A stretch of 64,000 nt of DNA from Aeriscardovia sp. GTDB taxonomy: Bacteria > Actinomycetota > Actinomycetes > Actinomycetales > Bifidobacteriaceae. The notes under the pieces are model-generated. The model was not told the DNA's origin. It saw only the letters and a program-made list of their open reading frames with translations, and did not search any database. Positions 1 through 64,000 of this stretch are shown here, in pieces (positions within the stretch are counted from its first letter, which is position 1; each line of letters starts with the position of its first letter). The DNA lies in the NCBI GenBank assembly GCA_017632945.1, contig JAGBQH010000012.1:1-64000 (forward strand), given 5' to 3'. Position numbers and translations under genes: made by a program.

Positions 1-1
1 A

Positions 2-1417
2 GGGCTTCGCAGCCACTATGAGGGCTTCCACAAGGTGACCATAACCGATGCCGCCCTTCAAAGCGCAGCCGAGCTCTCTGCCCGCTATATTCAAGACAGA
101 AACCTTCCCGACAAGGCAATAGACCTTATAGACGAGGCCGGAGCCAGGATGAGGATAAGGAGGCTCACGGCCCCTCCCGAGATAAAAGCCCTAGACAGGG
201 CCATAAACGAAGCCAAACAGGAGGCCCAGGCCGCTTCCAAAACTGACAATTTTGAAGCGGCCGCAAGCGCCAAGGAAAAGGCTGAAGCCCTTCAAAAGGA
301 AAGGGACCATAAGCGCGAAGAGTGGGAGAAGGAAAGAAGCGGCTCTTCTATGGAGATAACCGAAGAATCCATAGCAGAAGTGGTAAGCCAAAACACCGGC
401 ATCCCCGTTTTCAAGCTCACGGCCGAAGAGAGCAAGAAACTTTTGGCTCTAGAACAGGCCCTGCACTCCAGGGTGGTAGGACAAGATGAAGCGGTAAACG
501 CCCTGGCAAAGTCATTGAGGCGCGCCAGAGTGGGGCTAAAAGATCCCAAGCGGCCCACAGGTTCTTTCATCTTTGCAGGCCCCACGGGCGTGGGCAAAAC
601 AGAGCTTGCCAAAGCCCTGGCCCAGTACCTCTTTGACGACGAGAACGCGATGATACGCGTGGATATGTCGGAATTTTCCGAAAAGTACGCCGTCTCCAGG
701 CTTTTTGGAGCGCCTCCGGGGTACGTGGGATACGAAGAGGGAGGGGAGCTCACCGAAAAGGTGAGAAAGAAGCCCTTCTCGGTAATTTTGTTTGATGAGA
801 TTGAAAAGGCCCACCCGGATGTCTTCAATACGATGCTTCAGATCCTAGACGACGGCCATTTGACCGATTCGCAGGGAAGGAAGGTGGACTTCAAAAATAC
901 CATCATCATAATGACCACCAATATCGGAACCAAGGATATCTCTCAAAATCAGGCCACCGGCTTTACCGTTTCCAACAATTTTGAGGCCAACTACAAAAAT
1001 ATGAAGGCCAGGGTGGAGGCAGATCTAAAGCAGAACTTCAGGCCAGAATTTCTCAACCGCTTGGATGACATCATAGTCTTCCAGCAGCTGACCCTGCCTC
1101 AGATAAGAGAGATTGTAGATATCCAGCTTTCAGAGTTGGAAGAAAGGCTGTTTTCAAGCAGCCTCTCCGCCCAGTTCACCCCTGAGGCCAAAGAGCTTTT
1201 AAGCAAAAAGGGATTTGACCCGCTGCTTGGGGCAAGGCCTCTAAGAAGGGTGATTCAAAACGATATTGAGGACAAAATAGCGGAAGGGATTTTGAAAGGA
1301 GAGTTCAAAGCAGGCCAGGTTATAAAGGTGGGAAGCGACGGAGAAGACTTCACCTTCTTGGCCGAGGGCGCCCCGGCTGAAAACGGGAAGGCGGAACTGA
1401 CTTCTTCCAAGGGCTAA
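2..1417 (+). CDS. clpC: ATP-dependent Clp protease ATP-binding subunit ClpC, 5'-truncated by window edge
   Basis: AAA+ unfoldase that feeds substrates to the ClpP protease in the cytoplasm. The reading frame is open from base 2, so the true start lies upstream; the GTG at 35 is an internal codon. What remains is the end of the first AAA+ domain (motif LPDKAIDLIDEAGA), the middle coiled coil, and the whole second AAA+ domain with Walker A GPTGVGKTE, Walker B VILFDEIEKA and the pore-loop context GAPPGYVGYEEGG. The short middle domain and the GIPVFKLT segment fit ClpC better than ClpB, whose middle domain is much longer. The stop overlaps the next start by one base (TAATG), so the exporter downstream is probably translationally coupled. 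Confidence 0.93.
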   Translation, partial: GLRSHYEGFHKVTITDAALQSAAELSARYIQDRNLPDKAIDLIDEAGARMRIRRLTAPPEIKALDRAINEAKQEAQAASKTDNFEAAASAKEKAEALQKERDHKREEWEKERSGSSMEITEESIAEVVSQNTGIPVFKLTAEESKKLLALEQALHSRVVGQDEAVNALAKSLRRARVGLKDPKRPTGSFIFAGPTGVGKTELAKALAQYLFDDENAMIRVDMSEFSEKYAVSRLFGAPPGYVGYEEGGELTEKVRKKPFSVILFDEIEKAHPDVFNTMLQILDDGHLTDSQGRKVDFKNTIIIMTTNIGTKDISQNQATGFTVSNNFEANYKNMKARVEADLKQNFRPEFLNRLDDIIVFQQLTLPQIREIVDIQLSELEERLFSSSLSAQFTPEAKELLSKKGFDPLLGARPLRRVIQNDIEDKIAEGILKGEFKAGQVIKVGSDGEDFTFLAEGAPAENGKAELTSSKG

Positions 1418-2832
1418 TGGGCAGTCATACGCACCTGAAATCTGGCGGAAAACTTGCAATGTTTTTCATATTGCTGGGATCCGCCTTTTTCTGTTTGTTT
1501 AATGAGACGCTGCTTTCGGTGGGCGACAATCTCTTGATGAGCCAGTTTAACCTGGACTACGTCACCGTGCAGTGGACGATGAGCGGATTTCTGGTGGCCA
1601 TGAGCGTCACCGTCCCCCTCCTGGCCTTTTTCATAAACGGCTACTCGACAAAACTGGTAATCTGCACGGCGCTTAGCCTTTCGTGCATCGGCCTGGCCAT
1701 AGACTTTTTCAGCCCAACCTTTTGGATTCTCATAGTCGGAAGGGTGATAGAGGGCCTGGGCGCGGGATTTATAACCCCCCTCCTCTTCTTTTCGGCCCTC
1801 ACCCTCTTTTCCCCCAGGCACAGGGGGCACGTGATTTCCATTTGCGGCATAGCGTGCGGCTTAGGCCCTTCCCTCGCCCCCAGTTACTCGGGAGCCATCT
1901 TAAATTCCAAGGCAGACTGGCACTTTATCTTCCTTCTTCCTTTTTTTGCAGCCCTCCTTTTTCTCTGCCTCTCCCTCTTTTTTGTAAAAGACATCTCCCC
2001 GCATAAGTCCCCCTCCCCCGATGGGCTTTCGGTTTTGGAAACCATATTTAGTTTCCCGTGCGTAATAGTGGGAATAGAGCTGCTGTCCAATAAAATCATG
2101 TGGGGCTTTCTTGTGCTTGCCATAGGGATGATTGTCCTTTCATTTTGGATTGGCAGACAGTTTAGCCTGGGAAGAAAAAAACGGGCCGGCGTTTTGGTGG
2201 ATCTTTTTTCCATCTCCAAAAAACCCGTCCTTATAGGGCTGCTTTTAATTTTTTGCCTTCAGATCGCAAATATGTGTCTGTCGGTGGTATACCCCATGGC
2301 GATAGAGCCCGGTTTCGCCCTTTCCCCGGAGGCCTCTTCTTCCATGCTTATGGCGCCTCTGGCTATCTCCCAACTTTTCGCCCTTTTGGCAGGGAAAATC
2401 TATGACAGATGGGGAGCCAGATCCCTTCTTTTTTCCGGTTTCTCTTTGCTCATCTTGGGTTTTTTGGCTTTAAGCTTTTCAAGAAGAACTTCCAGGGGAG
2501 CTCTGGTTTTTACTTTTATTGCAGCCCTTCTTTGTTTTATAGGGGTGGCGCTGAGCACTTTGGCGGTGGAATCTAGCATCTTCGCTTTTCTCCCCTCCCG
2601 GGCCGCAGATCTTTCAACTTCCGAACAGGAGAGCATGCAAATCGGAGGAGCTGTTGGGAGCGCCGCATGCATGGCGATTTTTCAGGCTTGCGCCCCGTCC
2701 CCTTCAAACCCCGAAAGCTACCTATCAGCTTTTGCCACCCTTTCTATCGTCATGACGTGCATATATGTTGTGTGTTTGGCTTTGAGCTGGATAGTAGTTA
2801 GGGCAAAGCCGGCAGGAGAAGTGGAAAAGTGA
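1417..2832 (+). CDS. MFS transporter, DHA2-like (EmrB/QacA type) drug:H+ antiporter family
   Basis: Integral membrane protein of 471 aa, almost wholly hydrophobic, with about 14 predicted membrane helices. Residues about 100-160 hold GRVIEGLGAGFITPLL and GLGPSLAPSYSGAI, which match the motifs of the 14-helix DHA2 drug:proton antiporters. The substrate cannot be read from sequence; export of a drug, lipid or envelope precursor is possible. The start ATG overlaps the clpC stop by one base, and its own stop overlaps the start of the glycosyltransferase (GTGA), so the three form one coupled unit. Pairing a stress chaperone with an exporter and a glycosyltransferase is unusual. Confidence 0.85.
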   Translation: MGSHTHLKSGGKLAMFFILLGSAFFCLFNETLLSVGDNLLMSQFNLDYVTVQWTMSGFLVAMSVTVPLLAFFINGYSTKLVICTALSLSCIGLAIDFFSPTFWILIVGRVIEGLGAGFITPLLFFSALTLFSPRHRGHVISICGIACGLGPSLAPSYSGAILNSKADWHFIFLLPFFAALLFLCLSLFFVKDISPHKSPSPDGLSVLETIFSFPCVIVGIELLSNKIMWGFLVLAIGMIVLSFWIGRQFSLGRKKRAGVLVDLFSISKKPVLIGLLLIFCLQIANMCLSVVYPMAIEPGFALSPEASSSMLMAPLAISQLFALLAGKIYDRWGARSLLFSGFSLLILGFLALSFSRRTSRGALVFTFIAALLCFIGVALSTLAVESSIFAFLPSRAADLSTSEQESMQIGGAVGSAACMAIFQACAPSPSNPESYLSAFATLSIVMTCIYVVCLALSWIVVRAKPAGEVEK

Positions 2833-3782
2833 AAAAACTTGCAATAGTGGTAACTACATATAAAAGAAACGGGCTGCTGGAAAAACTCCTAGAATCTATC
2901 AAATCGGAGAAACCATGGATGGTGGTTTTGGTAGATAACGATCCTGAGGGGGGAGCAAAAGATCTGTCTCTTTCCTTTAAAAAAGAGATGGAAGAAAAGG
3001 GAGTCGAAGTAAAGTACGAAAGGCAGAAAGAAAATACGGGCGGCGCAGGAGGGTTTTTCGCGGGAGTAAAAAGCGCCTACGAACTCGGGGCAGAGTGGTT
3101 TTGGCTGATGGATGACGATGTAAGGATTTTGCCCGGCGCTTTGGAGAGGCTTTCAAAATGGGAGAAGAAAAGCCCCATGATACAGGGCTCGCGCCTAAAC
3201 AGCGATGGGACCCCCTTTTACTGGCAGTACCGCTTCATCGTTCCTCTCGCCGTCCCCAATCCCTTTGCGGCCAAAGACTGCGCCCCCTTTAAGGCCGCCA
3301 ATACCTGTTGCTTTGAAGGGGTTCTGGTAAAAAGGAGCCTGGTGGAAAAAATAGGCTTTCCCGATCCCCGCTTCTTTATTTACTGGGACGACACTACCTA
3401 TGGATACCTTGCCAGCAAGGCCTGCCAGCCTATAGTGGTTCCCGACCTCATTTTGCAAAGAACCCGATCCATCAATAATTTAAAGCTTAAGGGAAACAGG
3501 AGGCTCAACTCCACCTCCGACTTAAACCGCTATTACATAATGCGAAACCGTGGCTTTATGATGCGCTACCTCTCGCTTTTTGGAGATTACGATCCCCTGC
3601 TTTTCGGACTGGGGACCTTCTTTACTTTCCTAAAGGAGATGGTGAGGATTGCCGTTTTGGATCGCAGGTTGAAGGCTTTGCCCCCCCTGGTAAAAGGGTG
3701 GGCCGATTCTAGAAAAGTTATGAAAGATAGATCGTGGAAACCGGCCAGAGCCGAACAGAAAAATGTATTAGGCAAAAGGTAG
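2829..3782 (+). CDS. Glycosyltransferase family 2, galactofuranosyl/rhamnosyltransferase-like
   Basis: Transfers a sugar from a nucleotide-sugar donor to an envelope glycan or lipid-linked acceptor; the exact sugar is not determinable here. GT-A fold signatures are at the N-terminus: IVVTTYKRNGLLEKLLES, then VDNDPEGG, then NTGGAGGFFAGVKSAYELG and the metal-binding WLMDDDV at about residues 95-101. The NTGGAGGF plus DDDV combination is typical of the GlfT1/rhamnosyltransferase branch of GT2. At 317 aa it is a normal single-domain enzyme with no clear membrane helix. GTG start, overlapping the exporter stop by four bases. Confidence 0.85.
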   Translation: MKKLAIVVTTYKRNGLLEKLLESIKSEKPWMVVLVDNDPEGGAKDLSLSFKKEMEEKGVEVKYERQKENTGGAGGFFAGVKSAYELGAEWFWLMDDDVRILPGALERLSKWEKKSPMIQGSRLNSDGTPFYWQYRFIVPLAVPNPFAAKDCAPFKAANTCCFEGVLVKRSLVEKIGFPDPRFFIYWDDTTYGYLASKACQPIVVPDLILQRTRSINNLKLKGNRRLNSTSDLNRYYIMRNRGFMMRYLSLFGDYDPLLFGLGTFFTFLKEMVRIAVLDRRLKALPPLVKGWADSRKVMKDRSWKPARAEQKNVLGKR

Positions 3783-3798
3783 AAGGCTACAGGAAATC

Positions 3799-4077
3799 TT
3801 ACTTTGCCTCCTTTTTATCCAGTTCCTCCCAGTTCTGAAGATAAGCAAAACCGTCGTCTTGCGATTTTGAGGTCAGCTCAAGGGTTATGGGAAAGGTGTT
3901 TTTCCCCGACACGTGGCAGCGGTAGCTTCTCATAACCAACATCCCTATGAGGCTGTCTAGCTGCTCGTTTGGCAGAAGGTAGTCTGCGTGCTGCTTTAAA
4001 AGCTGATCGGAAATGGCTTTTAGCAGGCCCTCTATAGTGTGGTGAGCATGGGCTATGGTTATTATCGTTTTGGTCAT
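3799..4077 (-). CDS. Small protein of unknown function, paralogue of the 108-aa neighbour
   Basis: I do not recognise this 92-aa protein. It is soluble, with no signal peptide or membrane segment. It aligns by eye along its length with the protein at 4221-4547: both share an ITI start, a YLLPN-x-x-LxxLIG core (here residues 33-45), an SGxxxFPI-x-LxLT segment and a final xNW. The ATG is preceded by AGGAAGTGA, a good ribosome-binding site, which supports a real gene. It lies in an AT-rich island of three minus-strand orphans and converges with the glycosyltransferase 16 bases away. Confidence 0.6.
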   Translation of the reverse strand: MTKTIITIAHAHHTIEGLLKAISDQLLKQHADYLLPNEQLDSLIGMLVMRSYRCHVSGKNTFPITLELTSKSQDDGFAYLQNWEELDKKEAK

Positions 4078-4165
4078 TTCACTTCCTAGCTGTTGGAAGG
4101 CCGCCTTCCCCTTTGCTTTTCAAGAGAAGGATCTGGTTGGCGGCAAAGATGTCAACAATCTAATA

Positions 4166-4219
4166 GTTTAGCTTTCCCGTTTTATTCCCGGCTTATTTTA
4201 TAAGCGTTTTTAAAGCTAA
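4166..4219. repeat. Nested inverted repeat between the two paralogous small genes
   Basis: An outer perfect 8-bp arm pair (TTAGCTTT at 4168-4175, AAAGCTAA at 4212-4219) encloses an inner perfect 6-bp hairpin (GCTTAT at 4191-4196, ATAAGC at 4200-4205) followed on the + strand by GTTTTTA. It begins two bases after the stop of the 108-aa gene. It may be the 3' end or terminator of that gene or a separate structured element. The T-run lies on the + side of the inner hairpin, which does not fit a minus-strand terminator well. Confidence 0.35.
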
Positions 4220-4220
4220 G

Positions 4221-4547
4221 TTAGGCGACTTTTATAATTTCTTTCCCCGGTTTATCTTCCCTTTCGTTTACAAAATTCCAATTTATGAGTTTTCCTGAAC
4301 CGTGTCCTGTGGGAACGTAGGTTAGGTTAATCGACACGGGAAAATTCCCTTCGCCCGAATTGCGGTACTGTACTCCTCTTTGCCATATCTCCCCAATCAA
4401 ATGTGTCAGTTCCCTATTCGGTAGCAGGCAGTCTCCCCCCTTCTCATTTAGGTTGTCGTTAATTATTTTTTCTATTGTGGAGTACAACCTGTACGCATGT
4501 TTAATCGTTATGGTAGCGGTTAAGATCTTAAAAAGATCTGTCGCCAT
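4221..4547 (-). CDS. Small protein of unknown function, paralogue of the 92-aa neighbour
   Basis: Unknown soluble 108-aa protein. It shares with the 92-aa protein at 3799-4077 an ATITI/ITIAH start, a helical middle, the block CLLPNRELTHLIG (residues about 40-52), the block SGEGNFPVSINLT and a terminal INW. The two are probably diverged duplicates. The ATG at 4547 follows AAGGAGAGGAT, a strong ribosome-binding site. A basic C-terminal tail (about 12 residues) is missing from the shorter paralogue. No catalytic motif, signal peptide or membrane segment is visible. Function unknown. Confidence 0.62.
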   Translation of the reverse strand: MATDLFKILTATITIKHAYRLYSTIEKIINDNLNEKGGDCLLPNRELTHLIGEIWQRGVQYRNSGEGNFPVSINLTYVPTGHGSGKLINWNFVNEREDKPGKEIIKVA

Positions 4548-4631
4548 ATCCTCTCCTTGATTTTGCAGGCTTATTTGTAAACGCCATTACAAAAAGTGCT
4601 CAACCTGCTTGTATTACCGATTTTCTTTTCT

Positions 4632-5084
4632 TTAATCCAAATCTATGCCGTATTCTTTTGCCACCTCCGCATAAAGTTCGTGAGGAATGTCTCCGGTGAT
4701 TTCATCTATTTCATCTCCTGCATCCAGGCGGTCCCTTATGTAATTTTTCGCATCCTTAACCGCCTCTTGGTAGGTGGGAATGACTATCGTGATATCCCCT
4801 GTGCACTCCGGAGTAGTCTGGGAAGCAAATTGCGTAGTTAGTTGCAATTTATCCGGGCACGGATAGTAAGAGGTGAGCAGCACAAGCGTTGAGAATATGA
4901 GCGTTTGATCCTGCATATTTCTTTTGCATGTCATTTTTAAGTGGCGCCCGTCAATGTATTCCAATTTGACATGTCCCTCAAGCATCTGCATATAATTCTG
5001 TGCAATTTGAAGAGCGTGGCCCTCAAAGCCATGCATCATTTGCAATTCCGCTTCGTCACTGGTATCAGCATTTCCGCTTTCCAT
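4632..5084 (-). CDS. Hypothetical protein, acidic, 150 aa
   Basis: Unrecognised soluble protein, acidic overall. The ORF can start at 5087 or 5084; GAGGA abuts the first ATG and is spaced four bases from the second, so I choose 5084. The N-terminal half is rich in Met and Gln; the C-terminal third (YQEAVKDAKNYIRDRLDAGDE onward) is predicted helical and ends in a stretch of Asp and Glu. The middle has SYYPCPDKLQL, only faintly like the PN-LxxL block of the two neighbours, which I do not count as homology. It is the third minus-strand gene of the AT-rich island, probably upstream of the other two in a transcript with gaps of 80-140 bases. Confidence 0.5.
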   Translation of the reverse strand: MESGNADTSDEAELQMMHGFEGHALQIAQNYMQMLEGHVKLEYIDGRHLKMTCKRNMQDQTLIFSTLVLLTSYYPCPDKLQLTTQFASQTTPECTGDITIVIPTYQEAVKDAKNYIRDRLDAGDEIDEITGDIPHELYAEVAKEYGIDLD

Positions 5085-5232
5085 CATTCCTCTTACTTTT
5101 TTATTTTTTCCAAGCGCGTTTCATATATATAAGTATGCCTGCATGCCATCCTGTTTTTTCAGATCATAAGAGGCTCATCCTTTTCTTGTGTGCAGCATAA
5201 AACTCTTTTTTCCCACGCGTTTTAGGAAAGAT

Positions 5233-5249
5233 TAACCATTATATGGTTA
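5233..5249. promoter_or_regulatory. Palindrome, possible operator
   Basis: TAACCAT-TAT-ATGGTTA is a perfect 7-bp inverted repeat around a 3-base centre, in AT-rich DNA about 150 bases upstream of the 150-aa minus-strand gene. The size and symmetry fit a dimeric repressor site, but no regulator is encoded nearby, so the role is a guess. Confidence 0.25.
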
Positions 5250-5299
5250 TATTTTCAGTCCTAAAGGCAGGCTAGGGCAAACTGAATTTTAAAGAAAAG

Positions 5300-5330
5300 A
5301 GCAGCAGAGTTTTTAAGCAACACTGCTGCT
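5300..5330. repeat. Inverted repeat, 8-bp perfect arms
   Basis: AGCAGCAG (5300-5307) and CTGCTGCT (5323-5330) are separated by 15 bases. There is no T-run after it on either strand, so a simple terminator is unlikely. Confidence 0.35.
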
Positions 5331-5349
5331 TGAAAGGAAATACTATGAG

Positions 5350-5372
5350 GTCCGACTATTGCTGGGTCGGAC
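5350..5372. repeat. Inverted repeat, 7-bp perfect arms, with overlapping direct repeat
   Basis: GTCCGAC (5350-5356) and GTCGGAC (5366-5372) flank a 9-base loop. GACTATT occurs at 5354-5360 and again at 5370-5376, so the element has both inverted and direct symmetry. Confidence 0.35.
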
Positions 5373-5866
5373 TATTTAAGCCTACCAGTTAAAGCCTTTT
5401 AAAAAATTTCCAAAAAGATTTAAAAGGAAACTTGAAATTATTGGGCCGGCAAATAACTGAATTAAAACATAGGATTTGGGTAGCCATGCCAAAGAAGCCT
5501 AAAAAAAATCCCCTTCTTCTAAAAGACATTCCTTTCTATTGGCCGGATGTGAATATTTTTAGCGGTCATTTTGATGAATTTGGATGTCTACGGCATCGTC
5601 TTCAGTTCGGACTCCATACTGCTTTTCAGGCAAATTGTAGACATTTATATCTCTAGAAGCAAAAATCGGATTAATCGATTAGAAAAAATGAATCTGCTAA
5701 CAAAAATATATTTCCCGGCCTAACTAGGAATCGGCCGGTGTCTTTCAAAACTATCTATGATTCTAAAACTGCAAAGACTAGGTTTTAGGCTTAATAAAGC
5801 GATTTTAAAAATCTGCTAGAAATAAGATTTGGAAAGAAACTAAAAGTAATTTTAAAGGGGGAAATT

Positions 5867-7024
5867 GTGATTCGGTTTTCTAATCGTTCCGATCCCGGAC
5901 AGCTAAACGCCATTTCTTTAGAAGAGCAAAAAACTAAAAATTTAACCCAGTTAAACGATTCTAACCCTACGCACTTTGGACTGGGAATAGAGAAGTTTGG
6001 AACTTATGTTCCCGACCCGCGCGGATCTGAAACCACAAGGGAGGCGCTCGCCAATTTCCTTAAGTCCCGTAAAGATCCGATTTCGCCCTCTAACTTTTCC
6101 CCCGCATCTTCAGAGAGGCTTTACCTTCTCTCTTCTACGTCTCAGGGCTACAGCTGGCTTATAAAGCTTCTTTGCGATCCGGGAGAAAAAGTGGCCTACC
6201 CTTCTCCGGGCTATCCCCTCATTCCTTCCATAGCCTCAATGGAAGGAGTAGAAGCCGTACCTTACTTTCTTCGCTTTGATGGATCTTGGTACATAGACCT
6301 TCCCTATCTTGAAAAGGTGCTTGAAGACAAGTCCGTAAAAGCCCTGGTTCTGATACACCCCAACAACCCCACCGGAAGCTACGTGGAAAAAGAGGAATTT
6401 GAAGAAGTGGAGAGGATGTGCAGGGAAAAGGAGATCGCAATAATTTGTGACGAAGTCTTTTATGAATACTCTTTTTCCCGTACCCCCGGCCGGATTTCAG
6501 GCTTTTCTTCCGTCCTCACTTTTGCCCTCGACGGGTTTTCCAAGCTTCTAGCCTCCCCGCAGATAAAAACGGCGTGGATAGAGGTGTCGGGGCCCGAAGA
6601 AGAAGTGAAAGAGGCCTTAACCAGGTTGGACTTTATAGCAGATAACTTCCTTCCAAATTCCTGGTTTCAAAACCAATCCACCCCCTCTCTCTTAGAGCTT
6701 GCCCCAGAGAAGGTAAAAGAGGTGCGGGAAAGATGCATGGAAAACCTGGAGCTTTTAAAAGAGGCCTTTTCAAAACCAAGCCTTGCTTCCTCCCTCATTG
6801 TCCCCGACGGGGGCTGGAGCGCCCTTGTAAGGTTTCCGGCCACCGTAGACGAAGACGAACTGGTAAAGGCCCTTATAAGACAGTTCTCCCTTTCCGCTCA
6901 GCCCGGCTACTTTTTCGATGTTCCCTTTAACTGTGTGGCCGTGTCCTTCCTGCCTCCTACATACGAGACAAAGTCTAGAATTGAGGTGCTAATCGACACT
7001 ATCGAGGCTTTAAGCCGAGAGTGA
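5867..7024 (+). CDS. Pyridoxal-phosphate aminotransferase, class I/II
   Basis: Fold-type I PLP enzyme of 385 aa that moves an amino group between an amino acid and a 2-oxo acid; the substrate is not clear. Motifs in order: STSQGYSWLIKLL, a cofactor-phosphate region near residues 87-96; HPNNPTGSYV, the conserved NP-G loop, near residue 165; CDEVFYEYSF with the Asp that binds the pyridine nitrogen; and DGFSKLLASPQIKTAW with the Schiff-base lysine in FSK. GTG start after AAAGGGGGAAATT. It stops 11 bases before the first nucleoside hydrolase and is probably its operon partner. An alanine- or aromatic-type aminotransferase or an HisC-like enzyme are both possible. Confidence 0.85.
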   Translation: MIRFSNRSDPGQLNAISLEEQKTKNLTQLNDSNPTHFGLGIEKFGTYVPDPRGSETTREALANFLKSRKDPISPSNFSPASSERLYLLSSTSQGYSWLIKLLCDPGEKVAYPSPGYPLIPSIASMEGVEAVPYFLRFDGSWYIDLPYLEKVLEDKSVKALVLIHPNNPTGSYVEKEEFEEVERMCREKEIAIICDEVFYEYSFSRTPGRISGFSSVLTFALDGFSKLLASPQIKTAWIEVSGPEEEVKEALTRLDFIADNFLPNSWFQNQSTPSLLELAPEKVKEVRERCMENLELLKEAFSKPSLASSLIVPDGGWSALVRFPATVDEDELVKALIRQFSLSAQPGYFFDVPFNCVAVSFLPPTYETKSRIEVLIDTIEALSRE

Positions 7025-7035
7025 TTAGAGGTGAA

Positions 7036-7974
7036 ATGAAACACGTAATTTTAGACTGCGATCCGGGCCACGATGACGCCCTGGCCCTCTTTATGGCCAT
7101 GGGAGACCCGCAAATCGACCTTATGGAAGTTACGACCGCAGGAGGGAACCAGAGCCTGGAAAAGGTGACGAAAAACGCCCTTTCCCTGATAGAACTGGTA
7201 GGGGAAAAAGTGCCCGTCTACTCGGGCTGCCCCACTCCTTTGGTAAAGGCCCCAAAGTGGGCAGGCTACATTCACGGCGAAACCGGATTGGATGGGGTGA
7301 AACTAGATCCTCCAAAAACCCAGGTGGCCGGAACACATGCCGCAGAGCAGATTGTAAAAACCATCATGGAAAATCCGGAGCAGTACGTCACCTTGATTAC
7401 GACAGCCCCTCTCACCAACATCGCCATGGCGGCCCTTCTAGAGCCAAAGATTTGCTCTAGAGTAAAGGAAGTCATAATGATGCTTGGAGCCGTACACACG
7501 GGAAATGTCACCCCTGTGGCAGAATTTAACGCCTACACGGATCCTGAGGCTGCAAAAGTGGTATTTGAGAGGGAATGGCCCATAACCATGATTGGGCTGG
7601 ATGTCACTCACCAGGCCATTTGCACTAAAGAAGTGCAAGAAAGACTGGTTAAGGCTAATCCGGATCTGGGAGAAGTTCTAAACGGCCTAATCAACTTCTT
7701 TAGAGATTCCTACAAAGATGAAGAGTGCTTCCCCGATCCCCCCACCCACGACCCGTGCGCCGTGGCATACGCCCTAGATCCCTCGGTAGTTAAGACGGTA
7801 AAGTGCCCGGTATCGGTGGAGACGAAGGGGGAAGTGACCTGCGGAATGACGGTAGCAGACCTTAGGGCAATGGCCCCCAAGGACTGCCGCACCCAGGTCG
7901 GCCTTTCTTTGGATGTGGAAAAGTTCTGGAATATCGTGGAAAAGGCTATAGCCAATCTGAAAGTGGAGAAGTGA
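7036..7974 (+). CDS. Inosine-uridine preferring nucleoside hydrolase (copy 1)
   Basis: Cleaves the N-glycosidic bond of ribonucleosides to base and ribose, a salvage reaction in the cytoplasm. The Ca-binding family signature DCDPGHDDALAL lies at the N-terminus. Later come MLGAVHTGNVTPVAEFN and DPEAA, which bind the nucleoside ribose, and HDPCAVAYALDP with the C-terminal metal ligand Asp. I choose ATG 7036 over GTG 7021 because AGAGGTGAA sits just before it and the family starts directly with the beta strand. About 312 aa, usual length. Its stop overlaps the potential GTG start of the second hydrolase. Confidence 0.9.
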   Translation: MKHVILDCDPGHDDALALFMAMGDPQIDLMEVTTAGGNQSLEKVTKNALSLIELVGEKVPVYSGCPTPLVKAPKWAGYIHGETGLDGVKLDPPKTQVAGTHAAEQIVKTIMENPEQYVTLITTAPLTNIAMAALLEPKICSRVKEVIMMLGAVHTGNVTPVAEFNAYTDPEAAKVVFEREWPITMIGLDVTHQAICTKEVQERLVKANPDLGEVLNGLINFFRDSYKDEECFPDPPTHDPCAVAYALDPSVVKTVKCPVSVETKGEVTCGMTVADLRAMAPKDCRTQVGLSLDVEKFWNIVEKAIANLKVEK

Positions 7975-7976
7975 AA

Positions 7977-8918
7977 ATGAAAAAGCTGATACTGGATCTG
8001 GATACCGGAATTGACGACACCCTTGCGATGTCTCTTGCAATGGCAAGCCCAGAAGTGGATCTGATAGGCATTATCGGAACTTACGGAAACGTGTACATGG
8101 ACCAGGGCCTCAGAAACGACCTGGCCATAACCGATCTTTTCGGCAAGAAGATCAAAGTCTACCGCGGGCTGGACCACGCCCTGAAGAAGGACTCTTTTGA
8201 AGTGATGGAAATCTCCTCCTTCATCCACGGCAAAAACGGGATAGGCGAGTGCCAGATAGAAGAGTCGGAAAGGATCCCCGAAGAAGAGGACGGCATAGAC
8301 TTCCTCATCAGGGCCGCACACGAGTACAAGGAAGATCTAATCTACGTCCCCACCGGCCCCCTCACCAACCTCGCAGCCGCCCTGCAGAAAGACCCCTCCA
8401 TAAGCTCCCTTATAGGCAGGGTGGTCTTTATGGGAGGGGCACTCACCGTCCCGGGGAACGTCTCGGACTGGAGCGAAGCCAACATCAACCAGGACCCCGA
8501 CGCGGCGGACTACGTCGTAAAGCACATAGACTGCACCATGGTGGGCCTTGACGTCACCCTGCAGACCCTCCTGACTACAAAAGAGACGGCCAAGTGGAGG
8601 GAGCTGGGCACGCCCCGCGGAAGGTTCCTGGCGGATGTCACCGACTACTACATCAAGGCCTACGAAGTCACTTCCCCCGGCCTCGGGGGCTGCGGCCTGC
8701 ACGATCCCCTGGCCGTAGGCGTGGCGATATGCCCCGACCTCGTAGATTGCCTGCCTATAAACCTGATGGTTGAAACCGAGCCGCCGCTTCGCGGAAGGAC
8801 CATAGGAGACGTCTCCATGCTCTCTGACCCCGTCAAAAAGAACCGGGTCAGCGTCAGGGTGAAAAAGGAGCAGTTCCTGGATATGCTCGTCTCCAGGCTC
8901 TCCGGCCTGGCCGCCTGA
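7977..8918 (+). CDS. Nucleoside hydrolase (copy 2)
   Basis: Second member of the same family, 313 aa from ATG 7977 (GGAGAA at 7965-7970; GTG 7971 is an alternative that overlaps the previous stop). Metal-binding motif DLDTGIDDTLAM, then MGGALTVPGNVSDWSEANIN with DPDAAD, then LHDPLAVGVAI. The first motif (DTGID rather than DPGHD) and the body differ clearly from copy 1, so this is probably a separately acquired paralogue with another substrate, not a recent duplicate. The gene is visibly GC-richer than copy 1. Its stop abuts the stop of the convergent acyl-CoA synthetase with no intervening base. Confidence 0.88.
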   Translation: MKKLILDLDTGIDDTLAMSLAMASPEVDLIGIIGTYGNVYMDQGLRNDLAITDLFGKKIKVYRGLDHALKKDSFEVMEISSFIHGKNGIGECQIEESERIPEEEDGIDFLIRAAHEYKEDLIYVPTGPLTNLAAALQKDPSISSLIGRVVFMGGALTVPGNVSDWSEANINQDPDAADYVVKHIDCTMVGLDVTLQTLLTTKETAKWRELGTPRGRFLADVTDYYIKAYEVTSPGLGGCGLHDPLAVGVAICPDLVDCLPINLMVETEPPLRGRTIGDVSMLSDPVKKNRVSVRVKKEQFLDMLVSRLSGLAA

Positions 8919-10751
8919 TTAATTCTGCTTTTTAGGCGCGGGAGCCCTGTAGATGGACTCTATTACGTCCTTGTAGTGGGCCTCCACCTGTTTGCGCCTG
9001 ACTTTCAAAGACACCGTCAGCATCCCGTTTTCAGGGGTGAACTCTCCGGGGAGGATCACGAACTTCCTTATGGATTCTGCCCTCGATACGGTCTTGTTTG
9101 CCGCGTCCACCGCGCTCTGGACTTCGCTTCTGACTACGGGGTTCTCGCTGGCTTCTTTCAGGTCCTTGCAGGGCTGGAGCCCCTTGGACTGGAGCCACTG
9201 ATTCACATCCTCCAGATCCAGCGTCACCAGCGCCGACACGAACCTCCTGTTGTTGCCGATGACCAGGCACTGCGCCACTACCGGGCAGCATTCCACCCTC
9301 GCCTGCAGAGGCGCGGGAGCCACGTTTATGCCTCCGGCCGTAATTATCAGCTCTTTCTTTCTGTCGGTGACAGAGAGCCTCCCCGCCTCGTCTATGTCGC
9401 CCACGTCTCCGGTGTGGAACCACCCGTCTATGAGGGACTGTTCGGTGGCTTCCTCCATGTTGTGGTACCTTTTCATGACGCTGCGGCTCTTTATGCAGAT
9501 TTCCCCGTCTTCGGCGATGCCCACAGTCATTCCGCAAAGAGGCGCCCCCACGGTGCCGATCCTCCTGTTTGTGGGGGTTTCAACCGTGACGGGCCCGCAG
9601 GTCTCAGTCATCCCGTACCCGTTCAGGAGGGGCATGCCGATTCCTGCAAAGAAATGCGCGAGGGAGGGATCTATCGGGGCGCCCCCTGTGATGCAGAAGT
9701 CGGCATTGGGTCCGAAGACTTCGAGAATCTTGGAGTAGACGAGCTTTTTATAGAGCGAATAGCGCATCTTGTCTGCAAAGCCCAGAGATCTCCCCTCCTG
9801 TTCCCTCTCGCTCCACAACCGCGCCAGACGGGCGGCCCTGGCGAAAACGTGCCCGGCGTACCCTGTGCCCGCCTTCTGGCTGGCGGCGTTATAGACTTTT
9901 TCAAAGATCCTGGGGACCGCCAGAAGGAGGGTGGGCTTGAAGGACTGGAAGTCCTGGATGATGGTCGTAAAGTCGGATGTCAGCCCCATCTGCAGCGTCC
10001 CCGCAAAGGCCAGCATCTCCATGTACCTGGCGAACACGTGGCTTAAGGGCAAAAACATCAGGATGCGCCTGTCGGGAATATTGCAGGCGCGGGGGATGTA
10101 CTGAGTGCCTGAGATGGCCGCAAAGACGAAGTTGGAGTGGGTCAGTTCGGCGCCCTTCGGGGTGCCGGTGGAGCCGGACGTGTAGACGATGGTCGCCACG
10201 TCATCCCCCTTGACTTTCCCTGCGGCCTCTTCAAATTCCTCGTCCGTTACGTTTTTACCGAAGGCCTCTATCGCGGCCAGGGCCCCCTCCCCTATCGTAA
10301 AGGCCTCTTTAAGGGAGGGAATGTCGCCCTTGACGCTCTCTATCTTGGATCTCAAGTCTATGTTTTCCGCAAAGGCGTAAGATACTGAAGAATCATTGAA
10401 AATCTGCTTTACCTGGGCGGCCGAGTTGGTCTCATAGACGGGGACTACCACAGCTCCTATCGCGAGCAATGATGCGTCGAGAGCCACCCACTCCCAGCTG
10501 GTGTGGGAAAAGATCGCCACCGCATCCCCTTTTTGGATGCCTTTTCCGAGGAACCCTTTGGCGAGCCTGACTACCAGATCCCTGAATTGTACACCGTTAA
10601 AGCCAATCCATTTGCCTCCCTCTTTGTAACACATGAGGGGGGTGTCCGGCAGGCGCTCTGCCCTGCCCTTTACAAGTTCGAAAATGCTTTTGTCGCTGTC
10701 GATTGGCTGAGGCAGAGGCGTGGTATACTGCTTGACGATTTGCTGATCCAT
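8919..10751 (-). CDS. fadD: Long-chain-fatty-acid-CoA ligase (AMP-forming)
   Basis: ANL-superfamily enzyme of 610 aa that activates a fatty acid to acyl-AMP and then acyl-CoA. The phosphate-binding loop YTSGSTGTPKGAELTH (about residue 190), the NGYGMTETCGPVTVETP motif, and the hinge region GWFHTGDVGDIDEAGRLSVTDRKKE are all intact; the catalytic C-terminal lysine region follows normally. It resembles FadD15-type synthetases of actinobacteria and may serve lipid recycling. There is no Shine-Dalgarno before ATG 10751; TACTAT seven bases upstream suggests a leaderless message. The gene is GC-rich, and its antisense frames are long for that reason. Confidence 0.9.
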   Translation of the reverse strand: MDQQIVKQYTTPLPQPIDSDKSIFELVKGRAERLPDTPLMCYKEGGKWIGFNGVQFRDLVVRLAKGFLGKGIQKGDAVAIFSHTSWEWVALDASLLAIGAVVVPVYETNSAAQVKQIFNDSSVSYAFAENIDLRSKIESVKGDIPSLKEAFTIGEGALAAIEAFGKNVTDEEFEEAAGKVKGDDVATIVYTSGSTGTPKGAELTHSNFVFAAISGTQYIPRACNIPDRRILMFLPLSHVFARYMEMLAFAGTLQMGLTSDFTTIIQDFQSFKPTLLLAVPRIFEKVYNAASQKAGTGYAGHVFARAARLARLWSEREQEGRSLGFADKMRYSLYKKLVYSKILEVFGPNADFCITGGAPIDPSLAHFFAGIGMPLLNGYGMTETCGPVTVETPTNRRIGTVGAPLCGMTVGIAEDGEICIKSRSVMKRYHNMEEATEQSLIDGWFHTGDVGDIDEAGRLSVTDRKKELIITAGGINVAPAPLQARVECCPVVAQCLVIGNNRRFVSALVTLDLEDVNQWLQSKGLQPCKDLKEASENPVVRSEVQSAVDAANKTVSRAESIRKFVILPGEFTPENGMLTVSLKVRRKQVEAHYKDVIESIYRAPAPKKQN

Positions 10752-10764
10752 AGATTCTATAGTA
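10752..10764 (-). promoter_or_regulatory. Possible -10 element for leaderless fadD
   Basis: On the minus strand TACTAT (10764-10759) stands seven bases before the ATG at 10751 and no purine-rich ribosome-binding site is visible. A transcript would start at or near the A of ATG. No clear -35 is seen. Confidence 0.35.
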
Positions 10765-10866
10765 GTAGAAACTTAAAGATACAGGAAATTTTAATAATTC
10801 TAAGGGCAAATTTTTCCGCCGGAAAACTCTAATAGATTTTCTTAAACTTTTTGCTAATTTGGAAAA

Positions 10867-11718
10867 ATGGTGAAGAAGAAAAGATTGCTTGCCCGCTCCC
10901 TGGCGGCGGCCTCTCTTAGCCTTTTGCTCCTTTTTTCCCTTGCCGCCTGCGGAAACTCCAAAGCCCAGGCCTCTTCAAAATCTCAGGCCTCAGCTTCCCC
11001 GAGCGCTGAAGAGGAAAACGGAACGGCAATGTCTAGAGAATTTCAAAAGGGGGGAATTTGGTTTCTTTCCTCTACCCCTTCCCCCACTGCCCAGATAAAT
11101 CAAGCCTTTTATTTTAATAACGGCAAGCTTACAGTGTTTCAGTACCTTTATGGCAGCGGAGTGCAGTTTAAAGATCTTTCAGGAAACGCTGCCCAGGAGG
11201 CATCCGAACTTCAAAAGTGGGATCAGCAGGGGTGGAATTCGCTTTTCCCCGGAACCGCTTACAAAAAGCCTTCCCCCACTTCCTATTCCCTTCAGCTTCT
11301 TACAAATGAAAACGGCAAAGACGGGGCGGTTGAAATCCTGGAAGACACTTCCGTAATAGACCCTGTTGACGGGGAGAGCGCCTTTATCTTTGCCAGCCAA
11401 AATGAAAATGCCCTTCCCCAGGGAGATTTTCTCTATCTTCCCTTAACTACTATTTCTTTAGTAAACGACGTAAGCGCCATGGGGAAGGTTTCTCCTCTTA
11501 ACGGATCTTGGAGGGGATACTTAAACTGGAACACCCTAATGGAAAATGTAGCCCAAAATATCCAGCTCTCTTCCCCTTCCATAGATACCTCCAGGGAATG
11601 GTTTACCACCCTCTCCTCTTCAACCTTTACTTTAGATTCTCCCAAGTCTTCTCAGGTGAGCGTGCACGGGCAGCTTTCCATCAGCCAGAGCCTGGCCAAA
11701 AACAACCGAATGGCCTAG
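10867..11718 (+). CDS. Putative lipoprotein of unknown function
   Basis: 283 aa. The N-terminus has a basic start (MVKKKRLLARS), a hydrophobic core and the lipobox LAAC near residues 25-28, so it should be lipidated and held on the outer face of the membrane after cleavage by LspA. A Ser/Ala-rich linker of about 25 residues follows. The mature part is rich in Ser, Asn and aromatic residues and looks like a beta-rich secreted domain; I do not recognise a family. The ribosome-binding site is weak. The 3' end overlaps the convergent sufT gene by four bases. Confidence 0.7.
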   Translation: MVKKKRLLARSLAAASLSLLLLFSLAACGNSKAQASSKSQASASPSAEEENGTAMSREFQKGGIWFLSSTPSPTAQINQAFYFNNGKLTVFQYLYGSGVQFKDLSGNAAQEASELQKWDQQGWNSLFPGTAYKKPSPTSYSLQLLTNENGKDGAVEILEDTSVIDPVDGESAFIFASQNENALPQGDFLYLPLTTISLVNDVSAMGKVSPLNGSWRGYLNWNTLMENVAQNIQLSSPSIDTSREWFTTLSSSTFTLDSPKSSQVSVHGQLSISQSLAKNNRMA

Positions 11719-12110
11719 ATTCTGGCCCCCAAAGCCCTAAGCTGATCTACCCCCTCCTTGGAAATGTTTTCCACGCTCCAAAGAGGTGAAAAAGTCCAGT
11801 CGACTTTAAACTGGGAGACAGTTCCCCAAAGCGCGTGGGCAATTTCCTCTTCTATAGAGTCGGTCAGGGGGCAGAGAGGGGTCGTGAGAGTCATTGTAAG
11901 GATTGCCCTCTCAAGCTCGTCTATTTCTACCTTGTATACCAGGCCCAGGCTGACGAGATCTATCCCGATTTCCGGGTCTATTATGTCTGAAAGCTTATCG
12001 AAAACCTTCTGGGCCAAAGCTCTTTTTTCTTCATCGGGAGCTACAAGCTCGGTTTTCGTTGGGTTTTTCCCTGCGTTTTTAAATGAAGAGGGCGCCGAGG
12101 GGACCGTCAC
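11715..12110 (-). CDS. sufT: SufT-like Fe-S assembly factor, MIP18/DUF59 family
   Basis: Small cytoplasmic protein of 131 aa that helps mature Fe-S proteins, probably as a carrier or accessory factor. After a Lys/Ala-rich N-terminal tail of about 30 residues the MIP18 signature is clear: DIIDPEIGIDLVSLGLVYKV, then LTMTLTTPLCPLTDSIEEEI with the conserved cysteine. GTG start, five bases after the sufU stop, making it the last gene of the suf operon. The gene order sufBDCSU-sufT is common in actinobacteria. The N-terminal tail is longer than needed, and a later start is possible. Confidence 0.88.
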   Translation of the reverse strand: MTVPSAPSSFKNAGKNPTKTELVAPDEEKRALAQKVFDKLSDIIDPEIGIDLVSLGLVYKVEIDELERAILTMTLTTPLCPLTDSIEEEIAHALWGTVSQFKVDWTFSPLWSVENISKEGVDQLRALGARI

Positions 12111-12114
12111 TTTT

Positions 12115-12627
12115 TCACTTTTCCTTATGCCCTCTGAAAGCGTCTATTGGGCAGGTTCCGGAAAACTGCTCCCAGCCCCCCTTCTCCAGGGCTTCCTTTA
12201 AGGTCGTCCAGCCCAAAAGGGCGCATTTTATGCGCATGGGAAACTTGGAAACCCCCTGTAGCGCTGCAGCTTCCCCCAGGCTCTCAGGAGCCTCCCCTTC
12301 GCCTTTGCTGTTCATTAGCTTTAAAAAGTCATAAAACAGGCTTATAGCCTCTTCCTTGCTTTTTCCGGCCACAAGGTCTGTCAGCATGGAAAGGGAGGAT
12401 GTGCAAATAGCGCATCCATCCCCTCTCCAGCTCAGGCTTTTTACAACTCCATCCTCCATTTCCACTTCCATTTCCACTTCATCCCCGCAGGAAGAATTGA
12501 AGCCGGCTGCATGGATAAATTGGCGGTTGCCATCCGCTCCTTCCTCGGAAAAAGAATCCTTCCTGCCGTGCGGATTTCTGGAAGCCTCCAGTATAGTTTC
12601 TTTGTAGAGTTCAGAAATGTCTTCCAT
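12115..12627 (-). CDS. sufU: SufU, NifU-like zinc protein / sulfur acceptor of SufS
   Basis: Accepts persulfide sulfur from SufS and passes it to the SufBCD scaffold. 170 aa. Three zinc/cysteine positions are visible: NSSCGDE (the family usually has NPxCGD), GDGCAICTSSLSM and RIKCALLGW. The insert between the second and third cysteines that distinguishes SufU from IscU is present. Cysteine replaces the more usual serine in the CAIC block, giving one extra thiol. It lies directly downstream of sufS with no gap. Confidence 0.92.
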   Translation of the reverse strand: MEDISELYKETILEASRNPHGRKDSFSEEGADGNRQFIHAAGFNSSCGDEVEMEVEMEDGVVKSLSWRGDGCAICTSSLSMLTDLVAGKSKEEAISLFYDFLKLMNSKGEGEAPESLGEAAALQGVSKFPMRIKCALLGWTTLKEALEKGGWEQFSGTCPIDAFRGHKEK

Positions 12628-13884
12628 TTATTCCCCCTTTGTAAAATAGTCGCGGATCCCCGAGAGAAGATCTAAGAATTTATCAACTTCCTGTGGCTCG
12701 TTGTAGGGAGCCAGGGAGGCCCTGGAAGAAGAGGGAGTGCCAAAAGATCTGTGAAGGATCTGCGCGCACTGGTGTCCTGCGCGAATCGCCACTCCGTTTA
12801 CGGCCATAAACTGGGCTACGTCGTGAGGGTGCACCCCCTCCACCACAAATGAAAGTATGGGGGCCCTATGATCCGGGCTAGATGGCCCCAGGATTTTTAC
12901 ATGCGCTATAGAGGAAGCCTGCATAAGCCTTTCAGTTAAAGCTGTTTCAGAGACGTCCCTCTTTAGGAAGTCAAAAGTCGCCTGCATGGCAATCACCTGA
13001 GCTACAGGCTGTGTTCCCGCTTCGAACCTCCACGGTGCGCTTTTATAGATGGCTTGCCTGTTTTCCCAGGCGCTGTCTACCATGGAGCCCCCAAAGTAGC
13101 TGGCGGGCAACTGGTCGAACAGATCTTTTCTTCCGTAAAGGAAGCCCAAGCCTGTGGGTCCGTAAATCTTATGGGCTGAAAAGCCGGTAAAATCAATCCC
13201 CAGAGCTTTTACATCTACTTTTTCATGAGCTACTGCCTGGCATATGTCGCTTATAACTATCGCCCCTGCAGCATGGGCAGTTTCTGCAATGGAAGGGATG
13301 TCTGCAAAGGCGCCGGTTACGTTTGAAAGGCGAGAGACCGCTACGATTTTTGTCTTTTCCCCTATTGCTTCCTTCCAGCCTTCCACTTGCCCGTCTTCTG
13401 TCATAGGAAGGAATTTCAGTACGCACCCCCTCCTACGTGCCAGTTCCTGAAGGGGAAGAAGGACTGAGTTGTGCTCTGAACGGGACAAGAGTATTTCGTC
13501 CCCTTCGGCAAGGTAAAGCGGGCTTTTGGGATCTTTTACGTATCCTAAGGAATTGGCCAAGATGTTGAAGGCTGCGGTTGCAGAAGAGGTGAAGGCGATT
13601 TCTTCGCAATCTGCCCCTATAAAAGAGGCGACTTCTTCCCTCGTCTTCTCAAATTCCTCGGTGTCCCTAAAGGCCAAGGCATAGGCGGAACGGCTTACGG
13701 GCGCATTGTAGAAGGAATAAAATTCGCATCCCTTTTCTATTACGCCCTTCAGCTTCTGGCTGGTGGCAGCCGAATCCAAATAGGTTAAATCGGGGTTATT
13801 TTTGAAAAATGGGAATAGGGACCTGATTTCCGGCGATCCCGCAGACCACTGGGTCTCATCACATGCTGTTCTGTTCATGATCAC
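12628..13884 (-). CDS. sufS: Cysteine desulfurase SufS
   Basis: PLP enzyme, group II, 418 aa; takes sulfur from cysteine, leaving alanine, as a protein-bound persulfide. The cofactor lysine is in FSAHKIYGPTGLGFLYG and the active cysteine at about residue 373 in RAGHQCAQILH. The frame can start at GTG 13884, overlapping the sufC stop by four bases, or at ATG 13878; either keeps the full domain. It works with SufU as the sulfur relay. Length and motif order are as expected. Confidence 0.93.
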   Translation of the reverse strand: MIMNRTACDETQWSAGSPEIRSLFPFFKNNPDLTYLDSAATSQKLKGVIEKGCEFYSFYNAPVSRSAYALAFRDTEEFEKTREEVASFIGADCEEIAFTSSATAAFNILANSLGYVKDPKSPLYLAEGDEILLSRSEHNSVLLPLQELARRRGCVLKFLPMTEDGQVEGWKEAIGEKTKIVAVSRLSNVTGAFADIPSIAETAHAAGAIVISDICQAVAHEKVDVKALGIDFTGFSAHKIYGPTGLGFLYGRKDLFDQLPASYFGGSMVDSAWENRQAIYKSAPWRFEAGTQPVAQVIAMQATFDFLKRDVSETALTERLMQASSIAHVKILGPSSPDHRAPILSFVVEGVHPHDVAQFMAVNGVAIRAGHQCAQILHRSFGTPSSSRASLAPYNEPQEVDKFLDLLSGIRDYFTKGE

Positions 13885-14636
13885 AGTATAGAGCTCAGGA
13901 TGTCATCATATCCTTCCTCCTCAATTTTGTAGGCCAGATCCTTTCCTCCGCTCATGGCTATGCGCCCTTTGTAGAAGAGGTGGACGAAGTCGGGTTTTAC
14001 GTACTTTAAGATTCTGGCGTAGTGGGTGATTAGGATTATGCCGCACCCTTCTTCGTGGCTCCTGCAGATCCCCTCGCTTACAATTTTTAAAGCATCCACA
14101 TCCAAGCCGGAATCTATTTCATCCAGTATCGCAAATTTAGGCTTCAAAACTTCCAGTTGTAGGATCTCAGCCCTTTTTTTCTCTCCTCCGCTAAATCCCT
14201 CATTTACGTTTCTGTAAGCAAACTGGGGATCTATCTTCAGCCTTTCCATGTACCCCTTTAAGATTGCAGGCCAGCTTCTAAGGGCAGGAGCCTCTCCTTT
14301 GAGGGCCTTCAAAGAGGTCCTTAGGAAGTTTGTAAGGGGAACTCCCGGCACTTCCACGGGGTACTGCATGCCTAAAAATAGCCCTTCTTTGGCCCTCTCG
14401 TCGGGAGTCATAAGGTCCATTTCTTTCCCATCCATTTTTACGCTGCCGGAGGTGGAGTAATCGGGATGATCCATGAGGCTATAGGCCAAGGTAGACTTCC
14501 CCGATCCATTAGGCCCCATAAGGACGTGGATCTCGCTGGAGAGGGCTTCAAAATTTACGCCTTTTAAGATTTCTTTAGGCCCTTCTTTTGTTTGTACAGA
14601 ACTTTTAAAATCCTTTACTTCAAGCCTGTGAACCAT
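13881..14636 (-). CDS. sufC: SufC, Fe-S cluster assembly ATPase
   Basis: ABC-type ATPase of the SufBCD scaffold complex. Walker A GPNGSGKSTLAYSLMDHPDY, signature NEGFSGGEKKRAEILQ and Walker B FAILDEIDSGLDVDALK are intact, and the Suf-type glutamate after the B strand is present. The frame extends 27 codons further upstream (to 14717), but the family starts with [10 protein letters not shown], so ATG 14636 is taken; it overlaps sufD by 17 bases. The 252-aa size is then normal. Confidence 0.94.
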   Translation of the reverse strand: MVHRLEVKDFKSSVQTKEGPKEILKGVNFEALSSEIHVLMGPNGSGKSTLAYSLMDHPDYSTSGSVKMDGKEMDLMTPDERAKEGLFLGMQYPVEVPGVPLTNFLRTSLKALKGEAPALRSWPAILKGYMERLKIDPQFAYRNVNEGFSGGEKKRAEILQLEVLKPKFAILDEIDSGLDVDALKIVSEGICRSHEEGCGIILITHYARILKYVKPDFVHLFYKGRIAMSGGKDLAYKIEEEGYDDILSSIL

Positions 14637-15699
14637 TAAAACCGCCCGTCCTTCTGCAAAATTGTTCAAATTCCTCTTTTGCTTCGTCAGATCCCATTTG
14701 GGAGAGGAGCTCTTCAAAGAATCCGGAAACTATCATCTCCTTGGCTTCCTTTTCTTCAATCCCGCGGGATCTTAGGTAAAAGATTTGATTGGGATCGAAG
14801 TAGCCTACGGAACTGGAATGCCCGGCTGCGAGGATGTCTCCATTTTTAATTTCAAGCTGAGGCTCGGAAAAAGACTTGGCGCCGGGAGTGAGGACAAAGT
14901 TCTTATTTAACTCATAAGAGTCGCTCCCCTTACCGTCTTTCCCTATAATGCTCTCTCCTACCCACGCGCTTTTAGCCTTGCTTCCAAGAAGCGCCCCTCT
15001 GTAGGACACTCTCGACTTGCAATCGGGAAGGCCGTGGGCCACCCTCACCCTAGTTTCCGCAAATCCGTCGCCATGAATGAAATAAATCCCATTCATTTCG
15101 GCCTCGGCATGGGAACCTGAGAAGAAAGCCCTGGAGGTATAGCGGGTAAATTTTGTACCCAGGCACAGAAGATTCCTTTTTACCTTTGCCATGGAAGAGA
15201 TCCTGGTAGTGTCGTAAATAAACCTTTCCCCTTCTCCTTGGCACAGGACGGTTATAGATACGCAGCTTTCCTCTTCCGCTTCAACTTCCAGAAAGTAGAT
15301 CGCCTTGCCTTTGCCATCAAAGGTTAAAAGGACGTTGGAGTTTTGGCCGGCTTTGGCGTAGAGAGAAAGAAGGATGCAGTCCTCTTCACCCTCGTTTTTT
15401 ACTTCAATTCTGCTTTTTCCCTCCAGGATTTCTATACGGAACCTGCGCTTGAGGATTGAAAATGCCTGGGCCTCAACTTTGTCTTTGGGGGTGAGGAGTT
15501 TTTGCCCATCCCCTTCTGGCACCAAAGTTCCGTTTAACAGGACGCAAGCGCAGCCGGAAGGCTGGAAGGGCTGCAAAAATTCTTCCGCTTTCTCTATAGG
15601 GTCATATTTCCACTCTTCGCTTTTTTTCAAATCTTTAAAAGCTTTGGGGTCGAAGGAAGAAATCCCTTCGGGCTCAGAAAGAGCGTCGTACTCTTTCAT
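14620..15699 (-). CDS. sufD: SufD, Fe-S cluster assembly scaffold subunit
   Basis: 359 aa. Partner of SufB in the SufBC2D complex. The core is the right-handed beta-helix with [21 protein letters not shown] and the C-terminal [20 protein letters not shown], which carries the SufC-contact helices. Start ATG overlaps the sufB stop (ATGA). A 38-base stretch of its 3' part is identical to sufB. Confidence 0.93.
14744..14781 (-). repeat. 38-base exact repeat, sufD copy
   Basis: This stretch is identical base for base to 15811-15848 in sufB. It codes for the shared [13 protein letters not shown] region in both paralogues. Identity stops sharply on both sides. Confidence 0.8.
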
Positions 15700-17147
15700 C
15701 CCACCGCTCCTTCCATTTGAAGTTCTATTAGGCGGTTGAGTTCCAGGGCGTACTCCATGGGCAGTTCATTTGACACGGGCTCTATAAATCCCCGAACGAT
15801 CATGGCTGAAGCTTCCTTTTCTTCAATCCCGCGGGATCTTAGGTAAAAAAGCTGGTCGGAAGAGATCTTGGAAACTGTGGCCTCGTGGCTCATCTCCACG
15901 CGGTTCTCGGAAATATCCATAGTGGGGAAGGTGTCGGATCTGGAGATCTCATCTACCAGCAGGGTGTCGCAGCTGACCGAGGATTTACACTCATCAGCTC
16001 CCTTAACTATCTTCACAAGCCCCCTGTAGGCACACCTTCCCCCGCCCCTTGATATGGACTTTGCCACTATGGTCGAAGAAGTGTGGGGGGCAAGGTGGAT
16101 CATCTTGGCCCCGGTGTCTTGCCACTGGCCTGTGCCGGCCAAAGACAAAGAAAGAACCGACCCTTTTGCTCCCGGCTCCATGAGTACGCAGGAGGGGTAT
16201 TTCATGGTGGTTTTCGACCCTATATTGCCGTCGATCCATTCCATCTCTCCACCCTCTTTGACAAGAGCCCTTTGAGTGGTGAGGTTATAGACGTTGGTAG
16301 ACCAGTTTTGAATAGTGGTGTAGCGGCATTTGGCTCCGCGTTCCACTATTATCTCCACTACTGCCGCATGAAGGGAATCTGTGGCGTAGATTGGGGCTGT
16401 GCAGCCCTCCACATAGTGGACGTACGATCCCTCGTCTGCAATAATCAGGGTTCTTTCAAACTGGCCCATATTTGGGGTATTGATCCTAAAGTAGGCCTGG
16501 AGCGGGATAGACACTTCCACCCCTTTGGGAACGTATACAAATGAGCCCCCGCTCCATGCCGCGGTATTTAAAGAGGCGAACTTATTGTCGTCCAGTCCCA
16601 CCGCGGTTCCGAAATACTTTTTGAAAAGTTCGGGGTGCTCTTTAAGGGCGGTGTCGGTATCTAGGAAGATCACTCCCTTTTCGGCAAGCTCTTTTCGGAT
16701 GGAGTTATATACGACTTCAGATTCGTACTGGGCCGCCACTCCGGCTACCAGCCTTTTTTTCTCCGCCTCAGGAATGCCCAGTTTTTCGTAGGTTTCCCTT
16801 ATATTTTCCGGCACTTGGCCCCAGGAAGTCGCTACTTTATCGGATGCCTTTACGTAATACTTAAACTCGTCAAAGTCCAGATCCGAAATGTCAGCTCCCC
16901 ATGTGGGTATGGGCCTTTTGGCAAAAGCCCTGTAGGCCTCAAGACGGATGCTTGTCATCCATTCGGGCTCGCCCTTATCTTCTGAAATGCGCCTTACGGT
17001 TTCTTCATCTATCCCTCTGGGCGCTTCCCGCCCTTCGGGATCTACATCATGCCATCCATAGCCATAATCTCCGAATTGGGAAATCAAACGGCTGTCCTGT
17101 TCAAGTTTCTCGGGATTTACTTTTTTCCCGGAAGGGCTGGGATCCAT
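15696..17147 (-). CDS. sufB: SufB, Fe-S cluster assembly scaffold subunit
   Basis: Main cluster-building subunit. I take ATG 17147 rather than the longest frame (17210), because AAGGA sits eight bases before it and the upstream 21 codons run into pyrG and look like non-coding sequence (Lys/Ser rich). About 483 aa. Family features: [42 protein letters not shown] with its conserved cysteine, [20 protein letters not shown], and [20 protein letters not shown] at the C-terminus. First gene of the suf operon; only 16 bases separate it from pyrG, so a shared transcript is possible. Confidence 0.94.
15811..15848 (-). repeat. 38-base exact repeat, sufB copy
   Basis: Partner of 14744-14781 in sufD, about 1.07 kb away, in the same orientation. 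Confidence 0.8.
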
Positions 17148-17163
17148 TTTTTTCCTTAGAGAA

Positions 17164-18816
17164 CTACTTTTCTTCCCTCTCTTTTTTGTGCTCGATAGCC
17201 GCCTGCACAAGGCCCCTAAAGAGGGGGTGAGGGGCGTAAGGACGGCTCTTCATTTCCGGATGGGCCTGGGTAGAAACGTAGAAGAGGTTTCCACTCACTT
17301 CGGCAAATTCCGCCAGCTCGCCGTCAGGGCTTGTGCCTGAAATAGTCAGCCCTGCGTCTTCCAGGCGTTTCCTGTAAGCGGAATTTACCTCATACCTGTG
17401 CCTGTGCCTCTCAGTGATGTTTTTCTGTCCGTAAAGGGAATAGGCCTTTGTGCCCTCCTTTAGGACGGCAGGGTAGCTTCCAAGGCGCATGGTGTGGCCC
17501 ATATCCTTGTTTCCGGCTATTACGGCTTTCTGCTCTTCCATCGTGGCAATGACGGGATTTGCAGTATTTGGATCGAACTCGGTAGAGGAAGCATCTTTGA
17601 GGCCTAAAACATCTCTGGCGTACTCGATTACCATGCACTGAAGTCCAAGGCATATCCCAAGGGCAGGGAAGTTGTTTTCCCTTGCCCACTTTAGGGTCCT
17701 TATCATGCCGTCAACGGCCCTCTTTCCAAACCCTCCAGGAATTATCAGGCCGTCGCATCCCTTTAGAAGCGATGCGATCTTTTCGTCATCAGTGCATTCA
17801 TCGGCATCTATCCAACGGATATTGGCCTTTACCCTCTCTCCAAAACCTGCAGCTTTTACAGATTCGACTACCGACAGATACGCATCGGGCAGATCTACGT
17901 ACTTGCCCACTATCGCGATTTCGACCGAGCCCTTAAGGTTTGAAATCGCTTCCATCAGATCGGCCCATTCTCCCCATTCAATTTCATGAGCCTTGAGCCC
18001 GAGCCTATTTATTACAAAAGAGTCCAGGCCTTCTTCATGAAGCTGCTTGGGAACCATGTAGATGTTATCGGCGTCCGGGCAAGAGATTACTCCCTCCCTT
18101 TTAACTCCGCACATGGCGGCCACTTTGTCTTTTATAGATTCGGGAAGCGGCAGCTCGGAGCGAAGGACTATAGAGTCCGGGCTTATCCCTTCGCGCCTCA
18201 GCAGCATCACGGCCTGCTGGGTGGGCTTGGTCTTAAATTCCTTGGGGGCTTTAAGGTAGGGAACCAGGGAGACTACGATAAACATGCAGTTTTCCTGGCC
18301 GATTTCCTGGCAAACCTGCCTTGCAGCTTCCATAAAGGCCAGAGACTCGATGTCTCCTATAGTCCCTCCGATTTCGGTGATGATGACGTCGACGTCATCT
18401 TTGGCCTGGGAACGCATCCTGCGCTTTATTTCATCGGTGACATGGGGAATGACCTGGACGCATTCTCCGAGGTATTCTCCGGCCCTTTCCTTCCTTATTA
18501 CTTCCTGATAAATCTGTCCCGAGCTTACCGATGCCTTCTGGGAAAGGGGGGTGCCCAAGAATCTTTCATAGTGGCCGAGGTCCAAATCGGTTTCAGCGCC
18601 ATCTTCCGTCACATACACTTCTCCGTGCTGGAAGGGGTTCATGGTGCCCGGATCTACATTCATGTAAGGATCTAGCTTTTGCTGCAAAACCCTTACGCCT
18701 CGGCTGCGCAAGAGTCTGCCCAGAGATGAGGAAGTTATTCCCTTCCCAAGGGAAGAAACTACTCCTCCTATTACAAAAATCTGCTTAGTTATATGCCCGC
18801 TGTTTTCTGTAACCAT
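17164..18816 (-). CDS. pyrG: CTP synthase
   Basis: Makes CTP from UTP, ATP and glutamine, 550 aa. The N-terminal synthetase domain begins [20 protein letters not shown], followed by [20 protein letters not shown] and [11 protein letters not shown]. The C-terminal class I glutamine amidotransferase domain has the nucleophile in [14 protein letters not shown] and the His/Glu pair in [10 protein letters not shown]. No ribosome-binding site is visible before ATG 18816; an extended -10 (TGCTAAAAT) ends eight bases upstream, so the mRNA is probably leaderless. Confidence 0.96.
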
Positions 18817-18824
18817 GGAATTTC

Positions 18825-18833
18825 ATTTTAGCA
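18825..18833 (-). promoter_or_regulatory. Extended -10 promoter element of pyrG
   Basis: Minus-strand TGC-TAAAAT with the hexamer at 18830-18825; eight bases lie between it and the pyrG ATG, so transcription should start close to the start codon. It sits just beyond the mltG stop, giving pyrG its own promoter inside the gene array. Confidence 0.45.
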
Positions 18834-18850
18834 CCCACCCCGGATCATCT

Positions 18851-20119
18851 TTACACGGAGGGGTTTGCGGCCTGCCATTTTTCATACTGAGCTTTATAAG
18901 CCTGGAATTGCTTCTCGCTGTTTGTAAAGTAGGTCAGGCCCGTGTCGAGGTTTACGGTGACAAAGTAAATCCAATTTCCGGGCGTGGGGTTCATGGCGGC
19001 CTTTATCATTTCAGGCCCCGGATTCCCTATGGGAGTGGGGGGGAGGCCCTGGTGGAGCCTGTCGTTATAGGGATTGGAGGCGTCGGTGAGCATGGACTGG
19101 GTCAAATCTTTTGCCTGCACGCCAAACCCGTAGGCTATGACGCTGTCCATGCCAAGGACCATGTGCTGGGAAAGCCTGTTGTAAATTACCCTAGACACCT
19201 TCCCGTAGTATTGCTGCTGATTTACCTCCTGGCCTATGATGGAGGCTATTTTGAGTATTTTTTCCCTTTGCGCCCCTTGAGGAACCCCCAGGGAGTTTAG
19301 TGCCGAGATTCTGGCATCAACCATTGCCTTTAAAAGCGCTGAGGGGCTCGAGTAACTTTTAGGATCGTATGTTCCGGGCTCTAGCCACCCTTCAAAACTT
19401 CCATCGGCTTCTGCCGGAAGTATTCCCTTCCCTCCGCCATTTAGGGCAGATTCGATTTCAGATTTGGTCCACGAGGTGTATTTAACCAGGGTGGGGATCA
19501 TGTCCGTAGCCCTCATGGAGTTAGTAAATACCAGCATTCCCATGGCTTTGGAGGGATCGGTGATGATGGCCAGCACTTCATTTGAGCTCATTTTGTACTT
19601 TAGGGCGAAAGTGCCGGGCTGAAGGTCCTGGCCGTCATTGTTGGATTCTACCGCGCTCACAAATCCGTTTTCAGAGGCCACAATCCCGGCTTTGACGAGG
19701 CCCTGGGCCACTTGGCTCGTTCCCTCTCCCGGATTAATGGTGAAGTTTACAGATCCGTATCCGGGCCCCGGGTAATCGGATTCTACGGCATTTCCAAACC
19801 AGGAAAAGAGGCCCCCGCTAAATCGGCTTGTGGCTATGCCCCCTCCGACGATTGCCGCGGCAAAGACGAAGGAAATTATGCAGATGGTTATTATTTTTTT
19901 CTTCTTCGCCTTTTTGCCATGCCTTCTTTCCCAGCGGCTTTGCGAGGCCAGGCCAGGCTCTATTCCGGCCTCCCTTTCAAAAAGCTGGAAATCGTCTAGA
20001 GTTTCCTCCTCTCCTGCATCTGAGCCTTCCTCTTGGGGATTTAGGAGATCTTCACTTTCTGCCTCTTGGGGCTCTGAAGTCTCGTCTTCCCCGTCCTCTT
20101 GGTCACTTTCCAGGCTCAC
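18851..20119 (-). CDS. mltG: Endolytic transglycosylase MltG (YceG-like)
   Basis: Membrane-anchored enzyme that cuts nascent peptidoglycan strands and ends glycan elongation. 422 aa. A long acidic cytoplasmic N-terminus (about 95 residues) is followed by a basic KKAKKKK stretch and one membrane helix (IITICIISFVFAAAIVGG). The YceG domain holds the catalytic glutamate in SIIGQEVNQQQYYGKVSRV, where the family more often has an EKE motif, and the closing block GLPPTPIGNPGPEMIKAAMN. Its start overlaps the ruvX end by 17 bases. Confidence 0.93.
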   Translation of the reverse strand: MSLESDQEDGEDETSEPQEAESEDLLNPQEEGSDAGEEETLDDFQLFEREAGIEPGLASQSRWERRHGKKAKKKKIITICIISFVFAAAIVGGGIATSRFSGGLFSWFGNAVESDYPGPGYGSVNFTINPGEGTSQVAQGLVKAGIVASENGFVSAVESNNDGQDLQPGTFALKYKMSSNEVLAIITDPSKAMGMLVFTNSMRATDMIPTLVKYTSWTKSEIESALNGGGKGILPAEADGSFEGWLEPGTYDPKSYSSPSALLKAMVDARISALNSLGVPQGAQREKILKIASIIGQEVNQQQYYGKVSRVIYNRLSQHMVLGMDSVIAYGFGVQAKDLTQSMLTDASNPYNDRLHQGLPPTPIGNPGPEMIKAAMNPTPGNWIYFVTVNLDTGLTYFTNSEKQFQAYKAQYEKWQAANPSV

Positions 20120-20543
20120 CGCTTTTCCTTCCCTCTTCCTTCTCCATCGCAGACTGCAGGATCATGACGGCCGAGAGCTGGTCTACCACCCTCATGTGAT
20201 TTTTGGCCCTCATTCCAAGTGACTCAAGCTCCCTATGGGCCCCCGTGGTAGTCAGCCTTTCATCGCTCATTACCACCTTGCAGGAAACCCTTTTTTCAAA
20301 GGCTTTTTTCCAACGCAGAGCCGACTTTGCAGAGGGGCCGGTAGATCCATCCATATTCAATGGGAGTCCTACTGCCACAAACTGCACGCCATTTTCTTTG
20401 GCTACCCGGGCAATTTCATCTAGCGCGAAAAAGGGATCCCCTTCCACCCGCACGGTCTTTAAGGGCCATGCCACACAGGCCTCGCTCTCCCCGAGGGCCA
20501 GTCCGATTCTTTTGTGGCCTAAATCGACCCCCATGCATTTCAT
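20103..20543 (-). CDS. ruvX: Putative pre-16S rRNA nuclease / Holliday junction resolvase-like RuvX (YqgF)
   Basis: RNase H-fold nuclease of 146 aa that finishes the 5' end of 16S rRNA in bacteria studied so far. First strand MGVDLGHKRIGLALGES with its catalytic Asp, middle VGLPLNMDG, and the VVMSDERLTTTGAH block with further acidic residues. Overlaps the alaS stop by four bases (ATGA) and mltG by 17. The order alaS-ruvX-mltG is common in actinobacteria. Confidence 0.92.
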   Translation of the reverse strand: MKCMGVDLGHKRIGLALGESEACVAWPLKTVRVEGDPFFALDEIARVAKENGVQFVAVGLPLNMDGSTGPSAKSALRWKKAFEKRVSCKVVMSDERLTTTGAHRELESLGMRAKNHMRVVDQLSAVMILQSAMEKEEGRKSGEPGK

Positions 20544-23200
20544 TGGGCCTTAAAAGCTTCCAGCATGGTGTTTACGGCCTTCACACCCTCTTTGACGTTC
20601 TGGTCTTCTTTGCCGCCGCCCTGGGCAAAAGCTGCGCTCCCGCCGCCTCCACCCTTTATAGCGGAGCAAAAAGCCTTTACGAGGTCGTTTGCTTTAATGC
20701 CCTCTGCGATCGCTAACTTGTTGGAAGCGGCCACCACTATTGGGGCCGAGAGGGAAATGCCGTACAGAAAGCAGCAGGCTGACTTGTTTTGCATTTTTGA
20801 CATTAGGCTTGTAGCAGCTTTCCTAAGAAGATCTATAGAAACATCGCGCCCCATGTCTTCTACAAAGATGCTTTTTCCTGACGCTGCCAGATCTTTTATC
20901 TTTGCCTCTATTTTTTCCTCTTTAAAGCCTGAAAGTTCTTTCTGGGCGCTTTTAAGGCCTGAAAGCAGCCCAGATGCCTTAGTCTCGAGTTCCTGGGGAA
21001 GACAGCTCATAATCGAAGAGAGATTCTTCACCGTCTGGTGGTTCAGGTGATTTTGAAGATATGCCTTCTTTCCTACAAATGCGTCTATCCTCCTGATTCC
21101 TGCCCCATTTGAAAATTCGGAGACTATGATAAACTGACCGGCTTTCCCGGTAGAGGAAAGGTGGGTTCCCCCGCACAGCTCTTTACTCCACCCGTCTTCG
21201 CCAATAGACACCACCCTCACGATTGGAGAGTATTTGTCGGAAAAGAGATGCATCGCCCCTTGCTCTATGGCTTTTTGGAGGGGCATTTGCTCAGCTTTGA
21301 CGGGAAGGTCCTCCATTATCTTCATGTTCACCATCTCTTCTATGGCAAACAGCTCCTCTTTGGAGGGGGCCCTGTCTGATTTATAGTCAAAGCTTAGGTA
21401 GTCTGCGTCGACTACGCTTCCGCTTTGAACTGCATCGGGCCCCAAAACTTCCCTTATGGACTGGTGGAGGATGTGGGTGGCGGTATGGCTTCTGGCCAGG
21501 GCGTTCCTCCTTTCTTCATCCACGAGGGTGTCTACCTTCTGGCCTTTAAGGATCTCTCCCTCTTCCACTTTGCAGTGGTGGACGGTCAGGCCCTTTACAG
21601 GCTGCTGGACGTCCAGCACCTCGCAAACCCCTGTAGGAGAAACGATTTCTCCCCTGTCGGCCAGCTGCCCTCCTCTTTCAAAGTAGAAACTGGAAGAATC
21701 CAAAATAAGGTCTACCGTCTCTCCCTTGCAGGCTTTTTCCACGGGGCCTTTTTCGGAAAGGATTTCCAGCACTGTGCCTGAAGAAGAGAGGGTCTGGTAG
21801 CCCATAAACTTTTGCTCTTCTTTAAGCCTCTTTTTGGCTTCGTCGTACACCGCCACATCTACGTTGTGCCTCTTTGTCACGGCGTCCTGGCGGGCTCTTC
21901 CCTTTTGAATGGCCATTTGGGCCTTAAAGCCTTCTTCGTCTACTTCCAGCCCGCTTTCCCTTGCAATTTCGCGCGTCAGCTCTATCGGAAAGCCAAAGGT
22001 GTCATGAAGCTGAAAAGCGGCCTTTCCGTCGATCCTTTCCTTCTTTTCGGACTTTGCCTTTTGGATTGCAGAGGAGAGCATGTCGCTTCCCCTCTCCAAG
22101 GTGCGCCTAAATATTTCCTCTTCCTTTTCAGCTTCGGCCTGAATGGAGGAGATCTTGTTTTCCAGTTCCGGATACTCTTCCTTCATCGCCTTTTGAGACA
22201 CTCCCATCAATTCCGGCAAAAGAATCCTGTCGGGAGCCCCAAGGAGCGAAAGCGACCTTATAGAGCGCCTCAAAAGCCTTCTCAGGACATATCCCCTCGC
22301 GAGGTTTGAAGGCTTTACTCCGTCTGCCATTATCATCATGGCGCTTCTTACGTGATCTGCCACGATTCGCATATGGGTGTCAGAAACGTGGTCGGAGCCG
22401 TAGTTTTTTCCGGAGAGCAGCTCGCAGGCTTCTATTACGGGAAATACTTCATCTATTTCATAGATGTTCTTTTTCCCGTTAAGGAGGTAACTCAGCCTTT
22501 CAAGGCCCATACCGGTGTCTATATTTTTATTTTTAAGTTCTCCCGCTATATGAAGGTTGGTCTTTGACTGAACATTATCAACTTCGTAGTTTTCAAATAC
22601 GAGGTCCCAGATTTCTATATAGCGCCTTTCATTTCCGGCAGGGCCTAAAGCCTCTCCGTACTCAGGCCCCTGATCCAAAAAGATCTCAGAGCAGGGTCCT
22701 CCCGGCCCCGGCCCCCCCGTGGTCCAGAAGTTGTCTTCCATCCCCAGGCTCTGGATGTGGCTTTCTTGAACCCCCAAATTTTTCCAAGCCTCTTTAGATT
22801 CTTCGTCATCTTTAAAGACCGTGATGAAGAGCCTGTCTTTTTCAATTCCGTATCCCCCTTCTTCCAGAGGGGAAGTTAAAAGATCCCACGCCCAGCCTAT
22901 GGCCTCTTTTTTGAAGTAATCTCCAAAGGAAAAGTTCCCCAGCATCTGAAAGAAGGTGCCGTGGCGCGTAGTCTTCCCGACTTCATCTATGTCTAAAGTC
23001 CTCACGCATTTTTGCAGGCTGGCCATCCTCTTAGATTCCGGCTTTTCTTCCCCCAGAAGGTAGGGAATGAAAGGAATCATGCCTGCTATCGTAAAAAGCG
23101 TCGTGGGGTTGGAAGAGACCAAAGAAGCTGAGGGTTTTACAAGGTGCCCGCGCTTTTCAAAATAATTTAAGAATCTGTCTGCGATCTCGCTTGTTTTCAT
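20540..23200 (-). CDS. alaS: Alanine-tRNA ligase
   Basis: Class II synthetase of 886 aa. The catalytic domain begins with EIADRFLNYFEKRGHLVKPS. The editing domain has the zinc-ligand motif SHTATHILHQ and, later, the LCGGTHLSSTGKAGQF block. The C-terminal C-Ala dimerisation domain ends with GGGGGSAAFAQGGGKED. Start ATG is preceded by CAGGAG, six bases away. A C7 run occurs in the gene but the frame is intact. Confidence 0.96.
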   Translation of the reverse strand: MKTSEIADRFLNYFEKRGHLVKPSASLVSSNPTTLFTIAGMIPFIPYLLGEEKPESKRMASLQKCVRTLDIDEVGKTTRHGTFFQMLGNFSFGDYFKKEAIGWAWDLLTSPLEEGGYGIEKDRLFITVFKDDEESKEAWKNLGVQESHIQSLGMEDNFWTTGGPGPGGPCSEIFLDQGPEYGEALGPAGNERRYIEIWDLVFENYEVDNVQSKTNLHIAGELKNKNIDTGMGLERLSYLLNGKKNIYEIDEVFPVIEACELLSGKNYGSDHVSDTHMRIVADHVRSAMMIMADGVKPSNLARGYVLRRLLRRSIRSLSLLGAPDRILLPELMGVSQKAMKEEYPELENKISSIQAEAEKEEEIFRRTLERGSDMLSSAIQKAKSEKKERIDGKAAFQLHDTFGFPIELTREIARESGLEVDEEGFKAQMAIQKGRARQDAVTKRHNVDVAVYDEAKKRLKEEQKFMGYQTLSSSGTVLEILSEKGPVEKACKGETVDLILDSSSFYFERGGQLADRGEIVSPTGVCEVLDVQQPVKGLTVHHCKVEEGEILKGQKVDTLVDEERRNALARSHTATHILHQSIREVLGPDAVQSGSVVDADYLSFDYKSDRAPSKEELFAIEEMVNMKIMEDLPVKAEQMPLQKAIEQGAMHLFSDKYSPIVRVVSIGEDGWSKELCGGTHLSSTGKAGQFIIVSEFSNGAGIRRIDAFVGKKAYLQNHLNHQTVKNLSSIMSCLPQELETKASGLLSGLKSAQKELSGFKEEKIEAKIKDLAASGKSIFVEDMGRDVSIDLLRKAATSLMSKMQNKSACCFLYGISLSAPIVVAASNKLAIAEGIKANDLVKAFCSAIKGGGGGSAAFAQGGGKEDQNVKEGVKAVNTMLEAFKAQ

Positions 23201-23211
23201 ATAGGCTCCTG

Positions 23212-23436
23212 TTACTTATTTAAAAACTTATCAGCCAGTTGTTTTTCTTTTTCCTCCATGGCCATGGAAAATTCCTGAAGCAGGGCCTGCAGCGTGGTGG
23301 CCGGAAGGTTTCCCTCATTTGAAAATAGGAAGGAAGAAGCGTCTTGGGGCAGTTTGTTTTTTACATACGCCCTGGCTTTAGAAACCATAATGACGCCTAT
23401 GGTGACCCCCAAAGAAAAGTAAAAGAGTTTTTTCAC
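23212..23436 (-). CDS. Small membrane-anchored protein of unknown function
   Basis: 74 aa with one N-terminal hydrophobic segment (LFYFSLGVTIGVIMV) followed by a soluble, partly charged tail. Its start overlaps the stop of the DUF948 gene by four bases and it lies 11 bases from alaS, so it is part of this operon. The layout (DUF948 protein, then a short single-span protein, then alaS) recurs in actinobacteria from what I know, but its function is not known to me. Confidence 0.75.
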   Translation of the reverse strand: MKKLFYFSLGVTIGVIMVSKARAYVKNKLPQDASSFLFSNEGNLPATTLQALLQEFSMAMEEKEKQLADKFLNK

Positions 23437-23822
23437 TTTTTCTCCTCCGGGGCCGACTTCTTAGCCTTTCCCTTTTTCATGAAGGAAGCCGAAGTCTTCT
23501 TTAGGGCGTAGAGGAAGGAAGCCGCCTTGATAATGGGCTTTCCAAGAAGTGAAGTGTAGAGGTTGCCAAGTGCTGCCGCATTTTGGGCCGTATACTTTAC
23601 AGAGTCGGTTATGGAGTTTACATCCGAAAGAGTCTTATTTATCTCCCCCACAGCCTCGTTTCCCTGTTTTATAACGGGCATTACTTCGTCTCCCGCGTCT
23701 TTGACGGTTTTTGCGATCGCGTCAAAGAGACGACCCAGGCGCACCATAGGGTAGATTAAAACGCCTGCGATCACGGCAAACGCTATAGCCGCTATCAGCC
23801 CTGCTATGGCGCCTACGCTCAT
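23433..23822 (-). CDS. DUF948 domain-containing membrane protein
   Basis: 129 aa: an N-terminal membrane helix (AIAGLIAAIAFAVIAGVLIY) followed by an amphipathic helical region with the DUF948 pattern (DAIAKTVKDAGDEVMPVIKQ, then a run of Asn/Ser/Thr helix turns) and a Lys-rich tail. Function unknown; related proteins are thought to be envelope-associated coiled coils. Translationally coupled with the next 74-aa gene. Confidence 0.82.
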   Translation of the reverse strand: MSVGAIAGLIAAIAFAVIAGVLIYPMVRLGRLFDAIAKTVKDAGDEVMPVIKQGNEAVGEINKTLSDVNSITDSVKYTAQNAAALGNLYTSLLGKPIIKAASFLYALKKTSASFMKKGKAKKSAPEEKK

Positions 23823-23837
23823 AATTCCTCCTACTTT

Positions 23838-24488
23838 CTATAAGGCCTCAAAGGATAGGCAGTGCTCGAAATCCGCTTCGGTATCAAAAATGCATTTAAA
23901 AATTTCCCCATTGGCAGGCCGTTCCGTTCTCAGGCTCCCGTTTTTTCTCAAAAGGTTCAAAATAGTAGTCCCATGCCCTACCTGGAGTACGGGTCCGGAA
24001 GGATTTATGGATTCTAGCCACAGGGCGACCTGCCTATATCCCTCTTCCACCCTTTCCCAGTATTCCGCGCTTCCTTCTGCATCCGAAAACGGATCTGCCT
24101 CTTTCATAAGATCTATGGTTTCGTCTACTCCGTACTTTTCCAGGGCTTCTTTGAATGTCTTGATGCCTTTTTTGGCTCCCGCCATTACCCATGCTTCTGA
24201 GAGATCAAACCCCTCAAAAAATCCGAAAAATTCTTCCCTCAGGCCTTTAAAGCTTTTTGTGGGCACATCCAACCCCATGCAGGAAAGCTCTATTCTCAAA
24301 CTGTCCTGGGCGCGCCTGAGATCAGAAGAAAAAGCCGCACAAAACCCGGCCCCTTTCATCATTTCAGCAGCTTCTCTGCACTGCTGCTCCCCCTCGGGGG
24401 TGAGCGGAGCCTCGCTCCAGCCTTGAAGCTTTCTGTAGCGGTTGAAATAGGTCTGGCCGTGACGGACCATAAACAGGCGTACTTTCAT
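23838..24488 (-). CDS. Histidine phosphatase family protein (phosphoglycerate mutase-like)
   Basis: 216 aa. Phosphohistidine motif FMVRHGQTYFNRYRKLQGW at the N-terminus; the second active-site histidine is in LQVGHGTTIL near residue 170. It is likely a phosphatase of small phosphorylated metabolites rather than a glycolytic mutase, but this cannot be settled here. There is no ribosome-binding site; TATAAT stands seven bases before the ATG, immediately after the rpsD terminator. Confidence 0.87.
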   Translation of the reverse strand: MKVRLFMVRHGQTYFNRYRKLQGWSEAPLTPEGEQQCREAAEMMKGAGFCAAFSSDLRRAQDSLRIELSCMGLDVPTKSFKGLREEFFGFFEGFDLSEAWVMAGAKKGIKTFKEALEKYGVDETIDLMKEADPFSDAEGSAEYWERVEEGYRQVALWLESINPSGPVLQVGHGTTILNLLRKNGSLRTERPANGEIFKCIFDTEADFEHCLSFEAL

Positions 24489-24495
24489 GTATTCG

Positions 24496-24501
24496 ATTAT
24501 A
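24496..24501 (-). promoter_or_regulatory. Consensus -10 of the histidine phosphatase gene
   Basis: Minus-strand TATAAT exactly seven bases before ATG 24488, with no Shine-Dalgarno between. This points to a leaderless transcript. No clear -35 is seen, as the upstream sequence is the terminator hairpin. Confidence 0.5.
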
Positions 24502-24506
24502 AAGAA

Positions 24507-24528
24507 ATGGCATCCCTTGGGATGCCAT
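24507..24528 (-). terminator. Rho-independent terminator of rpsD
   Basis: Perfect 10-bp arms ATGGCATCCC/GGGATGCCAT around a two-base centre, about 17 bases after the rpsD stop, followed on the minus strand by a T-rich stretch. A further run of T precedes the hairpin. Confidence 0.75.
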
Positions 24529-24544
24529 GCAAAAAAATTAAAAA

Positions 24545-25171
24545 CTACCTGGCGTAGTACTCAACCACGTACTGAATGTTTACCTGGATGGGAACGCTGG
24601 CAGCGTCGGGCACGCTGACGAGAGTAGCCTTGAGCTGGGCAAGATCTACGTTCAGGTATCCGGGAACCTTGGGAAGCACTTCCTGGTTTACGCCCTCTGC
24701 CGCTGCCCTGAAGGGGGAGATTAGCTGGCTCTTGGGCTTTACCTGTATCACCTGGCCGGGCTTTACCTTGTAGCTGGGCCTGTCTACTATGGAGCCGTCT
24801 ACCAGAATGTGGCGGTGATCTACAAACTGCCTGGCCTGAGCCATGGTCCTGGCAAAGGTGGCCCTGAGAACAAGGGAATCTAGCCTGGACTCAAGAGAAG
24901 CTATCATAGCTTCGCCAGTCTGGCCCTTGGTGTGGGTGGCCTTCTTGTAGGCGTCTGAAAGCTGCTTTTCCGACAAATCGTACTGGGCGCGCAGACGCTG
25001 CTTTTCCTTGAGACGGACGGCGTAATCGGATTCCGCCCTCTTTTTGCCCCTTCCGTGTTCGCCCGGAACATAGGGCCTTTTTTCAAAATACTTTTGAGCC
25101 TTGGGGGTCAGGGCTATTCCCAGAGCCCTTGAAAGGCGCACTTGCCTGCGAGAACGCTGTATGCTCGTCAT
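24545..25171 (-). CDS. rpsD: 30S ribosomal protein S4
   Basis: Binds 16S rRNA early in 30S assembly; 208 aa, normal length. N-terminal block SRRQVRLSRALGIALTPKAQ, then RPYVPGEHGRGKKRAES, and the S4 RNA-binding domain LDSLVLRATFARTMAQARQF, VDHRHILVDG. Four cysteines of the zinc-type S4 are absent, so this is the C- form. Codon use is biased as expected for a ribosomal protein. It has its own promoter and terminator, separating it from pcrA and from the phosphatase. Confidence 0.97.
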   Translation of the reverse strand: MTSIQRSRRQVRLSRALGIALTPKAQKYFEKRPYVPGEHGRGKKRAESDYAVRLKEKQRLRAQYDLSEKQLSDAYKKATHTKGQTGEAMIASLESRLDSLVLRATFARTMAQARQFVDHRHILVDGSIVDRPSYKVKPGQVIQVKPKSQLISPFRAAAEGVNQEVLPKVPGYLNVDLAQLKATLVSVPDAASVPIQVNIQYVVEYYAR

Positions 25172-25262
25172 CTATCCTCTTTCCGTCGTATAAAACGAAC
25201 TGCAAATTGCTTTTGAGCCGGCCAACTTATGGGCTAAGGCTCCGGACGGTAAGTCGAATGCC

Positions 25263-25293
25263 ATTCTACAGGCTTTTTTCGACATCAGTCCAA
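25263..25293 (-). promoter_or_regulatory. Candidate promoter and leader of rpsD
   Basis: Minus-strand TTGGAC (25293-25288) and TAGAAT (25268-25263) are 19 bases apart; the -35 overlaps the end of pcrA. The leader of about 85 bases contains self-complementary GC-rich parts and AAAGAGGATAG just before the ATG. Many S4 genes are autoregulated through their leader, but no specific structure is proved here. Confidence 0.4.
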
Positions 25294-27531
25294 AATTTCC
25301 AGGGATTTGTCAGAAGCGGGGAAGCAAATTGAGCCGTACCCCTTGAAATTAATCCTCACCCTCGTTCCGGTAGGGGTGAAAAAGACTTTCTGCACTGTTC
25401 CAAGGCCCATGGTTTTGTGGATTACATACGCCCCCGGGATAAGCTCTCCCTTTTCTTTCCCTAAATCTTCCTCCAGCTCCCCAGGATTCCTAGAAGAAAG
25501 GGGACCTTCTGAAAACAGGGAATCGTAAGAGGAAGAATTTCGCCTTTTAGAGCGCCCTCCAAAGCTAAAGTAAGGGCTCGGCTCCCCTTCTTTCTCTTCC
25601 AAGAGTTCGGGCGGGATCTCGTCTAAGAAGCGGCTGCGGATTCGATTCTCGCGCTTTCCAAATAGAAATCTTTCATCGGAATATGTAAGAAAGAGAAGCT
25701 TTTTGGCCCGGGTAATGGCGACATATGCCAGCCTGCGCTCCTCTTCTTCGTCCTTAAAAGTGGCGTTTGAAGGGGGAAAAATTCCTTCTTCCATTCCTAT
25801 TACAAAAACTATCGGAAATTCCAGGCCTTTGGCGGAGTGGATGGTCATGAGGCTTACGGCCTCCTTTTCGCTTCCTGCCTCCCCTCCGGCCTGCATTAAG
25901 GAAACGTGTTCCAGAAAATCGACGATGGAAGCTTCAGGATCTTGGGTTTCCATCTCCTCTGCAGCTGAGCAGAGTTGGTAGAGGTTCTTATTTCTCTCTT
26001 CCCTGTTTTCACCTTTTTCATCCAACAGCCCGGATTCTTCTACTATCTCTTTGACAAACCCGCTTAGGGGAAGGGAAGAAGAAAGCGCCCTCCACCCCTC
26101 CAGTTTTGCTGCCAGCTCTTTACATGCCCTTCCAATGGCAGGTTTTAAGACGCTTTCTGCCTCCTTAAGGGCCTCCTGGAGGGGTACGCCTTTTTGTAGG
26201 GCGTAGGATGTTAACTTTTCCTGGCTAGTTTTTCCGATGCCTCTTGCGGGAGTGTTTATAATCCTAAGCAGGCTTACATCGTCTTTCGGATTTATGACTG
26301 AAGTTAAGTAGGCTATGGCATCCTTCACTTCTTTTCTGTCGTAGAACTTCTTTCCTCCCCTTATTTGGTAGAAAATTCCCCTTGCCACCAGCTTTTTTTC
26401 CACAGGCTCTGAAAGATCGTTGTTTCTGTACAGGACGGCAAAATCGGAGTAAGAAGTTCCTGAAGAGTGGAGATCTTCAATGGTTGAAGCAACAAAGTCG
26501 GCCTCTTGCATTTCGCTCTCGCACTCGACCAGCTCCACAGCTTTCCCTTTTTCATTTTTTGTCCAGAGCTTTTTATCAATTCTTTTCGGATTGTGCTTTA
26601 TCACGCTGTTGGCTACGGCAAGGATGTTGGGGGTGGAGCGGTAGTTTTGCTCCAAAAGCACCGTCTTTGAGCCTTTAAAGTCATTGGTGAAATTGCGGAT
26701 GATGGAAATATCGGATCCCCTGAAGGCGTATATAGACTGATCTGAATCCCCTACTACCGTGACATAAGCCTGGCGAGAAGCTAAAAGCCTTATGAGTTTG
26801 TACTGAGCGGGATTTGTGTCCTGGTACTCGTCTACAAAGATCCTTGTAAACCTTCTCTGCAGCCTTTCCCTCACTTCCTTGTTCTTTTCCAAAAGTTCTC
26901 CGGCTTTGGAAATTAAGTCGTCAAAATCGACGGCGTTATCTTTGGCCAGCTCCCTTTCATAGTCTCTGTAGATGAGGGCGCTTCTCATATTCCACGGCAT
27001 TTTTTGTAAGTAATCTGCTTCGCGGTTTAGACCCAGATCTTCAAAAACGGCTTTCCAACTTACCCCTCTGTTTTTACACTTTGAGATCCATTTCTTCTGG
27101 GATTTGCACTCTTTATTCACTTCGGATGTAAATCCCATTTTGGAAATAATTTGGCTCAAGGCCTTTGACTTGGCATCATCGTCATATATTGCAAAGTTTT
27201 TATCCAGCCCCACAGAAGCGGGGAACATCCTCAAAAGTCGCGCGCAGGCCGAGTGAAAAGTTGAAATCTGCATGTAGCCCGCGCTTGGGCCCACAAGTGA
27301 CTTTAACCTCTCTTTCATTTCGTTGGCGGCCTTATTGGTAAAAGTGATGGCAATAAAATTGCGCGCTTCGGCTTCTCCCGTCAAAAGTTCATAGGCGATG
27401 CGCCTGGTAAGGACTCTAGTTTTTCCGCTACCGGCGCCTGCTGAAACGAGCAGATATTTTCCCTGGTAGGTTACGGCTTCTCTTTGTTGGGGATTTAAGT
27501 CATCAAGAATTTCTTCAATAGTTTTGGGCAT
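25285..27531 (-). CDS. pcrA: ATP-dependent DNA helicase PcrA/UvrD
   Basis: 3'-5' superfamily 1A helicase, 748 aa, acting in repair and in clearing replication conflicts. Motifs in order: LNPQQREAV (Q motif), SAGAGSGKTRVLTRRI (Walker A), FVDEYQDTN (Walker B), VVGDSDQSIYAFRGSD, LEQNYRSTPNI, MTIHSAKGLEFPIVFV and AITRAKKLLFLTYS. The C-terminal tail has the GAYVIHKTMGLGTVQKV Tudor-like element of UvrD/PcrA that contacts RNA polymerase. Length and motif order are normal. Confidence 0.95.
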   Translation of the reverse strand: MPKTIEEILDDLNPQQREAVTYQGKYLLVSAGAGSGKTRVLTRRIAYELLTGEAEARNFIAITFTNKAANEMKERLKSLVGPSAGYMQISTFHSACARLLRMFPASVGLDKNFAIYDDDAKSKALSQIISKMGFTSEVNKECKSQKKWISKCKNRGVSWKAVFEDLGLNREADYLQKMPWNMRSALIYRDYERELAKDNAVDFDDLISKAGELLEKNKEVRERLQRRFTRIFVDEYQDTNPAQYKLIRLLASRQAYVTVVGDSDQSIYAFRGSDISIIRNFTNDFKGSKTVLLEQNYRSTPNILAVANSVIKHNPKRIDKKLWTKNEKGKAVELVECESEMQEADFVASTIEDLHSSGTSYSDFAVLYRNNDLSEPVEKKLVARGIFYQIRGGKKFYDRKEVKDAIAYLTSVINPKDDVSLLRIINTPARGIGKTSQEKLTSYALQKGVPLQEALKEAESVLKPAIGRACKELAAKLEGWRALSSSLPLSGFVKEIVEESGLLDEKGENREERNKNLYQLCSAAEEMETQDPEASIVDFLEHVSLMQAGGEAGSEKEAVSLMTIHSAKGLEFPIVFVIGMEEGIFPPSNATFKDEEEERRLAYVAITRAKKLLFLTYSDERFLFGKRENRIRSRFLDEIPPELLEEKEGEPSPYFSFGGRSKRRNSSSYDSLFSEGPLSSRNPGELEEDLGKEKGELIPGAYVIHKTMGLGTVQKVFFTPTGTRVRINFKGYGSICFPASDKSLEILD

Positions 27532-27589
27532 AGATACCTTTAGGCAAGTAGGGGGCTAAACGCATAAAGCAAAGGAAAGGAAATGGCGG

Positions 27590-28849
27590 CTAATTTGCAG
27601 GAGCTGCCTTTTGGGTTGAAGCCTGCTCCTCTTGACGCTCAGAAGCGGGAGCCAGGCCGCTTTGAAAATCGCTCACGCCCTTTTGCAGCCTTCCAAGGGC
27701 ATCGTCAAGTTCGGAGCGCGGGCAGGCCACGTTCATTCTCAAAAACATCCTTCCATTCCCCCGGAACTTGTCTCCGGAAAGAAGGATCAAACCGGTATCC
27801 TCTTCAAGATAGTTGGCCAGATCTCTGGAAGTCTTTCCTTTAGAGGAAGCCAAGAGGGCGCTGCAGTCTAGCCACATAAGGTAGGTGGCCTGGGAGGGAA
27901 CGGGCTTTATTTCGGGGATAGTAGAAGAGAGGAACTGCTTTGCGTGATCGATATTTCCCCACAGGTAGTTTTTGAGGGCGACCACCCAGTCGTCTGAATT
28001 TTGATAGGCGGCAATAGTTCCTTGAAGGGAGGTTGTGCCCGGAGAAATTATGTCTGCAATGGCAAAGCCCCTGGAGCAAATTTCCCTAAGCGCCCTGTCA
28101 GGGATTATGGCGCTTGCAGAGTGAAGGCCAGGAGTGTTGAAGGTCTTTGAGGTGCTGGTAAGCATTATGGCCACGTTTGTGAGGTCTTTGGGGAGGCTGA
28201 GGATTGGAGTATAACTCTGTCCTGGCTCCAGAACCAGATCTCCCCAGATTTCATCACACACTACGGTTATATGGTAAGTGTGGGCCATGCGCAAAATTGT
28301 GGTCAGCTCGCTTTGCTTCCAGCAGGTTCCTGTGGGATTGCAGGGATTTGCCAGGAGCATCAGGGATGCATGTCCATTGGAAAATGCATTTTCCAATAGA
28401 TCCCAGTTTATTGAGTATTCGTTCACAGAAGAGTCATAGTCCAAGGGGACTTCTATTACATGCCTGCCGTTATCGAAGATGACGTTGAAATAGGCATTAC
28501 AAATCGGGGTGAGCATTACTATGTTGTCGCCTATGTTGCTCAGGCGCTGAATTATTACCGATATAGCGGGAATGACGCCGTTGCAGTATAAAATCCATTC
28601 TTTGGCAGGTTCCCAGTTGTGCTTGGAAGTGCACCACCTGATTATGGACTGATAGTAGTCATCTTTCGGGATCTCGTAGCCGTAGATCCTAGTACTAATC
28701 TTCTTTTCAAGAGCGCTTATGATGGCGGGGGAGGTCTTGAAATCCATATCCGCGATTGTCATGGGAAGCTGGCCCTCTTGCACGTCCCACTTCACAGAAT
28801 TGGTATTCATGCGGTTTATAACCGCATCAAATTCAAATTCATCGGGCAT
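27590..28849 (-). CDS. MalY/PatB-type PLP-dependent C-S lyase (putative cystathionine beta-lyase)
   Basis: About 419 aa. It starts FEFDAVINRMNTNSVKWDV and carries MTIADMDFKTSPAI, the usual MalY/PatB opening; LLANPCNPTGTCW is the NP-G loop, VCDEIWGDLVLEPG carries the Asp, and TSTSKTFNTPGLHSA the PLP lysine. Known members split cystathionine or cysteine conjugates into a thiol, pyruvate and ammonia. ATG 28849 is chosen because CGAGG lies about eight bases upstream. The C-terminus has an extra Gln/Ala-rich tail of about 25 residues. Confidence 0.88.
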   Translation of the reverse strand: MPDEFEFDAVINRMNTNSVKWDVQEGQLPMTIADMDFKTSPAIISALEKKISTRIYGYEIPKDDYYQSIIRWCTSKHNWEPAKEWILYCNGVIPAISVIIQRLSNIGDNIVMLTPICNAYFNVIFDNGRHVIEVPLDYDSSVNEYSINWDLLENAFSNGHASLMLLANPCNPTGTCWKQSELTTILRMAHTYHITVVCDEIWGDLVLEPGQSYTPILSLPKDLTNVAIMLTSTSKTFNTPGLHSASAIIPDRALREICSRGFAIADIISPGTTSLQGTIAAYQNSDDWVVALKNYLWGNIDHAKQFLSSTIPEIKPVPSQATYLMWLDCSALLASSKGKTSRDLANYLEEDTGLILLSGDKFRGNGRMFLRMNVACPRSELDDALGRLQKGVSDFQSGLAPASERQEEQASTQKAAPAN

Positions 28850-28900
28850 TTTGTTCACCTCGGTTTAAATATCCCAATATCTAATAGTACAAAGATGAGC

Positions 28901-29446
28901 TTAAACTAGGCGCCACTTGACTACCACAAGCTGGTTTATGGACCAGTACAAAACCCCGTAAAGGCCTCCTCCTATTCCCGAAAGGAAGGCCACCATCCAC
29001 GCCGGGTAGCGGCTCTTAACCACAAACAGGGCAAGAAAGCCCATACACAGCCCTATTCCTATAAACAGCACGCAGTTGGACCAGAAGATTCTGAGCACCC
29101 GGATTTTGTGCAACCTCCGGCTCTCCCCCTCTATACGCGTCACGCTCTTTTGGATTTGGGAAATTATAAACAGGCTGTAGGCCAATTCCACTGCGGTAAA
29201 GCAGGCGGTTATTAAAACTATCTTGGAGAAGCGGTAATTCTTTTTATCTGCACACCAAAACAGCACGGTCCAAATAATGAAAAAGGCGAGGGCATTGAGC
29301 ACGTAAAGAAGCCATTTGCTGAAAGTCGGTCTTGTATCTACTGTCTTAGCCTTTGCCCTGGCGGCCAGAACGACTTTCCTCCTCTGCTTTTTTTCATTTC
29401 TTCTCTCCAGCTGTTGGGCTGTCAGCTTCTTCTTTCTATTTGCCAT
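28901..29446 (-). CDS. Polytopic membrane protein of unknown function
   Basis: 181 aa. A very basic N-terminus (about 35 residues, rich in Lys and Arg) precedes four hydrophobic segments: WLLYVLNALAFFIIWTVLFW, VLITACFTAVELAYSLFII, NCVLFIGIGLCMGFLALFVV and a final one near WMVAFLSGIGGGLYGVLYW. I do not recognise a family. It is divergent from the DUF2871-like gene, with about 100 bases between them. Confidence 0.7.
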   Translation of the reverse strand: MANRKKKLTAQQLERRNEKKQRRKVVLAARAKAKTVDTRPTFSKWLLYVLNALAFFIIWTVLFWCADKKNYRFSKIVLITACFTAVELAYSLFIISQIQKSVTRIEGESRRLHKIRVLRIFWSNCVLFIGIGLCMGFLALFVVKSRYPAWMVAFLSGIGGGLYGVLYWSINQLVVVKWRLV

Positions 29447-29545
29447 TCTCTACCTTTTGTTGCCTCAGGCCAGATCCGCCTACTTATCTTGTTAGACGAT
29501 TAAATTATATTGATAGCAAAAGGTTAAACAGAACGGAGCGAGGGA

Positions 29546-29971
29546 ATGAAAGTTTGTTTGGGATTTGCCGTGTTCTATATGGTTTTGGGGCTTTGCCTAG
29601 GGGTTTTTGCTCGCGAATACACGAAAAGGAAAGGGCTAGATCCGGCAGAGGCTAAGAAAACCAATCTCATAGATCTTCATCCCCATACCCTGATACTGGG
29701 GATGTTTATGTTCCTGATTCTTAGCATATTTGGTTATTTTTCCCACTCTTTTGCCGCCGACAGGGCCTTATTTATTTGGTTCATGATATTTTACAATATC
29801 GGCGTACTCGGAACGGTATTCATGCTCTTTGTGAGGGGAATGGTACAGTTAGGTTCCAAAACTCCCGGCAAAAAAGAAAATGCGATGATTTCGGGGTGTG
29901 CCGGCCTTATGCATATAATTCTTTCCGTAGGGCTCATCCTGCTTTTCTGCACCCTTTACCATTGCCTGTAA
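29546..29971 (+). CDS. DUF2871-like four-helix membrane protein
   Basis: 141 aa with four membrane helices. The second begins right after NLIDLHPHTLILGMFMFLIL; a HPHT motif at a helix start followed by another histidine (MHIILSVGL) in the last helix is the pattern I associate with DUF2871 and resembles metal- or haem-binding histidines of oxidase-like proteins. That link is inference. Good ribosome-binding site (GGAGCGAGGGA). Single gene, convergent with the surface-protein pair. Confidence 0.7.
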   Translation: MKVCLGFAVFYMVLGLCLGVFAREYTKRKGLDPAEAKKTNLIDLHPHTLILGMFMFLILSIFGYFSHSFAADRALFIWFMIFYNIGVLGTVFMLFVRGMVQLGSKTPGKKENAMISGCAGLMHIILSVGLILLFCTLYHCL

Positions 29972-30028
29972 TCTAATTTATTTTTATCAGCAGCAACGCC
30001 CTGTTTTTGCCTTGCAGCACGGGCCGTT

Positions 30029-33000
30029 TTACCCTTTTTTCATCCTCTTTTTAGCCAGCACCATTCCTGCCGCGGACATAAGTATTATCACCAAGCTTAA
30101 AAGCAAGATTAAAACCACTCCTTTTCCTCCTGTTAGCGGGAGGTTGTGGACAGATTCCTTCTTTTCCTGAATGCTAACTTCACTTGAATTTGACTGAACG
30201 GAGTACTCGCCCAGAGGCGAAGAAGAGAAGGAAGAGGTAGAAGAAATTTGGTTTGAATTAGCTTTAAAAGATGCGTTCTGGTTTAAAAATCCGACAAAAT
30301 CCACTTCCAAATTTCCCGAGGGGGCCAAATCGTTGGAAGTGATGTAGGAGAGGGAGGCTGGGCTAAAGGCAACAGTTAAACTCTGCCCTCCCTTAAGTTC
30401 AGGCGAATTGGAGGAACTTAGCACTTTAACCCCGGGTATGGAAGTGAGGGGCTTTCCCCCTATAGTAAAGTAAGCTGCATTTTCCGCCAAAGATCCGTTG
30501 TAAACGCTTACCCCCGACTTTGGATCTATTTCTAACCTGTAATAGCCATAGTTTCCAACCATCTTAGAAGCCTCGGGGAGGGAAGAAGTGATCCTAAAGT
30601 CTATCGGAGCATTTTGCGGGTAAGAAGGGGTGGACTGCGGTTTTCCATCCTTAACAACCTGGAGGGTGTCTGTAGGAGAAGACATTTGGAAGTTGGAAAT
30701 ATAGACCGAGGTGGCCTTATAGCTGCTCAACTGGTACTGCCAGCCTTTGTGGAAGTTTACCGTAGGTTTAGACAATCCCCACTGGCCGTCAGATTCTGTC
30801 CACCATCCGCTGGAACGCTGGGGATCTCCTGGAGAATTACTCTCGTAGCCCGCAAATGCATAGAGGGGATTTGAGGTGGAGGCATCAGAATTTAATTGCC
30901 CGTAGAAAATTATGGCAAACTTGTCTCCCGGCTTTAGCCCTCCGCTTGGCCAGTAAGCCTTGGAAGTGAAAGTTGCCGGAATCTGTCCATTTTCTTCTAT
31001 GTACTTTATGCCCGCAGAATTGAAGGCTAGTCCCCAGTAGGATGAGTCATCTGAAGAGATGGTTGGAGAGTTGGAAGCTGTTCCCGAAATGTACTGCTGG
31101 CCTTCTTCCTGCTCCTGGGGAGAAAGCCCCCCAAAGACCGTGCTGTCGTTGATGAGGGAGCCGTACTGGTACTGGAGACCCGCTACGGTCACTGTCGGGG
31201 AAATATAAGTTTGAACATCCACTCCCTTCCCGGGTGCTATTTGAATTCCGTACCATCCTGGAACTGAGATAGACTTTGCCGCCTGGGCCGTATTGGAAAG
31301 AGAATCTGGATTAGGAAGGGTAAGGGTCAACTGAAATTCTATAGATTCTCCCGGAGTGTAGACAGGATTTCTTTCCAAAAGCCCTGTGGACTGGTTTACA
31401 ACGTTTAACTGGGCCGTTAGTGGGGTGGAAATTCCGTTGTACTTTATTCCCAGGGATGCCAAGGTAGATTTCTTGGTTATAGTTTCGCCGTTCTTGTCCC
31501 CTTCATACTGGCTATAGGCAGTATCCCTGCAATTTCCCTGGTAGGAAACCGCAGAAGAATTGAGTTCCCCCGGGAAGGTTAGGGCAAAAAGAGACCCTGG
31601 ATCGATTCCCGGCTTTGTGGCCTGGGTAGCGCTCCTGGTGGCAGGGGCAAGGCCATTCTTCTCGATGTATTCTACAGATTGCCGGGTCAGGTCCACTTCA
31701 AAACTTTCCTGCCCCGATTCATCTCCCTCTATCCACTCTTCTTGAGAAGAAGATGAAATTTGAATGCCTGGAATGCTAAGCAGTGGCAAGCCCGCCAGTT
31801 CAAAATCCGAAGCGGCCTCTTTGGGATTTTCCACGCTCACTCCCGTCAGAGGGATGTCATAAAGATCGAAGTTGGCCCACTGCCCGCTCATTTGAGAAGG
31901 ATTGGGCAGAGCAGAGGAGAGCTGAAACTGCATCGGAGTTCCGATGCCTGCGTAGGGATACTGGTTGAGGTATCCGTGGTTTACCATGCTCAGATTTGCA
32001 GCTGGGTACACCTGCAGAGTTTGAGGGACTAAAGTGAGGGTCTGAGAGGAAGAGGGAGAGAAGTTTTTGATTTCTACCGACTTTGAAGGAGTGGAAGAGG
32101 CGGAAGATGAACTTTGGGAAGAAGTCTGGCTTTCAGAGGCCCAGCCTACCTGGGCTTCATCTGTCACATCCCCCGAGGCGGCGCTTGTGACAAACCCGGA
32201 GAAAGTTATTGCAAATTTGTCTCCGGGAGCCAAGCCTGCAGCTTTTCCCTGAGGAGAGGCGGAGGTGGCTGCAGATACTCCTTTTTGTTCAATTTCTTCG
32301 ATTTCAGAGGGAGTTAAGATTAGCTCCCAATAGTTGGAACCGTCGCTAGTTCCTTCAATCATCGGATTTTTGGAATCCGAAGGGCTGGTAGTAAAAGGCA
32401 AATTGGTGTAAAGGGCATACACTTCCCTGAAAATACTTAGTGGCATGCCCGCTATGGTGATGTCTCCGATATAGGCACGGTCATTTTGTATGTAGTTGGG
32501 GTTCTCTACGGCAAGGCCCGCTCCCGGAATATTTTTAATCACGAGTACGGAATTATCCTTTGCCATTTGCGAAGGATTGGGGAGGGGGAGGGTAATTTGA
32601 AACTTATGCACACCCAGGCGCGAAACTATCATTTTTGATGGATCGGAGGGGGACTCCAGGGAGGTCATGTAGTAATGGGGATTGGAAGTGTCTACCAGGC
32701 CTTGGCTATTTAAAAAGTTGAAGGAAAGGTCTTCCGGAATGCTCTCCTGCTGCCCTGTAGGAGTGAAACTAAGCTGCGCATCTTGAGAAGAAGTTAGGGT
32801 CCAGTTTCCCGAGTCTTGCATAAGCCCCACCCGGGCCTTCAAGATAGTTTCCTGGGTGGCAGAAGAATTAAGTTCTCCTGTAAAAGTCAGGGCGAAAGGC
32901 GAACCCACGGCAATTTTGGGGCTGGAAGACTGGGGGGAGGAAGCCGTAGCGGGAGAGAAGCCTGCTTTTTCTATTTTTTCTATGTCTTCCGCTGTAAGTT

Positions 33001-34090
33001 CAAGGATCCAATAGGCAAATTTGCCTCCCTCTACGCTTTCGGACTCTGAGGAAGGTTGCACTTTCCATCCCGATGGAAGCGAAGAGAGTGGAAGTCCTGC
33101 CACTTTAACTTGTCCAAGGTTTGTCAGGCTGATGCCTAAGGAAGGAATGAGTTCAAAAGAGAAATATGAAGAGCTTCCGGTAAGGGAAGAGGGATCCGGG
33201 AGGGTAGCCACTGCTTGGAAGTCAATCGGAGTTCCCGGCTGAACCTCTATTTTTTGCTTATCATCAAAAAGGCCGGATTTTATCTCTCCTAGTTCTATAT
33301 TTAAATGGCTTTCATTCGTCAGAGCTTTGGCGCCCATGTCCAAAGTGTCTGTCGATGCCCCCACCCAAGAACTTGGAGCTTGGCCACTGAAACTGGGCCA
33401 TCCTGCCCATGCTGTAAGGGCATCTTTTTTTCCGGAAGAGTTGACACTTATCTTGGCATAAAATACTATGCCAAATCTTTCTCCGGGCTGAAGGCCGGGG
33501 CTGGAAGACTGGGGAGAAGAAGCCGTAGCTGCCTTGTATCCGTTCTGTTCCAAAAAAGTAATAAAAGCTGATGTAAGGGTGAGAGTCCACTGCGTGCCCC
33601 AGTAAACAGGCGAAGAAGTGCCAGTCATCTGCACTCCCTCGAGGTTTCCCTGATACATTTGCTCTAGCAGTCCAACATTGGGATTGGAATTTGAAGAGGC
33701 TGTTGATATGTTCATGCCTGCAAATTCAGGGGCCAGATCATAGCCCATCCACGTTTGCCCTATGCCTAAGTTCAGTTCTGACACTCCTCCGGCGGCTACG
33801 GCCGAAATAGCATAGCCCGTGGCATTGCTTTCATTGTTTACCTGTTGAACGCTTGGGAGCACTGCGCTGAGCTGCAGCTTATAGTAGGGCTGTTTCTCAT
33901 TAAAGTTTGGATTGGTTTCTACAAGGCCATCAGAATTTAAGACATTTATCTGTACATCTGGATTAAATGCGGCGTTGGCGTAGGATCGCAATCCAAATGA
34001 CAAAGCTATTGCCAAAGCGCAGATTATAACTAAGAAACAAAGAACGATCTTTTTAGGTGTTTTTTTGCGAATGCGACGGTAAACTTCCAA
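30029..34090 (-). CDS. Giant LPxTG wall-anchored surface protein with six diverged repeat units (protein A)
   Basis: 1353 aa. The N-terminus has a basic start and a hydrophobic core (IVLCFLVIICALAIALSFGL), a Sec signal peptide ending near residue 40. The C-terminus is a full sorting signal: LPLTG at 1317-1321, a hydrophobic span and a KKRMKKG tail, so sortase should link it to peptidoglycan. Between lie six units, about residues 42-262, 263-454, 455-698, 699-893, 894-1139 and 1140-1310. Each has a strand start (LNV..NSDGLVE), an LPxPSxM stretch, a VAGLPLSS element, an IExIEKxG helix, and a close such as PGDKFAITFSGxLNSSA. I do not know the repeat family; an adhesin or ligand-binding stalk is likely. 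TTG start after CGGAGGTAAGGC. Confidence 0.85.
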   Translation of the reverse strand: MEVYRRIRKKTPKKIVLCFLVIICALAIALSFGLRSYANAAFNPDVQINVLNSDGLVETNPNFNEKQPYYKLQLSAVLPSVQQVNNESNATGYAISAVAAGGVSELNLGIGQTWMGYDLAPEFAGMNISTASSNSNPNVGLLEQMYQGNLEGVQMTGTSSPVYWGTQWTLTLTSAFITFLEQNGYKAATASSPQSSSPGLQPGERFGIVFYAKISVNSSGKKDALTAWAGWPSFSGQAPSSWVGASTDTLDMGAKALTNESHLNIELGEIKSGLFDDKQKIEVQPGTPIDFQAVATLPDPSSLTGSSSYFSFELIPSLGISLTNLGQVKVAGLPLSSLPSGWKVQPSSESESVEGGKFAYWILELTAEDIEKIEKAGFSPATASSPQSSSPKIAVGSPFALTFTGELNSSATQETILKARVGLMQDSGNWTLTSSQDAQLSFTPTGQQESIPEDLSFNFLNSQGLVDTSNPHYYMTSLESPSDPSKMIVSRLGVHKFQITLPLPNPSQMAKDNSVLVIKNIPGAGLAVENPNYIQNDRAYIGDITIAGMPLSIFREVYALYTNLPFTTSPSDSKNPMIEGTSDGSNYWELILTPSEIEEIEQKGVSAATSASPQGKAAGLAPGDKFAITFSGFVTSAASGDVTDEAQVGWASESQTSSQSSSSASSTPSKSVEIKNFSPSSSQTLTLVPQTLQVYPAANLSMVNHGYLNQYPYAGIGTPMQFQLSSALPNPSQMSGQWANFDLYDIPLTGVSVENPKEAASDFELAGLPLLSIPGIQISSSSQEEWIEGDESGQESFEVDLTRQSVEYIEKNGLAPATRSATQATKPGIDPGSLFALTFPGELNSSAVSYQGNCRDTAYSQYEGDKNGETITKKSTLASLGIKYNGISTPLTAQLNVVNQSTGLLERNPVYTPGESIEFQLTLTLPNPDSLSNTAQAAKSISVPGWYGIQIAPGKGVDVQTYISPTVTVAGLQYQYGSLINDSTVFGGLSPQEQEEGQQYISGTASNSPTISSDDSSYWGLAFNSAGIKYIEENGQIPATFTSKAYWPSGGLKPGDKFAIIFYGQLNSDASTSNPLYAFAGYESNSPGDPQRSSGWWTESDGQWGLSKPTVNFHKGWQYQLSSYKATSVYISNFQMSSPTDTLQVVKDGKPQSTPSYPQNAPIDFRITSSLPEASKMVGNYGYYRLEIDPKSGVSVYNGSLAENAAYFTIGGKPLTSIPGVKVLSSSNSPELKGGQSLTVAFSPASLSYITSNDLAPSGNLEVDFVGFLNQNASFKANSNQISSTSSFSSSPLGEYSVQSNSSEVSIQEKKESVHNLPLTGGKGVVLILLLSLVIILMSAAGMVLAKKRMKKG
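30161..33967 (-). repeat. Six protein-level repeat units in surface protein A
   Basis: Unit DNA limits, from N- to C-terminus: 33967-33305, 33304-32729, 32728-31997, 31996-31412, 31411-30674, 30673-30161. Units 1 and 2 share an exact PATASSPQSSSP-type block (ATASSPQSSSP); units 3 and 4 keep SATxxSxQ variants; unit 6 has lost most of this block. Units are not recent copies: DNA similarity between them is low except in that block. Confidence 0.7.
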
Positions 34091-34195
34091 GCCTTACCTC
34101 CGTAGCTGCCAAACTAATGTAATGGTTCTTCTTTCACTATATATGTTCCGCCCCCGCGCCTCCTCTCAGGGGAAGCATTTCTTCTCCCTTTTTTC

Positions 34196-37100
34196 TTATT
34201 CTCTCCTGAACTTTTTGTTTATTTCCCAAGCTCCCACGCCTGCCGCAAAGAGAAGAACGCTAAAAACGGAAAGCATAAACATGCTTATGTATTTGTCTCC
34301 GGTAAACGGAAGATTTTTAATGCTGATTTCCTCTTCTTCCTGAACGCTGATTTCGCTTTGTTCCGATTGCAGGGAAAAGTCTCCGCTCACCGAAGGAGCC
34401 AGAAAAGATGTGGCCTCGATATTGTTGGATTTTGGGGTTTGGGAAGCGTTCTGGTTTAGGTACCCGACGACATCTATCTCCACGCTACCCGCCTGGGCCA
34501 ACCCCTTGGAAACCAGATAGCTGATTGAGGACGGAGAGAAAATTATGCTTACGCTTTCCGGATTTTCAATGGAAGCGGAAGAAGAAGAGCTCAAAATTTT
34601 AACTCCAGGAACTGAAGAAAGAGGGCTTCCCCCCACGGTAAGGTACTGCGAGTTTGAAGCAAGAGCCCCGTTGTAGAGGCTAATTCCGGATTCGGGAGTT
34701 ATTTCTATCCTGAGATAACTGTAATTTCCTACCATATTTTCAGAGGAGGGAAGGGTGGATGAGACTTGAAAATCTATGGGATTCCCCTGGGGGTAGGAGG
34801 GGTTTTCCTGTACCTTTCCGTTTTGGATTACTTGAATAGTTGAAACGGGAGAAGAAACCTGAAGAGCAGAGACGTAGAGAGTCGCGCTTTTGTAGCTTCC
34901 CCTCTCATACTTCCAAAGCTCGTTTGTGGGAAGGTAGTTTACGGTAGAAGCTCCCTGTCCGTTGCATAGAATCCACCATCCGCTAGACATCCCAGGATCT
35001 TGCGGGAAATTGCTCTGATAACCTGCAAACCCGTAAAGGGCATTTGAGGCTCCCGTAACTCCTGATGAAAGTTCTCCATAAAAGGTTATAGCGAACTTAT
35101 CTCCGGGTTTTAAACCCCCAACAGGTTTGTAGGCTTTGGAGGAAAAAGTTGCTGCCGCTTCTCCATTCTCTTCAATGTACTTGACACCGGCAGAGTTAAA
35201 GGCCATTCCCCAGTAGGTGGAATCTTTGGAGGGAATGGTAGGGGAGTTTGAGGAGGAACCGGAAATATATTGCTGATTGTCTTCCTGCTGCTGAGGGCTG
35301 AGGCCTCCAAAAACTGTAGAGTCTCCCTGCAAAGTGGAGTTGCCCTGGTATTCCATGCCGGCCACATAAGTGGAGTTGGAAAGAAAGGTCTCAACCTCCA
35401 TTCCCTCTCCTGGAGATACCTGCACTCCGTACCAACCCGGGATTGTGAGGGATTGAGCGGCGGCGGAAGTGTTGATAAGGGAGGCCGGATCGGGAAGAGT
35501 GAGGGTCAATTGAAACTCTATGGGTTCACCGGGGGCATAGACGGGATTTCTCTCCAAAAGCCCCGTAGATTGGTTCACCACGTTCAGTTGGGCTGAAAGG
35601 GAAGTGGAAATGCCGTTATACTTTACTCCCACTGATGCCAGGGTCGACTTTTCCTCATAACTTTGCCCGTCCTCATTTCCTTTGTAGAAGCTATAAGCCG
35701 TGTTAAAGCAATTGGAGTGCTGGAGAGGAGCGGAAGAATTTAGCTCTCCGGAAAAGGTGAGAGCAAAAAGGGAACCTGGATTAATTGCAGGTGTTTTTGA
35801 AGCCTGGGCGCTTCTTGTGGCCGGAGAGTAGCCGTACTTTTCGAGGTATTCTACCGAGGAGACCGAAAGTTCTACTGTAAAGCTCTGGCTTTTAGCTTCG
35901 TTTCCTTCTAGCCATTCATTTGTCGAAGAAGAACTTACCTTTATGCCCGGAACGCTAAGAAGAGGCAAGCCTGCAATCTCAAAATCGGACGGGCTTTCTT
36001 CTGGATTTTCCACACTCACTCCCGATCTGGGAGCATCCGTCAGGCTAAAAGTGGAGTACTTTCCGGTCATTTGAGAAGGATTGGGCAGCGCTGCTTCGAG
36101 CTGGTAGGTTATAGGTGTTTGCAGGCCGGTGTAGGGATTTTGGTTTATGTATCCCTGGTCTAGCACATTCAAGTTTGCTGCGGGGGCGACAGTCAGAGTC
36201 TGGGGATAGAGAGAAACAGACTGGGTAGAAATGACCTGCTGGGATTCTTCTTCCAGATCCGAGGAAGATTGAGATGCCCATGAAAGCTGGAGCTGATCTG
36301 TCACGACGCCAGAGGCTTTATTTGTCACAAAACCGTTGAAGACGATGGCGAACTTGTCTCCGGGTTGTAGTCCGGACGCCCCTTGGGGGGAGGAAGGAGT
36401 GGCGGGACCCGAACCGTACTGCTCTATCTCTTCAATTTCCGAGGGAGTTAAAACCAGTTCCCAATAGCTTGAACCCTCTTGGCTTCCCTCTATCATTGCG
36501 ACCGTGTTCTCGCAGCTGGTCTTGAAAGTTGGCTTTAATTTGTCGCTTCCAATAGGCTGGCCCGCTATGGAGAATTGTCCGTTTTGCGAGTAAGAAGCGG
36601 AAATGTTGGTCAGGATATACTCCGGATTTGGAAGAGCCAAGCCCTGTCCGGGGATATTTTTAATAACCAGAGCGGACTCGTTTCCCTTCATATCTGCAGG
36701 ATTTGGGAGAGTGATTACTACTTGAAAGCGGAATTTTCCGGTAGAGCTGTTAAGCATGGTAGAGGAGTCTGAAGTAGTCTCCAGTTTAGTCGAGTAGTAG
36801 TAGGGGCTCGATGTTTCTACGAGGCCGTCAGAATTAAGAAGGTTAATCTCCATCTCTTCCTGAGGCTGCTCTTCTGTGCTTCCCTCCAAAGAGATTGCGA
36901 TTTGGGCAGGAGAGGGCGAAACCCGGCTCCATGCCGTCTGGGACTTAAGCCCCGTAATAGCCCTTAAGTAGGAAGTCTGAGGGGGATTGCTTGAAAGCTG
37001 GCCTGAAAAAGTTAAGGCAAAGGGCGAACCCACTTTAATTCCGGGAGTGCTTGCCTGGGGCTGGGAAGAAGAAGCCGGGGCAAATCCGTCCTTTTCAATT

Positions 37101-38236
37101 TGCAAAATATCGGCTGCGCTAAGTTCCAATACCCAGTAGGCAAACCTTCCGCCCTCTACAGTTGAATCCGACCCCGAGGAAGTTTCTTCTTTCCATCCCG
37201 CATCAAGGCTTGAAAGGGGAATGCCGGCTACTTTTGCCGACTGAAGATTTGTCAAATTAAGCCCTAAAGAGGGAAGGAGTTTAAAGGCAAAGTAGGAGCT
37301 TTGATCTGTCATGGAGGAAGGGTCGGGGAGGGAAGAAGTCGCTTGAAAGTCTAAAGAAGATCCCTGAGGTGCAGAAAGGGTCTGATCTTTTTCAAAAAGG
37401 CCTTCCTTTATCTGTCCCAATTCCACGTTCAAATCCCCTTCGTTTTTGGTTTCGGGGGGAGCCATGTTAATGGAGCTGGTGGAAAGGGAAGACCAGGAAG
37501 ATGGGCTCTGGGTGGCACTGCCTGCAAAGCCGCTATAGGCGGTTAGCTTGTTTTTGCTGCTCTGTGTGGAAGAAGAAATCTTTATGTAAAAAGTTATCCC
37601 AAACCTGTCGCCCGGCTGCAGGCCCGTAGCGGAAGCCGTAGGAGCCTGGGCGGTAGCGGCCTTATGCCCGTACTGTTCTAAGAAGCTTATGGCAGAGGAA
37701 TTGAATGTTAGAGTCCACCCTTCCCCAGCCCCGCTCCACACATTGGTAGCCGAGTTTAAGCCTGAAGTGGATATTCCCCCTATGGCCTGCGTTATTATAT
37801 TTTCTTCTACTCCCACCGAATTATTGCTCGTTGCGTTGTATTGTTCCGACAGATTAATACCGGCCAGAGTTGGGGCATACTGCTGGTTTACAGCCCATGT
37901 TCCCAACATCCCCAGCGCAGTGCTTTCTACCCCTCCGGCTACCTGGGCCCCCATGGCGAAGGCTTTGCCCTCGTTTTCCACGTCCTGGGCCGTGGGCAAG
38001 ATCGCGCTCAGTTGCATATGGTACGTTTGAGCCATTTTAAAGGAAGGATTGGTATCTACGGTGCCGTTGGAATTTAAGGCTTCCAGCTCTACATCGGGAT
38101 TAAAAACAGATGGGGAAGCATAAGACTTGAGGCCAAAAATCAAACCTAGGCTTAAAACACAGGCCGCCACCGAGAAAAAAAGGAGGAAGTACCTGACGTG
38201 CTTTTTAAGAACGTTGTTGCGGTGGTAGCTCCTCAT
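34196..38236 (-). CDS. Giant LPxTG wall-anchored surface protein with six diverged repeat units (protein B)
   Basis: 1346 aa, tandem paralogue of protein A and collinear with it unit by unit. Signal peptide: basic start, then FLLFFSVAACVLSLGLIFGL. Sorting signal LPFTG at 1309-1313, a hydrophobic span, then NKKFRRE. Units run from about residue 45, with borders near 268, 461, 688, 884 and 1134. Conserved landmarks include SLPDPSSM, VAGIPLSSL, LTPSEIEEIEQYG, GLQPGDKFAIVFNG and NVVNQSTGLLERNPVY, the last identical to protein A. Single cysteines occur in some units, without an obvious pair. ATG start after AAAGGAGCAAATAA. No sortase is encoded in the window. Confidence 0.85.
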   Translation of the reverse strand: MRSYHRNNVLKKHVRYFLLFFSVAACVLSLGLIFGLKSYASPSVFNPDVELEALNSNGTVDTNPSFKMAQTYHMQLSAILPTAQDVENEGKAFAMGAQVAGGVESTALGMLGTWAVNQQYAPTLAGINLSEQYNATSNNSVGVEENIITQAIGGISTSGLNSATNVWSGAGEGWTLTFNSSAISFLEQYGHKAATAQAPTASATGLQPGDRFGITFYIKISSSTQSSKNKLTAYSGFAGSATQSPSSWSSLSTSSINMAPPETKNEGDLNVELGQIKEGLFEKDQTLSAPQGSSLDFQATSSLPDPSSMTDQSSYFAFKLLPSLGLNLTNLQSAKVAGIPLSSLDAGWKEETSSGSDSTVEGGRFAYWVLELSAADILQIEKDGFAPASSSQPQASTPGIKVGSPFALTFSGQLSSNPPQTSYLRAITGLKSQTAWSRVSPSPAQIAISLEGSTEEQPQEEMEINLLNSDGLVETSSPYYYSTKLETTSDSSTMLNSSTGKFRFQVVITLPNPADMKGNESALVIKNIPGQGLALPNPEYILTNISASYSQNGQFSIAGQPIGSDKLKPTFKTSCENTVAMIEGSQEGSSYWELVLTPSEIEEIEQYGSGPATPSSPQGASGLQPGDKFAIVFNGFVTNKASGVVTDQLQLSWASQSSSDLEEESQQVISTQSVSLYPQTLTVAPAANLNVLDQGYINQNPYTGLQTPITYQLEAALPNPSQMTGKYSTFSLTDAPRSGVSVENPEESPSDFEIAGLPLLSVPGIKVSSSSTNEWLEGNEAKSQSFTVELSVSSVEYLEKYGYSPATRSAQASKTPAINPGSLFALTFSGELNSSAPLQHSNCFNTAYSFYKGNEDGQSYEEKSTLASVGVKYNGISTSLSAQLNVVNQSTGLLERNPVYAPGEPIEFQLTLTLPDPASLINTSAAAQSLTIPGWYGVQVSPGEGMEVETFLSNSTYVAGMEYQGNSTLQGDSTVFGGLSPQQQEDNQQYISGSSSNSPTIPSKDSTYWGMAFNSAGVKYIEENGEAAATFSSKAYKPVGGLKPGDKFAITFYGELSSGVTGASNALYGFAGYQSNFPQDPGMSSGWWILCNGQGASTVNYLPTNELWKYERGSYKSATLYVSALQVSSPVSTIQVIQNGKVQENPSYPQGNPIDFQVSSTLPSSENMVGNYSYLRIEITPESGISLYNGALASNSQYLTVGGSPLSSVPGVKILSSSSSASIENPESVSIIFSPSSISYLVSKGLAQAGSVEIDVVGYLNQNASQTPKSNNIEATSFLAPSVSGDFSLQSEQSEISVQEEEEISIKNLPFTGDKYISMFMLSVFSVLLFAAGVGAWEINKKFRRE
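34331..38104 (-). repeat. Six protein-level repeat units in surface protein B
   Basis: Same order as in protein A, with matching insertions: unit 3 has the long serine-rich linker before the next unit, and unit 5 the long segment with FGGLSPQ and QQYISG. The matching of unit n in A with unit n in B shows that the six-unit form existed before the gene duplicated. Confidence 0.7.
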
Positions 38237-38300
38237 TTATTTGCTCCTTTAGTTTGAAAATTTCAGGTGAGGCCGTGCCTCCTTTTCAAAGCTATCTTTC

Positions 38301-38795
38301 TTACGCCTTCAAGCTCCTCTTTAAGTTTTTCAGACGCAGCGCCCTTTGAGCCTCTTTCTTGTCTTCTTCTTCTCTGAGTGCCCTTCTTTTATCGTATTCC
38401 TTTTTTCCCTTTCCAAGGGCAAAAGACAGCTTTACCAGGCCTTCATCGTTAAAGTAGAGGCGCAGGGGAACTAGGGTGTATCCTTTTACCTCCAACTTCT
38501 GGGCGAGCTTTAGAAGCTGCTTCTTATGTAAAAGAAGCTTACGCTTTCTTAGCGAATCGTGCTTAAAGCTGTTTGCAAAGTTGTAGCCGGAAATATTTGC
38601 CCCTTCCAGCCATGCTTCGCCTTTCTTGTCTATTGAAATGAAAGACTGAGCCAAGGAAGCTCTAGAATCTCGCAGGGATTTTACTTCGCTTCCCACCAAT
38701 ACCAGGCCCGCCTCCAACTCATCTTCCAGAAAGTAGTCGAACTTGGCCCTTCTGTTGGTGGCTATGGTTTTGTCGTCGGCCTTTTTATTTTTCAT
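38301..38795 (-). CDS. smpB: SsrA-binding protein SmpB
   Basis: Binds tmRNA and brings it to stalled ribosomes; 164 aa. NRRAKFDYFLEDELEAGLVL, VGSEVKSLRDSRASL, DSLRKRKLLLHKKQLLKL and the C-terminal basic tail (GKGKKEYDKRRALREEEDKK) are all typical. It starts within the last 11 bases of prfB. The tmRNA gene itself is not seen in the window. Confidence 0.96.
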   Translation of the reverse strand: MKNKKADDKTIATNRRAKFDYFLEDELEAGLVLVGSEVKSLRDSRASLAQSFISIDKKGEAWLEGANISGYNFANSFKHDSLRKRKLLLHKKQLLKLAQKLEVKGYTLVPLRLYFNDEGLVKLSFALGKGKKEYDKRRALREEEDKKEAQRALRLKNLKRSLKA

Positions 38796-39891
38796 GTTGC
38801 TTTTTCCAATGCATTCCGCTCGAGAGAAATTCGTCTATATTTCCGGACAATACCCCTTCTACGTCTGAAGTTTCCACTCCTGTCCTCAAGTCCTTTACCA
38901 TCTGATAGGGGTGAAAGACATAGGAGCGGATCTGGTCCCCCCAACTGGCCTTTACATCCCCTGCCAATTCCTTCCTCTCTTCTCTTTCCTCCTGCTTTTT
39001 AATGGCTAAGAGCTTTGACTGGAGGATTTGCATGGCCAGGGCCTTGTTTTGTATCTGGCTCCTTTGGTTTTGCATATTTACCACGATGCCTGTGGGAAGG
39101 TGGGTGATTCTTACTGCTGAGTAAGTGGTATTTACGCCCTGGCCCCCGGGACCTGAAGACTGGAAGGTATCTATGCGCAGATCCCCTTCATCGATTTTTA
39201 CTTCATCCGAGCTCTCTACCAGAGGAATCACTTCTACTCCTGCAAAACTTGTGTGTCTGCGGCCCTGGTTGTCGAAAGGAGAAATCCTAACAAGCCTATG
39301 CGTGCCGGCTTCGCTGGCTAAAATCCCATAACTGTAGGGAGCCATAACTTGGAAAGTGGCAGATTTCACTCCCCCTTCTTCCCCTTGGGAAAGGTTGAGC
39401 AAGCTGGTTTCGTATCCCTTTTTCTTGCACCAATGCAAATACATCTTCAGGAGCATCTGGGCCCAGTCAGCTGCGTCATTTCCTCCTGCTCCACTTCTAA
39501 TAGTGACGACGGCATTTCTTTCATCGTATTCCCCATTCAAAAGGGAGCGAAGCTGGAGGGAAGAAATTTGCTCTTCGGCTTTTTTCATTTCCTTATCGGC
39601 TTCCTGCAAAAGCGAGGGATCTCCTTCATCTTGGGCAAGGGAAATCATTAGAGAAATGTCTGAGAGGGTTGTTTTCAGCTCTTCAATTTTGGAAAGCAAA
39701 GCCTGATTTGCGGAAAGGGATGCAAAAAGAGACTGAGCCGAATCGGGGTCGTCCCACAGGTTGCCTGCAGACGTCTGTTCTTCGAGCTCTTTTACCTTCT
39801 TTTTTATGCTTTCCGGGTCTATCGCCCGGCACACTGATGTGAACAGATCTTCTATCTGGGAGAGTTTTTGTCTTTCGTCAGCTTCCGCCAT
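38785..39891 (-). CDS. prfB: Peptide chain release factor 2
   Basis: Recognises UGA and UAA stop codons and triggers peptide release. 368 aa. The SPF tripeptide (SPFDNQGRRHTSF) marks it as RF2, and the catalytic GGQ is in SSGPGGQGVNTT. The frame is uninterrupted, so there is no programmed +1 frameshift, as is usual in actinobacteria. It starts two bases after the map stop and overlaps smpB by 11 bases. The genes ftsE and ftsX, which in many actinobacteria lie between prfB and smpB, are not here. Confidence 0.96.
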   Translation of the reverse strand: MAEADERQKLSQIEDLFTSVCRAIDPESIKKKVKELEEQTSAGNLWDDPDSAQSLFASLSANQALLSKIEELKTTLSDISLMISLAQDEGDPSLLQEADKEMKKAEEQISSLQLRSLLNGEYDERNAVVTIRSGAGGNDAADWAQMLLKMYLHWCKKKGYETSLLNLSQGEEGGVKSATFQVMAPYSYGILASEAGTHRLVRISPFDNQGRRHTSFAGVEVIPLVESSDEVKIDEGDLRIDTFQSSGPGGQGVNTTYSAVRITHLPTGIVVNMQNQRSQIQNKALAMQILQSKLLAIKKQEEREERKELAGDVKASWGDQIRSYVFHPYQMVKDLRTGVETSDVEGVLSGNIDEFLSSGMHWKKQHEK

Positions 39892-39893
39892 TT

Positions 39894-40667
39894 TTACCTT
39901 GCAGTCAGTATCACGGGGCCAGACTCGGTAATAGCAATCTCATGCTCGCTGTGAGCCCCTCTAGATCCGTCCGCGCTCCTTATGGTCCACCCGTCTTTAG
40001 GATCTTGATAGATCTCATCGGTGCCTTCCATAAGCCACGGCTCTATACATATCACAAGCCCGGGGCGGAGTTTAAACCCTCTGTGGGCCCTTCCGTCGTT
40101 GGGAACGTACGGCTCGCAGTGCATCTGGCGCCCTATTCCGTGCCCTCCAAAGACGGTATTTACTTCGTATCCCCTTTCGTGGGCCACGCGTCCTGCGGCT
40201 GCGGAGATGTCTCCGAGATGATTTCCCACTTTCGCCTCTGCTATTGCTGCTGCAAGGGCGTCTTCGGTGGCTTTTATCACCTTCTTGTCTTCCTCGGATC
40301 CTTCTCCTCCTACTAAGAAACTCAAGGCAGAATCTCCTACCCATCCGTTTACGCTAAGGGCCAGATCTAAAGAGAGCAGGTCTCCCTTTTTCAGGTTGTA
40401 GTCGTAGGGAACTCCGTGAAGAACGGCGTCGTTTACGGAAGTGCAGATGTAATGGCCGAAGGGGCCTGTCCCAAAGTCGGGAGCGTAGTCTACGTAGGGA
40501 GAGGAGCAGTTCTTCGTATCCTTTACGACCTTGTGGACGTACTCGTCTATTTCCAGAAGGTTAGTCCCCGGCTTAACGCTTTCACTTAGCTCCTTTAGGG
40601 TTTTTGCTACCAGACGAGCTGCCGGCTTCATCTCTTCTACTTCTTTGGGAGTTTTAATGTCGATCAT
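39894..40667 (-). CDS. map: Methionine aminopeptidase, type I
   Basis: Removes the initiator methionine from new proteins. 257 aa without an N-terminal SH3-binding or zinc extension. Metal ligands are in SLDLALSVNGWVGDSAL (two Asp), FGGHGIGRQMHCEPYVPN (His) and VICIEPWLMEG (Glu), plus a final Glu in HSEHEIAITE. Ribosome-binding site AAGAGGAAAA. Coupled with prfB downstream. Confidence 0.95.
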   Translation of the reverse strand: MIDIKTPKEVEEMKPAARLVAKTLKELSESVKPGTNLLEIDEYVHKVVKDTKNCSSPYVDYAPDFGTGPFGHYICTSVNDAVLHGVPYDYNLKKGDLLSLDLALSVNGWVGDSALSFLVGGEGSEEDKKVIKATEDALAAAIAEAKVGNHLGDISAAAGRVAHERGYEVNTVFGGHGIGRQMHCEPYVPNDGRAHRGFKLRPGLVICIEPWLMEGTDEIYQDPKDGWTIRSADGSRGAHSEHEIAITESGPVILTAR

Positions 40668-40894
40668 TTTTCCTCTTTTTAAAATTAAAACGCAGTTTTA
40701 CCCCTTGGATGGGTGGGTGAGTGGGAAGGTACAGTTTTTGTGTGTGGGCGGTTAACCCCTTAACCTTTTCAAATATCTCCGCGCATAAGAGCTAGAGACG
40801 AAAGCAGAAGGCCTGGAAGCTGGACTGAAGCGTGAAGCTGGTTAAAGCTGGAAATTTCCATGGCGTCTTTGGAACTTCTCCCGATATAAGTAAG

Positions 40895-40981
40895 CGGATA
40901 GGGCGAGATTCGAACTCGCGGAACCATAAAAGGTTCAATGGTTTTCAGGACCATCCCATTCGACCGCTCTGGCACCTATCC
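40895..40981 (-). tRNA. tRNA-Ser, anticodon TGA
   Basis: 87 bases. Acceptor arms GGATAGG/CCTATCC with discriminator G73, T-arm GCGAG-TTCGAAT-CTCGC and a long variable arm (GAACC-TTTTAT-GGTTC) make it a class II tRNA. Anticodon stem ATGGT/ACCAT encloses CCTGAAA, giving anticodon TGA and an A37; position 33 reads C instead of the near-universal T. CCA is not encoded. It lies 20 bases downstream of serS, which charges it. Confidence 0.88.
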
Positions 40982-41000
40982 GTGTGAGAGCAATTCTACC

Positions 41001-42272
41001 CTATAGTGCGGGCAAAATAAATTCCTGCCCTCCCATATAGGGCCTGAGGCTTGTCGGAATTTCTATTCTCCCGTCTTTCATCTGGTGATTTTCAAGGATG
41101 CATGCCAGCCACCTTGTGGTAGAAAGAGTGCCGTTTAAAGTTGCGCAGTACGCATTTCTGTCCCCATCCTTGTAGCGGATGGAGAGGCGCCTTGCCTGAT
41201 ACTGAGTGCAGTCTGAAGTGGAAGTTAACTCTCTGTAGCGCCCCTGGGTGGGCATCCAGCCCTCACAGTCAAACTTCCTGCTGGCAGAGGCTCCCAGGTC
41301 CCCTGCTGCAATATCTATAACCCTGAAGGGGATTTCCATCTTTGAAAGCATGGACTTTTCCATTTCCAGCAGTTCAAGGTGTATTTTTTCACTTTCTTCA
41401 GGCTTGCAGTACACAAACATTTCCACTTTATTGAACTGGTGGACGCGGATTATTCCGTGGGTGTCTTTTCCGGCGGCCCCAGCCTCGCGCCTGTAGCAGG
41501 TAGAAAAGCCGCAGTACTTGAGGGGCTTTTCAAGGTTTAAGATTTCATCGGCGTGCATACCGGCGAGGGCCACTTCGGAAGTGCCAACGAGGTACTGGTC
41601 ATCGGGCTCCCTCAGGCGGTAGATTTCATCGGCGTGCTGGTTCAAAAATCCTGTCCCCGCCATTATTTCAGGCTTGACCAAAGTAGGGGTTATGGTAGGC
41701 ACAAAGCCGTTTTCCCTTCCAAATTCAAGCCCCAGCATTTCAAGAGCTAGTTCAAGCCTGGCGATATCTCCCGTCAGGAAGTAGAACCTGGCGCCCGAGA
41801 CTTTAGCTCCCCTGGCCATGTCGATTCCCCCGCACTTTTCCCCGAGGGTAAGGTGGTCCAGGGGTTTAAATCCCTCTTCTTCAAAATCTCGGATTTGGCC
41901 GATTTTTTCTACTACTTTGTAGTCGTCCTCCCCGCCGTTAGGAGCCAGACGTGAGACAAGATTGCTAAGCTGCCATGCGCTTTCTTTCCACTTTTCTTCT
42001 GCCCTGTCGGCATCGGCCTTCAGAAGGTTTACTTTTTCGGCCAAAGCCTTAAGTTCGTTTGCCAGCCTCTCTTTTTCCCTTTTGTCTTCTTTTCCAAATA
42101 GTGCGGACTGGTTCTTTTGTTCCGCTCTGGCCTCTTCCCAGCGGGTCAGAGATTCTCTGCGCAGTTTATCCAAAGCCAGCACTTCGTCTACCAGCTCTAC
42201 GCTCTCTTTCCTTCTCCCCTGAGAGACCCTAAACAGGTCAGGATCGTCTCTGAGCAGCTGCATATCTATCAT
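41001..42272 (-). CDS. serS: Serine-tRNA ligase
   Basis: Class II synthetase of 423 aa. The N-terminal coiled-coil arm (residues about 30-100, rich in Glu/Lys/Arg/Ala) grips the long variable arm of tRNA-Ser. Catalytic motifs: motif 2 region FSTCYRREAGAAGKDTHGIIRVHQF, seen in two parts, and motif 3 NGTLSTTRWLACILENHQ. Ribosome-binding site GGAGCTTGG. The tRNA-Ser gene follows on the same strand. Confidence 0.95.
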   Translation of the reverse strand: MIDMQLLRDDPDLFRVSQGRRKESVELVDEVLALDKLRRESLTRWEEARAEQKNQSALFGKEDKREKERLANELKALAEKVNLLKADADRAEEKWKESAWQLSNLVSRLAPNGGEDDYKVVEKIGQIRDFEEEGFKPLDHLTLGEKCGGIDMARGAKVSGARFYFLTGDIARLELALEMLGLEFGRENGFVPTITPTLVKPEIMAGTGFLNQHADEIYRLREPDDQYLVGTSEVALAGMHADEILNLEKPLKYCGFSTCYRREAGAAGKDTHGIIRVHQFNKVEMFVYCKPEESEKIHLELLEMEKSMLSKMEIPFRVIDIAAGDLGASASRKFDCEGWMPTQGRYRELTSTSDCTQYQARRLSIRYKDGDRNAYCATLNGTLSTTRWLACILENHQMKDGRIEIPTSLRPYMGGQEFILPAL

Positions 42273-42403
42273 TTTCCAAGCTCCAATTCGCTGTTGTTCT
42301 ATAAAGCTATGATACAGGACAGCGCCCTCCGCTTTTTGCGATCCGGCAATGTTTAACGCAGGGATTTGTAATAGATTAGAAAGAAAAGAGGGGAAATTAA
42401 TAC

Positions 42404-43591
42404 ATGAAAAATGAAAAACATCGCTCGTTTATATCCACCGTTTTTAGGCTTGCATTTTTTGTTTTCGCATTTGCCGCCCTTTCGGGCGCAGTCAGAGGCT
42501 TGATAAAACTTGCCAAGAAGAAAAGGGACGAAAAGGAGATAAGGGACAGAAGGATAGAAATCCGGGAAGATGACCAAAGCGCCGATTACGCTTTTATCAT
42601 TAACCCTTCAAAGCCAAGAGCGGCAAAAGTGGAAGAAACCGTGAAAGAGTTCTTCGCCCAACGGCACATGCAGCCTCCCGTATTCATAGACACTTTGATT
42701 GAAAAAGATGGATACGCCTGCGCCAAAGAGGCTCTGGAGAGGGGAGCTAAAGTCGTAGTGGCCTGTGGGGGAGATGGAACAGTAAGGACGGTGGGAAGCG
42801 CCCTGTGCGGAAGCGGAATACCCATGGGGGTGCTTCCCATAGGCACCGCCAACCTCTTTGCAAAAAATGTCGGACTTCCCTTGGATGTAAAAGAATCTCT
42901 AAAGGTGGTCGTCTCTCATGGTTCTAAGAAAATAGACATGGGGAGCATGAGATTTTTAGATTCTACAGATCCCTATTTCAAACACCGCTTCCTTTTGATT
43001 TCCGGAATTGGAACCGATGCGGAAATGATAGGCCTGACCAACCTCTCGCTTAAAAAGTACCTGGGGTGGGGGGCGTACGTGCTGGGGGGCTTAAAAAGCA
43101 TTTTGACCCCGCACTATATGGGAGATATTTCCGTAAAAAACGAAGAGGACAAGATTGTGCGTTTTTCAGACGTGCGCTTTAGAAGTTTTCTTGTGGGAAA
43201 CTGCGGGAAGATTCCGCTTTTAAACCTCATGCCCGGGGCGTCATACACTGACGGAATTTTGGATTTTAAGCTTTTAGACACTCAAAAAGGGCTGCTGGGG
43301 TGGGCAGAACTAATAAGCGGCCTGTTTTACGAATCCAAGTCCAGGGAGGGAGAGCCCCTTTTAAATGACGCCTTCACGATGGAAGAGATAAAGGGGGTGG
43401 AAGCAAGGCTGCGCCTCAGGGAAAAAGCTCCTATAGAACTGGACGGAGACGTAGTGGGCAAAAGCTCCAGCATCTTGGTTGAAGTAGAAAGGCAGTCTTT
43501 AATCCTCAGGGTCCCAGAGGGATCCCATGACGTGGACGCTACAGGTTTCATTCCATTGGCAGATCTTAGGAAGAACCTGAAGCAAGCTTAA
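42404..43591 (+). CDS. Diacylglycerol/lipid kinase family protein (DagK/YegS-like)
   Basis: 395 aa. A hydrophobic stretch near residues 13-35 suggests membrane association; a basic region follows. The catalytic domain starts AFIINPSKPRAAKVEE and has the nucleotide-binding CGGDGTVRTVGSAL, then GVLPIGTANLFAKNVGLP. The C-terminal lobe ends in PIELDGDVVGKSS. It would phosphorylate diacylglycerol or a related lipid at the membrane; the N-terminal anchor is longer than in soluble DgkB. Confidence 0.87.
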   Translation: MKNEKHRSFISTVFRLAFFVFAFAALSGAVRGLIKLAKKKRDEKEIRDRRIEIREDDQSADYAFIINPSKPRAAKVEETVKEFFAQRHMQPPVFIDTLIEKDGYACAKEALERGAKVVVACGGDGTVRTVGSALCGSGIPMGVLPIGTANLFAKNVGLPLDVKESLKVVVSHGSKKIDMGSMRFLDSTDPYFKHRFLLISGIGTDAEMIGLTNLSLKKYLGWGAYVLGGLKSILTPHYMGDISVKNEEDKIVRFSDVRFRSFLVGNCGKIPLLNLMPGASYTDGILDFKLLDTQKGLLGWAELISGLFYESKSREGEPLLNDAFTMEEIKGVEARLRLREKAPIELDGDVVGKSSSILVEVERQSLILRVPEGSHDVDATGFIPLADLRKNLKQA

Positions 43592-43610
43592 AGATCTTTT
43601 CCCAATACTT

Positions 43611-43616
43611 TATTCT
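43611..43616 (+). promoter_or_regulatory. Possible -10 element for leaderless pgm
   Basis: TATTCT lies six bases before ATG 43623, and no ribosome-binding site is present. Weaker match to consensus than the element before the phosphatase gene at 24488. Confidence 0.3.
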
Positions 43617-43622
43617 TGTCTT

Positions 43623-45269
43623 ATGGAATACACGCGAGCCGGAAAACCGGCAGAAGAAAAAGATCTGATAAATCCCGATTTATTAGTAAGAAAATACTAT
43701 GAGCTTGTCCCGGATCCGCAGCTGGCTTCCCAAAGGGTGGCCTTTGGCACCAGCGGGCACAGGGGAAGCTCCCTGTCGTCTTCTTTCAATGAGGCCCATA
43801 TAGTCTCCATCTCAAAAGCCATAGCCGAAATCCGAAAGGAAGAAGGGGTGGCCGGGCCCCTCTTTATAGGAAAAGACACCCACGCCTTAAGCGAATGCGC
43901 ATGGAGAACAGCGATAGAAGTGCTAACGGCAGCCGAGGTGGAAATCATTATAGATTCGAGGCCTTACACTCCCACCCCCGTAATTTCCAGGGCGATAATC
44001 AAATACAACTCGGGCCGTGAAAGAATGGCCGATGGGATTGTAGTAACCCCCTCTCACAACCCTCCAGAATTTGGAGGTTTTAAGTACGATTCGACCTCGG
44101 GCGGCCCCGCCCCGGATGGCCTGACTTCCCGCATCGCAAAGAGGGCCAACGAAATCCTAAAGGATTGGAAGAAAGTTGAAAGGATTCCCTTTCAAAAGGC
44201 CATTTCAAGCATATGGGTAAAGAAGTTGGACTACCGGGGGATGTACGTGGAGGATCTGGCCAAGGTCATAGACTTTGATGCGATCCGCAGCGGAAACGCC
44301 CGAATTGGCGTAGATCCTCTTTCCGGAGCCTCCATAGACTACTGGGAAGCTATAAACGACAGGTACGGGGTAAAGATCTGTAAGCTTAGAGACACTTTAG
44401 ACCCCACTTGGTCCTTTATGACCCTAGATCACGACGAAAAGATAAGAATCGATCCCTCTTCAAAAGATGCCATGGCCGGAGTAAAGGCTAAGCTAGATGA
44501 GGACAAGGCGTGGCAAAATCTGGATCTTGTATGCGCCACCGATCCGGATGCCGATAGATTCGGCCTCATAACGGAGGAGGGGGTGATAAACCCCAACTAC
44601 TTTCTAGCTTCCGCCGTTTTCTACCTCTCTTCGCACCGCAAATGGGGGAAGGATAAAAAAATAGGAAAGACCGTGGTCTCTTCCGACCTTATTGGCAAGG
44701 CCGCCGAAAGGTACTGCTCGGGAGCGTGGGAGGTTCCGGCCGGATTTAAATGGTTCGTAGATCCTCTCATAGAGGGAAGGGTGTCCTTAGCCGGAGAAGA
44801 GAGCGCGGGGCTGACTTTGCTGTGCCGGGACGGTTCGCTTTGGACTACCGACAAAGACGGCATTGTGGCCGATCTTTTGGCGATTGAAATGGCCTCCTGC
44901 GGCAGCGCCCCCAGGGATGTGCACAAACAAGAAGAGAAAGAGTTTGGGCCTTCTTGGTACAAAAGGGTGGATGTCGAAGCCGATCTCGAAGTGAGGGAAG
45001 CGATAAAAAGCCTAAGCCCTGAAGAAGTGATATGCCCATTTATAGGTTCTGAGCCCGTTTCCTGCATAACCGACAAGACGATGGAAGGGATAAAGTTTGG
45101 GGGAATAAAGGTAGAGAGCCGAAATACATGGTTTGTAGTCAGGCCTTCGGGCACTGAAGCCATTTACAAAATATACGCCGAGTCTTTCTCCTCTTCAGAG
45201 CAGCTTGAAGTTGCCATAGAAGAAGCAAAGAAACTGGTTGAAAAAGTTACTCCAAAGACCTGCAAGTGA
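43623..45269 (+). CDS. pgm: Phosphoglucomutase, alpha-D-glucose-specific
   Basis: Interconverts glucose 1- and 6-phosphate; 548 aa. N-terminal FGTSGHRGSSL; the phosphoserine loop is VVTPSHNPPEFGGFKY; metal loop ATDPDADRFG; sugar-binding GEESAGLTLL; phosphate-binding RPSGTEAIYKIYAES. Full length and intact. It supplies glucose 1-phosphate for glycogen and wall polysaccharide precursors, or runs the reverse way. No Shine-Dalgarno. Its stop overlaps the GTG of the B3/4 protein. Confidence 0.94.
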   Translation: MEYTRAGKPAEEKDLINPDLLVRKYYELVPDPQLASQRVAFGTSGHRGSSLSSSFNEAHIVSISKAIAEIRKEEGVAGPLFIGKDTHALSECAWRTAIEVLTAAEVEIIIDSRPYTPTPVISRAIIKYNSGRERMADGIVVTPSHNPPEFGGFKYDSTSGGPAPDGLTSRIAKRANEILKDWKKVERIPFQKAISSIWVKKLDYRGMYVEDLAKVIDFDAIRSGNARIGVDPLSGASIDYWEAINDRYGVKICKLRDTLDPTWSFMTLDHDEKIRIDPSSKDAMAGVKAKLDEDKAWQNLDLVCATDPDADRFGLITEEGVINPNYFLASAVFYLSSHRKWGKDKKIGKTVVSSDLIGKAAERYCSGAWEVPAGFKWFVDPLIEGRVSLAGEESAGLTLLCRDGSLWTTDKDGIVADLLAIEMASCGSAPRDVHKQEEKEFGPSWYKRVDVEADLEVREAIKSLSPEEVICPFIGSEPVSCITDKTMEGIKFGGIKVESRNTWFVVRPSGTEAIYKIYAESFSSSEQLEVAIEEAKKLVEKVTPKTCK

Positions 45270-45958
45270 AAATCTATGTGGAGGAGGCGGTCTTTTCCCT
45301 TCTTCCCCGCTTTACACTCTTCTGCCTGCAAGCGGATATGGGTTCTTTTCGCCTAGGAGACAGAAACCCTATGGCCGACCTTAAAACTGCCGTAGAAAGC
45401 GTGAAGGGGAGAGAAAAAAAGGAAGAGGGCCTTCCCCTTCCAGACCCCCTAGAGCCGTGGAGAGAAGCCTTTAAAAAATTTACGGCAGACAAGGGAGCTA
45501 GTTGCTCTTTAGATTCGCTTTTGAGCCGCGCCCACGCAGGAACAGTTGAATCCATAGGGCCCGTAGACGAAACGGTTAAGGCTGTCAGCCTCTATTTTTC
45601 CGTCCCCATTTCGGCTCTGGACGTTTCCAAGGTTAGAAGATTTTTGGGGCTATGCCTAAGCCGGGGCCGCGATCCTTTTCTGGATGAGGAAAAAGAAAGC
45701 CTCACCCGTGAAGGGGAAGTGTGCTATATGGACAAGTTGGGGGCTGCGAGCCGATGCATTAATTGGAAAATTTCACCGCGCTTGAAAGCCACAGAGGAGA
45801 GCCGAAGGATCCTATTTCTTTCCGAATCTGTGGACGCAGATTCTAGGATGCGCACCGCAGAGGCAGTGAAAGATTTGGATCGAAGGCTTCAGGCTTATTT
45901 TGGGGCTAAAACAAGATTCTTTGTTCTGGATTCCACTCAAATGGCAAAGAGGATATAG
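45266..45958 (+). CDS. Free-standing B3/4 domain protein
   Basis: 230 aa. Matches in outline the B3/B4 domain found in the beta subunit of phenylalanine-tRNA ligase, where it edits mischarged tRNA: ETVKAVSLYFSVPISALDVS, GLCLSRGRDPF, and EVCYMDKLGAASRCINWKIS are the landmark blocks; the family then ends with a short Asp-rich stretch. Free-standing members exist in many bacteria, and their task (possibly tRNA or amino-acid related) is unsettled. GTG start, coupled to pgm. A tRNA-Arg lies on the opposite strand five bases further. Confidence 0.8.
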   Translation: MKIYVEEAVFSLLPRFTLFCLQADMGSFRLGDRNPMADLKTAVESVKGREKKEEGLPLPDPLEPWREAFKKFTADKGASCSLDSLLSRAHAGTVESIGPVDETVKAVSLYFSVPISALDVSKVRRFLGLCLSRGRDPFLDEEKESLTREGEVCYMDKLGAASRCINWKISPRLKATEESRRILFLSESVDADSRMRTAEAVKDLDRRLQAYFGAKTRFFVLDSTQMAKRI

Positions 45959-45962
45959 AAAG

Positions 45963-46035
45963 TGCCCTGGATGCGAATCGAACGCACGACACCCGCTTTA
46001 GGAGAGCGGTGCTCTATCCACTGAGCTACCAGGGC
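45963..46035 (-). tRNA. tRNA-Arg, anticodon CCT
   Basis: 73 bases, class I. Acceptor arms GCCCTGG/CCAGGGC with discriminator A73, D-arm GCTC-AGTGGATA-GAGC, anticodon stem CCGCT/AGCGG with loop CTCCTAA, and T-loop TTCGATT. The anticodon reads the rare AGG codon. CCA is not encoded. Confidence 0.92.
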
Positions 46036-46110
46036 AAATCTGTAATCATAATAACATGTATTTTTATAAACTAAAATCCTTTATGTAGAAGTCATTCGCT
46101 AAGGAGTCTG

Positions 46111-47109
46111 ATGGGAAGAAAAAAGAATCGCCCATCTCGTGCTGCCGCGGAAGCCAATTTACAAAAGGTGCGCGGGCGCAAATGGGGATACAACATGTCT
46201 CAGGTAGATGAATTTCTTTCCAAAGCCCATCAGCTTTATGAACAAGCCAAACCTGCCATGAGTCAGGAATCTGTGCAGATCTCTTCTTTCGACCTGCAAA
46301 AGGGAGGCTACAGGATAAGCGACGTGGACGGGGCTCTGATGCGCCTGCAGCAAGCCGTTTCCGACAAGCACACCCGATGGGAAGTTGAATACAGGGGTGA
46401 AAGGGGGTGGATGGAAGAAACCTTGGCCTTGGCCTTGTCTTTAAAACCCAGGGAGCTGGCCCCGCTGTGTAAAAGATTTGATAAGGGAAAGAGAAAAACC
46501 ATCTCTTACGACAGGCAGCAGGTGGACCAGGTGATGGACGACTCTTGGTACACGATTTGCAAGCACCTTTCTATTTCTCCCGATACCCGCTTAAGGGAAC
46601 CCATGGATGTTGACGCCATAGATGTATCGGATACCGTTTTTACGCAGAGAAAGGGGAGAAGGGGATATGGCGAGCCTTCCGTGGATGCCTATCTCAACCG
46701 GGTGGTACAGGTTTTAAACAGAATCGAATCTTTCAAACGCTTGGGCTACAGGATGCCAGACCCTACTACTGTCAAGCCTGTCCGCAGGGGATTTGTGGAA
46801 GAAGTGAAAGCGGGGGGAGAAGAAGAAAAAGAAAGAGTTTACCTTCAGGCCCCTGCCGAACACGCAGATTTAAGCTCTCTAGTTTCAAAGTCAGAAAAGG
46901 AAAGCGAACAGACCCTTCCCTCAAGAATTTCTCCTCCCCTTTCAGAAGAGACGCCCACCCGGCCAGCCCCTATTTTGCCTCCTGCGCTAGAGGCTGAGTC
47001 AGCCCCGCTTTATGAACCAAAGAAGGCCGCCCCGAGGCGCAGGCATGCGCAAAGTAAAAGCTTCCTTGGCTTTAAGCGAAGTTCTTCCTCCAAGGGAGAT
47101 GAGAAATAG
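46111..47109 (+). CDS. DivIVA-domain-like protein with three repeated motifs
   Basis: 332 aa, cytoplasmic. The motif of DivIVA N-termini (xGYxxxxVDxFL) appears at three points: KWGYNMSQVDEFL near residue 26, KGGYRISDVDGAL near 70, and RRGYGEPSVDAYL near 190, with a weaker ISYDRQQVDQVM near 130. A single DivIVA has one. The rest is Pro/Glu-rich and probably disordered, with a basic end. It may bind negatively curved membrane or the cell-division/polar machinery. Ribosome-binding site AAGGAG. Its end overlaps the start region of the hydrolase that follows. Confidence 0.7.
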   Translation: MGRKKNRPSRAAAEANLQKVRGRKWGYNMSQVDEFLSKAHQLYEQAKPAMSQESVQISSFDLQKGGYRISDVDGALMRLQQAVSDKHTRWEVEYRGERGWMEETLALALSLKPRELAPLCKRFDKGKRKTISYDRQQVDQVMDDSWYTICKHLSISPDTRLREPMDVDAIDVSDTVFTQRKGRRGYGEPSVDAYLNRVVQVLNRIESFKRLGYRMPDPTTVKPVRRGFVEEVKAGGEEEKERVYLQAPAEHADLSSLVSKSEKESEQTLPSRISPPLSEETPTRPAPILPPALEAESAPLYEPKKAAPRRRHAQSKSFLGFKRSSSSKGDEK

Positions 47110-48856
47110 CCTTCTTATGCTCTTTACAGAAAAACCGCGCAGAAAAAAACACAAATATTATTGGCCGGCAAGCCTCAGATTTACCAGCACCCTTTGCGTC
47201 TTTATAGTCTTGATGGTCCTTTTGGCCCTCGCCTCCCAGGCGGCAAAAGTGAGTTGGAGCGATAAGCCGTTGAATCGAACCATACAACCTGTGACCAGCA
47301 ACACTGCGGTGGACATGGTTCCGGATTCAAAATCGGTTCAGTGCTCTTCGGCGCAAAAGGCACAGGGGGTGGGGCTTTGCGCCCTGTCTTTGACGACGGG
47401 AAAATACAAGGTAGGCCTAAAGCTTGAACAGTTCACTGGAGTAGAAGAGGGGACGGGAGACAAGCAGAACATAAGGATGCTGCTCCATTACCCGATAGGC
47501 GACAAAGGCGAAATGCCAGGAATAATATTTCTGTCTGGAGCCGGAACTGGAAGCGCAACTGAGGCCTTCCAGGACCAGGCTTACTACTTTGCTTCAGCCG
47601 GATTTGTGGCAGCCACCATCGACAAGCCCGTCTGGCACACCACCCCCATTACGCGAGACTACCCTTCCATGGCCCGGGTATACGACGAGGCCATAAACAT
47701 GATGCGAAAGTTTCCCGGGGTGGACCCCAACGCCATAGGGGTGCACTGCGACAGCGAATCGGGATGGATAGAGCCCTATATTTTGGATATGGATCACAAA
47801 ATAGCCTTCCAGATCCTAGCTTCTCCCATGCTTTTTGAACCCAGAAGGGCCATGGCTTTTGTGGGTGCCCAGGACTTTTCCATAATCGGAGCCAATCCGG
47901 GCTACCAGTCGATGGTAAGGAAGGTATTTAGCATAGACTTTCCTGGGCTAGGGCTGAAAGACGGAAACTGCAACCCCTTCAATTCAAGAAGCTTTGCCAT
48001 ACCTACGTTTCTGGCCTACGGAGCTAAGGACGTTATGACTTCCCAGGTCGACGGCATGGCCAAAATAATGCAGATGGCCCAGGAGGCCGGAAATGAAAAC
48101 TTCGTCCTGCGCGACTATCCTTTTGCAGACCATATCCTGCGCATAGGAAACGGCGCCGCAGGCGACACCACCTTGGCCGATCATTACCTTCAGGAGACTT
48201 TAGCCTGGAGCGCGGGGATGGTCTTGAATTATAAGCAGACCGCCCCGAAAGTGGCAGGCCATGAAATCTACCAGTCCATAGGGCTGCCCGTCGTGCACTC
48301 AGACCCGGTGGGGATGTGGTACGCCATCGTGCTCCACAGCCTCCTTATCCTCTTTATAATCGTCACAGCTGTTTACTCCCTTGTAGTTTTAGGCTACAAG
48401 ATCGCAGCGCTGTGCAAGCACGACAAAAGGCCAGTAGCCTTTGCAGGAAACTTTGCAAAAGATATTTTCTTTTCAGCCCTCGCCAGCTTTATAGCCCTTT
48501 GGCTGTTTATTGCAGCAGTGACGCAAATTGTTATAAGGGTAGCGTTTCTCGCGTGGGGCGCCGCCCCCAAAATAGGGGGGATGGTCTACTGGAGCTGGTA
48601 CGTGATACAGGCGGCGTGCGTAGTCGTGGTGTGGACATGGTCCATGGTTATCACTTCCCTTTTCGAGGCTATGAGCCTGAAAGGCTGGTTTAAAGGGAAA
48701 AATAAGCCGAAAACGCAAAGGCAGATTGAATTTCTAGAGAGCCGGGACCACTTTATAGCCTCAAGCAAGATGGGTATGGGCTACATAATCATCCTGGCCA
48801 TCACTATGCTCCTCGTACTTTTGGTTTTGGCCTTCTGGGGGCTATTCCTTTACTAA
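47099..48856 (+). CDS. Membrane-bound alpha/beta hydrolase of unknown substrate
   Basis: About 585 aa from ATG 47099; the longest frame begins at 47012 inside the previous gene, and ATG 47117 is another option, so the start is uncertain. One N-terminal membrane helix (FTSTLCVFIVLMVLLALAS), then an alpha/beta hydrolase domain outside the membrane: IIFLSGAGTGS (oxyanion region), nucleophile elbow HCDSESGW (Ser in CDSES), acid FLAYGAKDVMT, and His in YPFADHILRIG. A C-terminal block of four or five membrane helices follows. The triad is inferred from order and spacing. Substrate unknown; location suggests envelope lipid or ester. Confidence 0.72.
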   Translation: MRNSLLMLFTEKPRRKKHKYYWPASLRFTSTLCVFIVLMVLLALASQAAKVSWSDKPLNRTIQPVTSNTAVDMVPDSKSVQCSSAQKAQGVGLCALSLTTGKYKVGLKLEQFTGVEEGTGDKQNIRMLLHYPIGDKGEMPGIIFLSGAGTGSATEAFQDQAYYFASAGFVAATIDKPVWHTTPITRDYPSMARVYDEAINMMRKFPGVDPNAIGVHCDSESGWIEPYILDMDHKIAFQILASPMLFEPRRAMAFVGAQDFSIIGANPGYQSMVRKVFSIDFPGLGLKDGNCNPFNSRSFAIPTFLAYGAKDVMTSQVDGMAKIMQMAQEAGNENFVLRDYPFADHILRIGNGAAGDTTLADHYLQETLAWSAGMVLNYKQTAPKVAGHEIYQSIGLPVVHSDPVGMWYAIVLHSLLILFIIVTAVYSLVVLGYKIAALCKHDKRPVAFAGNFAKDIFFSALASFIALWLFIAAVTQIVIRVAFLAWGAAPKIGGMVYWSWYVIQAACVVVVWTWSMVITSLFEAMSLKGWFKGKNKPKTQRQIEFLESRDHFIASSKMGMGYIIILAITMLLVLLVLAFWGLFLY

Positions 48857-49572
48857 TGCTGATCGAAGATGAAGGGATAGTTTTAAGGCAATGGCCTCTG
48901 GGGGAAGCGGGCGCCATTTTTTCCGTTCTCACCCGAAACCACGGCAAAGCCAGACTGGTTTCCAATAGCATTAAAAAAAATAAGTCCATGAGATCGTCTC
49001 TGGCTCCCTTTATGAGAGATTCATTTGTGTACTGGAAAGGGAAAAGCGAGCTTTCAAGGCTCTCTCAGTCTTCCCTGCTTTCCCCATTCGGCCTCTACCT
49101 TTCTTCCGACTACGACTCATACCTTGCCGCCTGCCTCATGGCCGAAATAACCGAAAAGCTTTTTGAGCCTTCCCAGGGGGAAGAGGGCGACTACCTGCTT
49201 TTATGGGGAGCTCTCTCGGCCCTCAGCAAAAAGAAGAGGGAAGCGTGGAAGATCCTGCTTTCCTATGAACTTAGGATTGTGGCCAATGCCGGCTGGAAGC
49301 CTGAAATTTTGGCTTGCGCCGAATGCGGAAGGGAAGGAGACTTTCTTTCTTTCAGCATGCAAAAGGGCGGATGGGTATGCCAAAAGTGTGCAAGCGCCGA
49401 TGCCATTCGGTTTTCAAAGCCTCAAAAAGAGCTCTTTTGCGCCCTGCTCCTGGGAGAGTGGGAAAAGTGCAGGGAGCCGGATGGGAAGGTGGAAAAGCTT
49501 ATAAAAGACTGGGTAAATTATTATTTGGATCGCAAACTTAATTCGCTAAAGGTAATCAGGGAGAAAATATGA
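48856..49572 (+). CDS. recO: DNA repair protein RecO
   Basis: 238 aa. N-terminal OB fold opens with MLIEDEGIVLRQWPLGEAGA and ILS-type strands; the middle is helical; a C4 zinc site (CAECG and CQKCA) is at about residues 154-178. Loads RecA with RecR/RecF on SSB-coated DNA. Its ATG overlaps the hydrolase stop by one base, and its stop overlaps uppS (ATGA). Confidence 0.93.
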   Translation: MLIEDEGIVLRQWPLGEAGAIFSVLTRNHGKARLVSNSIKKNKSMRSSLAPFMRDSFVYWKGKSELSRLSQSSLLSPFGLYLSSDYDSYLAACLMAEITEKLFEPSQGEEGDYLLLWGALSALSKKKREAWKILLSYELRIVANAGWKPEILACAECGREGDFLSFSMQKGGWVCQKCASADAIRFSKPQKELFCALLLGEWEKCREPDGKVEKLIKDWVNYYLDRKLNSLKVIREKI

Positions 49573-50339
49573 AAGCCCAAGAAGACTACACTTCCCTCTC
49601 CCGCCCAGATCCCCCTTTTTCTCATCCAGAAATCATCCCCCACTTTGAAGGAAAAGTTCCCAGGCACGTCGGAGTGATTATGGATGGAAACGGAAGATGG
49701 GCACAGCAAAGAGGCCTTGCGCGCACCGAAGGCCATAAAGCCGCCGAACCTGTCGTCTTCGACACTATTGCCGGCGCCATAGAGGCCGGGGTGCGCTACC
49801 TCACTCTCTACACTTTCTCCACGGAAAACTGGAATAGATCTCCTGCAGAAGTGCGCTTCCTTATGGGCTTTTCAAGAGACATAATCCACCGAAGGGTCCA
49901 CCAGATGGATGAGTGGGGAGTGAGGGTAAGATGGGCCGGGCGAAGGCCCAAGCTTTGGACTTCGGTAATAAATGAACTGGAAAAAGCCGAAGAGATCACA
50001 AAAAACAATAAAGTCATAGACGTGGTCTTTGCCGTAAACTACGGGGGGAGGGCCGAAATAGTGGATGCGGTAAACGAAATTTTGGCCAAGGGGGAGAAAA
50101 AAGTTACCGAAAAAAGTTTTGCAAGCCATTTGTATAATTCCGATATCCCTGATTTAGACTTGATCATGAGAAGTTCCGGCGAAAAGAGGCTGAGCAACTT
50201 CATGCTGTGGCAAAGCGCGTACGCAGAACTGGATTTTGAGCCGGAGCTTTGGCCAGATTGCGGCAGGAAAGTGCTGTGGCGCGCTATAGATGCCTACTGC
50301 AGGCGCTCTAGGCGCTTTGGAGGCGTTGAAAGTGCTTAA
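49569..50339 (+). CDS. uppS: Isoprenyl (undecaprenyl) diphosphate synthase
   Basis: Cis-prenyltransferase of 256 aa that builds the long isoprenoid carrier for cell-wall precursors. Signature GVIMDGNGRWAQQRGL with the catalytic Asp, GHKAA, TLYTFSTENWNR, and the closing motif RSSGEKRLSNFMLWQSAYAE. The recO-uppS pair is a common bacterial arrangement. Confidence 0.95.
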   Translation: MKAQEDYTSLSRPDPPFSHPEIIPHFEGKVPRHVGVIMDGNGRWAQQRGLARTEGHKAAEPVVFDTIAGAIEAGVRYLTLYTFSTENWNRSPAEVRFLMGFSRDIIHRRVHQMDEWGVRVRWAGRRPKLWTSVINELEKAEEITKNNKVIDVVFAVNYGGRAEIVDAVNEILAKGEKKVTEKSFASHLYNSDIPDLDLIMRSSGEKRLSNFMLWQSAYAELDFEPELWPDCGRKVLWRAIDAYCRRSRRFGGVESA

Positions 50340-50357
50340 GCCAAAAGAAGGTTAAAA

Positions 50358-51932
50358 ATGTCTAGCGATACAGAAACTACTAAGACTCAAGACACTGCCA
50401 AAAAAGATCCGAACGTTATCCTTCCCGAAGATCTCCCTGCAGATAAAGAGCACTCCACGAGGGGAACATGGAGCGCCAACGGGGAAAAGATCGATTACAA
50501 GGCTACTGTAGGAACTCTTAAGATTGACACTAACGATGTAAAGCCTGCAGCCAGCATCTTCTACTCCATGTTTGAAGCCGTAGATTCTGACGGGAAAAGC
50601 GATATTTCCAGGCCCGTTACCTTTATTTTCAACGGAGGACCTGGAGCTTCCTCCACCTTCCTTATGATGGGATCTTTCGGACCTCAGAGAATCGACCTTC
50701 CCGAGGGATTTGAAGGCAAGGGAGCTCCCTACAAGATAGTGGACAACAATGAGTTCTGCCTGCTTCCCATCAGCGATCTCGTATTCATAGACGCTCCCGG
50801 CGCAGGCTTTTCCATCATCGCCGACAAGGCAAAGAAGGATCTGTGGAGCGTAGACGGGGACATCGCAGGCTTCACCACCTTCATCAAGAACTGGTGCACC
50901 AAGTACGGCAGATGGAACTCTCCCAAGTACCTCTTCGGCGAATCCTACGGCACCACGAGAGGCAGCCTTCTGACCCTTAAGATGCAACAGGAAGGAATCG
51001 CTCTCACCGGGGCTTGCCTGATTTCCTGCATCTTCGACTACTCCTACACCTTCGACGACAACGACGAATACTACATAGGCTACCTTCCCACCTATGCCAT
51101 GATTTCCCAGTACCATAAGAAGGCCGGAGAGGGCAAGAGCGAAGAGGAGTGGGCCCAGGAAGCCAGAAAGTTCGCCGAGCTCTACAGGCGCGCACTTTCT
51201 ATGGGCAACAGGCTCGACAAGGACGATGCCAAGGCCATAGCCAAGAAGTATGCACAGATGACCGGCCTAAGCGAAGAGTACCTGCTCTCTTCTTCCCTGC
51301 GCGTTCCGGATGGCAGGTTCCGCAAGAAGGTTCTGCGCAGCGAAGACAAAGTCGTAGGAAGGTACGACGGACGCGTATCCGGTTACGATACAGATCCTGA
51401 AAGCGCCGATCAGACTTTCATAGTCGACGACGCCTTCCTTTCCCCCGCTTACGAGGCCACTGTAAACGATTACTTGAGGCGCACCCTCGGCTGGGATACC
51501 GACAAGGAGCGCATCGCTTTCGCTCCCTTCGATTGGACTTCCACCGTTCCCGGCAAGGGCTGGGTATGGACTCACAAGCTCCCCGATCACGTGAAAGCTG
51601 ACGAGTGGGGATACGTACCATTCCCCAACACCCTCCACGACATGTGCTACGCCATCCTTCAGGAGCCTAAACTTAAGATCATGCTGGGCAATGGGTACTA
51701 CGACATGGCTACCCCCTTCTATCAGACTGAGTACGATGTAGATCACATCGAGCTTCCCGATGAGCTCAAAGGAAATATCGCCCTGACTTACTACAAGTCC
51801 GGACACATGATCTACACGGCAAAAGACGCCCTTCCCAAGCTCTACTCTGATTTGAAGAAGTTCTATGCGGCGGACGCCAAGGATATGCCCTCCATAGATG
51901 AGAGGCCGGCCGCTGGCAAGCTCGGCCTTTAA
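50358..51932 (+). CDS. Serine carboxypeptidase-like peptidase, family S10
   Basis: 524 aa. The oxyanion part FNGGPGASSTFLMMGSFGP, catalytic serine in GESYGTTRGSL (Ser at about 197), Asp in LGNGYYDMATP and His in YKSGHMIYT form the S10 triad. There is no signal peptide or membrane segment, so it should act in the cytoplasm, where S10 enzymes are unusual. Codon use is strongly biased toward AAG, CTC/CTT and GGC, as in highly expressed genes of the window. Good ribosome-binding site (AAGAAGG) and a strong terminator directly after it. Peptide recycling is the simplest guess. Confidence 0.88.
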   Translation: MSSDTETTKTQDTAKKDPNVILPEDLPADKEHSTRGTWSANGEKIDYKATVGTLKIDTNDVKPAASIFYSMFEAVDSDGKSDISRPVTFIFNGGPGASSTFLMMGSFGPQRIDLPEGFEGKGAPYKIVDNNEFCLLPISDLVFIDAPGAGFSIIADKAKKDLWSVDGDIAGFTTFIKNWCTKYGRWNSPKYLFGESYGTTRGSLLTLKMQQEGIALTGACLISCIFDYSYTFDDNDEYYIGYLPTYAMISQYHKKAGEGKSEEEWAQEARKFAELYRRALSMGNRLDKDDAKAIAKKYAQMTGLSEEYLLSSSLRVPDGRFRKKVLRSEDKVVGRYDGRVSGYDTDPESADQTFIVDDAFLSPAYEATVNDYLRRTLGWDTDKERIAFAPFDWTSTVPGKGWVWTHKLPDHVKADEWGYVPFPNTLHDMCYAILQEPKLKIMLGNGYYDMATPFYQTEYDVDHIELPDELKGNIALTYYKSGHMIYTAKDALPKLYSDLKKFYAADAKDMPSIDERPAAGKLGL

Positions 51933-51953
51933 ACTTATCCGAGGCGATTGTAG

Positions 51954-51996
51954 ATAATGTCAGGTTCGGTTTGGACCTGACATTATTATTTTTTTG
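51954..51996 (+). terminator. Rho-independent terminator after the S10 peptidase
   Basis: Perfect 12-bp arms ATAATGTCAGGT (51954-51965) and ACCTGACATTAT (51975-51986), 9-base loop, then a T-run. The strongest terminator in the window; it separates the peptidase from glyS. Confidence 0.9.
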
Positions 51997-52018
51997 AATA
52001 TGAAAAGAAAGGGGACTT

Positions 52019-53425
52019 GTGGCAGATAACAAACTTGAAGCATTAGTTTCGCTGGCAAAACAAAGAGGTTTCGTCTTCCCGACGGGGGAGATTTACGGAG
52101 GCACCAGATCGGCATGGGATTACGGCCCTCTGGGAGTGGCTTTAAAAGAAAACATAAAGCATCAGTGGTGGTACTACATGGTAACTGCCAGAGCTTCCGT
52201 GGAAGGAATAGACACTTCCATCATCCTCCCTCCCCAGGTCTGGGTAGCTTCCAAGCACGTCACGGTTTTTAACGATCCGCTCGTAGAGTGCCTGGGATGC
52301 CACCACAGGTACAGGGCCGACAATCTGGAAGAAGAGTGGGCCGCAAAGCACGGGGGAGAAGAGAGAAGCATTTCTTCCATCCCCTGCCCCACATGCGGAA
52401 AGACGGAGTGGACAGAACCGCGCGATTTCAATATGATGCTGCGCACCAATCTGGGCCCTGTGGAGGACGAAAACAGCCTCCACTACCTAAGGCCTGAAAC
52501 GGCTCAGGGAATTTTTGTCGACTTTCTTCAAGTTCTCTCTTCTTCCCGCCAAAAGCCTCCATTCGGAATAGCAAATATCGGAAAATCCTTCAGAAATGAA
52601 ATCACCCCCGGCAATTTCATTTTCCGCACGAGGGAATTTGAACAAATGGAGATGGAATACTTCGTTCCTCCTGCAGACGATGAAAAGTGGCATTCCTACT
52701 GGATAGAGGAAAGGAAGAGGTGGTACACGGAGCTGGGGATAAAGGAAGAAAACCTAAGGCTTTTTGAGCACCCCAAAGAAAAGCTGGCCCATTACTCCAA
52801 GAGGACGGTGGATATAGAGTATAAATTCGGCCTCGATTCATTGGAGTGGGGAGAATTGGAGGGAATTGCGAATCGGACGGATTTCGATCTTAAAACTCAC
52901 TCCGATGCCTCCGGGCGCAGCCTTTCTTATTTTGATCCTTCAACCGGGGAGAGGTACTTCCCCTACGTAATCGAGCCCGCCGCAGGCCTGACCCGCTCGG
53001 TTATGGCTTTCCTTATGGATGCCTACGATGAAGATGAGGCGATTTCAGCCGAGGGAAAGGCGGAAAAAAGAACGGTCCTCCATCTAGATCCCAGACTTTC
53101 TCCCGTAAAGGCGGCCATTTTGCCCCTTTCCAAAAAGGAGCCTCTCCTTTCTATGGCCCAGAACCTCGCCCAAGAGCTCCGCCTCTCAGATCTCAATGTC
53201 GTCTTCGATTCGGCCGGAGCCATCGGAAGGAGGTACAGAAGGCAAGATGAAATCGGAACCCCGTGGTGTTTCACTATAGATTTTGATTCTCCCGAAGATG
53301 AGAGTCTTACAGTGAGGTATAGGGACTCCATGGTCCAAGAGAGGATGAGGATTTGTGAAGTGAAAGACTTCATCCTCTCTTCTCTTTTCTCCCTGCGCCT
53401 TACCCCAAGAGAAGACTATGAATAG
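52019..53425 (+). CDS. glyS: Glycine-tRNA ligase (dimeric class II)
   Basis: 468 aa. Starts GTG after [31 protein letters not shown] is the diagnostic N-terminal block of the alpha2 type; a zinc-like pair CLGCHHRY and CPTCGK lies in the insertion; motif 2 is [20 protein letters not shown]; the C-terminal anticodon-binding domain ends normally. Its end overlaps dus by eight bases. Confidence 0.94.
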
Positions 53426-54683
53426 CGAAAAAAGCGAGCTGAGAAAAGAGAGAAACAGGCAGACGCTCTTAAAGGCCAAGATCGCAAAGTCCTCTTTCCC
53501 AAGTCCTTTGCCAGGTTCTGCCATGCAAGAAGGTAAAATAGGGCCGCTCTGCCTAGGGCCCTTAAAGCTGCAAACACCTATGCTTCTTTCCCCCATGGCG
53601 GGAGTTACCAACTGGCCTTTTAGGGTGCTTTGCCAAAGGTTTGGAAAGGGAGAAGGGATGTATGTGGCCGAGATGGTCACGGCAAGGGCGCTGATAGCGG
53701 GAAATGAAAAGGCTTTCAGGCTGCTTAGCTTTTCCCCTCAAGAAAAGCTCCACTCTCTTCAAATCTACGGGATAAACCCGAAGGCAGTTTCTCTGGCCCT
53801 TAAGATCGTGCTCGACAAGGTGCATGTCGACCATATAGGCCTAAACTTTGGATGCCCTGTTCCAAAAATCACAAGGCGAGGCGGGGGATCTGCCCTTCCA
53901 TGGAAATACGATCTATTCGCCAAAGTGGTTGGCGCGGCCAAAAAAGCGTGTGCAGGCGCGCCCATTGCCGTTACCGCCAAAATCCGCACCGGAATTGACG
54001 AGGATCACAAGACCTACCTTGAAGCCGGAAAGATAGCCCAGGAAGAAGGGGCAGACGGCGTTATTCTCCATGCCAGATCGTGCGCTCAGTATTACGGAGG
54101 GCACTCGAACTGGGAAGAGATAAAGAGGCTAAAAGAAGAGCTTTCCATTCCTGTTATAGGTAATGGGGATGTCTTTTCAGGCCGGGACGCCGTAGAAATG
54201 ATGAAGGAAACGGGATGCGATGGGGTTGCAGTGGGAAGAGGCTCTCAAGGTCGCCCTTGGCTCTTTTCCGATATCTTTGCGGCCTTTAACGGAATAGATC
54301 AGGTAACTGTCCCCACTTTGGGCCAGGTGGTCTGCTGCATAAAAGAGCATTTCTCAATGATGGTCGAATTTATGGAAGGCGAAGAGCAAAGGGCCGCCCA
54401 GGCCATGCGATCGCACTTTGGCTGGTACCTTAGGGGCTACCCTGTGGGAGGAGAAGCCAGGAGCGCAGTTATGCAGAGCTCTTCTGAAGATGAGCTTTTT
54501 TCCATTTTGGATTCTTTTGATCCCGCACTTGAACCGGATGAAGATATCGTAACTTCCTCCAGGGGAAGGAGCGGTTTTCAGAAGAAAGTCCATTTGCCCT
54601 ATGGATGGCTAGATTCGCATACCCTTACAGATAAAGAAGAGGAAACTCTCTTCGGATTAGATGTGTTGGATGCGTCTTATTGA
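53418..54683 (+). CDS. dusB: tRNA-dihydrouridine synthase
   Basis: FMN enzyme of 421 aa that reduces uridine in the tRNA D-loop. FMN-barrel signatures: [24 protein letters not shown]-type [18 protein letters not shown] with the catalytic cysteine, [26 protein letters not shown] and [12 protein letters not shown]. The first 35 residues are a charged tail, so translation may begin at ATG 53523 instead. The glyS-dus order is frequent in this lineage as far as I know. Confidence 0.9.
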
Positions 54684-54730
54684 ACTTTCTTAAAAAGATC
54701 CAAACTGAATTTTAATATTCAATCAAATGC

Positions 54731-54736
54731 TATAAA
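54731..54736 (+). promoter_or_regulatory. Possible -10 of ftsZ
   Basis: TATAAA in the 99-base gap between dusB and ftsZ, 46 bases before GTG. No good -35 is visible at the right distance. The gap is AT-rich, unlike the neighbouring genes. Confidence 0.3.
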
Positions 54737-54782
54737 GTTAAAATTAAATGCCCGATTATGAGAGGCAAGGCGGTGTTAAGAA

Positions 54783-55964
54783 GTGGCACAAAACGAGGGG
54801 TTTGATGACGCTGCAGGCGAAAACGACACTGTAATACGCGTCGTTGGGGTAGGAGGCGGCGGCGGTAATGCCATTAACCGCATGATTGATGCGAAACTGC
54901 AGGGCGTAGATTTTATCGCCATCAATACTGACAGGCAGGATATTGCCCGTTCTAATGCGGATATAAAAATTGAATTGTCTGACGAGGCCAGCAGGGGCCT
55001 AGGGGCCGGGGCAAATCCTGAAAAGGGGGCCGAGGCGGCCAAAGAGCACGAAGCCCAGATACAGGAGGCCCTTCAAGGCTCCGATATGGTCTTTATAACC
55101 TGCGGCGAAGGCGGCGGAACGGGAACGGGAGCGAGCCCCCTGGTGGCCCACATAGCCAAGGAGCTGGGAGCCCTCACGGTAGCCGTAGTGACTAGGCCTT
55201 TCTCCTTTGAGGGAGTTAGAAGAAGCGAAGTGGCGGAGGAAGGCATAGAGAAGCTTAAAAAAGAGGTAGATGCCATAATCGTCATCCCAAACGATCGCCT
55301 GTGCGAAATCGAGGGAAACGGAAATATCACGCTTTTGAATGCTTTCTCTATGGCCGATAGCGCCCTTATAGCGGGAATTGAAGGGATAACCGGCCTCATC
55401 AACTCCATGGCGTACATAAACGTGGACTTTGAGGATGTAAAGGCAGTCCTGCAAAATGCCGGCACCGTCTTCTTTGGGATGGCTACGGCCGACGGGGAGG
55501 ACAGGGCCCTTAAGGCTACCGAAAAGGCCATAAGTTCCCCACTCATAGAGGAAAATATCAGCGGGGCTCATGGAGCTCTTGTAATAATTTCCGGATCCGA
55601 AGAGCTGGAAATGAGCGAAGTAGACAGCGCCATGGAAATGGTTAAAGGTTCCGTCAGTCCCGAGGCTCAAATCATCATGGGCGTCAATTTTGACAACACC
55701 ATGGGAGACCAAATCAAAGTGACGGTAATAGTGGCAGGATTTGAGTCTGGAAAGCAGGAGAAAATTGACGACTTCTCTGCTCCGCTTTTTAAACAAAAAG
55801 ATCTTACCGATTCTTCTTCATTTTCTTCCAAGGTGCCCCCAATACAATCTGTGCATTTGAGTGACAAGCAGGAGATTCCCTCCGATGTGGCGCCTAAGCC
55901 CGCAGCCCAAGAGGCTGACGACGACAACACGGGGGATATAGATATTCCTCCTTTCTTGCGTTAA
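54783..55964 (+). CDS. ftsZ: Cell division protein FtsZ
   Basis: Tubulin-like GTPase that forms the division ring. 393 aa, GTG start. Begins VIRVVGVGGGGGNAINRMID; the GTP loop is CGEGGGTGTGASPLVA; T7 loop region GVNFDNTMGDQIKVTVI; and the conserved C-terminal peptide DIDIPPFLR that binds SepF and other partners. A short linker (about 50 residues) joins body and tail. Not preceded by ftsQ or murC as in many actinobacteria. Confidence 0.97.
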   Translation: MAQNEGFDDAAGENDTVIRVVGVGGGGGNAINRMIDAKLQGVDFIAINTDRQDIARSNADIKIELSDEASRGLGAGANPEKGAEAAKEHEAQIQEALQGSDMVFITCGEGGGTGTGASPLVAHIAKELGALTVAVVTRPFSFEGVRRSEVAEEGIEKLKKEVDAIIVIPNDRLCEIEGNGNITLLNAFSMADSALIAGIEGITGLINSMAYINVDFEDVKAVLQNAGTVFFGMATADGEDRALKATEKAISSPLIEENISGAHGALVIISGSEELEMSEVDSAMEMVKGSVSPEAQIIMGVNFDNTMGDQIKVTVIVAGFESGKQEKIDDFSAPLFKQKDLTDSSSFSSKVPPIQSVHLSDKQEIPSDVAPKPAAQEADDDNTGDIDIPPFLR

Positions 55965-55982
55965 GGATGAGAGGTACCGGCA

Positions 55983-56462
55983 TTGAGTCGATTTAAAAAG
56001 GCAATGGGTTATCTCGGGATGGCGGATATAGAAACGCCCCCGAGTGAAGCAGAAGCAGTTGCACACCCTGAAAGCGAGGCAAATTCCGTGTCTTTCGATT
56101 CCGACACTTCAGTGGCAGGGTTCTCTATCCATTCGCCCTCGCCCTCTCCATCTCCCTACTCTTCTTTCCGATCCCCGGGAGGATCTATGAACAGGATTTC
56201 GACGCTGTGCCCGAAAACCTATGAGGATGCCCCTGCTGTGGGCAAAGCTATAAGGGAGGGAATTCCTGTAGTTTTAAACCTGAGTGAAGTTGCGGACGAA
56301 AAGACGGCGTATAGAATTTTCGATTTTTCGTCTGGAGTCATATTTGCCCTGCAGGGCTCAATAGCGCGTGTGACGCCTAAGGTGTTTATCCTAAGCCCGG
56401 CGCAAGTCAGCCTTGACGGGACACCGAATAAAAATGCCAATAACGATCCGTTTGCAAATTGA
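55983..56462 (+). CDS. sepF: Cell division protein SepF
   Basis: 159 aa. A membrane-binding N-terminal amphipathic stretch (RFKKAMGYLGMAD), a Ser/Pro-rich linker, and the SepF core STLCPKTYEDAPAVGKAI, PVVLNLSEVADEKTAYRIFD and FALQGSIARVTPKVFIL. TTG start after GAGAGG. It tethers FtsZ to the membrane in actinobacteria, which lack FtsA. Confidence 0.94.
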   Translation: MSRFKKAMGYLGMADIETPPSEAEAVAHPESEANSVSFDSDTSVAGFSIHSPSPSPSPYSSFRSPGGSMNRISTLCPKTYEDAPAVGKAIREGIPVVLNLSEVADEKTAYRIFDFSSGVIFALQGSIARVTPKVFILSPAQVSLDGTPNKNANNDPFAN

Positions 56463-56489
56463 AAGCCATTCAGGAGGAGATGAAGATAA

Positions 56490-57845
56490 ATGGCACTGTT
56501 AACGCCCAATGACATTCGCAACCATAGGTTTAATACGACCAGGTTTCGTGAAGGTTATGACATAGACGAAGTGGATAGCTTCCTGGATGAAGTGACGGAG
56601 ACTATCGACGCTCTCAGTTCAAATGCCATGAATAGAACCGGGGCTGCCGCTATGGTGGGCCCTGCCCATGATGACGAAAAAGTAAAAGAGCTGGAGGACA
56701 AAAATAAAGAGCTTGAAGCCCAGGTAGAAGAACTTAAGAAAGCTAATAAGCAAGAAGAGAGTAAAGAGCAAAAGCCCCAGCAGGAACCCTCTGAAGAAGT
56801 CCAAAAAGAACTTGAGAGCCTTAAACAGGAAAATGAAGATCTGAAAAAGAAGGCCCAAGATCTGGAGAAGGCGGCGCAACAGGCCAGCACCCAAAAGACC
56901 GAGTCGACCGATGGTGGCTTGGAAAAAGAGATTGAAAATCTCAGGAAGCAGTTGGAAGATCTAGGATCTGAAAAGGATAACCTTCTAAATCAGAGATCCC
57001 ACCTTGAAAGCCAGGTTTCTTCTCTTTCTCAAAAGTTGGAAGATACCCGAGATGAACTTAAGAGCGCCCAGCAGGGATCGAAAGATGCTGACAGCGTAAA
57101 GGATAAGAGGATCGCCAAGCTCACAGAAGATCTGCAGATAAGCAGGAGGACGGAAGAAGAGCTGCGGCGCAGGCTCGCCGCTTCCGAACCTCCTGCAGAG
57201 ACAGGCAGTTTGAAGAGAATAAGCAGCGCAGGCGAGGGAGAAGCTTCGGAACCTGAAAAGGCCACCGCCATGCTAGCTTTGGCAATGCAGCTTCACGATC
57301 AGTATGTAAACAAGGGCAAGGCTCAAGAGGCCAGGCTAGTGGCAGAGGGCGATGCAAGCAGGCAAACCATGATAGAAGAAGGGCGAAGGAAGTACAACGC
57401 CCTTGTAAGCGATGCCGAAGAATACAGCCGTCATACCCGCGAAGAAGCTGATAAGTACAGCACGAAGACTAAGGCTTTGGCAGATGAGTACAGCCAAAAG
57501 GTGCGCCGGGATGCAGACGATTACTCTTCTCGCACCAAGACCATAGCCGAGCAGGAGAGCAACAAGCAAAGAACTTCAGCGGACAACTACGCCACTACCG
57601 TGAGGTCTGAAGCACAAAGCTATGATAAGAAGATCAGAACTTCGGCTGACGACTACGCAAAGGGAGTTAAAGACAAGCTCTTTGATGACACCCGCACTAT
57701 CGAAGCAAACCTGGAGGAGCTAAAGAAATTTGAGGCCAACTATAAGTCCAGGCTTAAAGACTTCCTGATGCAGCTTATGGCTCAGATATCCAAGGGCGAC
57801 GACTATGGCTCCGATTCAAAGGACTCCGATTCGGACCTCAGCTGA
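56490..57845 (+). CDS. divIVA: DivIVA / Wag31 polar-growth protein
   Basis: 451 aa. N-terminal membrane-binding domain with FREGYDIDEVDSFLDEV at residues about 20-35; a long coiled coil follows from about residue 60 to 235, rich in Glu, Lys and Gln. A second helical region, residues 299-397, has an exact 11-residue period. It directs peptidoglycan synthesis to poles in actinobacteria. GGAGGAGATGAAG is a strong ribosome-binding site. Its end overlaps the lspA start by 41 bases. Confidence 0.95.
   Translation: MALLTPNDIRNHRFNTTRFREGYDIDEVDSFLDEVTETIDALSSNAMNRTGAAAMVGPAHDDEKVKELEDKNKELEAQVEELKKANKQEESKEQKPQQEPSEEVQKELESLKQENEDLKKKAQDLEKAAQQASTQKTESTDGGLEKEIENLRKQLEDLGSEKDNLLNQRSHLESQVSSLSQKLEDTRDELKSAQQGSKDADSVKDKRIAKLTEDLQISRRTEEELRRRLAASEPPAETGSLKRISSAGEGEASEPEKATAMLALAMQLHDQYVNKGKAQEARLVAEGDASRQTMIEEGRRKYNALVSDAEEYSRHTREEADKYSTKTKALADEYSQKVRRDADDYSSRTKTIAEQESNKQRTSADNYATTVRSEAQSYDKKIRTSADDYAKGVKDKLFDDTRTIEANLEELKKFEANYKSRLKDFLMQLMAQISKGDDYGSDSKDSDSDLS
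57384..57680 (+). repeat. Hendecad (11-residue) repeats in DivIVA
   Basis: Nine consecutive 33-base units (residues 299-397) follow the pattern [DE]-x-Y-x5-[RK]-x-x-A, e.g. DKYSTKTKALA, DEYSQKVRRDA, DDYSSRTKTIA, DNYATTVRSEA and DDYAKGVKDKL. The spacing is exactly 11 throughout; a tyrosine recurs at position 3 in all but one unit. An 11-residue period suits a right-handed or nearly straight coiled coil. Confidence 0.85.
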
Positions 57846-58374
57846 TTACACAAAAAAGAAGCGAAAACGGGCTGCGGAGAAGGTCTTCTTCTTTTCCTTT
57901 TCCATCCTGCTTTTAGGAGTCGATCTATCCACAAAAGAGCTGGCGCGCTCCTACCTCGCCTCAAAAAGCGTTCCCCTTATTCCACGCCTGATTTCCCTGC
58001 GCCTCATCTGCAATTCAGGAGCAGCCTTGGGAGTGTTAGCCTCCCACACGTGGATCGTGGGAATTGTTGAGATTATAGGATGCGTAGCCTTTGCCATCGG
58101 CATTTTTTTCTCCCGCCGCACCCTTTTGTTATGGGCCTTTTCGCTGGGCCTGGCAGGGGGGGCCGGCAACCTCGCCGACCGATTGATCCATGCCCACGGT
58201 TTTTTAAACGGGTGCGTAGTGGACTTTATAGATTATGGCTGGTTTATAGGCAACCTCGCCGACATTTACCTTTTTTTATGCGCGGTATGTATTTGCATTT
58301 TTCTTTTTCGTTTTGACGACCTAAGGGGGGAAAATGAAAAAAGTGATACCTCTTCCCGAAAACCTGGTAGGTGA
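57805..58374 (+). CDS. lspA: Lipoprotein signal peptidase (signal peptidase II)
   Basis: Cuts the signal peptide from prolipoproteins such as the lipoprotein at 10867. 189 aa with four membrane helices. Catalytic aspartates lie in NLADRLIH (residues about 118-125) and VVDFIDYGWFIGNLADIYLF; ICNSGAALGVLAS is the conserved N-side motif. The first 30 residues (basic, translated inside divIVA) are unusual, but no other start exists in frame. G7 run inside the gene. Overlaps rluD by 41 bases. Confidence 0.9.
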   Translation: MAPIQRTPIRTSADYTKKKRKRAAEKVFFFSFSILLLGVDLSTKELARSYLASKSVPLIPRLISLRLICNSGAALGVLASHTWIVGIVEIIGCVAFAIGIFFSRRTLLLWAFSLGLAGGAGNLADRLIHAHGFLNGCVVDFIDYGWFIGNLADIYLFLCAVCICIFLFRFDDLRGENEKSDTSSRKPGR

Positions 58375-59245
58375 AAGGTTTGACGTAGCCCTATCAAAAA
58401 TGCTAGGCGTCTCCAGGGCTAAAGCTGAAGCCCTTATAGAGCGCAAAGAAGCTTTCTTGGATCGGGAGGCGAAGAAAAGCGAAAAGCTGGAAGAGGGGGA
58501 TATGGTAACGCTAGAAGTCCAATCTCCTTCTCCCCCTTCTCCGTCTCACGCTTCTTTTCTAGAAATCCTTTACCAGGATTTCGATATAGTCGTTATAAAC
58601 AAGCCCGCTTCTTTTGCTTCTCACCCTTGTGCGGGCTGGGTCGGAGAGACCGTAACCGAAGCCCTAGAGAGGCAGGGGGTAAGCCTTTGCCAGGACGGGC
58701 CTATAGGAAGAAGGGGGGTGGTAAGCAGGCTGGATGTGGGAACAAGCGGAGCCATGCTTCTTTGCAGATCCAATGAGGGCTACATTGAAATGAAAAGGCA
58801 ATTTGCGGCTCATGAAGTTGAAAAGACTTACCACGCACTGGCTTCGGGGTATCTCAGGCAAGCTGCCACCATAGAGGCCCCCATAGCCCGGGCTCCGGGG
58901 GCTAAGTTCCGTTTTGCCGTCTGCCCTTATGGAAAAGAGGCCGTTACCCATTACAAAACCCTAAAAACTTTCAAGGGTTTTACTCTGGCCCAGGTGAATA
59001 TAGAGACCGGGCGCACCCATCAGATAAGGGTTCATTTTTCTTCTACAGGCCATCCTCTTGCCGGCGACACCCTTTACGGATCTAATCCGAAGATGGATGA
59101 AAAATTGGGCCTAGACAGGCAATGGCTGCACGCCACTTCCCTGCGGTTTCGCCATCCTGTCACAAAAGTGTGGATGAAAGTAGAAGCACCTTACCCAGCA
59201 GACTTGGAAAAGTCTTTAGATATTTTAGCCAGAGACGGGGAGTAA
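58334..59245 (+). CDS. rluD: Ribosomal large-subunit pseudouridine synthase, RluD family
   Basis: 303 aa. S4-like RNA-binding domain (residues 1-70), then the catalytic domain with the Asp in GVVSRLDVGTSGAMLLC. INKPASFASHPCAG, RTHQIRVHFSSTGHPLAGD and YHALASG are also typical. Makes pseudouridine in 23S rRNA (or tRNA). Strong ribosome-binding site AAGGGGGG. Confidence 0.92.
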   Translation: MKKVIPLPENLVGERFDVALSKMLGVSRAKAEALIERKEAFLDREAKKSEKLEEGDMVTLEVQSPSPPSPSHASFLEILYQDFDIVVINKPASFASHPCAGWVGETVTEALERQGVSLCQDGPIGRRGVVSRLDVGTSGAMLLCRSNEGYIEMKRQFAAHEVEKTYHALASGYLRQAATIEAPIARAPGAKFRFAVCPYGKEAVTHYKTLKTFKGFTLAQVNIETGRTHQIRVHFSSTGHPLAGDTLYGSNPKMDEKLGLDRQWLHATSLRFRHPVTKVWMKVEAPYPADLEKSLDILARDGE

Positions 59246-59255
59246 AGTAGGGAGA

Positions 59256-62200
59256 ATGAAAAGCTCCCAAGACTTTGTAAATCTTCACGTCCACACCCAT
59301 TACTCCATGTTGGACGGGGCTGCCAGAATTCCGGATTTGGTAAAAAGAGTAAAAGAGCTGGGCCAAAAAGCTGTAGCCATAACGGACCATGGAAACATGC
59401 ATGGGGCCTATGAACTTTATCAGGAGGCTACTAAAGCCGGCATAAAGCCCATAATCGGAATAGAGGCTTATGTAACTCCCGGCACTTCCAGGTTTGACAA
59501 AATGCGCGTGCAGTGGGGCACAGAAGAACAGCAGAAAGCAGGGGACGACGTATCGGCAAGGGGAGAATACAACCACTTAACCCTTTGGGCCGAAACCAAT
59601 ACGGGGCTTTCCAACCTCATAAAAGCAAGCAGCGAGGCCAGTTTGGATGCGGTAACATCCCATCCGCGTATGGATTTGGAGATTCTCGAAAAATACCACG
59701 AGGGAATCATAGTTTCTACCGGCTGCCCAAGCGGAGCTGTGCAGACAAGGCTGCGCCTTGGGCAATTCGATAAAGCACTGGAAGAAGCGGCGCGCCTGCA
59801 GGATATTTTCGGGAAAGACAACTTTTATGTCGAACTTATGAACCACGACCTGGACATTGAAAAAAGGGTGATTCCAGACCTTATAAAGATAGCCAATCTT
59901 TTGCATGCCCCTTTGGTAGCCACCAACGATTCGCATTATGTGCGCAAAGAAGATGCCGAGGCCCAGGACTGCCTTTTGTGCATAAATTCGGGATCTAAGC
60001 TTTCCGATCCCAAACGGTTCAAATTTGACGGGCAGGGCTATTACCTAAAGAGCGCCGAAGAGATGGCCGATCTCTTCCCCGATATCCCTTCTGCCCTCCA
60101 AAACACCATCGAAATCGCAGACAGGTGTTCTGTCATGTTTGAAGACAGCCAGGATGGAGCTTTTATGCCCGAGTTTCCCTGCCCAGAGGGGTGGGATGAA
60201 ACCAGCCTGTTTCTAAGCGAAGTCAAAAAGGGACTTAAAAAAAGGTATCCCCAAGGCATTCCCGAAGAAGTTGCAAAACAAGCCGATTATGAAAGCGGAA
60301 TAATCTGCCAGATGCAGTTTCCGGGCTACTTTCTTGTGGTCTCCGACTACATAGGGTGGGCAAAAAGGCATGCAATTCAAGTAGGGCCCGGAAGAGGATC
60401 GGCGGGAGGATCGGTAGTCGCCTATGCGCTTGGGATAACTGAACTAGACCCTCTCAAGTACGGCCTTATTTTTGAAAGGTTTTTGAACCCGGAAAGAATT
60501 TCCCTCCCAGATATTGACTGCGACTTTGATCCTGAAGGAAGAAGCGAAGTACTTAAATACGTGGCGGATAAATACGGCCATGACAAAGTTGCCCAGTGCG
60601 TTGTGTATGGAACCATAAAGACAAAGCAGGCCTTAAAAGACGCGGCCAGGATTATGGGCTACGAATACTCGATGGGAGAAAAGATTACTAAGGCGCTTCC
60701 GCCCATGAAGGGCGGAAAGGATATGACCCTTCAGGAAATCTTTGACCCGGAAAACGGCAGGTACGCCGAGGCCAAGGAGTTTAGGGAGCTTTGCGAAAGC
60801 GACGAGGATGTCAAAAAGATTGTAGAAAAGGCCAAGGGCATAGAGGATCTTATACGCCAGACCGGAGTGCATGCTTGCGCTACCATAATGTCGTCGATTC
60901 CCATAAAGGAAATCGCTCCCATGATGAAGAGGAGCGACGGGACAATAACTACAGCCTTCGAGTACCACACCTGCGAAACTCTGGGCTTGGTAAAAAATGA
61001 TTTTTTGGGCCTTTCCAACCTTACTGTCATTAAAAATACCCTTCAAAATATCAAGGAAATGACCGGAGAAGAGCTTTCCATGGAAAACCTTCCTACCGAT
61101 GACAAGAAGACCTATGAGCTCTTGGCCAAGGGAGACACCCTTGGCGTATTTCAGCTAGATTCTGACGGCATGCGGGCCCTCCTTCGCCAGCTTTTGCCCG
61201 ATAAATTTGGAGACATCTCAGCTGTCATAGCACTCTATCGGCCGGGGCCGATGGATATGAACTCCCATACCAACTACGCAAAGAGGAAAAACGGGGAACA
61301 AAAAATAGAACCCATAAACCCGGAAGTGGAAAAACCGCTCTCCGAAGTCTTGGATGAAACCTACGGCCTTATCGTTTACCAGGAGCAGGTTCAGGCTGCC
61401 GCCCGCATTCTTGCGGGCTACTCTCTTGGAAAAGCCGACGTGCTCAGAAGGGCCATGGGAAAGAAAAAACCGGAAGTTTTGGCCCAGGAACAGGGCCCCT
61501 TCTTCAAGGCCATGACGGAGCGCGGTTATTCACAGAAGGCAGCCCAGGACGTGTGGGACGTCTTCCTTCCCTTTGCAGGTTACGCCTTTAACAAGTCTCA
61601 CTCCGCCTGTTACGCCATGATTTCATATCGCACTGCCTATTTAAAGGCAAATTACCCTACCGAGTTTATGGCCGCCCTTCTTGAAAATGCCAAAGATGAC
61701 AAAGATAAGACTTCCATTTATCTTTCGGAGGCAAAAAGGATGGGAATCAATGTCATGGAGCCCGACGTAAACGAAAGCCAGAATCAATTTGCCCCTGCAG
61801 GCAAAGGGATTATACGTTTTGGCTTGTCTGCCATAAGGAATGTGGGAGAAAAAGTAGGGGAAACTATTTTGGATACCAGAAAAGAAGGAAACTACAAGGA
61901 CTTCACAGATTTCCTTATGCGCCTCCCCGCTTCCTGCCTTAACAGGAGCGCAGCCCAGTCTCTCATCAAAGCCGGCGCCTTTGATTCTTTAAGTCCACTT
62001 ACTCGTCACGCTTTGTTTGACGCATGTGAAAGCGTCCTAAAACAGGTGGCTGATATAAAAAAGGAAAGGGAACAAGGTCATAGAGATCTCTTTCTTGCAA
62101 GCGGAGAAAAGGAGATGAATGTAATAAATATCCCCCAAAAAGATGAATGGGATAAAAAGACCAAGTTGAACTATGAAAAGGAAATGCTGGGCCTCTATAT

Positions 62201-62867
62201 AAGCGATCACCCGCTCTCTGGAAGTGCCGATCTTCTCCGCTCTGCCTCCGATATGACCATATCTGAGTTTAAAAAGGACAAGCCTGATGGAAAGGTTAGG
62301 CTGGCAGGCCTCATAACTGCGGTAGAGAAAAAAACTTCCAAATCGGGAGACGTGTGGGCCTTGGTAACGCTGGAAGATTTAACTTCAAGCGTGCAGTGCC
62401 TTTTGTTTAAAGACGTCTATCAGAAGTTTCAAACATTCTTGGACTCACAGGAGCCTCTGACATTTTTAGGAGTGAAGAAGGAAAAAGAAGACGAGGTGGA
62501 GTTGCAGGTAAAAGATATTTGCAGCCTAGAAGATGCCCCTCTTTTAAAGCCATCCCCCTCCCCTGCGCCAAAACCCTTCAAGAAACCCTCCTACGCCCCC
62601 TCATCTCCCCTTTCCCCTTCCGCTAGGGGGGGAGAAGCCGATTTGCAGCTTCTCATAGAGGGGTGCCTCGCTACTTCCCAGTCCATAGATAAACTGGTAA
62701 CCCTGATGAAAGAACACAAGGGAAATGCGAGGGTAATACTGGAAATTAAAGGCCCCCAGGGGCAGCTGACAAAGATTTGCTGCGGAGAAGGTTTTAAGAT
62801 CTCAAGAAGCATGCGTCTGGTGGAAGAAGTAAAAGAACTGTTCGGATCCAACTGCATAGCCCGATAA
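59256..62867 (+). CDS. dnaE: DNA polymerase III, alpha subunit
   Basis: Replicative polymerase of 1203 aa. PHP domain starts NLHVHTHYSMLDGAARIPDL and has ITDHGNMHGAYEL; catalytic aspartates are in LPDIDCDFDPEGRSEVL and further on; the ALYRPGPMDMNSH block, FNKSHSACYAMISYRTAYLK and the OB domain follow. Normal length. Ribosome-binding site AGGGAGA. Last gene of the division cluster with known function. Confidence 0.96.
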   Translation: MKSSQDFVNLHVHTHYSMLDGAARIPDLVKRVKELGQKAVAITDHGNMHGAYELYQEATKAGIKPIIGIEAYVTPGTSRFDKMRVQWGTEEQQKAGDDVSARGEYNHLTLWAETNTGLSNLIKASSEASLDAVTSHPRMDLEILEKYHEGIIVSTGCPSGAVQTRLRLGQFDKALEEAARLQDIFGKDNFYVELMNHDLDIEKRVIPDLIKIANLLHAPLVATNDSHYVRKEDAEAQDCLLCINSGSKLSDPKRFKFDGQGYYLKSAEEMADLFPDIPSALQNTIEIADRCSVMFEDSQDGAFMPEFPCPEGWDETSLFLSEVKKGLKKRYPQGIPEEVAKQADYESGIICQMQFPGYFLVVSDYIGWAKRHAIQVGPGRGSAGGSVVAYALGITELDPLKYGLIFERFLNPERISLPDIDCDFDPEGRSEVLKYVADKYGHDKVAQCVVYGTIKTKQALKDAARIMGYEYSMGEKITKALPPMKGGKDMTLQEIFDPENGRYAEAKEFRELCESDEDVKKIVEKAKGIEDLIRQTGVHACATIMSSIPIKEIAPMMKRSDGTITTAFEYHTCETLGLVKNDFLGLSNLTVIKNTLQNIKEMTGEELSMENLPTDDKKTYELLAKGDTLGVFQLDSDGMRALLRQLLPDKFGDISAVIALYRPGPMDMNSHTNYAKRKNGEQKIEPINPEVEKPLSEVLDETYGLIVYQEQVQAAARILAGYSLGKADVLRRAMGKKKPEVLAQEQGPFFKAMTERGYSQKAAQDVWDVFLPFAGYAFNKSHSACYAMISYRTAYLKANYPTEFMAALLENAKDDKDKTSIYLSEAKRMGINVMEPDVNESQNQFAPAGKGIIRFGLSAIRNVGEKVGETILDTRKEGNYKDFTDFLMRLPASCLNRSAAQSLIKAGAFDSLSPLTRHALFDACESVLKQVADIKKEREQGHRDLFLASGEKEMNVINIPQKDEWDKKTKLNYEKEMLGLYISDHPLSGSADLLRSASDMTISEFKKDKPDGKVRLAGLITAVEKKTSKSGDVWALVTLEDLTSSVQCLLFKDVYQKFQTFLDSQEPLTFLGVKKEKEDEVELQVKDICSLEDAPLLKPSPSPAPKPFKKPSYAPSSPLSPSARGGEADLQLLIEGCLATSQSIDKLVTLMKEHKGNARVILEIKGPQGQLTKICCGEGFKISRSMRLVEEVKELFGSNCIAR

Positions 62868-62875
62868 GGATGAAG

Positions 62876-63574
62876 ATGGAAGAAAGCCCCAGAAACGATC
62901 AAAGCATCCTAGGCGAATTGGAAGAAATAGGCGTAAGCGAAGAAGTGCAGGCGGATGGGGGGAAAAAGAAAAGGAAGTTTATCTGGCTCTATATTATCGG
63001 AGCCATACTTCTGCTCATAATAGCCCTTATAATCTATTGGGCCGTCAGTTCCCACTCTTCATATTCCACCCCTAGCTACAAGAGCGCAATAACCGCAGCC
63101 AGGCAGGAAGAGGCCAATCTTAAGGGCATCCTCTCTTCCACCTCTTCAAGCGAAGAGGAGCTTTCCAAAGATCTTCCCTCTTCTTCGAGCGTGCAGGCAT
63201 TTTCTCAGACATGGAACCTGGCCAACACCCTCGTCTCCTCCCTTCCCTCCTACATGACTAAAGCTCCCCAAAACTCCCAGGAGGCCCAAAGTTACACCCA
63301 GTCTTTAAATCAGTGGGTAGAACAGGCAAAAAATTACGGCTACGAGCTTACCCAGCAGGCCCAGGTCGCCGGAATTTACGGGGCCAGATCCCTGTTCTCT
63401 ACGCAAAAGGCAAATCTCGAGGCTACTTTGAAGAAGGCAGGGTCTTCCGCACCTCAGTCGCTTACCTCTGAGGCTCAAAAGCTCCTTGGCCAATCCCAAC
63501 CCTCTTCTCCTTCCGCAATGGTAAATATGGCAGAAGAAATGAAGAGCCTTTCAGCCCAGCTTGCAAAGGAGTGA
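62876..63574 (+). CDS. Single-pass membrane protein of unknown function
   Basis: About 232 aa. ATG 62876 is preferred to 62870 because AAGG lies six bases before it. A charged cytoplasmic N-terminus of about 30 residues ends in KKKRK; one membrane helix (FIWLYIIGAILLLIIALII) follows. The outer part is rich in Ser, Ala and Gln, largely helical, with several SSSEE-like stretches; no family is recognised. It is three codons after dnaE on the same strand and likely co-transcribed. Confidence 0.7.
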   Translation: MEESPRNDQSILGELEEIGVSEEVQADGGKKKRKFIWLYIIGAILLLIIALIIYWAVSSHSSYSTPSYKSAITAARQEEANLKGILSSTSSSEEELSKDLPSSSSVQAFSQTWNLANTLVSSLPSYMTKAPQNSQEAQSYTQSLNQWVEQAKNYGYELTQQAQVAGIYGARSLFSTQKANLEATLKKAGSSAPQSLTSEAQKLLGQSQPSSPSAMVNMAEEMKSLSAQLAKE

Positions 63575-63576
63575 AA

Positions 63577-64000
63577 ATGAAAGACGAATTTGACGATCTT
63601 TTTGGCGAGTACGAAAAAGAGTTTGAAGACGGAGAAAAGCAGGAAGAGGGCAAAGAAGGAGAAAAAGAGGGGGAAGAGAGGGAAGAAAACAAGCAGGCTA
63701 AAGAGGATGAGCTTGGAGATTTAAGCGAACTTTCCAAAATGATGGGAGTAAAGCCCAAGAATGCGGCAATAATAAGCGGCTTGGATAAGATCTCTTTGTG
63801 CAGCATGTGCACATTGTGTGAAATTCCGGCAGACTGCTTTGACGCAAACCATGGCTCCTTTGCGGTGTTAAACGTAAAAGATCGCGATCCGGAAGAAGAT
63901 GCGCGCATCCTCACCCAAACTTTTAGAGGGCTGGAAGTGGTCTTGATCGTAAACAGGGATCAAAACCTTTCGGCAAAAGTGTATAAGGAAGGAAAAGAGA
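63577..64000 (+). CDS. Acidic protein with Cys-x2-Cys-x2-Cys cluster, cut by window end
   Basis: The frame runs from ATG 63577 (GGAG six bases before it) to the window end with no stop, so at least 141 residues. Residues 1-50 are extremely acidic (Glu/Lys/Gly repeats such as EGKEGEKEGEE). Later comes LCSMCTLCEIPADC, a CxxCxxC block plus another Cys eight residues on, then a hydrophobic strand LEVVLIVN. The Cys cluster could hold zinc or an Fe-S cluster. I do not recognise the family. Confidence 0.6.
   Translation, partial: MKDEFDDLFGEYEKEFEDGEKQEEGKEGEKEGEEREENKQAKEDELGDLSELSKMMGVKPKNAAIISGLDKISLCSMCTLCEIPADCFDANHGSFAVLNVKDRDPEEDARILTQTFRGLEVVLIVNRDQNLSAKVYKEGKE

Follow-up and report, generated by a model that had tools for sequence, protein, structure and literature searches.

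Shaft pilins assembled by sortases (SpaA/SpaD, BcpA, LrpA and EbpC; family TIGR04226) contain one CnaA-type middle domain each, known as D2 or M. In SpaD, the isopeptide bond of D2 forms between Lys187 and Asn299, and Asp224 is the catalyst (PMC4014117). CnaA-like modules are also arranged in tandem in the DUF11/CLIPPER fibrillar adhesins, which are monomeric surface proteins, and members without the isopeptide bond have been noted in the DUF11 family (PMC12617251). A related fold is found in other wall-anchored adhesins of gram-positive bacteria, in the C-terminal domains of antigen I/II and the collagen-binding domain of Ace. The sortase-dependent pilins of Bifidobacterium (such as FimM; PMC7719627) belong to the same bacterial family as the genome studied here, polymerise and carry the isopeptide residues.

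We analysed a 64-kb stretch of DNA (the window) from the genome of an uncultured Aeriscardovia sp. (788 kb, or 0.79 Mb, in 12 contigs; 99% complete), in which two neighbouring genes, here called A and B, each encode a tandem array of repeat units. The main surprise was a pilin D2 fold that occurs in tandem and, apparently, without its cross-link.

Two anchored proteins with a six-unit plan

The sequence-only reading had described A and B as adjacent LPxTG proteins of about 1350 aa with six units each, and we found both ORFs as described (Table 1). The start codon of A is TTG, with GGAGG upstream. The genes lie on the same strand, separated by a 105-bp gap, and their products share the same plan and are ~55% identical. 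The signal-type segment at the N-terminus of B was identified by eye from sequence features and is conserved in the alignment; A likewise begins with such a segment. At the C-terminus, A passed the TIGR01167 LPXTG_anchor cut-off (18.3 vs 15.9 bits), and LPFTG of B has the same arrangement but gave no library match to a sorting signal. A sortase gene was sought elsewhere in the genome, as the sequence-only reading had suggested, and two were found, one of class E and the other of class C, the pilin type. Signal segment, LPxTG motif, hydrophobic segment, charged tail and a genomic sortase are all present, as expected for sortase-anchored surface proteins. The pair adjoins smpB/prfB on one side and unrelated genes on the other, and in the relatives examined the orthologues have this same neighbourhood.

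A profile of the units recovered exactly six in each protein, with every domain at E ~1e-48 or lower; since it was trained on these same units, the count shows their register and is no independent proof. BLASTP between different unit positions gave E-values down to 1e-27, far beyond chance. The units are 163 to 241 aa long, a spread due to loop insertions and serine-rich linkers. The motifs named earlier, LPxPSxM, VAGLPLSS, the IExIEKxG helix and PGDKFAITFSGxLNSSA, are real elements of the units, and IExIEKxG and FAITFSG are predicted as helix and strand, respectively, in the unit model.

Table 1. Coordinates of genes A and B, their units and their terminal signals within the window.
Feature	Position	Strand	Description
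Gene A	30029..34090	-	1353 aa, LPxTG-anchored, six D2-like units; intact ORF
A sorting motif LPLTG	30128..30142	-	followed by hydrophobic segment and charged tail; TIGR01167 LPXTG_anchor
A unit 6	30218..30706	-	unit profile
A unit 5	30707..31411	-	unit profile
A unit 4	31412..32011	-	unit profile
A unit 3 with serine-rich linker	32012..32734	-	unit profile
A unit 2	32735..33322	-	unit profile
A unit 1	33323..33973	-	unit profile
Gene B	34196..38236	-	1346 aa, LPxTG-anchored, six D2-like units; intact ORF, ATG start
B sorting motif LPFTG	34298..34312	-	followed by hydrophobic segment and charged tail
B unit 6	34391..34879	-	unit profile
B unit 5	34880..35590	-	unit profile
B unit 4	35591..36190	-	AlphaFold2 model, pilin D2-like; B residues 707-847 weakly match TIGR04226
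B unit 3 with serine-rich linker	36191..36862	-	unit profile
B unit 2	36863..37450	-	unit profile
B unit 1	37451..38113	-	long mid-domain insertion; most divergent unit A vs B, 45%
B signal-peptide-type N-terminal segment, residues 1-41	38114..38236	-	basic N terminus, hydrophobic core, SYASP cleavage-like site

Relation of the units to the pilin D2 domain

In searches of Pfam and NCBIfam, no unit reached a curated family cut-off or matched a Pfam family, and a PDB sequence search with the units found no chain. The best weak match was to TIGR04226 (RrgB_K2N_iso_D2), at unit 4 of B (E = 5.7e-4) and in an orthologue (E = 1.6e-5); the scores of 20.7 bits for B and 25.7 bits for the B orthologue of genome G002 missed the 30-bit cut-off.

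Unit 4 of B was modelled with AlphaFold2 from 42 aligned units (pLDDT 94, pTM 0.90). This unit, the only one modelled, is an isolated folded domain. When the model was compared with the PDB using Foldseek, virtually all of the best 28 matches were to major, shaft or basal pilins (lowest E 5e-8), among them LrpA, BcpA, GBS80, CppA, EbpB/C, SpaD and PilA. The next matches were to CnaA-type or related folds, namely Ace, the AgI/II C-terminus, Sgo0707 and DUF11/CLIPPER. TM-scores of ~0.4-0.57 against the pilins at 8-17% identity indicate likeness at the level of the fold, and the model of this one unit, at a TM-score of ~0.5, has the CnaA-like Ig-like open barrel seen in pilin D2. The antigen I/II and Ace domains had lower fold scores, belong to other architectures and show no sequence match to the units. 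DUF11 domains were also further from the units than pilin D2 in the fold search, and in Pfam none of the 42 units matched DUF11, with E-values of up to 1 considered. A model of the whole six-unit array, built from seven orthologues, was of low confidence (pLDDT 57, pTM 0.28), too poor to support a rod shape of the array.

Searching 151 Bifidobacteriaceae genomes with the unit profile identified pilin-sized LPxTG ORFs in other genera. In four other genomes, the match falls where TIGR04226 independently marks D2, as at G048:C5:30128-30616 (TIGR04226 at 30089-30604) and G059:C35:1286-1768 (TIGR04226 at 1298-1813); the profile thus finds the D2 of this family's pilin-type proteins. When a profile of the units was aligned with one of 25 pilin D2 domains using hhalign, the probability was 91.7%, with P = 7.9e-7 across 125 columns, compared with P = 0.26-0.95 for one reversed and 12 column-shuffled controls. 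A reciprocal pilin-D2 HMM matched units 2, 3, 4 and 6 in register; for units 1, 3 and 5, the link to D2 runs mostly via the remaining units.

The low identity, the moderate TM-scores and the missed curated cut-offs would fit convergence on D2 by an Ig-like or beta-sandwich domain of unrelated origin. We regard this as very unlikely, given a collinear profile-profile match far beyond the shuffled controls and, in the four other genomes, a unit profile that places pilin D2 where TIGR04226 does. Because the fold, the weak TIGR04226 match, the co-location of the unit profile and the profile-profile alignment agree, we conclude that the units are highly diverged CnaA-type D2 domains of sortase-assembled pilins, arranged in tandem. 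The earlier view of a family of unknown type with no nameable domain is not supported: evidence from fold, profile and genome position points to CnaA-type D2. The finding named as one that would overturn that view, a strong match of the units to the profile of an adhesin family already known, was obtained in weakened form only, because every curated cut-off was missed.

Loss of the cross-link residues and of pilin motifs

Canonical pilin D2 domains of the Bifidobacteriaceae (n = 25) almost invariably retain the three residues of the isopeptide triad (Lys in 25/25, Asp in 25/25 and Asn in 24/25). When the triad positions were mapped onto the 42 units, by alignment only and not by superposed coordinates, the Lys of the first strand was found in none. 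The Asp position is Asp in just seven units, all of them unit 4, the Asn position in the penultimate strand is Asn in four, and no unit has the full Lys-Asp-Asn triad. Judged from these alignments, the cross-link that normally locks D2 is apparently absent from the units of A and B.

Like shaft pilins, A and B combine this fold, as modelled, with the D2 order of strands and landmarks and an LPxTG context; however, they carry six such domains instead of one, and they lack the D1 pilin motif and a recognised D3 SpaA domain. We detected neither a YPKN-type pilin motif nor an E-box in either protein. The SpaH/EbpB-type major pilin family NF033902 scored 26.5 of the required 95 bits in A, at the sorting-signal end only. 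With the pilin motif and the E-box missing, A and B are not shaft pilins; the lack of the pilin motif and of the triad also sets them apart from the polymerising pilins of Bifidobacterium. They fall outside the isopeptide D2 family as defined, and their units are plausibly stalk or adhesin modules.

A and B might still enter a heteropolymer through the class C sortase as large tip or basal pilins. A tip pilin requires no Lys motif, the D2 fold is typical of pilins, the C-terminus of A has the weak NF033902 match, and the class C sortase is conserved in 7/7 genomes of the genus. Other Bifidobacteriaceae also encode large LPxTG-type proteins, of 1400-1600 aa, with one clear D2 each and no array. 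We nevertheless consider a pilus role unlikely: besides the missing motifs, no sortase gene lies beside A or B, and the class C sortase is located elsewhere, next to arginine-deiminase-pathway genes at a contig end. The terminal sequence of that end recurs at one other contig end. Pilin genes hidden at contig breaks beside the sortase were considered and set aside, as the recurring end looks like an rRNA operon leader.

Canonical TIGR04226 matches were absent from all seven genomes of the genus and present in 63 of 101 sampled Bifidobacteriaceae genomes. A search of 396 genomes of the order found no array beyond this genus. A mobile-element origin is not supported, since no relative turned up in phage and plasmid collections. 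We tentatively suggest that this lineage of Bifidobacteriaceae with ultra-small genomes may have dropped the locked pilin D2 and re-used its fold, as tandem arrays without the cross-link, for monomeric wall fibres. If so, the units would make up an undescribed D2-derived domain family forming compliant rather than rigid stalks, and the lineage would offer a test, set up by nature, of the purpose of the isopeptide bond. The link to D2 in itself makes a recognisable module of the nameless repeat. Once confirmed, the units could be entered as a new family in Pfam or NCBIfam and would provide an isopeptide-free counterpart of pilin D2 for measuring the share of the cross-link in stability and in adhesion under flow.

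History of A and B and their probable role

Both A and B are intact in only one of the seven genomes, that analysed here. A is also intact in G005, where B is broken, and B is also intact in G002, which has an A fragment only, and in G004. G001 and G006 have a single copy, and G003 has neither gene. In G004, a short frame downstream still encodes LPLTGG, which is suggestive of a remnant of A.

Between species, A and B evolve under purifying selection (dN/dS 0.11-0.22), with values of 0.11-0.13 for B against its orthologues and 0.22 for A against that of G005. A and B have diverged to saturation at synonymous sites, and the duplication is therefore old. Recent gene conversion between them was rejected on the same grounds and for want of any window of near identity. 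In a tree, the units cluster by position, those of A and B together with those of all orthologues, which places the origin of the six-unit plan before the split of A and B. Identity between A and B is lowest in unit 1 (45%) and highest in units 4-5 (60-66%). The divergence of unit 1 would fit a chain that is more conserved along its length and bears a variable head at the distal end.

The sequence-only reading had also raised the possibility that A and B act on each other. Their adjacency on one strand, with a short gap and a common plan, would suit a functional pair whose members bind each other or a common ligand. Presence of both intact genes in a single genome argues against an obligate partnership, and in other genomes one of the two is kept under purifying selection without the other; we give such a pair very little credence. 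The alternation of A and B among genomes is more compatible with specificities that are interchangeable or differ from strain to strain than with an obligate complex. G002 and G005 contain broken or remnant copies of A or B, and this genome (G000) and G001 contain those of a paralogue, gene C, which could instead mean that A and B are degenerating surface genes on their way to loss and without a present role. That is highly improbable for genes that are full-length in G000 and show the dN/dS values given above.

We favour the reading that A and B are probably single-chain, sortase-anchored fibrillar proteins of six D2-derived domains without cross-links, serving as adhesins or spacers. Each chain would consist of six CnaA-type domains descended from the middle domain of a pilin and stripped of the Lys-Asn cross-link residues. 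After export it would be cleaved at LPxTG and attached to the peptidoglycan, presumably by a sortase of this genome. As an adhesin or spacer, its most likely function, the chain may carry the variable unit 1 outward to a host, protozoan or microbial surface. The two proteins would be old tandem duplicates, probably with overlapping or alternative specificities and not obligate partners, as their differential loss suggests. The original description of a wall-anchored, modular, adhesin- or stalk-like protein is supported, and the architecture makes an adhesin or stalk function likely. Unlike the DUF11/CLIPPER adhesins, A and B have no recognisable separate adhesion head.

The paralogue, gene C, has five units and LPLTGG; G006 has an intact copy of 1097 aa, that of G000 is split into several frames, and that of G001 is also broken or reduced to a remnant. 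Phase variation of the broken gene was set aside, weakly, in favour of decay, as the disruption sites examined contain no long homopolymer. Related loci in public records come from Aeriscardovia sp. MAGs of yak, goat and buffalo abomasum or reticulum. In the present genome, two further LPxTG proteins contain related units (C5, 1319 aa; C2, 774 aa), and a third (C5, 1046 aa) has marginal ones only.

YPK-like segment of A and B

At the border of units 3 and 4, both A and B have a segment, 'SLYPQ / LVPQ / LFPK', ahead of unit 4 that is similar to the YPK motif of pilins. Of the genomes of the genus, G001 and G006 alone carry the motif's Lys, so polymerisation may occur in those two.

Class C sortase and further D2-like proteins

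No pilin gene cluster was seen in the flanks of the class C sortase gene, which is adjoined by arginine-deiminase-pathway genes and in most genomes of the genus lies close to a contig end. The contig-end sequence has one further occurrence, where contig C2 begins, and resembles an rRNA operon leader. A possible pilin for this lone sortase is the 774-aa protein on C2, which was named by no library; its D2-like unit matches the unit profile (E 1e-10), and its C-terminal segment is prealbumin-like by eye. The LPxTG cluster on contig C5 carries diverged D2-like units together with SpaA-like 'FEGW...GLxDGTYTV' segments, and its third protein is truncated by the contig end, with the sorting-signal end present.

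Features in the window and in its genome (G000; C, contig; L, locus)
Feature	Location	Strand	Description
'SLYPQ / LVPQ / LFPK' segment of B	about window 36180-36215		unit 3/unit 4 border
Class C (pilin-type) sortase	G000:C12:145-1074 (L027)		lone gene
LPxTG protein cluster	G000:C5:63056-70528 (L064)		1046 aa, 1319 aa and third protein
774-aa LPLTGG protein	G000:C2:64574-66898 (L065 2575-4899)		one D2-like unit
Gene C, related to A/B	G000:C9:122685-125763 (L009 6686-9764)	-	five units, LPLTGG

Genome reduction and gene C

G000 and its relatives G001-G006 have genomes of just 0.6-0.9 Mb (completeness 87-100%), and most sampled relatives in the same family have 1.5-3 Mb. The seven are a strongly reduced bifidobacterial lineage of the ruminant gut, on which a brief search found no literature. 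Gene C, a third paralogue beside A and B, is a surface-protein gene that may be in decay: it is intact in G006 (1097 aa), split into at least three frames in G000 and likewise disrupted in G001.
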